Shown here piece by piece: positions 1 through 64,000 of a stretch of DNA of 64,000 nucleotides; positions within the stretch are counted from its first letter, which is position 1; each line of letters begins with the position of its first letter. The stretch is from positions 15,097,501-15,161,500 of the forward strand of contig NC_088922.1 of assembly GCF_038396675.1 (NCBI RefSeq), written 5' to 3'. Under the pieces are notes generated by a model. The model worked only from the letters and a program-made list of their open reading frames with translations, did not search any database and was not told where the DNA came from. The DNA is from Hydra vulgaris. Its lineage: Eukaryota > Cnidaria > Hydrozoa > Anthoathecata > Hydridae. A program made the translations under genes and the position numbers.

Positions 1-440
1 TTTGGTTTGGGTAAGTTGTATGTTGTAGAGGGTACAATGAGGTAGGACCAGTTCAAGACTGTGTTGGAGAAGCGTCTCTTTCTATAGTTGAAGGATTGGG
101 CTGCAAAGAAAGGATTTCAGGGTGTTGGAGATTTAATTTTTATGCATAATGGAGCACCTTGCCATAAGGGGCTTAGAGTTGCCCAGTATCTGACTTCTGA
201 GGGTATTGATGTTTTACCATGACTGGGCAATAGCCCAGGCATGAACCCTCTCAAGAATTTGTAGTTAATTATTAAATCTAACATAAAAAAGAAAAAAGAT
301 TGCAACAAGCAACAGTTGAAGAGATTATTAACTCATGGACTAAAAATGTTGACTTGACTGGCACATTTCTGGTTCACTCTATATAAGAAAGAATACAAAC
401 ACTTCTGAAGGTTAAAGGTTCCTTCACCTTTAACCTTCAA
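1..440 (+). pseudogene. Tc1/mariner-type transposase 3' remnant
   Basis: Conceptual translation around 140-300 reads FMHNGAPCHKGLRVAQYL, then a stop, then NSPGMNP-L-NL. This is the second-aspartate and third-acidic-residue region of Tc1-like transposases (family pattern FMQDNAPCH ... NSPDMNPIENLW). The D of the second motif reads G, there are stops at the W positions, and the final E is lost, so it is dead. It probably extends off the left edge. A short inverted repeat (AAGGTTCC/ACCTTT type) at about 408-438 may mark the old element end. It sits in an intron upstream of the first visible exon of the large gene. Confidence 0.75.
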
Positions 441-462
441 AAATTTACTAGATATCAATCTC

Positions 463-463
<1 letters not shown>

Positions 464-531
<68 letters not shown>
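464..531. repeat. (TA)n microsatellite
   Basis: Uninterrupted TA dinucleotide tract. Confidence 0.97.
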
Positions 532-533
<2 letters not shown>

Positions 534-544
534 TATAATTCATT

Positions 545-752
545 AATTTTTTTTTTAATTTCACTACAGATGAGGAGGCTACTTGTGGTCATAACCCTCT
601 CTCAACTCTCTAACTCCAAAACACGAACCTTGACTAACAAGGCCGCTGCGTGGAGAAACAAGTTGAGCACGGTACTACCAGAGACGTAGCAGAAATCGAA
701 CTCCGAACCTCTCGCTTATGAAGCAAACGCTCTACTACTACACCACTACTGC
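545..752 (-). mobile_element. tRNA-derived SINE (copy 1)
   Basis: Read on the minus strand, the head has an A-box-like TGGTGTAGTAGTAGAGC and a B-box-like GGAGTTCGATTTC. An anticodon-arm-like stem (TTTGC/GCGAG) encloses TTCATAA, so the head is tRNA-Met(CAT)-like. The body continues with TCTCCACGCAGCGGCC and GTTGAGAGAGGGTT. The same body motifs (TTGTTTCTCC, GTTGAGAG) recur in the copy at 19,865-20,103. It abuts TA repeats on both sides. It is a SINE rather than a tRNA gene because the acceptor stem does not close and a unique body follows. Confidence 0.75.
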
Positions 753-876
<124 letters not shown>

Positions 877-1022
877 CATAGTTATACCATACACACCATA
901 GTTATACAATTATGTCTGATTTTTTTCAAGAATATTATTTTATGACTCATTATAACTAACTTTTACTCATTTCAAATTAAAATCAAGAAAAGTGGCAGAT
1001 TGTAAGTTTTTTACTTTTTTAG

Positions 1023-23633
<22,611 letters not shown>

Positions 23634-23704
23634 AAGTCGTAAAAATGAGTAGATGTGTAAAATTCTGTAATTTTCTTCAGAACAATAAATTCGCTAATTT
23701 TTAG

Positions 23705-23826
23705 GTATTATAAAACAATTTCCGAAAAAATCTGATGATGATTTTGCAGATCTTTTATTTGGAGAAAAAAATTTTCTCAAAATGCTTCACAATGAGGTAA
23801 AAAGTTATTGCGTACAGTTGACGTGA
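23705..23826 (+). CDS. Possible alternative last exon of the VWA-protein gene
   Basis: TTTTTAG ends at 23704. In phase 1 the following 39 codons are open (IIKQFPKKSDDDFADLLFGE... to TGA 23824-23826), with an acidic/hydrophobic mix that looks coding. It would need a phase-1 donor in the previous exon, for example ACGC|gtagta at 23568 or AGAA|gttcat at 23625; both are weak. A second AATAAA is at 24124-24129. Confidence 0.45.
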
Positions 23827-24123
23827 GCGCCGTACTAAACTGTCTTGTCAAATATTTTTTTATTTGTTTATAAGCATAATGGAGATCAAACTGTGAATTG
23901 TAATTGGGTATTTTTTTAAATGTGGTCAATGTTTTCGATTTAATGGAAGTTTTTGATCAATGTAATTTATGTATAAGATTATATGTTTTAGTATATAAAA
24001 TATTTACTGAAATGTTTAAGAAGGAGCTGTCCCTAATGTGCGCAAAAAGTGGGAGTTTTGACCCAATCTTAGTTGCATTATTTTATTTTTTATTATTGTA
24101 TGCTTTAATTTGCTATGGCCCTT

Positions 24124-24129
24124 AATAAA
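24124..24129 (+). promoter_or_regulatory. Candidate distal polyadenylation signal
   Basis: AATAAA followed within 10 bp by a long T run; about 300 bp after the alternative stop. A proximal AATAAA is at 23684-23689. Confidence 0.4.
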
Positions 24130-24149
24130 ATGTTTTTTTTTTTTTTTTT

Positions 24150-25060
24150 TTTAATGGGATGTTTTATTTAAATGCTTTTAAGTATGAAGATTTTTTGTAA
24201 ACTTTTGTTTACTGATTTTGCAATGTAGTATTGCTGTATAAATTGATCTAATTGTTACCAATTTCAAAACGTGTAAAAAATCAAATCAGACAAATGAAAA
24301 AATAATATTTCTTTAACTTTTCAAACATATCCATATCACACGAGTAACAAAATTTCCAAACTTCTTTGTACATAGATACTCTTTCAATAGTAAATTGCGC
24401 TATTCATTTATCTTCGTGTATTATGTTCTTGCTATGACTAGGCATATTTAATTAACTTTGAATAGTTATAATAACAGAAATACTTTTTTTTTCTTTTGAT
24501 AGAGACCGCATTTTTTACCTTGTTTTATAAATAGTACTGACATCAACCAAACCAAAATAATTCTTCTTACAGCCTCTTTAAACAACCTTTTTGAACACGT
24601 TGACTTTTACTATTGATAAATGTTCAGGCTCGTGTATTTTATCATTATCATCAGAATGATGTTGTGTCAATAATCAAAATAATTCTTCTTACAGCCTCTT
24701 TAAACAACCTTTTTGAACACGTTGACTAATAACTTTTACCATTGATAAATGTTCAGGCTCATGTATTTTATCACTATCATCAGCATGATTTTGTGTCAAT
24801 ATTAAGTAATCTATAAGTAATTAAATAAATAAAACCATAAAATATCGGTTAATACACATTGAACACAATTTATAATAATATTTTATCCTGATTTAAAATT
24901 TTTTTTGAATCTGTGTTGTTGTCAACTTCGTCTTATTAAAATAACATGCCACAACAAAAATCTGGACAAACTTTAAAAACTAGAATCTCTTAAACGAAGT
25001 TATTATTTTTATTAATTTAAAAAGCATAATATCGAGAAGCATGTGTTTTATAAAAATATC
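24150..25060. other. Intergenic, with a 122-bp tandem duplication
   Basis: No gene seen. About 24,554-24,800 holds two copies (period 122) of AAAATAATTCTTCTTACAGC... through ...GATTTTGTGTCAATA-type sequence. Confidence 0.7.
24554..24800. repeat. Two-copy 122-bp tandem repeat
   Basis: AAAATAATTCTTCTTACAGC starts at 24,554 and again at 24,676; the copies differ by a few bases (for example GTTGACTTTTA vs GTTGACTAATAACTTTTA). Confidence 0.9.
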
Positions 25061-25074
25061 GATTTTTTTCTTCC

Positions 25075-25325
25075 AGTATACTGTTCAGAAAGTTCTGTAC
25101 TGTTTTTAACGAACTTTTTCCGTAAAAATCAACGGAAAAAATCCGTTAAAAAAGATACAGAATTTTCTCCATTAGATTCACGGTTTCCATATTTCAATGT
25201 GATTATTTTAAAAGTCTTAAAAGTATAAATAAAAGACCGAAGTTTATTGAAAACGGATTTTTTCTGTAACATAACAACGGAAAAAGTCTTAAAAATACTA
25301 CAGAGCTTTTATACAGTGTATAACA
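25075..25325. mobile_element. MITE-like repeat, copy 1
   Basis: The ends are imperfect inverted repeats: TACTGTTCAGAAAGTTCTGT on the left and, inverted, TACACTGTATAAAAGCTCTG on the right, both running into ACTTTTTCCGTxx. The inner part ACATAACAACGGAAAAAG...ACTAC is shared with the copy at about 27,900-28,095. TA flanks are possible. Confidence 0.6.
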
Positions 25326-25810
25326 AATATAAACAAAACGTCTTTTGATATATTGATGCTCTGTCCATTCAAGCAACGTTAGTTCGTTTGCAAAACTCAA
25401 AACTTTTGGGTTAGGTCCGACTTGTTTTTTACCAGAATTTTTTTCGATTTTATTTTAATTTTTAGGATTCATTTTTGCAATACATCTACATAATAATTGG
25501 ATTAAATTAATAAATCATTTTTTACAGTAAAAATTTTTATTAAGTTACAGTTTCAGATAATCAGGATACAGTGATTTAGAAGAAAGTGTAGGGTAGAAGT
25601 AGATAAAGTTAGAACACATTGCAGGTAATATGAAGAAGCATTAGATTTTTATAAATTTTTTATAAACAAGTATGAAAGTATATTATCAAAAATGACTCTG
25701 ATTATTGTACTTTCGTGTTTTGGCAAAAGAGGAGCACTTTTGTGGAGTAAATCCATGATTTCAGCTGACAGCTTTTCCAGGGAACTTTGAAAATGTCTAT
25801 CCGTGAATGT

Positions 25811-25940
<130 letters not shown>

Positions 25941-26149
25941 TTAGGGACCAACCCAGACCTGTTTTAGTACCGCTGAAGCGGTATGGGCGCCCAAACATTT
26001 TTTTTTAATTTTTCTTTTGCCTATTTATTAAAAATAGAAGAAAATAATTTCAGTTTTAAATGCAATAGTATATAAACAATTTTCAATTTATTTTAGCTAC
26101 CTCATTTATTCTTAAGGCCATTAAAATGAATTAAAAAGAAATTGTTTTT

Positions 26150-27045
26150 TTACGTAATGACGCAACTGTCCTTCGGTTATTAACTGAACATGAGTTTTAA
26201 AAGAATGAATGTTGTTACGAAACTTAATTTGTCTTCTTGTATTTTAAAAGTTCATAATCTTCAAAATGAAACTGCAAAAACAATAGCAAATATTATTTTA
26301 AAAGATATTACCTTTTACAATATACAAGATGAAGTTATTGGATTTTCAGCAGATAATGCTGCTGTAAACTTTATTGCTTTATCAAGCAAGGTAACATGCT
26401 TATCAAGCAGGTAACATGCATGCAAAGCTTGAAAAGAATTTACAGAGAGAACTTTTGACTGTAGGATGTGCTGCTCATATAGTGCGTAATGCACTCTCTG
26501 CAGCTACTTCACGTGTAATTTCAATAGATATTGAAAATATAATGCTAAAAATCATCAATTTAATATATTTAAATGGAAGTAAAAAAAATAGAAGGAAATG
26601 ATAAAAGTGCAGTGGAAGTATCAACTGAGTTCTTTAAGCTAATAGTTAATTATGAAAATAGTCTTGAATGCAGATTTATACCATTTACAGCAGATAATTT
26701 TTTAAAAAATGGAGGAGGATTTTAAGTAGAGAACATGTTACTTCTGTTGTAGCAAAATTTTATACCACAATAATTGGTTATTTGAAAAAGTGAACTGGAA
26801 AATTTTGTAATGAAACACGGAATATGAAGTACATTATGTTAAAGGAGAAATTTTCAAATGAAAAATTTAAGGAAGCTTACATAAATTTTCTTAATCGAAC
26901 TAAATTGTTACCGATTCCTGTCTTTAGTGATAATAAGATTTTTGACTCTTATTGCTTTCTTAAAACTTGCTTAGACCTAGAAAACTGGGAAGTCAAGTCT
27001 GTTCCCATAATATCGAAGTGGAAAAGCTTCAATATGTCTTAGCCT
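26150..27045 (+). pseudogene. hAT-type transposase remnant
   Basis: Open blocks in shifting frames: NETAKTIANIILKDI...DEVIGFSADNAAVNFI, a short duplication (TTATCAAGCA(A)GGTAACATGC), then LQRELLTVGCAAHIVRNALS and SIDIENIMLKIINLIYLNGS, and KEAYINFLNRTKLLPIPVFS. The GFSADNA...GCAAHIVxNA pattern is the middle of ZMYM/KIAA1586-like hAT proteins. Stops and frame changes make it dead. No ends identified. Confidence 0.65.
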
Positions 27046-27049
27046 ACTA

Positions 27050-27650
27050 TTTCAAGAAAACTAACTTAAACGCTTGGATTTATCAAGAAAGCGTGTTGTG
27101 CATTTGCCAGAAGAACAAAACTTAACACGAGTTATTTATGCGCGTTACGCATTTCTAAGTAAAGTTAACGGAATTTCAAATAAAAAATATTTATTTGGAT
27201 GAAACTGGATTCAATGTACACACTAACAGCACAAATGGTTATTCGCTAAGAGGTGTGCTAGCAATTTTACAGTCGTCTACAAATTGTGGCAAGAATGTTA
27301 GTTTGATTTGTGCTGTTTCAATAATGGGAGTGGTGCCTTATAAAATAAAAACTGGAGGCTGGAATGCAGATTCATTTTGTACTTTCATTACAACAATGAA
27401 AGAGGTGTTTGTTTAAACAAACACTGGCCTCTCATAACATAGCTATTAAGTATATCCCAGCATACACGCCACAGCTTAATCCAATAGAATAGTTTTTCCT
27501 TCTTCTTTAAAGCATACTTACAAACAGGGAGAAAGGCCTCGAAATACGATCGGATAATCAGGAAACTTTAAAATATTATGGATTCTACAGAGTTTAACTT
27601 AATTTCATTTTACAACCATATGCATATTATATAAATCCAGCGCTGGCTCG
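27050..27650 (+). pseudogene. Tc1/IS630-type transposase remnant
   Basis: HLPEEQNLTRVIYARYAFLS, then LDETGFNVHTNSTNGYSLRG (first Asp), GKNVSLICAVSIMGVVPYKI, and HNIAIKYIPAYTPQLNPIE (final Glu). The part that would hold the second Asp is deleted between 27,410 and 27,425, and there are frameshifts, so it is inactive. It follows the hAT remnant without a clear border. Confidence 0.75.
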
Positions 27651-27780
27651 GCAACCATTTTTTAAATAAATACCAGAGGCAACAACCTAATTTATATTTT
27701 AAATAAATCTATATGAACACATAAAAGCCTATTTATTGTTTATATAAAATTATATTACAGATTTTATGGGTGGTTGACTC

Positions 27781-27895
27781 GCACATAAACCTGCATATGG
27801 GAATGATTAAACACGCATATAAGAATGAATAAATGCGCGTCTAAGAATGAATAAACACGCATATAAAAATGAATAGACGCGCATATAAAAATGAA
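27781..27895. repeat. About 22-bp minisatellite
   Basis: Five imperfect copies of AATGAATAAACACGCATATA-type units, alternating acacgcatat and gcgcg variants. Confidence 0.85.
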
Positions 27896-27899
27896 TAAC

Positions 27900-28095
27900 C
27901 CTGTAAGTTCGTAATTTAAAGTTACGGAACTTCTCCTTATCATAAATACGGACAAAATCATATAAAATGATGTGATTATTTCAAAAGTCTTAGAAGTATA
28001 GATAAAAAACCGTAATTTATTGAAAACGGATTTTCTTCGTAACATAACAACGGAAAAAGCCTGATAAATACTACGGAGTCTTTTTACAGTGTACT
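27900..28095. mobile_element. MITE-like repeat, copy 2
   Basis: Shares TCTTAGAAGTATA, GTTTATTGAAAACGGATTTT-like and CATAACAACGGAAAAAG blocks with 25,180-25,322 and ends TTTTTACAGTGTA. The left end is more diverged. Confidence 0.6.
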
Positions 28096-28104
28096 CAATT
28101 CAAT

Positions 28105-28265
28105 TTTTTAGTTGGAAGAGATTTACAGCTTGCCAATAATCTGCATAAACCACTCTTTTCATTTCAGTCCAAGAATCTTCTATCGGATACAATTCGGGCA
28201 CATATACAAGGTTTTTCTCTCTCAGCACGTATTCAAAATTTTCGCGTTTTAGGTAACCTTAAACT
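28105..28265 (-). pseudogene. Tc1-type transposase 3' remnant
   Basis: Minus strand reads REKNLVYVPELYPIEDSWTE then MKRVVYADYWQAVNLF, matching the PDLNPIENLWxxMKRxVY end of Tc1-like transposases. Only the C-terminal part remains. Confidence 0.65.
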
Positions 28266-29280
28266 TAGACGATATTTCATCTGACTTTTTTGTCTTGTGA
28301 ACTCTAGGAAGTCAGACAAGAATTCTTTGGTTTTCGCGCTAATGCAATTTACAATCTACCGAAACAATTATGTTCCTGCGGCTTTACTTTGATGTTAGAA
28401 AAAACAATGGAATATTAGGTGGTTTTATGGGGTTTTTATACTTCAAATCTGAAGTCTGACTAAAGTGTAATGCAAGAAACGAACTTGAAATAAGTTTGCT
28501 CTTGGAAAATTAGATTTCAAGTTGTTTTTTGAAGTTCGGCACAGACCAGTCTTGAAAGCAAATTTGAAATTTTTTTTTTTTTCCATTTATTTAACCTTAA
28601 AATAAGAAAAATTTACAATGATCTATTATAAACTCACATAAGGTTAGGTGTCACTCATACATTTAAAAACTAGTCAATGGAATGATACGTAAAAGAAAAC
28701 AATTACAAAAAAAAACTATAAATAAAACATAGAAAGAATAAAATTTAAAATAAACTCAATTAAAAAAAAAAGAAACAAGAAGGAAATAAAATAAAATAAA
28801 GCACTAATAAATAAAGATAATATTAATAATTACAATAAAATATTACAAGTAGTAATTATAATATGATAACTTTACTAAAAATTATAAATAATTATAAAAA
28901 CAATTGTAAAAATAATTCTAGTAAAGTTTATAACTATGATAGAAAATATTAAAATGAACATAACATTTGCAAAAATTATGACAATAACCATAAAACTATT
29001 ACTACATTGGAATCACTATCTTTATCATTATAATTAATATTAATAATTAAAGCTTTAAAAACAAAAAATAAATTAATGATAATAGTAATAATAGTAGTTA
29101 AGTTAAAATAAAAGTATAAAAAAAAAAGTATTATAGTTTTATTAATACAGTAAAATAAAAATTATACTATATAAATACATTTTACCAATGAAACAACTGT
29201 CAATTGCATTTCGTTTTTATGTTAATTTCAAAGTATTTATTTTATCATTATTTTTATATCATCATAACTATAATTATAAC
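28266..29280. other. AT-rich intergenic DNA
   Basis: Mostly A-rich with AATAATAAT-like simple sequence (28,560-29,170). No gene seen. Confidence 0.6.
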
Positions 29281-29460
<180 letters not shown>

Positions 29461-29671
29461 AGGTGAATTCCTATTATTTTATTATTGCTCTGTTCTTTTA
29501 AGTTCTCTGTTCTCTGATTTTGCTGCATGCTTTCTTGATGAACAGACGTGTCTTTGCGGCGTAAGAAAATGGAGTATTTTTAAATTTTGCGGCGTAAGAA
29601 AATGGAGTATTTTTAAATTTTTGAAAGAAAAAGCATTGAATATTTTTATTTAAAAAAAAATATTTTTACAA

Positions 29672-30486
29672 ATGGCAAGCAAAAGAGAAATTGAAAACAT
29701 AATGGAGGAGAAATTCAAATCGCAAGAAAGTTCGCTCATAAAAATTATTTCAGGAAATGCAATAATTCAAAATGACAAAATGGACAAGATTTTACTTTTA
29801 ATTGAAAATATAACAAACCGTATTTCGTTTGTCAAAAAAAAAAAAAACAAGAAATACGGCAACACGTTTAGAACAGGTTTAGAAAAAAGTATAGAGTTTA
29901 CACAAAATACTTTGATTAACGAAAAAGTTATAAATCTTGAAAAGGAACTTAAAAAGTTAATAAATACAGAAATTTCAACAGTTTTAAACCAGACAGCACA
30001 TTTAAAATCGATGCAAAACGAAGCCAATAAATTAAGCGTTGGACTAAAAGAAAGTATGAGAAAGTTAGAAGATAAACATAGAAGAAACAATATTAGAATA
30101 GACGGTGTACAAGAAAATGAAAAAGAAACATGGGAACAAGCTGAAACAAAAATCCAACGTATTTTTAACGAACAGTTAAAAATAAGTAACATATTATTGA
30201 AAGAGCGCACCGCATCGAAAGACGTACTATTACAGAGAATGTAAAGAATAAACAAAGAACTATCATAGTTAAATTGCTGAATTATAAAGACAAAGAGAAC
30301 ATTTTGAAACACGCAAAGATGCTTAAAGGAACACGCATTTTTATCAATGAAAATTTTTCATACGAAACAAACAAAATAAGACGTGAATTAAGAGAAAAAA
30401 TGAAGATTTCGCGTAATGCTGGAAAATATGCCGTTATAGAGTACGACAAGCTAATAGTAAAAGAGTTTAATCTGAAGGCGAAATAA
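29672..30486 (+). pseudogene. LINE-1 ORF1 (coiled-coil RNA-binding-type)
   Basis: Starts MASKREIENIMEEKFKSQES; a Lys/Glu-rich coiled coil occupies residues about 70-150. The next part, DKHRRNNIRIDGVQENEKET, is the LINE ORF1p signature (RxNNxRIxGIxE). The frame shifts by one at about 30,212 (before CGCATCGAAAG) and continues NYKDKENILKHAKMLKGTRI...YDKLIVKEF to TAA at 30,484-30,486. In LINEs this protein binds the element RNA. ORF2 follows after about 58 bp. Confidence 0.8.
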
Positions 30487-30544
30487 GTAATTTTTATTTT
30501 TTTAATCTTTTCTAATTATTAATTTATTTTTATTTATATCTTAA

Positions 30545-30598
30545 ATGGAGGAATGCCATGAATTTAAATTTTCTTTTGATAATCTTAATGATAATAAT
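30545..30598 (+). pseudogene. LINE-1 ORF2, first 18 codons before the insertion
   Basis: ATG GAG GAA TGC ... AAT GAT AAT AAT, encoding MEECHEFKFSFDNLNDNN, cut by the terminal-inverted-repeat element at 30,599. Its continuation begins at 41,812. Confidence 0.8.
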
Positions 30599-30751
30599 GG
30601 GGCTGTTCAAATAATACGTGATACTTTTTTTGTCGTTTTTCTAACACCCCCCTCCCCCATGTGGCATTTTGTGGCATTTTGAAGAACACCCCCCCCCCTC
30701 CCTGTGTGACGTGACAAAGACAAAAAAAAAATTTTATAAGTGTATATTTTA

Positions 30752-31020
30752 ATTGAATCGATGTATACAAAAACGTTCTAAGTCATAAAAACTATTTTTT
30801 CGGGGAACGAGAAAAAGCTTATTAAATCCAAAATTATTACTTTAATAAATTCAAAAAAAAAAATCTGGGTGCTTTTTGACATCTTTAAATATTAGATTTG
30901 TTGAAATATATATCAAAATTTGTGATATATATATATGTGTTATACATAGTTAAAGTTGTCTGACTGAAAAATAGTTTTTATGACTTAGAACGTTTTTGTA
31001 TACATCGATTCAATTGTAAT
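30752..31020. repeat. Subterminal inverted repeat of the TIR element
   Basis: AATTGAATCGATGTATACAA... (30,752-30,800) is repeated inverted at 30,967-31,016 (...TTGTATACATCGATTCAATT); the arms are about 48 bp and nearly perfect, the spacer about 166 bp. Confidence 0.9.
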
Positions 31021-31067
31021 AGTTTATTTTTATAAAAAAATATAATTGATTTATATCTGTCTAAAAA

Positions 31068-33321
31068 CTAAATTTGTTCCCAAATCGGACTTTGTTCTTG
31101 TCCTTCAAGTATTGGAGTTCCATGTTTTTAAATAATTTTTAAAGGCCAGTTGAGGTCAGAGGTATCAACATCGTCTTGATTATACCACTCAATTGTTTAT
31201 TTGTTCGAACTTAAAAAGACACACATAAGTTCAGATAGACGTTGAGCAACTAGGTATTGAGGTCTAATTTTTTGAATCTTATTCGAATATCCAATACTTG
31301 AGCAAACTGTTTTGTGTTGTTTCATTGACTTGACAGTTGCAAAATATAAACTGCAATTGGTACAAATTCTTTTTGGTAAGGAATTTTGAATGCATGGACA
31401 TGAGTAGTCGTATGGCAATCCATTGGGATTATCTCTTTGCAAAATTGTTTTGTAAAGTGATAAGTTTAAAAAGAGAGATACAAAGTTGTTACTTGTATTA
31501 TTGCATTCAAGACCATCTTCTCCTTGGAACAAAGAAATTGGTGGTGGAAGAAAACCAGTTGGAATAAGATGAAACAGTAAGCTGTGACGATGACCACAGC
31601 ATTTTTGATCACTACATTTTACAACTTGAAGGAAGTATTGACTTTCTCTGACATGTTTAGCATCCCACTTTGCTCCGAAATGTTTTAGCTATACACATTT
31701 TTCATTGTTTGGTTTTATGTACTTGGCTTTAGTTTCAAATCCATCAATGACTGTGCTAGACCAAATTTGTGTAAGAACTTCACCTGCTTTGGCAAAGTTT
31801 GCCTTCTCTATAACTTTGTCTGTTGTTTCTCCTATTAAATTAAGATGGCTTTCAAAATGATCAAATGGAAACATAATTCCTGCTCGGTCATGGCTTAGCG
31901 GAGCCATTCTTCTCTCTACCCTGTTAAAGGCACTTCTGCCAGGAGCATTAGTGGCCACAAACATTCCGTCAAGGTCATGCTCTTTGAAATAAGCATTGGC
32001 ACAATGAATTGTTTTTTCATATCTTGGATTTTAATCTGGCCCACCATCAACAGTTATAATCATGACTGGTTTGCTAACTCCATCTTCAGTAAATAAGCTG
32101 CTTTTAAATCAGGAAGATGGTCTATTCTGTTCATGTCTTCTAAGTGACTAAGTGCTGTTGATGAATCATGTTTTGTACATCTGATTGCTATGTATGTTAC
32201 GCCAGAGTATGTGACTGCTTGTTTTTCCATGCATTCCTTTTTAATTTCTATGGCTGCAATTACTGAAGGAATAAGTTTGTGTTGAGGAGCAATTACAAAA
32301 TTATGATCAGCTAAAGTTACCTTGTACTCCATATGCATCATCATTGGTGCTTGTTTGCTTGCAGCTGTCAATCCAATTGGCACCCTGGCTTTATCATCAT
32401 GGGAGTGAAACGTCACTTCTTTAGGACCCAAAACTGCCGCAAGTTCTTCAAGGAATGATTTGGCAAATTTTGTGTCTGCATGATATTTATGCTCAGAATT
32501 TTGTGCTCTTATTAACCGGACAGGTGCAGTTTTAACATGTCTTTTTCCTTCTGTGCTCAATGATCTGCGTGGAAGTAATCTTAAGTAAACTCTTGATCTC
32601 GAGAGATTGTAACCATGATTTTTCAATTCTTCAACCAAGTCATTTAATGTTTTTACATTTCGCACCATTTCAGTTCTTCTCCTATCATCAGAAGCAGACC
32701 CTTTTATGGCAATATCTACTATTGCTTTTATTAAACTGATCTGATCACAGGCTAGCGGTCGACCTTTTGATACTGAATTTTTAATTCCACGCACCTTTTT
32801 TCTAATATTTGGAACTAATGCTTCTATAGCTTTTTTTTTTTTAGTCTGGTTGCTGTCTGGCGTTCAGTGGCTTTTTGACGAAGTACAAGATCTTGGTTTT
32901 TTTCTACCAAAAGTTTTTGCTTTTGCCCTAGTTTTTGGTAGTCTTCTTGTGAAAACAAGTTGCAATATTTTTTTTCAGTGAGATATGCAATATCTTTTTG
33001 TAAAATAAAAATTTCATTTTTTAACTGATCTTGTTTCGGGGCTTGTTTTGTTAAAACTTTTGAGAAATTGGAGTTTTTTTTCACACTCTTCCCTTGTTGA
33101 AATTGATGGGGTCGCATCAGTCACGCCATCAAAACTGATTTTAGATTCAACCACATGCTTTTTTGGTGTATTTGGTACTTGGTTCGGTAATTTTGTCCAG
33201 TAAGATAAAATACCAACTTTATCGGAGTTCGATTTGTTTTAGCTCTTTTAATTTTTTTCAACTTCTACATTTAATTCGTTCATAAATAGATTTGCAAAGT
33301 TTTTCTTTTTCACTAGACATT
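31068..33321 (-). pseudogene. DDE-type transposase gene of the TIR element, decayed
   Basis: Begins MSSEKEKLCKSIYERI (33,321), followed by frame changes through SYWTKLPNQVPNTPKKHVVE and a coiled segment (33,117-32,824). The main open block (32,794-32,060) reads VSKGRPLACDQISLIKAIVD, RSRVYLRLLPRRS, then SHDDKARVPIGLTAASKQAP (first Asp). After a frameshift: PVMIITVDGGPD (second Asp), then FVATNAPGRSAFNRVERRMA (Glu candidate), then a Cys-rich C-terminus (CPCIQNSLPKRICTNCSLYF) and IEWYNQDDVDTSDLNWPL after an in-frame TAA. The blocks match an uncharacterised transposon protein I know from cnidarian and insect genomes. Acidic triad assignment is inference. Confidence 0.7.
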
Positions 33322-34254
33322 TTTATTCTATAACAACATCAACAACAAAAAATTAATTTTCCTTACAATCATTACGATAAATAAGTATATAGTAAAGATA
33401 GTTTTAATAATAACATTAATTATAGTACTACTATTACTAAAATGTTATATCATAGTAACTAAATAACTTAATATATAATAAAAATGATAAGGCAACTAAA
33501 GTAGTTCGAAAAATTCATTATAATAGAGTGACACAAAACATTAAAAGTAATAATAACAATAACATTACAAAATAAAGTATTGTAAAACTAAAATATTTAT
33601 AGATCAGATGACAATCAAGAGTTATATTTATGTTTAAAGATCAAATTTTAAACAACTATTAATACTAAAATTTTTAGTATATTTATACAAATATTCGTTA
33701 AAAAATAAAATTGGGTTTTTAACAGTAACGTAAATTGCTTTTAAATAATCGCCCACTATCTGGTTTTATTATGTTTGTAAAATCAAAATTTCTTTTTATG
33801 TCTGCAATTACTAGTAACTTAGAAAGAAACTAATTTGAATTTTTTCATTTGTTAAACAATAAACGCTAAACAATAAACGCTAAACAATAAACACTCCGTT
33901 AAACAATAAACTATTTTATATATTATATAAAACTATTTTATTATATTATATATACTATTATATTATATATACTATTATACTATATTATATATTTTATATT
34001 ATATTACATATATTATTATATTATATATATTATTATATTATATATTATTATAAATTATATATAAATATATTATATTATATATATTATTATATATATACTA
34101 CTATGTTGTATATATTATTATATTATATATACTATTATATTATATATATATATTATATATATTATTATATTATATATACTATTTTATTTTATTATATATA
34201 CTATATAAAACTATTTTATATATTATATAAAAAAAAATTTTTTTTTCTTTTTTT
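33322..34254. repeat. AT-rich DNA with minisatellite
   Basis: A TAAACAATAAACGC repeat at 33,853-33,910 and a (TATATTATATATACTATTA)n tract at 33,910-34,230. No gene. It separates the TIR-element gene from LINE-2. Confidence 0.8.
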
Positions 34255-35030
34255 TTTTTGTTGCGGACGTGTTCATGAACGGACGTGTTTTGGCAGCGAA
34301 AAATTTAACGAAAAGTTATATAGTATTTTTTAAGTTTTTAGTATTAGTTTAGTTATTTATATTTTATGGGTATATACTATGAACTTACCATATAAATTTG
34401 TTACTTAATTTGGTATTATCTTGTCACCATAATTGAATTTAAAATACGAATATGGCACCACGTTTAGTCGGTGAGATATTTTCCAATTTGGTATGTGATT
34501 CAAATACGTTTGAAGATAACTATCTGAAAGACTTAGATGAAATATGCTCTCACCCGAAGGATTTAATTGTTCAAAGTTTGAAAACAGTTTCAGATAGCTT
34601 GATTCGAAATCTTCGCAAACGCCTATTTACTGAAATCCTGGATATATTTGACACAGAACAATTCTGTGATATAAATATAACGTTAGACTCCGAAAACCCA
34701 GCTGAAAAGAATCTTCGCAAAAGATATAAAACATCACTATGTTTGGAGGATATTTATTTATTTTCGATCACAATATGCGAAAAGTAACTTCATAAAGATA
34801 TAGTTAAGGCCGTAATCTCGACCAAAAATGTTGAAAATATTAGTGACAAGTTTTTAATCTCGTCAGTTAAAGAATTAATTACTATGACAAACTCGATTCT
34901 AAAAGAAAACAAAGAAATAAAATTGGAGCTAAGTCTGATGCGAGAAAAATTAACTCATCAAATTTAACTTATTAAAAACCTTAAAGTATCAAACGAAAAT
35001 ACCCAAAACGTAAAATATGATTATTATGCG

Positions 35031-35035
35031 CAATG
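35031..35035. repeat. Target-site duplication CAATG (left)
   Basis: CAATG immediately before the heptamer-like CACAGTG; repeated at 38,003-38,007 after the other end. Five bp is the size made by RAG and Transib transposition. Confidence 0.9.
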
Positions 35036-35074
35036 CACAGTGGGCCAGGTATATGGGAAATGGTGGACAAAACC
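35036..35074. other. 23-RSS-like transposon end
   Basis: CACAGTG (35,036-35,042), a 23-bp spacer beginning GGCCAGGT, then GACAAAACC (35,066-35,074). The V(D)J signal consensus is CACAGTG-12/23-ACAAAAACC; the heptamer is exact and the nonamer is a near match. The opposite end has the same parts with a 12-bp spacer. Confidence 0.88.
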
Positions 35075-35367
35075 TAATTATTACCCAATTGGTCCACAAA
35101 CCTATTTAGATATATAAATAATCATTATATATGAAATAATATTTATTTTTAACAAGAATATTTTAATTTTTAATAAAATAAAAGACATTTAATTGGCTTA
35201 GGTAGTAAAAAATATTTTTTTTCAATATCAACCTTTTTTAAAAATCAAATAACAAATTGTGTTTAGCTACAAAGAAAAAGAAGAAGGTGGAGCTGATTCC
35301 CTCAGCAAAGCCAAAACTTCACTGGGGTATTTTTTTAAACTCTTACCATTTTTTTTATGACACTTTC

Positions 35368-37284
35368 TTAATGATGTTTGACAGGATCACTAGATACAAG
35401 TAGCCTGTTAACTAGGTCACGATTTGTGTCAATTCTGGAAGTCTTTCTACTGAAATCTTCCCTAAACTTTTTAAAATCCTTGTTACAGGCCTCTTGGGCC
35501 TCCTCTGACATCAGTCCAATTGGCAAGTACTGTCTAGCAATGATGGCATGGCCATGAACTAAAATTTTGTGTACTGATTGTGCCATGTAATACCAGGAAT
35601 ACTTAGATATGTAAAGTTTAAGAGCAGTAATACAGAACTCTTTAAATTTGACAGTGTCAATTTCAAATCCAGATGATAAAGTGACTAGTATGATGTAAAA
35701 ATAAAATAAAAGAGTTTCATCTACTTTCAAAATTTTGGCAGTTGATTGATAGTTTGCAAAGGCTCGTCGGGCAGTGTTACCATCATTACTGGTACCTACA
35801 AATTGTATATATGTGATAGTTAACCTGATGATTTATATAAAAGTATTTATGTAATTTCACTTACCAGATCCTCCACTTTTTGGGAAATCCACAACTAGTC
35901 CCATTTGGTTCATAAATTCTGTCTGTATACGTTTCTTCACTTGCATAACATTTTCTTTATCTTCTATAGCTCTAGACTGCCACTTTTGAGTTTCTAGTTT
36001 ATATCCAATATGCAATACTATCTCAAAAAACCTAATCCAGGCATGCAGGCTAGAAAGACCATATTTCAATTCTAAATTATTAGAATTGTCCAATTTCAGC
36101 ACCATTTCTAAGTTATTCATGTTTTTTGGAGACACACCACACACAGAGCAACATTGAGTTGAGTTAGTCACATGAGACAGAATAGTTTGAATTTTGCCAT
36201 CAATCATGGTCAGTTCAATAATACTTTTGACAACCAGTTCCTTTCCATTAAAAGTAAAATTAAAAACACCACATTTTTTGATTTCAGATGCTTTGCTTTC
36301 ATTTTGAAAAGAAAATCTTATTGGACGACAATATGCAGTAGATGATGGCTTTTCATTTCGCCATAATAGTACTTTTTTGTTATTACAGAACCCACTGAGT
36401 TCTAGTGGTGCTAAGCAGGTAATGAACAGAGATTCTTCTTTTTTTAAGTTACGATCTCCAGCTTCCTCACTACTAATTTGCTTGTACATGCTTTGCCCAG
36501 TAGCCCCATCAAACCCAGCCTTGCAACGCAAAGTCAACCGGGTCAAACCATCTAGCATTGTGCTGATCACAGGAGCTTGCACCTCACAAAGTCTTTTTAC
36601 TGTATGTTTTAATAATTCTTGTAGTGGTACATGTGCTGAATAATCATCAACAAAGATGTTCTCTGGATAGCACTTAGCTTTGGACAATCTTATGTTGTTG
36701 TATGAAGGATATATATGGCAGTCACGTTCTTCAGCTCCATTTCTCATAAGTTGGTAGGTTGATTTTGACATGCCACCATCTATAATTAATGCCAGACCTT
36801 CATCAGGTGTATACTTTTTAAATTGACTAGAAGGTTCTGATATCTCAGCAACTTGCTTGGCAGCCTCATAATTATACTCATTTCTTAATTTAAGCCTTGC
36901 TGAGTGGAGCAACTCATCACTAGAAAAATTATTTATAATATCATTAAGTCTTCTCCTTTTGGTTTTGTCAGAAGCAACTTTAAAGGAACAACTTGGTCTT
37001 CCACCAATCTTATGTAATTGACTAGAATTATCAGGCTTAGATATATTATTACTGTATGTAGATTTAAAGTCCTGAGTCAACCAATTTTTATTTTTACTCT
37101 CAAACTTTATGTTTCCTCGGTTTGCATCCTTCCATTTCTTTTGATAAACTTTTAAAAATGCAGCACACCCAGTAGAACCCAAATTCATAGAGACTAAAAT
37201 AGCTTCTACAGACAAAGAAAATGATTTATCACTCGGATTTAGTTGGTCATGCCGTATACGGTTATGGACATCACTTATCTTCAT
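35368..37284 (-). CDS. RAG1-core-like recombinase (615 aa, one 69-bp intron)
   Basis: Exon 1 37284-35865 and exon 2 35795-35368; intron 35864-35796 has GTAAGT...TTTGTAG and joins GGA TCT G|GT ACC in frame. Features: GGRPSCSFKV...TKRRRL (residues 94-112) resembles the RAG1 nonamer-binding GRPR segment. Residues 160-235 (DEGLALIIDGGMSKSTYQ, HIYPSYNNI) match the RAG1 dimerisation/pre-RNaseH pattern. D259 lies in AGFDGATGQSMYKQ, D362 in LTMIDGK. Zinc C379xxC382 (CSVC) lies 17 residues after D362 (19 in RAG1). H549KILVH554 equals RAG1 HKTLAH. E575 lies in SEEAQEACNK (RAG1 SEGNESGNK). Length is close to the RAG1 core (about 625 aa). There is no RING or N-terminal region. A possible acceptor TTTTTTTGTAG just before ATG 37284 leaves room for an untranslated first exon. 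The frame is undamaged. Confidence 0.85.
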
Positions 37285-37299
37285 ATCAACTACAAAAAA

Positions 37300-37970
37300 A
37301 TTATTTTAAAATTATTAGTGCAACCACTATAAACTAATATAACATGAATATGGCCATTATTTTTATTTCAGATATATTTAATTAGGCCAGTACAATAAGC
37401 ACAACACCTAATAATGACAACAAACCAAAAAATAGGTTTGTCGCGAATAGCATTTTACAACAATATATATTTTTTAAATGTTTACCAAACCTAAAGGGGC
37501 AGCTATGAGCAGAATAAAACAGCACCAACAGGCTGTACATATATTGTATTAACTTATTCTAACATTAATATGCTGTTCCAGCAGGTTCTAAACTATATGA
37601 GCCACTTTTAACATAATATTTTTATACTATAAACAAGAATTTTACCTTTATATTTCAAAATAAAACTGTGACTTTAATACAAGACCTTGGAATTTGTTAT
37701 GGTGTTTTTTGAAAAGCTATCAAATTAAATTTTAATAATATGTCAATTAATTTCGCATATGTTAAATAATTTAAAAGTTATTTGTTGTTATAGTTATGTT
37801 GTTATGGTATATTAAAAAAAAAAAAAATTAATTTATCATTATATTCAATTGTAAATAATAATTGTACATTTATGATGTACAATTAAACTACAAATAATGT
37901 TTTAAACCATACATTATGCTCTTATAAATATAATGTACTAAGTAGTTGGAAGTATTTCGAAATTTTTTTT
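37300..37970. other. Non-coding 5' part of the RAG1-like element
   Basis: About 690 bp between the gene start and the 12-RSS-like end, AT-rich, no open frame of note. Likely holds the promoter and perhaps an untranslated exon. Confidence 0.5.
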
Positions 37971-37974
37971 TTGA

Positions 37975-38002
37975 GGTTTTGTCTACCACCTGGCCCACTG
38001 TG
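37975..38002. other. 12-RSS-like transposon end
   Basis: Read inward on the minus strand: CACAGTG (38,002-37,996), a 12-bp spacer GGCCAGGTGGTA, then GACAAAACC (37,983-37,975). Heptamer and nonamer are identical to those of the 23-bp end. Confidence 0.88.
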
Positions 38003-38007
38003 CAATG
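38003..38007. repeat. Target-site duplication CAATG (right)
   Basis: Directly follows CACTGTG; partner of 35,031-35,035. Confidence 0.9.
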
Positions 38008-38766
38008 TGAAGATAAACATTTTAACTACGACACGCAAAATGAAAATAAAAATTCTGAAGTCACCGCAAATTCTACGAAAGATAGCTTTTAGCAATCTTG
38101 CGGCAAACCAACAATCAAATCTATTGTTTCAAATTCGATTAATTGTGATTCCTTATATCCAAATAATATTGAAACTAAAAATAGACAAAAACAACATTTT
38201 TCAAAAACATTTGCCAACGTTGTGGCTCAAACGCAATCAACCGCAAGAACTTCAGAGAAAATTTCTGACGTAATAAATGACAAAAAACTGAAAATGAGTA
38301 TTGAACGGAATAAAGATGACAACTTTATTTTAATTGGTAAGAATAATAAACCCGTGCGGCCTGTTGCACGCCACCAAAATTTATCTTTTGAAAAAAAGTA
38401 CCGCAAGGTCGAGCCTATCTTTGGAACTAAAATTACTGATCATAAAAGCATTGCAGGCGAAAAAATTGTACGTAAATTTGATGTCTTTGTGGGAGGCATA
38501 TGCAATCAAGTTACTGAAGAAGATCTTAAAAATTATATGATAAGTGAAATAGACATTACGCCATTGTTAGTTGCCGTAAACAAAATAAACGAGTATAATA
38601 GATCGTTTCGAGTTACAATAAACAGTTTGGAAAAAATAAAGATATTCAACCCAGAGGTATGGCACAATAATATAATTGTAAAACCTTTTAGGACAAAACG
38701 CTTTTTCAAAAACAGTGAACAAAATCTGGTATCCAATGGGAGCCAGGATAAAAATTTTAATTGAAA

Positions 38767-41748
38767 ATGGATCCAAGCAGCATAAGAGGAAAAAACAAGG
38801 CTTCAACAACTTTCGATATATGTACTTTTAACTGTCAGGGACTTAAGTCAAACATTGAATTTACAAAGTCACTTATACAATCTTATGATATAACGTTTTT
38901 ATGTGAACATTGGATATCTAAACTTGAATACTCCATAATAAGAGATTTATTTAATAAAACACACTCCATTTATTTCCATCAGTCTAATAAACATGTAAAA
39001 GGTCGACCATTTGGCGGAAATGCGTTCTTTATACGAAGAAATCAATTCCAAAATATTAGAGTACTTTACGAGGATGACCATATTTTAGCAATAAATTTCG
39101 AAAAAAATGAACTTAATATTATAGTTATTGGAATATACCTCTCCTCATCGCGGAACAGCCTCTCATCATTGGAAGAATACAAAAGTCAACTAGATATCGT
39201 CAAAGGTTTAATTAATAGTTACGAAGGTAACGGTAATATAATTATAGCCGGTGATTTCCAATCTTTTCCACACCAAATATATAACTTATTTGAAAGATCG
39301 AATTCCAAAAGAAACAGTTATTCTGTCCACTTATCTGAATTTTTAAAAACAAATCAATTAGAACTAGTAGATGTAACTAAAGGTTCTGGCCCTAATTATA
39401 CATATCGGCACCAGACGCTACCGAATTCATCATATATTGATCACGTCGCCATACCAAAATATACAAATTTCCTAAGCCTAAAATGCATTGTTCATCCTGA
39501 GTGCTCAAATAAATTAGGCGATCATTTACCACTTTCAATATCAGTTGAAGTTGAAGGTAAGCACACTAAATACAATACCACAATAGAAGAAGATACTAAT
39601 ATTCCTAGCTACGCTTGGAACGATTCTAACTTTATAAATTGATATAATGATCATTTAACCAATTGCTTTAACTATCTTAATTTTACTGATAATTATGAAT
39701 ACGACCTTATTCAAATCTATAAAATAATTGCTGGCAGCGCTCAAATAGCTTTTAAGGAAACTAAAAAAAGTAAAAAGCAATGTTTGTATTCAAAATCTTG
39801 GTGGACACCTGAATTAAGTCGTTCTAAAACTATTCTTTCAATTCATTTCAACAAATGGAGGGATTCTGGTTTTTTAAAAGATTTAAACTCCGTAACTTTC
39901 AATCGTTACTTAATGGCTCGTAAAAGCTTTCGCAAAGCCGTCAAGTTGGCTCAAAATAATAAAATTTGCGCATAGTATACTAAAATTGAAAAGTTAAAAA
40001 ATATTATACCAAAAAACTTTTGGAATGCTTTTAGATGTTTAAACAAAGACATAAATTCTAGATTATTTACCATAAATAATAAAAAAGACAAAGAATCCAT
40101 TACTTCAGAATTTGCAAACCACTTCGAAAAAGTACTGAATACTTCAAAAATAACACATCGTAATGGAAATCATCGGAGAATTCCCCCGTGTACAAAACAT
40201 GATGATGTTATAATAACTGAAGAAAATATAATTAGGGCTATTTCGAACCTAAAATTTAAAAAATCTCCTGACTCTTTCGGTATCTCAGCAGAACATTTGA
40301 AATACGCAAATTGTGATACTTTAACAAAATGGCTCATCAAATTTTTTAATTATTCATTAATTATGGATGGACACCATTATCAATGTCGACGTCTATTATT
40401 GTACCCCTTGTTAAATCGTATAAAAAATCTTTAGATAGCCCGAACAATTATCGCGGTATTAGCATTATACCAATTTTTACAAAGGTTCTAGAATACCTAA
40501 TCCTTTTAAATGCCCGGATATTAGAGATACTCACCCCCTACAATTTGGATTCAATGCTAACTGTTCAACGCTACATGCTGAATTTCTAATTAGCGAAACA
40601 ATTAAACATTACAATAGCAACAATTCACCTGTATACCTATGCTCTTTAGATGTAGAAAAAGCTTTTGATAGCTGCAACTGGAATATCCTATTTGATAAAT
40701 TATATTTCGATAAAAAATTACCACTCTGTATAGTTAACACTATCTCTTCGTTATATAACAATAGTAGTGCAACAGTGTCATATCAAGGTTGTAAATCAAA
40801 CTCCTTTCTTCTAAAGCAAGGAGTAAGACAAGGATCGATTCTTTCACCTCACCTATATAATATTTACACTGAAAGTCTTCTTGAAACTATTACAAATCAA
40901 GGTATTGTTGGCACATCGATATATGTTAACTTCACTGGTGTGGTGGCATATGCGGATGATATCATAGTTTTAAGCTCTACCCTCTCTGGTCTCAAAAAGC
41001 TGATAAAAACATGCAATATTTACTGTAATTTAAATTGTATTAAAATAAATGCCGAAAAAACTGAATTCTTGATTTCAGGTACAGCACAAATACAAACCAA
41101 TACGATAACAATATCTAGTAATAAAATAAATCTTCAGAATAAACTTAGACATCAGGGATTCACATGGGATACTAAACATTCAACTTTTGCTTCACTCAAT
41201 AATACAAATGTTGATGAAAAAATTTCAAACTTTAGAGCTGTTGTTCAAACTCTTATTCAATCTGGAATCCGGTTTGCCCACCCAAGTTCTATTTCTTATA
41301 TATATAAATTATTGGCAGTCCCTACCTTAACTTATGGTATGGAGATATGTGAAAATAATTCTGATTTGATGAAAAAGCTAGATGTAATTGGAAGGAGTGC
41401 ACTAAAATCGCTTCTAAATGTTTCAAAACACAGTAAGAACTATACAAATTCGCTATTTAAAATCCAGGAAATTCCAAAAAGTATTCAACAAATAAATTAA
41501 ACTTGTTTCTTCGTCTTCTTAATAATAAAACAACTTCAGACATTATCTTTTCACAACTGAAACACCCCTTATTTAAACATTCGTTTGTTGGCGATATTCA
41601 GGACCTATGCCGTTTTCGGATGCTAAATTTTCAAAACTTAATTCAAAATAAAAAGAAGATAAAAATAGTACTTTCTAAAAGTGAAATTCCCTCCGAAGTT
41701 GAAGCAAACGAAGTAGCAAACCACCCTCCTCCCCCATGTGATATTTGA
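38767..41748 (+). pseudogene. LINE-2 ORF2 (APE endonuclease + reverse transcriptase)
   Basis: ORF1 stop and ORF2 start are 2 bp apart. The APE endonuclease is intact over residues 1-285: FDICTFNCQGLKSN, FLCEHWISK, GNIIIAGDFQS (GDFN-like), SSYIDHVAIPK, and GDHLPLSI. TGA at 39,640-39,642 (Trp expected) and TAG at 39,973-39,975 follow, then frameshifts near 40,380 and 40,560-40,780. RT blocks: PNNYRGISIIP, CSLDVEKAFDSCNW, KQGVRQGSILSPHLYNIY, VVAYADDIIVLSS (YADD catalytic pair), then a connection domain to about 41,700. The RT style is unlike LINE-1; clade not assigned. Confidence 0.85.
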
Positions 41749-41811
41749 TGACACTTTCCAACACCCCTTCCCCCCCTTAGACTGTCACGTATTATTTGAA
41801 CAGCCCCTAAT

Positions 41812-44760
41812 ACTGATACGGATTGTTTCGACAAATTTAGTCTTGAAAGTAAATACTACACGTTTTGGGAATCTACACAATATTTAAAAAAAAATAAAAA
41901 AGCATTTTCAATATTAAACATTAACATCCGAAGTCTAAATAAAAATTTTGAAAACTTAAAACTTTTCTTGGATGAAATAAAACACAAGTTTAGCATTATT
42001 TGTATAACAGAAACGTGGTGCAAATACGATGAACAAAATTTTCATTTTGAATTGATTAATTACACGTCAATTCATCAACCGCGAAAAAAACATTTGTGGC
42101 GGAGGCGTAAGTATTTTTGTTCGCAATTCAATTAACTTTTGTCCCACGTTATGACCTATGTGTTAATGAATGTGAGTCATTATGCATTGAAATTGTTAAT
42201 AAAACCACAAAAAACATAATAATTAATACTACTTATAGGAAACCAGCTGGCAATTTAAAAGTGTTTAAAACTCTTTTAAATACATTTTTAACTAAAGTCA
42301 ATAAAGAACGAAAGCATGTATACATAGTCGGAGACATCAATTTGGACTCGATGAGACATGCTTCAAATAACATTAAATATTTTATAGATACTCTTCTTCA
42401 ACATAATTCCAACGATAAATAAGCCACCAGAATTACTAAAAACTCTTCTACACTACTAGTCAATATAATCACCAACAATTTTTATAAAAACCCTATTTAT
42501 ACTGGTATAATTAAGACAGACTTATCAGATCATTTTGCTACATTTCTAATTACTAAAAATATTACAATTAACAATAAGCCTTCAAAAAATATTATATACA
42601 AGAGGCAGATCAATGAAAACTCCATACAACAATTCCAAGACTTTTTAAAATATAAAATTGATTGGGACCTTATACTAAAATCAAGTGAGGCAAACAATGC
42701 CTACGAACTATTTCTTCATCATTTTTGTAATCAGTATGAAAGTGCGTTTCCTGAGAAAAAAATTGTTATAAATACCAAGTTGCTTTTATGTCCTTGGATG
42801 TCTAAGGGCCTACTAAAATCCTTGAAGGAAAAAAAAAGTTGTATGAAAAGTTCTTAAAACATAAAACATATAAAAATGAAACTTTACAAACAAAAAACTT
42901 TATTACTTAAAGTTGTTAGAAAAAACTAACGGAAACACTAAAAAGATGTGGACGGTAATTAAAGAAATTATTGGCAATTCAAAAAATTATGAAAAAAATA
43001 ATCTGCCCAAAAAAATTTTAGTAGATGGTAAATTTATATACGATAAAGCAATAATTGCTGAAAATTTGAACAGCTTCTTTCTTAAAATTGGGCCTAACTT
43101 AGCTGAAAAAATTTCGTCAAGTTCTTCTTCATATGATTTATATTTAAAAACCTATGATAAAGTAATGGATGAATCTAAACTAGATATTTATGAGTTGTGA
43201 TCTGCTCTAGATAGCCTTAAAAACAACACTAGTGTAGGTTTTGATCAAATTAGCGTGCATGTTGTAAAATCAGTTTTTAATATTATAGAATCCTCTCTAT
43301 ATCACATTTTTGATCTTTCTATTGAATCAGGTACTGTTCCAGAAAAACTAAAACTTACACGAGTCTTGCCTATTTTTAAATCTGGTGATGACACAAATAC
43401 TTCAAATTATAGACCAATATTGGTTCTACCATGCTTTTCTCGATTGCATAATGTATAATATATAGGCTTTACAGCTATGTATAATAATAGGCTTAACAGC
43501 TACTTAACGGTAAACAACATGTTGTTCAACAAGCAATTTGATTTTTAAAAAAATCACTCAACCGATCACGCTTTGATCGAGCTAGTAACCCATGTAACAA
43601 ATGCCTTCAATGATGATTATTTGACATTAGGAGTTTTTATTGATCTGTCTAAAGCCTTTGACACCGTCAATCATGTCATTCTTCTTAAAAAACTTGAACA
43701 TTATGGAATAGAAAAAAAAACTTACTTTGGTTTAAAGAATATTTATCAAGCAGAAAACAGTTTATACAATATGAAACAGCTAAAACGTCCGAAAATATAT
43801 TGACATGCGGAGTTCCTCAAGGCTCGATTTTAAGACCGCTACTATTTTCACTTTATATAAATGATTTATCTTTTACATCAAACTTTTTAAACTTTATTGG
43901 CGGATGACTCCAACCTGTTTTATTCACATAGGGATATTAAAACGCTTTTTACAGAGGTTAATGAAGAGTTAAACAAAGTAAACGAATGGTTTACATGTAA
44001 GAAAACTATCGCTTAACGTAATAAAAACTAAGTATATGCTATTCCATAAACAAAATAAAACAGATAATCTTCCCTTAAAACTACCTGATCTGAAAATAAA
44101 TAAAATAAATATTACTAGACAAACATTTGTAAATTTCTTAGGTGTTATTTTAGATGAAAATTTATCTATAAAGACTCATATAAGCTCTCTGGAAAGAAAA
44201 CTTTCAAGAAATATTGCAAATAATGTATAAAACCATTCTTAAACATTAGGTCATTAAAAAATTTATATTTTTCTTTAATACATAGTTATTTAATTTACAA
44301 AAATACTGTATGGGCAAGCACAAATTACACAAAGTTGAAAAAAATTTATTCAAAACAAAAACATGCTTGCCGAATTGTATTTCGAGCAACAAGAAATGTG
44401 CCTTGCGAGCCACTTATAAGTAAGCTTGGATCATTGAACGTGTACAAAATTAATATATATTTAGTCCTACAATTCATGTATAAAATAAAGCACGAACTAT
44501 CTCCAACAATATTTAATCAATATTTTAGTAAAATAAGCCATAAATACCCCACAAGATTTTCCGGAAACAATTTTGTAACTTCAAAATTTAATCTAAAGTT
44601 ATTTTCTTATTCTATTCAGAATGGGGGACCTTTTTTATGGAAAAGTTTTAAACAGTTTGTTCATAATAAAAAACAAACACTTCCGCAATTCAAAGCTAAT
44701 TTAAAATATCAGTTAGTAAATATGGATTTTAATATTCTAAATATTGTCAGTCTTTTTTAG
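41812..44760 (+). pseudogene. LINE-1 ORF2 continuation (APE endonuclease + reverse transcriptase)
   Basis: Resumes TDTDCFDKFSLESKYY, then endonuclease blocks FSILNINIRSLNKNFENLKL, IICITETW, VYIVGDINLDSM, LSDHFATF; after a linker, RT blocks VGFDQISVHVVK, KLTRVLPIFKSGDD with NYRPI, VFIDLSKAFDTVNHVILLKK, LTCGVPQGSIL, and ADDSNLFYSH (Y/FADD position reads ADDS). Ends FNILNIVSLF, TAG 44,758-44,760. Frameshifts near 42,085, 42,835, 43,710, 43,895 and a stop near 43,200. FIDLSKAFDTVNH is typical of CR1/jockey-group elements. Confidence 0.85.
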
Positions 44761-45395
44761 AAGTTATCAAAATAAATTTATAATGATAAATTAACTAAAA
44801 CAACTTTAACATGTTAACTACCAAAAAACTAAAAATAATAAGAAGATCAACTATTATTATTAAGAATATCAATGTCTTTATCACACTTCTTTAAAAATGT
44901 TTACTTTTGAATATTTAGTCTTGAAGTTTAAAAAGTTTTATTTGTTTTTTCATTTAATCTAAACATGCAGTATCTTTTTGTAAATTATCTTATATTTATT
45001 TTACTTTTGACAATTTTATATATTTTATGTTGTTGTGGATGGAATTTTATTCATTTTATCATAAAAACGACAATACGAGGCAACGTGTATATATATGTAT
45101 GTGTGTATGTGTCATGTGCGTATGTGTGTATGTATACACACATATAGATTTATAGATTTTATATCTTTCTTAACTAGGTTTACTTTTAATTTTTTAGCAC
45201 TTTTTTGTTTCTTAACTTCTTATACTTGACGTTTGTAAAGATTTTTTAATATTTTACGGACTTGTAAAATGCGATTGTAATAGGGCTCGGTGATAAGGCT
45301 AATTGATGCCTTCTTCTTGCTCCAGCCATTTCCTTTTGTTATATTTGTACATTGTATATATTCTTAACGGCGAAATAAATGAAAAAAAATGAAAT
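44761..45395 (+). other. LINE-1 3' untranslated part
   Basis: AT-rich; ends TTCTTAACGGCGAAATAAATG followed by A-rich GAAATGAAAAAAAA, the usual kind of 3' tail. No gene. Confidence 0.6.
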
Positions 45396-45402
45396 GAAAA
45401 AA

Positions 45403-45641
<239 letters not shown>

Positions 45642-46150
45642 AAATATCTTAGAGGAAATTTTTTTTTTATATAGGATACGCAAATCTGATACAAAATACA
45701 AAAATATTTCAACATCCCGAAGCCCCAACCCCATTCAAAATTCCCTATCAAAAATTCCTGGATCCGTCACTGGATTTTGAAACTGAGTTATTGGACTAGT
45801 TGTAGAGACTGGTGTATTATTGCAAGTTAAAGTATCACTCTGAAGGAGTTTTTGTATAATTGCTTAGTTTTTTGAGGATAGCTAATTTTTCATCCATTTT
45901 TATGTATAAAAACAATGTTTTTAAAAAAGTTTCAAATAAAAACAGCGCTTTGAGAAAAAATATTTCTAAAAATATTTATTGATTTTAGCGAATTATTCAA
46001 AAGAAAAAATGTTTTTATTTTACTTTTATACATATCTAATTAAATAATAATATTTTATATTTGTGTGATAAAGTTTAATAAAATAAATAAATTTATAACT
46101 TAAAACGACATAAAGTAACGATTTTATTTTATTTTCTCCTAACATAAACA
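45642..46150. other. Intergenic, no gene seen
   Basis: AT-rich, no recognised element. Confidence 0.6.
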
Positions 46151-46154
46151 GTTA

Positions 46155-46560
46155 AACTCACTAACCCTAAACAAAAAATTAATTGTAAGTTGCTGCTATT
46201 GACCACCCCCTCTGGTCAAATTGAAAACTTCGATATATTTTTAATGATATTTTAAGTTAAAGCATTAGTGAAAAGAAATTATACTACTTAACAGGTGATA
46301 TTAATTTGGAGTGTTTTCAATACCATCCTAATTATAGAATTAAAATATTTTTTAATGACGTATTTGAACATGGCGCATTTTCTTTAACCAACATGAATAA
46401 CTGCAACATCAGCTACCTCATTAGACAGTATAACAACAACCGATACTTTTAATAAATCGCTCAAAAAAAGTATAATTCGAAGTGATATCTCTGACAACTT
46501 TGGTATTTTTTTCTAAATTAAAATATCTCAAAAGAAGTAACGCTTAAAAAACGTTTTTTT
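46155..46560 (+). pseudogene. LINE endonuclease remnant
   Basis: Frames give VSCCYRPPPGQIENFDIFLN-like text, then YTT-stop-QVILIW (from YLTGDINL), SATSLDSITTTDTFNKSLKK and SIIRSDISDNFGIF. This order is the C-terminal half of a LINE APE domain. It is shifted and truncated, and not part of LINE-1 or LINE-2. Confidence 0.65.
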
Positions 46561-46959
46561 ACTACAGCGAATTTAAAATCATTCAAAGAACAATTATTTC
46601 TGCTTCATTGGAAACAAAAGGAGCATCTCCAGATGCGAATCTAGATTATGACTCATTATTAAGAATTCTAGAAAACTAGAATTTACCTAGGTTTCATTAT
46701 TACATTATTAAGTAGATGAAACTTTTTGATATCTTGTGGCGGCTTTGATTGGTCACACCTTCTACATTAGTTTCTTTTAGAAAAACATTTTACAATTTGA
46801 AGAACTGCTATAACGTACAGGCGTTTCTACACTAATTCCTTAATGTAAAAATGCCTGTGCGTCTACGTTTTGACATTAAAGAATGCAGATTCAAGTTACT
46901 AAGACGTAGAAACGTACCTAATAGTCAATCTTCTTACCTTTCTTCATAATAACCTGAAT

Positions 46960-47640
46960 GCAACGCTCAGACACGGAGGAAATGAGCGTTTCAAGCAAAG
47001 ATTTTGTTCCATTCCATCTGGATAGCCATTTTCAGTTTGGTGACGTTACTGTATTGTTTCCATTTGTATACACGTAACGAGACAAGTAACTCGAAATGTT
47101 TTCGATTGGATTCAAGTCGGGTGACAGCGCTGGATGATAAAACAACTGAATATCATGTTCCGTAACAAATTCCATCACGGTCTTTGCCGTAGGTATCGAT
47201 GCGTTATCTTGCATAAAGACAAACGTATGTCCATAGTTGGTATGCCCATTTTGCATTAAGTAATCAGAGAGTGTAACAATATAGTCTTCAGCTGTTTGTT
47301 TCCTTTCTGAGAGCATCAATTCAGATAATTCAGCCTTAGAAAATGCACCCCAAATCATAACACCACCATCACTATTTTGTCTAGACAAGAAAGTCTCGGA
47401 CTCTTTTCGTAAGTCATGCCAATAATATTAATACCCGTCTGGACCATCAAGATTAAATTTCTTTTTATCAGACCAAATAATTGAGCCTCAATCAGGTGGA
47501 CAAGACAAATTTTTGTTCGCATACGTCATACGTTTCTTCATGTGATGTTTCTGCATCGACGGCGTTGACGTTTCCCATACCTCCGATTTTCGGCTTCATG
47601 TAACATCTTTTTATCGTACGCAATGGCACATCAATATCCA
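46960..47640 (-). pseudogene. Tc1-like DD34E transposase remnant
   Basis: Minus strand: FNLDGPDGY (first Asp; stop follows), WHDLRKESETFLSRQ, GGVMIWGAFSKAELSEL, FVFMQDNASIPTAKTV (second Asp; the usual His reads Pro), YHPALSPDLNPIENISSYL (Glu). I count 34 residues between Asp and Glu. The N-terminal part is represented only by broken text up to about 47,640. No terminal repeats found. Confidence 0.8.
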
Positions 47641-48046
47641 GCTGGGCGAGTATCAATTAGTAATTAGGCGTCGCTATAAACATATATATTTTTAAAATAA
47701 ACGCATGTACGACTATACAAGTTCACGACTGCATTTTTATTTCTAATACTGTTAAATTGCATCCGTCTCTTTAGGAAAATCTGGATCTAATTTGAAATAA
47801 ATGACACAAATTCTTCAAAATGTTTATTAATATAGAAATATATATAGAAAACTCTTTTTTTTTTCTTTTTCACTTGCTAAAACTGTTATTATTATTATGT
47901 CATTTTACAACAGAGTTGTATCTAATTTATATTCAGCATGTATGTCCAATAGACGTTCTTAAATCTTTAGTTTTATAGTGACCCAACAATCATTTTTTAA
48001 AAATCAATTTTAGTTTTCTTAAAGATCTTTTATTTTCTGCAACAGG

Positions 48047-48952
48047 TAGGGGAAAGGCGCCTATGATGGCATAGCGCCTATGATCGCATACCGGTCATAT
48101 TTCCATTAAAATTGTTTTTGGTAAAAAAATGATTAGACCCTCATGACTATACTGACTTTACATTAGTTTTAGTAAAAAAACGTCCCTTGTGCACAAGCAT
48201 TGTTTTTATAACCAACAAAAATTGATTTTGGGATGTGCTGTTGTAGCTTTATTTCCTTCATATATTTAAGATTGTGATTTTACTATTAACTGTGCAGAAA
48301 GGAAATTTTCATGCATTTTATATTCAAGTTTTGTGCATTTAGTGGAATAGTTACTTTGATTTTATCTTTTGAACAAAGCAGACACAGCTTGTTTTAATGA
48401 AAATGATGAACTTTACCCATGATGGCATACTGACGAGTTGGGGGTGTTGAAATATTGACGAGTTGGGAAAACCTTTTTTTTTATAAGAAAAACTTATTTT
48501 TAAGTAAAGTTAAAAGAAAGCGATGCTCCAAAATTTTTTTTGGTCCAAAAAATACGTAAAACGCAATATATCCTATGCGCATGCGCAAAATTTTACAATG
48601 CTGGTGTGTAGCATGAAATGGTAAATTAGGATGGTTTCGAGTAATTTCTGGCTTTTCTGAGGGAACACTCTAAGGTTAAATGAAATCATTAAGTTACCCT
48701 CGATCCTAACTAACCCCATCCTCCCCTATGCCATCATAAGAGCAGTGGTTGCCTATGATGGCATACTTGTGCTTTTTTTTACAATAACAATAACTTATAA
48801 AAAAATAAAACTAATGAAAACTCCCAGGGTAATTATTGTTTTAGATGTAACAAGGAATGTATCCATATCAAAACTTTTATTATTGGTCTTCAGGATACTG
48901 AATAATGAAGCTTCAAAGTTAAGTATGCCATCATAGGTGCCTTTCCCCTACT
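48047..48952. mobile_element. Non-autonomous TIR element with internal motif array
   Basis: Ends: GTAGGGGAAAGGCGCCTATG on the left and, inverted, GTAGGGGAAAGGCACCTATG on the right; identity continues through ATGGCATA. The 15-bp core CCTATGATGGCATAC, or close variants, occurs about six times in both orientations (48,058; 48,074; 48,418; 48,727; 48,750; 48,925). No transposase. A copy of CTGCAACAGG lies just outside each end, so a target duplication cannot be set. Confidence 0.82.
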
Positions 48953-49189
48953 TGCGTTACTGCAACAGGCATTGCGTTAAAAAATTCAAATTAGAATGCA
49001 TATAAATTGGAAAATAGGCTATAGAACCTTTGAGTATACTTTGTTGAGAAAGCCTCAAGTATTTCCAGAAACAAAAAAAAAGGTCTTTGAACTAATTAGT
49101 AGCAAAATATCTCCCATAAAGTTGTCTTCTATTTCAAGCTTTAGGTTTTACCGGCTCTAAATCTTTTAACCAAATGAATGTGAATCTTA

Positions 49190-49895
49190 ATGAAACATTT
49201 TTTGCAACCCCAATTTTAAATTGAATTTGTTGCATGGAATGACAAAGCTCAACAGATATTCACTTCAAGCTTATGTTTGCTATTTTTTGCAATCCCAATT
49301 TTAAATTGAATTTGTTGCATGGAATGACAAATCTCAACAGATATTCACTTCAAGCTTATGTTTGCTATTTTTTGCAATCCCAATTTTAAATTGAATTTGT
49401 TGCATGGAATGACAAAGCTCAACAAAGATATTCACTTCAAGCTTATGTTTGCTATTTTTTGCAATCCCAATTTTAAATTGAATTTGTTGCATGGAATGAC
49501 AAAGCTCAACAAAGATATTCACTTCAAGTTTATGTTTGCTATTTTTTGCAATCCCAATTTTAAATAGAATTTGTTGCATGGAATAACAAAGCTCAGCAAA
49601 GATATTCACTTCAAACTTATGTTTGCTATTTTTTGCAATCCCAATTTTAAATTGAATTTGTTGCATGGAATGACAAAGCTCAACAGATATTCACTTCAAG
49701 CTTATGTTTGCTATTTTTTGCAATCCCAATTTTAAATTGAATTTGTTGCATGGAATGACAATGCTCAACAAATATATTCACTTCAAGCTTATGTTTGCTA
49801 TTTTTTGCAATCCCAATTTTAAATTAAATTTGTTGCATGGAATGACAAAGCTCAACAAAGATATTCACTTCAAGCTTATGTTTGCTATTTTCCTA
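49190..49895. repeat. 85-87 bp tandem satellite, about 8 copies
   Basis: Unit holds TTGCAATCCCAATTTTAAAT, TTTGTTGCATGGAATGACAA and TTCACTTCAAGCTTATGTTT. Offsets between copies are 85, 85, 87, 87, 87, 85, 87. The two lengths differ by AACAGATATT vs AACAAAGATATT. It is open on both strands but repeats exactly, so not taken as coding. Confidence 0.95.
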
Positions 49896-50991
<1,096 letters not shown>

Positions 50992-51195
50992 ATACTTGAA
51001 AACAAATTTTTATGGCGTCTCTTTGATGTTGATAAACAAAACTAATTAAAATTGCGTCTTCTTACGTAAAATTCAATTTAAAAAAGCTCAATTACTAAAC
51101 AGAAGAGCGCCCTTTAGCAATAACATAGTTGATACACTTTAATAAAATTATTTTCTTTTTTAATAGAGTACATCAATCCTAATTTTAATCTTATT

Positions 51196-51369
51196 TTTTT
51201 TTACTTGGAGACTATGTAGACAGTCTCCTCATCACACAATAACGTTATAATATTTTTACCAAACCATTGAAAAAGTCGTTAAAAAAAAAGAAAAAGGAAA
51301 AAAAACGTGATTTTTTTTTTTTTTCATTGTCTGATGAGGAGACTGTTTACATAGTCTCCAAGTAAAAAA
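51196..51369. mobile_element. Foldback MITE
   Basis: Arm TTTACTTGGAGACTATGTAG... (51,200-51,240) is inverted at about 51,327-51,368 (...ACATAGTCTCCAAGTAAA). The arms are about 42 bp with two or three mismatches, the spacer about 85 bp. Confidence 0.88.
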
Positions 51370-51478
51370 GATATAAATACAATTGATATATATATATAGT
51401 TTTTTTTTAAACTTTTTTTTGGGGGAATTTTGCGCTCTTCTAAGTTTGGGGCTTGGGGCTCACTCTTAGTACGGGCCT

Positions 51479-51601
<123 letters not shown>

Positions 51602-52139
51602 CACATATATTTATATATATTCATTTATACTTATATTCATATATACACCACTATATATATTTATATATACACCACTATAGTGGTGCAATCGCAGTTATAA
51701 ATGGTCTTGATGTTTTTTTGGATTGAGTATGTTGTACTGATGATTCTTTTTAATTTGTTGAAACTTGAAGTTATTAATTATTAAATTTATATATACTATT
51801 TTTATCAAATAGTTAATATAAAATAATAAACATGCAAATTGTTATATTTGCTGTAAAAATTGTTTTTTAAATCGATTTCAACTGTTTATCACTATATTGT
51901 ATATCACTTATGTAGTATTATGTTACTTGTAATTTTTTGTTTTGTTTATTTTCAGTAAGTTTATACATACGCAAGCGTTAAATACTGTGGTGAAGTCAAG
52001 TTTTAATGTTTTGGGTGCATTATAGCTTTTATTTTTCAAAGATTTGTAGAATTCAACAAGATTTAGATTTTATTTTGTTTATTGATTTAATTCGGCGAAA
52101 GCGATCCCATAGATTAATAAAAGTCAATATTATTAGCGA

Positions 52140-52328
52140 CTTGTGGCCGTGGTGCAGTGGTTAAAGCGCTTGCTTTAAATGCAGGATATCCAGGTTCGAA
52201 ACGAGCTCTGGACATATTATCGCGTCACGGTACGAAGGAGGCGTGAACTCCCTGGTCAAATGCACTTCCGCGGTGTTCTCTAACAAGACCGTTAGGACTT
52301 CTTGGGGTATTTAAAAAAAAAAAAAAAA
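52140..52328 (+). mobile_element. tRNA-derived SINE (second family) with poly-A tail
   Basis: Head: A-box-like TGGTGCAGTGGTTAAAGC, anticodon stem CTTGC/GCAGG enclosing TTTAAAT (TAA anticodon position), B-box-like GGTTCGAAACG. Body: GTCACGGTACGAAGGAGGCG...CCGCGGTGTTCTC, ending in 16 A (52,313-52,328). A polymorphic A tail and an intact head suggest a young copy. The body differs from the SINEs at 545 and 19,865. Confidence 0.82.
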
Positions 52329-52429
52329 CTTGCGTATTAAAATTTTGGTTTTTATGGTTTAATATGACAATTCAGTTAACATTAGATCAAAAAAAAACTT
52401 GAAAACAAAACATGGTATTTTACCATAAA

Positions 52430-52625
52430 AAATCCACGAGTTTTCCTTGCAAAGGTGTTCCAAATACCCATGGAACTTCTATGAAAACTTCTATTGAAAA
52501 CTCATGGGTTTTCAATAGAAAACTCATGGGTTTTCAATAAAAAAACTCATGGGTTTTCAATAGAAAACTCATGGGTTTTCAATAGAAAATTCATGGGTTT
52601 TCCCATGAGTTTTCTATTGTAAGGG
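52430..52625. repeat. 22-bp minisatellite with self-complementary units
   Basis: Five copies of ACTCATGGGTTTTCAATAGA-type units (52,497-52,595). Each unit contains TTTTCAATAGAAAA, and the array ends in the palindrome CATGGGTTTTCCCATG. Confidence 0.9.
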
Positions 52626-53004
52626 ATACTGCATAAACATCATTTTCTAGATTGCAAAAAACGTCATCATTGGTTTCCAAAACTTAGTTAAAACATTGTT
52701 AAAACATTGATATCTCAGTAGAAAACTTTACACAGGGATCCAGCATCATGGCCTAAATTAACGAAAAAAATAAAATGTTCTTTGATTTAGCATGGGCTAG
52801 AGCAAAAAAAAAGAGAATATTTTCCAAACACGCTCTGTGATTTTGACACAGAATGCAACACTTTAGCCCAAAATAGTATGAAAAAGTTCATTACAATGGC
52901 AATTAAATTTGTTTGGTATTGGTTGCTCTACAGTAATAGAAAAGATTCATTATTTTTTTATTCTCTTTGTTATTTTAACAACAAATACCAACAATTTCTC
53001 AGAA

Positions 53005-53660
53005 GTTTCAATAGAACTTTGTGACTGGAAAAAACTAATCCCAAGAGTTTCTAAACATGATAACAACAATGAACATTAAAGTTACTATTCTGATTGTAAA
53101 ACTCTAAAAAAAAAACCTTAAAGAAGGAAAGACTATGGGTTCTGATCTCCATAGAGTTATCAATGGAGAGATGAAAAAGTGGAGAGACATCTTGAAAGTA
53201 ATTGCTGATGCAATTTTGCTCCGTGCAAAAAGTCTCGCTTTTTGGGGCACGGCGGCAGAAGTCGTCGGTCAGCAAAACAGTAGAACTTATCTGAACTTGA
53301 TTGATTTGATAAGGCATTATTATCTTTTAGTGGCTGAACACATTACATCTGTTAAAGCAAAGAAAACCACAACGTCCTAATTTTCTCCTCGAATCCAAAA
53401 TGAGCTGATTGAGTTACTCCGGCAGAAAATCAGAAATGAAATATTATCAAATAACAAAGAAGCTAAACACTACTTTGTTCAGTTTGACTGCACTACAGAT
53501 GCCTTCCACAAGGAGCAAATAACCCGAATTATCCGGTATGCCCACATCAATGATAAAACTTGTACAAAGAAAGTTTTGTGGACTTCATTGAATCTCACCA
53601 AAATACCGGAGGTCTTGCAACAGAGACCACTGAAAAAAGCTTTTTATGTTTGCTGAAATT
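53005..53660 (+). pseudogene. hAT transposase N-terminal remnant (+ strand)
   Basis: In shifting frames: ELCDWKKLIPRVSKHDNNNE (TTF-type zinc-finger end), MKKWRDILKVIADAIL with LAFWG (family: LxxQGLAFRG), SRTYLNLIDLIRHYYLLVAE, SPRIQNELIELLRQKIRNEI, AKHYFVQFDCTTDAFHKEQI (first Asp position). Ends at about 53,650; the C-terminal dimerisation domain is missing. A second hAT piece in the opposite strand follows. Confidence 0.75.
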
Positions 53661-53801
53661 TTGGTGTCAAATCAAAAGACAGATTTAGATTGTTTTCATT
53701 TTTTTTTTTTTTATGTAGTTATTTAAGTCCTTACGGTCTTATCATAGAGCACCGCCAGAGAGCATTTAATTAGAAGATTTCATCTCAAAATTTACTTAGA
53801 A

Positions 53802-53895
53802 GTCCATCATCTCAAAATGAAATGATTAGTTTAATTGCAACTAGATTACAATCCAGTTGCAATTAAACTAATCATTTTATTTTGAGATGATGGAC
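53802..53895. repeat. Long perfect hairpin at a hAT element end
   Basis: GTCCATCATCTCAAAATGAA... (53,802-53,842) and its reverse complement (53,855-53,895), 41-bp arms, one mismatch, 12-bp loop. The right arm is the terminus of the element 53,863-55,798; the left arm is the same terminus in opposite orientation. Confidence 0.9.
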
Positions 53896-55798
53896 TCGTG
53901 TATGTAACTCTATATGGACGAAGGGCTCTTCAATACAGGCTCTATCTTCAATACATTTAGTGTTTGTGACAGGATTGTGGCGCGACAAAGTTACCTTGAT
54001 GAGCACTATAAGATTCCCTAAACGCCAGCCCTTGGCTTCCCAAAGTCTTGCTTGTATCGATAAGAATTTCGACAGTTTTTCTGTTCTGCATCTCTATTTT
54101 TTGTTCTTCTATCAGAGCAAGTCTCTTGGATTTATCAATAAGTTGATCTACATGTTCTTTTTTCATAAGAAAGTGACAATATTTACTTAATGCAACTTTA
54201 TGTTCTTGAGAGGTGAAGTGCGCCTGAAGCTTCCCTTGTTTGTCTTTCCCATAGCTCTTCATGATGGACCAAGATCTTACCCCAAAATTTATCCAAGCAT
54301 CTTCAGTTTTTCCCTTTTTTCCAACATCCTTGGGGAAAAGATATCAAACAAAACAAAATGAGGCATCCTTCTCGGTGCTATATTCTAAACGTTAAAACTC
54401 TTTGTACCACTGGGGATTAAATCTATTTTTACCTTCACTTGGGAAACTAGCAAGTTTTGGTTGGTGTGGCCCTAACTGGAGTAAATAAAATATTTGATTG
54501 TCCGTATTTGTATGTGGACGTAAACCTGGGTCATGGCTTATCAATGCTGATGAATCTGATTTGTCAATTATAATATTTTGAGCTTTGATATCGAGTTTTC
54601 TTACAAAAGCGTTTCCCATTTCCAAAACATTTTTTGACATTTCGAACACAAAACTTGTTGCAATTAAAATTTCAATTGCAGCGAATTTTTCATCTACTAA
54701 TTCTTTTTTACAATATTTTTTATAAATGTCATTACAATCTTTAAGATTATCAATTAAAACACCCAAATTCCCCATGAGCGAAGGGCAATTTGTTGTTTCA
54801 CTGCTTACTTCAGTAGTATACAAGTTAATAATATTCGTGTCATCCTTTATTTCTTGGCCAGAAAACTGGGGTAAAGAATCTGATTTAGAATTTAGTTCTG
54901 TAAATTTCTCTGTTTGATCCTGGACAACAATATAACCCGGGTTTTTCCCTTATCTTGAATTTCTGAACTTGCGTCCTCTTCAAATTTTTATCAGAAATTG
55001 CTGTTTCTTCTTCTATGGATATACCACATGTTGAAGTTGATGTTTCAATTATTATTATGTCTTCTAACTTTGTATGTTCACTACTTTGTATTTCATCATC
55101 CACTTCGACATCGTTATCAGTATTCTGATGTTCGATTTTTCGGGTTTTTTTTTTTTTTACGGTGGGGGGGGGGGGAGGGGCTAAGGAGGCTACAAAAGAA
55201 TTCTCTGGGGCTCGCACTGTTTGTAAATAAACCTTTTACCACTGATCTTTCATGACTGGTTTTATAGTCGTTTTTAAAAACTGCTTTAGATACGCAACAT
55301 TGTAATTTATATCTCTTGCTTATCATAATTATTGCTCTGGAAAACAGACGCAGATACTATAATTTACCGTAATTTTTAAATAACTTAATGTTTATAAAAG
55401 TTATTACTCTTACGATTATAGAATAAGACTAATAACATTATTACATATTCTTATTCATATTAGACCTTATCCTTCAAACCTATTCCAATCCTACTTTAGT
55501 ACACTGATAATTGGAAGTAATATCAGGCGCAACAAGAGTTTACTATTTATTTTCTTGTACTTTCTTATAAAAAGCTTTATATTAAATTATTATATTAAAA
55601 AATGAATCATATCATTTAAAATGATTTCATACCTTGTATACAAAGATAGAAATGTTAAAATGAATGCATAAAAATAAATTTTCACATGTTTTCTCTTGCC
55701 ACAATCCCACACTAAAAGCTTGGATTGAAGATAGAGCCCTTCTTCCATATAGAGTTACATACACAAGTCCATCTCAAAATGAAATGATAAGTTTAAGT
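53863..55798 (-). mobile_element. hAT deletion derivative with both terminal repeats
   Basis: Left end TTAAACTAATCATTTTATTT...GAGATGATGGACTCGTG...TATGTAACTCTATATGG; right end the same sequence inverted (55,690-55,798). Inside, minus strand, are the 5' two-fifths of a hAT transposase, ending abruptly near the left end, so the 3' part is deleted while both termini remain. Confidence 0.75.
53957..55217 (-). pseudogene. hAT transposase, N-terminal part only
   Basis: From 55,217: acidic leader with poly-Pro/Lys; then (54,640-54,250) SHDPGLRPHTNTDNQIFYLL, LGPHQPKLASFPSEGKNRFN, LEYSTEKDASFCFVCYLFPK, EDAWINFGVRSW, the TTF-type zinc finger with FCFVC and GKLQAHFTSQEHK; then EILIDTSKTLGSQGLAFRES...GNFVA, the start of the catalytic part. 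Everything after is missing. Stops at 54,392 and frame changes break it. Confidence 0.75.
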
Positions 55799-57108
55799 AA
55801 TAAGTATGCAAAAAAAGTAATAACTGCTTTCAATTAAACAGCGTAAACTTGATCCTGCCATTTTTGTTGTTGATAACGGAAAAAAGCAGCGCAAAAAAAA
55901 ATTAGTGGAAATCAAAACGACGCGCCATTTCGTTATGATGAAAAGCTCGTCTTGTGAAAAACACACAGTAGGACAGTGTGCCAAAATACCTGAAAATCAA
56001 TGTTGGTGTGCATTAAATAAGTAGACAGTCAGTTCTGGGTAAGCGTCACGCATGCGCAGATATAGCGTAAAGTTCCGTTAGGTAGGTTAAATTTATCGTT
56101 AAATAAGTAGCCTTGTTTCCGTTAGGTTTAAACTCAAATAACAAAAATAATCATATTTTTAAATTTTTTAAAATTATATAATTAAAATGCCAGTCTATAT
56201 TATTCTGTTGAAAATATTTAGCAATATGTCTCTGATGGAATAACAAATTATTATAGTAAAAAAATGTCTACTTTGTGGTAATTGATTATATAACCCACTA
56301 TTTAAGTTAAACTTTTATATAATTTATGATTAAGTCTTTATTATTATTGTATGTTTCTGAAGTTAATTTTGTACTATGTCTCAGCATCTCAAAACGCACA
56401 GTTGTTTTGAGACTTCCATTTTATGCATTGACTTATTTGTCAATTTTGATCAGAACTATTAGTCAATTTTGTTATATATTTAAGTGTTGCAATTAAGTAT
56501 TACTAGAAATATTTATTGATAACAATCTAAGATTAAATTAACTGTAAATTTATTATGGATTTGAACCTAATTTTCAGAAAGTGACCCTAGGTACAGTTTA
56601 AAAAAAGCTTATTGTACCTAGAGCCACTAATTTTTAAACCCTTCTACTTGATGGAATTTTATAATTTATAGTCAATATACTTATATTAGGTATGTGTGTA
56701 AAAATTTCAAACCATTTATTTATTCAAGTATTATATATGGTTCGAAAGAGCTTTAAATTTCTAATAAAATGGTGAAAACATTATGAAAAAAGAATCATTA
56801 CAAAAAAAGTTATGCTCATTTAAGTAACATTACTTTTTATGAAGCATTGCTTAAGAAAAATGCAACTTACGTATAAAACTCGCGTTCGGCTAACGGCAGC
56901 TTTGTAATAGAATCATTATTTATTTGCGTTTGATTTTGCATAGCGAAATATGCAAAATTTTGCACATTTCGTTTTAAAACGATTAAAAGACGTAATTAAA
57001 AAAGTTTCGAATTTAAGTAACAAAATGTTTTTAATGGTTAAAACGTAATAGTAAAATTTATAACAAAACTTTATAAAACATGCATAAAAAAATATCGCGT
57101 CTTTTGCA

Positions 57109-57110
<2 letters not shown>
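55799..57110. other. Intergenic with a small hairpin
   Basis: No gene seen. A hairpin at 56,578-56,631: AGTGACCCTAGGTACAGTTT against TTATTGTACCTAGAGCCACT. Confidence 0.6.

Positions 57111-57203
<93 letters not shown>
57111..57203. repeat. (TA)n microsatellite
   Basis: TA tract. Confidence 0.95.
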
Positions 57204-57204
<1 letters not shown>

Positions 57205-58789
57205 CATATATAACATCGGAAAAGGCGTGATATTTCAGTGGGGGCCGGAGTACAAAAAAATAATCATAAAACACCAAATAGTTCAACTAAAAACCTACAA
57301 AAATATATCCATCTAAACAATGGAGGGGGGGGGGCATGTCCACCACGGCTCTCCTTCATTTTCCCTTCCGTAGTCCTTATATCTATCTAACTATATATAA
57401 ATTCCAACAAACCGCAAAAAATAAAAGTAATTTTTTTTAAAATATACTTCAGTAACAAAAAATTTAGAATATAATAATAATTTTCTTTTTTGCTTAGTAA
57501 TGTTTTTAACAGAATTGTGGCTTTGAAGAAAGCCTAGTTTTTGAAGCAAACAAAACTGAGTCATCAATAGCTAGAAGGAGTCGATTCTTTAGTACGCAAA
57601 GAAACCACATCCAATGATATCTAAAATAAAGTAAACCCCTAAATTAATATCGCCATGCCTATTTAAAATGCCTTATGTCGCGGATAATAAATAAGGATAC
57701 CTTATGTCGCGGATAATAAATAAATATATAACTGTTATTATTGCATTAATAAACTTAATCAATCTTTAAAAAAATATGAACCGGTTTAATCTTAATATGA
57801 AAAAGATCAACATCCATCGAAGCAATCGTGTGGTTTTCATCATGTTGCGTAACCTTGCAATGATACATAAGATAAAATATATCAGATAAAATTTAAAAAA
57901 AAATTAAGGCTAACAATTAACTAATGTATAATAAATTAACATGTAACTGTTATTACTGAATTAATAAGTATAATCTTGAGGTCTTTAAGATAAACATCTA
58001 CAGTAGCAAGCTGCCATCATAGTTAAAACCTTGCAATAAAAGATAAATGAAATTATATTAGATATTTAGCACAATAACTGAAAAACCCATTGCAAATTAG
58101 AGAAGATGAGAATGATTTCCTAACTTGAAAAAAATTAAAAATCACTAAACTCCTGATACACAACACATTTCCCATTACCAAACAGAAAAATCGATAGAAG
58201 TAGACCCTTCAATACTTTTTAACCTGAAATATAATAGATTTGATTATAAGTTATAATGAAAAGAAAGTTATATTGTGTTAGCGTAACTACCTGGTAATGG
58301 CATATGCCATTTGCCTAGACTGTACTGATTTATTGTAACTAAACACTTACATCTCTCAATCCATCCAAGCAAAAGTCTGTCTTTCTGGGTAGAAACAATG
58401 TATAGCCATCATTATGATTAACATTAATTGTCATGAGCCAGGCAATTTGCTTATGTCAAATAGTAAATGAGCTTTGGTTTCCCATACCTCGTTGCAACCA
58501 GGTCAACCCTGGTTGTTGGATATCGGTAACTAACCGACTACCTAAAATTACATTTCTATATACATATATGTATATACATATATGTATACATAAAAAGTAA
58601 TTAAATAATAATAAATCTTTTCATTATCTTAAAAAAAGGGGAGGGTAGAGAATATGATATACATTAGGCACTGTAAAATTTATTATAAAAAACAAAGATT
58701 AACCTACTATCTGTAAATAATATCTGTTAATGCAAGTTTATGAGACATACTATTATTTAAAATAACATATACCTTATTACACATTTCCA
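57204..58789. other. Non-coding flank of the 58.8-61.9 kb transposon gene
   Basis: Contains a 28-bp direct repeat (CCTTATGTCGCGGATAATAA, 57,671 and 57,700) and two diverged copies, about 214 bp apart, of AACTGTTATTA(T/C)TG(C/A)ATTAAT...CCTTGCAAT (57,730 and 57,945). No gene. This may be a subterminal part of the transposon. Confidence 0.6.
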
Positions 58790-61700
58790 TTATGTTATCA
58801 CCATATCACCACTTATTATGTCTACAGAAAGTTGGTATTTGCTCACATCATACTCAACACCATCATCATCTTCATTCTCTTTTGGTTTCCAATAAGAAAC
58901 TATATATACATCACTTTTTTTCTTTTTAATGACAACAATTCTGCCGTAATATACATCCTCGGTGTTAGTGGCATTATCGAACCACATGTGGCAAATACTT
59001 CTTCCAATAGAAGCTCCAATAAGAATTGCTTCAATATCTGAGGCCTCATTATTTTCTAGGTCAGGAAACATTTCTTTTACCTGATCAGGCATGCAATTTT
59101 TTAATATTTTTTCTACATTTCTGCGTTTTTTGTTTTCTTTTTTCTGTATTTTATCTGCTATTCGTTTTATCAATTCTAACTTCAGGTCATTATAACATTG
59201 CATATTTGTAAACCGCTTTTTTCTGGCATTAGAGATAGCCCATAATATCAACTTGTTTTGAATATCATTTGGCTTTTTGCATAGCAGTGCAGTTGTTTTA
59301 TTTTTGCAAGCACGAAGTTTTAAAGAAAGAAAACAAAGAGCGGCATTTGGAGCTTTGTGCTTTGCAGCGCTAAATATACCCATAAGTTCTTCTGAATCAA
59401 TGTTGTGAAACCTAGCTGACTTAGTCTGGTCTTTAAGGTGATCATTAGAACTCATTTCAAATTGCCGCTTGTACTGCCTGTCAATGACGCTAATAACTGC
59501 ATTAAGGCAGTCAGCTAATGCTTTACTCATTTCATCAGTTACTGGGCAAAAGCTGATTATTGAATCAAAAACTACATCTTCAATATCATTACCAAAGAAA
59601 TCAGTTTTTCGTTTAAGTAGAGATAAAGGATTCTTGCTGCTCTCAATATGTAGTCAAGTCCCGTACCTGGTGCAATATAAAATTTTGTCATCCAAGGACC
59701 AGAAAGTAGTTTTCCAATTAAAGCTAAAACACACAACTCACGGATACCTAAGGTGAAAAAGTGAATTAGCAACAAAGAATAATCTTTGTTTATAATAATC
59801 TTTACTCCCCGATAATCTTGCAAGTATCATTACTATTTCTAATTTGTATTTGTAACTATATTTGTAATTAATTCTATAGCCTATAATACTGTGTAGCACT
59901 TTATCAAATGAACTGAACAGGTATAAAAAAGAAAAAAAATACCTGTTTCAGATGTAAAGTCTTGAAATAAACTATTTCGCAGACCTCCGCATAACGCCAA
60001 GCTAGAACACAGAAATATCTTCAGTATGGCATAATGATGGATTAAAATACCACATGTTTGAAAAAGCATATGTAGTCTGTTGCCTCTATTGCGTGGTAGC
60101 AATCCTCTGGGCAACTCGTGTTGGTCCAAAAAAGTTACAAAACCTTTTGGATCACCTATGAATATCATAAAGAAGCTCATTTTGGCAATTGCAAGAAGAG
60201 TGTGAAATAAAAACATGCACTAATCATAATATTTCATTTTAACTCAAAATTTTATTCAGAAAACTAAATATATTTAAGTAAAAGAATGATTTAGATTAGT
60301 TAAAGTACCTTTTGCATCCTTGTAGCGAAGTTTGTTCAGCTGTACAACAATGTTTGCTGCAATGCAGTCTCTTCCAAAAAGTTTTCCTTTTGAAGTCTCT
60401 AATGCTTTAAGTGAAGACTTACAAGAGCTGGTCATTGTGTCTAAAGGGTGAAGGTGACAGTTTAGTTCATTTAATGATTTCTGCCAAACAAGGTTTAACT
60501 TTGCGATTGTTGCATGGTTTGTTGCAACTCTATCACTCATTGTATTTGTTATGTTCCCAATAATAGTGCTTCTTACATCAGTATATTTGAGTTGATAGAA
60601 ATCACTATATAACTTAGCAAGATTATAAATAGACTTTGTAATATGACTCTGATAGTCATAAGCTGTACCTCCAGGAAGTTGATCAATAGCTACAACCATA
60701 CATACTGATTCGGTTGTCAAGTGCACAGCATTTATATGAACACCCTCCTGGGTTATTGCATCAAAACCAAGTGTCAGATCTTTTGTTGTAAATGCTATCT
60801 CAGCAGCCTGTAAGTCTGAAAGCACACGAAGCTCACGCATCATTTGTTCTACAGTTGTACGATGTGGAATTTGACTAAATCGATAGCCAGTATGTTCCCC
60901 AATTTTACGGAGCAGAGATGGCACACTTTGTGAAGGAGCTTGGCACACTTTGTGTAGGAACTTGGCACACAAGCATGTCATATGTAAGTCTCCTAATATC
61001 TGCTGAGTAGCATTTTTCATTTTTAGTGTTACTTGCTTAACTTCCTCCAACTCTTCCTGTAAATTCTGAATTTCATTTTGCAGTACAAGAATTGCAGAAT
61101 TTTTTTCAGCAAGTTGTTAGCTTAACATTGCCTTTTGATAAGAAAACTTTCTTTGCGTGGATGTCAACTGTTGTTTCAAACAAAAAATTTGATTTTGAAG
61201 TTTTTTCAACTATAAATTTAAAAACTTTTCTTTTAATTTTTTTCTAAGTTGAGAAATTAACTTTTCCTTACGAGTAATAACTTAATTTAGATATTTAAAT
61301 CTGTATGCTCCAGCCTTTGCCATATCTTTTAAACCTATAATATCCTCTTTATGCTTTCTCTTCTTAATTGCCATTTCGTTTGCCAAAATGGTTAATCTCT
61401 TTCTCATAACCTTTTTTCAGGGACTCAACTGGTCAGCTCTCAAACTGGATAGTGGTTCATGAGAAGAGGTTTTTAAAGTAGGACGAGATAAAGGAGATAA
61501 GTGATCACTACTTGATACAGATGAAACACTGATTTGTTGAGAAGAAAATGAAGAACATGTAGGAAAGTCAATTGAGGTTGCTATTGATTGCGATGTTTGT
61601 GCCACAGCAGATGATGTTATTTGGTATGCAAAGAGCATGTTGCAGATGTCAACAAATGGTTTCGAATTTCGTGAAAAATGGTTTACAAAGACTTTTGATG

Positions 61701-61920
61701 TTTTAATTAGTTGCTGAATCTGACTTATACAAATTTTGATGTTAAAATACTTACCAATTAGTTCTACAGTTACTTTATATGAACCGTTGTTAGTTGCAAA
61801 TATATGCAGTACATGTCCATTTCTACAGCTAATATTTAAATGAGCTGGAATTGGAAAATTACAAGCTAAATAAGTTTTAGCTTTACCATAAAATAGATTT
61901 GTTTTCTTCTGAGGTCCCAT
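58790..61920 (-). pseudogene. Multi-exon DDE transposase gene, decayed
   Basis: From 61,920: N-terminal block MGPQKKTNLFYGKAKTYLAC...; a Ser-rich linker; a coiled coil (61,400-61,060) with in-frame stops and a frameshift; catalytic block 61,050-60,307 with DLTLGFDAITQEGVHINAVH (first Asp), DQLPGGTAYDYQSHI, NITNTMSDRVATNHATIAKL (second Asp), LNCHLHPLDTM and LNKLRYKDAK. An intron (about 60,306-60,163) leads to GDPKGFVTFLDQHELPRGLL, RGNRLHMLFQTCGILIHHY, CGGLRNSLFQDFTSETG. A second intron (59,941-59,749) leads to IRELCVLALIGKLLSGPWMT, then a frameshift near 59,645 to TDFFGNDIEDVV and the 59,530-58,790 C-terminal block. The catalytic text matches an abundant uncharacterised transposon family of cnidarians and fish (from memory). 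Terminal repeats not found. Confidence 0.7.
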
Positions 61921-64000
61921 GATGCACTAAATTAAATTCAACAATCATAATACTACTATTTAATTGGGTCAGCTATTAATCATAATTAAATAATTTAAAA
62001 AATTACCATTAAACTATAAAAAAAAAATTTAAATATATGTATAATTTTTATATATCATATATAGCTTAAAGTTGCTATATGGTAAATTATGGGTATGGAA
62101 AAAGCTGAGAAAATGCTGTTTTATGTTTTTAATGAATTTTACGCAGAATCATCATAAAATAGTGTTATATAATTTTAATTTTAACATTTTAAATTTTATT
62201 TTGCAGGATTTTGCCTTTAAACTAATTTTGGTGTGTGAAAAGAGTTAGCCATCAAAAAAAAAAAAATTAATATATAACCACCTTAATTATACTTGTTAGT
62301 TTTTGTGTACATCATTTAACAATTTAAAAAAAAGAAAACCCAAATATCCTTAGTAGTAAAAGGCTATTAAAAAAAGTTTGTATAACAGTTCTTATAAAAT
62401 ATATCATTATAATGAATAAAAAATCAAAAATACTGAATTCTCCACTGTCAAAAACCGCCCCTCCCCCTAACACTATGTAACGGAAGTGGAAATACATACC
62501 TCCACTGCGCGGAACGATAGGGTATGTGGTCATGAATATTTTTTGATGAAACTTGGCAGGCACATAGAAAATAGATCTATACAGTTGCCTGAAAAATATT
62601 AAATGTGTACCAACATGCCTTCAATATTAATGCACCTCCGGAACAGAAACAAAATTTTAAAACCGAATGAAAATCACTGGTAACTGTAAAAAAAACAACA
62701 GAATTTATAACAAAAAGTAACAGTAACAATAGCAGAAACAGTTTTATAAAGTGTAAGTGTGTTTTATAACAGTAACAGTAACACTAAAAGAGGTGGAAAT
62801 GGTACCTCCACTGGGTCAAAAATACGGTATGTGGTCATAAATATTTTTTAATAAAATTTGGCAGGCACATTGAAAATAGATCTATACAGTTGACTGGAAA
62901 ATTTCAAATATGTACCAACATGCTTTCGATATCTATGCAGTGCCAGAACAGGAACGAAATTTTAAATACCAATAAAAAAACTGAAAAATTTATTACACGT
63001 AAAAAAAAAAACCATAATTTATTCAAGATAAAACATTCTACTTTTTTAATAAAGTCTAAGCTGATATAAAATTCTTAAAAAAAAGACAAATAAATACATC
63101 ATTACCACACCGACTTCGAGCACGCTGTGAAAAAAAAGATCACAGTTTTTGACTTTGAAATCGGTGCCGTAAAAAGCCAGATACGCACGTACCTACTTAT
63201 ACTAATACAAAGTAATTAGTATAGAGATGTGATCGTATCAGTTTTACCATTTTTAGACAAGTCTGCAGCCTTGAACTTGGGCATTGAAAATATCTCGCCA
63301 TAGGTACACAAACTTCCCCTAGACCTTATTGGTCCTCGTGCCTTAACAAAACTTGGAGGAAAAAAATTATTGCAATTAATGATCATTGAAGTAAATATAT
63401 TGAAAAATTAACAATTTATGTAGTTACTTTATGTTATAGATTTTTGGTACTCTTCAAAAAACTCTAAAATTTTAGATTATTTGATAAAGTCTGCTTATTT
63501 TCCTCAAAACCAATCAACGAGAAAAAGGTTTAGTGCTTAAACTGGTATTAGTAAATCTTTAAAAAAAACTGTTTTTTGATTATAGTATCATTGTAAAAAA
63601 GGGCTGTTGAAGTTCAAATTTTTCTAAAGCTTTCTTTAAAGTTTGTCAATACAGTCTAAAGACAAGGCCTTGGAAATTTTAAGAGACTCCTCTGGCTGGC
63701 TTAATGACACCTTGATTGATATAGCACAAAGTTTGTTTTTATGTCAGTTTTTTAAAATAATTAGGTTTCCAAGTTTAAAATATCTGGGTTTTTTGCATTT
63801 TTAGTTGTTTTGTTTTAGGTGGTTTTTAGAAAGCATAGAGCTGCGCATGAAAATGATTGTGATCTTTTCTTAAAAAGAAATGCAATAGTTTTCTGTAGCG
63901 GTATCAACTTAAGTTTAATTATATAAAAAGATAATGACATGAGGTAATATTACCTGAAATGTATTAAGAATGGTAAATTAGAGATGTTTCTTTTTGTTAC
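61921..64000. other. Non-coding DNA with a dispersed duplicate
   Basis: 62,490-62,690 and 62,800-62,990 are two copies, offset about 310 bp, of ACCTCCACTG...ATTTTTTxATxAAAxTTGGCAGGCACATxGAAAATAG...CCAACATGC. They may be the outer part of the transposon whose gene ends at 61,920. From 63,000 to the window end no gene or repeat is recognised. Confidence 0.6.

Follow-up and report, generated by a model that had tools for sequence, protein, structure and literature searches.

Transib transposons with one short and one long end are already known from insects, namely Transib5 of Drosophila and Transib2 and N1-N3 of Anopheles (Kapitonov and Jurka 2005, as cited in the accessible part of PMC8355894), all with 12/23 ends. 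As that part of the source describes them, these elements resemble the Hydra vulgaris transposon reported here in lacking RAG2 and in having an RSS-like heptamer and nonamer with spacers of 12 and 23 (±1) bp, but they belong to another host phylum and are compared by description, not by sequence. What is new here is the many copies and the series of spacers in one genome: beyond the fly and mosquito cases, Hydra provides copy counts, target site duplications (TSDs), empty sites, and relatives with 12/21, 11/20 and 12/12 ends. According to PMC9435367, subgroup I Transibs have only asymmetric terminal inverted repeats (TIRs), while subgroup II has both kinds. The tree in that work includes two elements of the same superfamily from Hydra vulgaris, HvuTransib-7_HMp and HvuTransib-9_HMp, for which its main text (figure 1g aside) gives no spacer lengths. 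The texts consulted, main text only, give 12/23 or 12/21 ends for no named Hydra family. CMC-Transib is listed among the putatively active elements that enlarged the genome of Hydra vulgaris AEP (PMC12220107, accessible part).

Other known systems differ from the Hydra element in other ways. HzTransib from a moth (PDB 6pqn-6pr5) has the transposase core fold and catalytic triad in common with it, but its solved chain starts at Hydra residue 155-158 and has no counterpart to the Hydra GGRP region; the accessible part of PMC8289069 calls its TIRs symmetric and describes their resemblance to the nonamer as slight or absent. The same text reports that ProtoRAG of amphioxus favours asymmetric 27/31 ends over symmetric pairs in assays; ProtoRAG and the Hydra element both have a RAG1-like core, but ProtoRAG has RAG2L, spacers of 27 and 31 bp and a different inner element. 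Invertebrate RAGL enzymes are expected to be relatively insensitive to asymmetry (PMC7204232, accessible part). Vertebrate RSSs, like the Hydra ends, consist of a CACAGTG heptamer and an A-rich nonamer ending in AAAACC with spacers of 12 and 23 bp. In vertebrates, however, RAG2 participates in the 12/23 rule, the nonamer (ACAAAAACC) differs from that of Hydra (GACAAAACC) at three of nine ungapped positions, and the spacers are highly variable (PMC8355894, accessible part), whereas the Hydra spacers are conserved and partly common to both ends.

Our reading, to which we assign a probability of about 0.8, is that the Hydra element transposed recently and belongs to a family of Transib (RAG1-related) cut-and-paste transposons with heritably unequal ends, 12 bp on the 5' side and 23 bp on the 3' side.

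Structure of the element, its insertion site and its transposase

The window, which is the whole stretch of 64 kb that was analysed, contains a Transib transposon of 2967 bp at 35036-38002, with the following features:

35031..35035, no strand: target site duplication CAATG, 5 bp, left copy, present as a single CAATG at the empty sites L059 and L060
35036..35074, plus strand: long (23-type) end, CACAGTG-23 bp-GACAAAACC, 3' (downstream) of the transposase gene
35368..37284, minus strand: Transib transposase gene, 615 aa, with a predicted 69-bp intron removed
37284-35865, minus strand: transposase exon 1 of the spliced model
35864-35796, minus strand: predicted transposase intron of the spliced model, 69 bp
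35795-35368, minus strand: transposase exon 2 of the spliced model
36817..37005, minus strand: coding region for residues 94 to ~156, which include GGRP and are collinear with the RAG1 nonamer-binding domain (NBD)
37975..38002, minus strand: short (12-type) end, CACAGTG-12 bp-GACAAAACC, 5' (upstream) of the transposase gene
38003..38007, no strand: target site duplication CAATG, right copy, adjoining the short end

An exact motif scan of the window placed the long-end heptamer at 35036 (plus strand) and the short-end heptamer at 38002 (minus strand), and the 64 kb contain no exact heptamer-(5-45)-nonamer pairs other than these two ends of the element. As in the Transib superfamily, the termini start with CAC within an RSS-like heptamer and a 5-bp target site duplication is present. 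The short and the long signal are nearly identical over their first 15 bp and their last 13 bp. A count from ACAAAACC instead of GACAAAACC would give spacers of 13 and 24 bp, and their difference is 11 bp whichever nonamer start is chosen.

When both flanks were joined with one CAATG into a query of 300 bases and searched against the genome, 33 matches were obtained, of which 11 cover all 300 bases with 93-98% identity and two more cover nearly all of them; both loci inspected (L059 and L060) carry a single CAATG. These empty sites demonstrate the insertion of the element at CAATG. The sequence-only reading had described CACAGTG ends with 23/12 spacers, an identical GACAAAACC and flanking CAATG, and the motif scan and the empty sites bear this out. 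The element has inserted into sequence that is repetitive in its own right, with uninterrupted copies elsewhere in the genome. Next to it, a frame at window positions 38761-39642 (and 38222-38764) matches the endonuclease/exonuclease/phosphatase family (PF03372, E 4e-7); this endonuclease frame is of the LINE kind, probably a non-LTR retrotransposon.

The element encodes a single spliced DDE transposase bearing a RAG1-like GGRP motif, with about 0.3 and 0.7 kb of the element outside the gene. Ten residues of the protein P0001 are absent, in frame, from the window transposase, whose C-terminal tail also differs. Its D259, D362 and E575 align with D126, D225 and E436 of HzTransib, the catalytic positions of that enzyme (PMC6941560, accessible part); in an alignment of 50 sequences, D259 of P0001 is invariant and D372 and E585 are at least 90% conserved. 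The GGRP stretch matches the RAG1 NBD weakly by sequence (3.5-4.8 bits). Core-plus-NBD superpositions on RAG1 have rmsd values of 4.9-7.2, and for four RAG1 chains long enough to include the NBD (3jbw_A, 6oeo_C, 6oeq_C, 6oem_C) the alignment started no earlier than residue 155-156.

Besides the transposase, only one frame of 80 aa or more lies within the element (88 aa, antisense to exon 1), and a 100-aa frame spans the right end into the flank; no second gene-sized frame that could encode a RAG2-like protein was found in 35036-38002, although short exons might fit into the small parts outside the gene. This supports the earlier description of a RAG1-like transposon with no RAG2, the transposase being of the Transib/RAG1-related DDE type. 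A RAGL or ProtoRAG-type element that has lost RAG2 would also have a RAG1-like transposase, CAC ends and a 5-bp TSD, but we consider this origin very improbable, since the same search gave E 5e-91 for HzTransib and E 0.38 for RAG1, and the Pfam RAG1 match reaches 15.1 bits against a cutoff of 25.

Counts and pairing of ends across the genome

We searched the whole genome (911.5 Mb, 15 contigs) for both types of end, using the same patterns read backwards as controls. The exact pattern CACAGTG-N12-GACAAAACC occurs 163 times (control 5). With the CACAGTGG/TRGACAA pattern, by which spacers from 12 through 23 were counted genome-wide, CACAGTGG-N9-TRGACAA (12-bp spacer) was found 869 times (control 1), CACAGTGG-N20-TRGACAA (23-bp spacer) 209 times (control 1), and CACAGTGG-N10..19-TRGACAA (spacers of 13-22 bp) 882 times (control 28). 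Among 100 listed ends of this last class, 87 have a spacer of 21 bp, nine of 22, two of 15, and one each of 20 and 19. The 22-bp-spacer ends among them (GGGGCAAAATTGCTTCGAAATTG style), for which partner ends were not found, point to a further Transib family.

Ends were then paired by coordinates, joining inward-facing ends less than 8 kb apart, nearest first, among the matches listed. A first pairing used 82 of 100 listed exact 12-ends (78 GGCC-like and four C-type), the rest being located past the stretch that the listed 23-ends reach, and 100 listed 23-ends, and all 45 pairs obtained among these listed ends are 12/23. Most are 1.7-3.9 kb long (42 of 45), and three, of 4.6-6.9 kb, are beyond the usual sizes. 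Among the listed ends, 33 of the 78 GGCC-like 12-ends and 55 of the 100 23-ends stayed unpaired, in part because the list of 12-ends required an exact nonamer. A second pairing, over C1 and the first 5.7 Mb of C2, used 210 ends (95 listed 12-ends, 100 listed 13-22 ends and 15 listed 23-ends) and gave 66 pairs, 58 of them 12/21 and eight 12/23, with no like/like pair and 78 ends unpaired. As these eight 12/23 pairs were already among the 45, the two pairings comprise 103 distinct elements among the listed ends, all of them short plus long (45 of 12/23 and 58 of 12/21). No like/like element was found among the 103; in the second pairing the TRGACAA pattern is blind to the 12/12 ends of family C (see below).

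As an independent check, 40 of the 163 exact 12-ends were taken with 5 kb of inward sequence, and a partner was accepted if its TSD had at most one mismatch. Such a partner was found for 28 ends (21 with identical 5 bp) and was lacking for 12. For the GGCC-like 12-ends the figure is 25 of 37: the partner spacer is exactly 23 bp in 21 cases and 21 bp in two (L026 and L030), and the remaining two are L046, with a 22-bp spacer as judged by eye and a lost nonamer, and L027, with a doubled heptamer before a 23-bp spacer. The three C-type ends all have 12/12 partners, two of them with identical TSDs, and of ten 12/21 pairs checked for TSDs eight are identical. Of the 5-bp sequences that flank these 40 12-ends on the outside, 36 start with C and 28 have G as their last base.

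The genome-wide counts and the 103 short/long elements reject a single-copy accident as the source of the layout. The sequence-only reading would have given way had other copies shown variable or equal spacers; within the family they do not, as 45 of 45 pairs are 12/23 and 21 of 25 TSD partners have exactly 23 bp.

Related families and their spacers

The window element belongs to family A (12/23), in which nine copies differ by 0.4-1.0%; these copies are very young. Family B1 (P0008), with a transposase 62% identical to that of A, is also 12/23 and includes shorter copies of ~2.1 kb, but its 23-bp spacer sequence differs from that of A. Family D (P0006, 58% identical) is larger than the 12/23 families and has 12/21 ends in a whole-read copy (L053+L052, TSD CACTG), a layout backed by the 12/21 pairs; in another copy, L051, the left end is 12-type and the right end 22-type. 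The D transposase class has 56 matches, 37 of them free of stops over the matched part. Family E (46-48% identical) has 11/20 ends in one copy, L056 89-3442 (TSD CAGTG), with the left heptamer AACAGTG and the nonamer-like GGCAAAACC and GCCAAAACC. It is the short end that precedes the gene in A, B1, D and L056, and in the unequal families the long end exceeds the short one by 9-11 bp, about one turn of DNA. Family C, a more distant lineage, is 12/12: its copies L022, L036 and L040 have 12-bp spacers at both ends (CACAGTGGAGTATTTGTATGACAAAA), which gives this genome its own natural 12/12 control.

In the tree, A groups with B1 (100/99) and then with D (100/99), and E groups with P0012 (100/99). 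A, B1, D and E sit in a group of 11 rows (fork 99/99) to which C_L022 and C_L040 do not belong and in which two rows have no assigned origin. The row C_L036 was disregarded, having been assembled from a neighbouring element (its coordinates lie outside the C copy) and having a long branch. The unequal layout is thus common to A, B1, D and E, and exact 12/23 is one state of it. The 12/23 layout noticed in the single element stands family-wide, but not as a fixed or general rule for Hydra Transibs, given the relatives with 12/21 (58 pairs), 11/20 (one copy) and 12/12 (3/3) ends.

Several rearranged or unusual ends were also observed. At ~3319-3380 in L051 the right end abuts a mirror-image end (CCCCACTG/CAGTGGGG, 22-type spacer) with no target duplication between them; this may be an aberrant joint or a pair of elements lying end to end. 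L055, of family E, is rearranged: an ~800-bp 5' end, matching the left end of L056 at 96% identity, is inverted on its 3' side and is of the 11-type, and its own left end was not found. Doubled heptamers (CACAGTGCACAGTGGGCC) occur at some ends, as in L027 and in L054 joined to L051 (1678-1691). Because some target duplications, CACTG and CAGTG among them, look like the tip of the element itself, some insertions may target the ends of other copies. The tree also places P0015, labelled as a protein of a Rickettsiales bacterium MAG, with Hydra family E at branch length 0, and its MAG contig is probably Hydra contamination. In a search for an outgroup of the ends, bacterial/archaeal and viral contigs gave 15 and 17 pattern matches, with 0 confirmed.

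Proposed mechanism and possible ancestry of the short/long layout

RAG2 is unnecessary for the short/long layout. The two ends are probably brought together much as in the RAG paired complex. The transposase dimer would contact the heptamers via its catalytic core and the nonamers via the N-terminal GGRP domain, accommodating one near and one far nonamer as in that complex. The extra turn, approximately, of DNA in the long end would bring both nonamers to a similar face of the helix, so that the enzyme would connect the left with the right end of the element and not two like ends. The helical phase is only approximate, because excesses of 9 as well as 11 bp occur. The unpaired ends, the three unusually long 12/23 pairs, the 12/12 elements of family C, the aberrant ends of L051 and L055 and the weak match of the GGRP stretch to the RAG1 NBD also count against this reading. 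We infer a requirement of the enzyme for short plus long; the constant pairing may mean only that copies inherit both parental ends, and such inheritance explains much of the uniformity.

Neutral ancestry is a real contender, although we would not quite call it probable: a founder would have acquired an 11-bp insertion in one end that was tolerated and inherited, without any short/long rule. The long end does resemble a short end with 11 bp added, the A copies are young enough for inheritance to account for their uniformity, and 12/12 elements can transpose, because all three family C copies are 12/12 with TSD partners. Against this, families A, B1, D and E, with transposases 46-62% identical, all retain a short 5' and a long 3' end with an excess of 9-11 bp, even though their spacer sequences have changed, and like/like combinations number 0 among the 103 elements paired from listed ends. 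We tentatively suggest that Hydra transposases, which are RAG2-less, enforce the short-plus-long combination via an N-terminal RAG1-like NBD, with 12/23, 12/21, 11/20 and 12/12 as variants; the logic of the 12/23 restriction in V(D)J recombination might then be a property of cnidarian transposons.

It is a separate question whether the 12/23 ends of A and B1 descend from the same ancestral signal pair as the vertebrate RSSs, such that the numbers, and not the enzyme alone, would be inherited. The 12/23 Transibs of fly and mosquito (PMC8355894, accessible part) and the proposal in PMC9435367 that asymmetric TIRs are ancestral speak for it. We regard it as unlikely, however, as exact lengths change within this genome (12/21 in D, 11/20 in E, 12/12 in C) and the tree sets D beside A plus B1.

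In the accessible part of PMC8355894, 12/23 asymmetry is described as recognised only when RAG1 acts with RAG2, and few Transibs as having 12/23 asymmetry. The short-plus-long layout exists outside vertebrate immunity. With many RAG2-less elements of 12/23, 12/21, 11/20 and 12/12 type in one cnidarian genome, and many intact transposase frames in one of these families (37 of 56 matches), the question of whether discrimination between short and long ends predates RAG2 becomes open to direct test. A natural series of spacer lengths within a single genome is useful for testing how the 12/23 rule arose.
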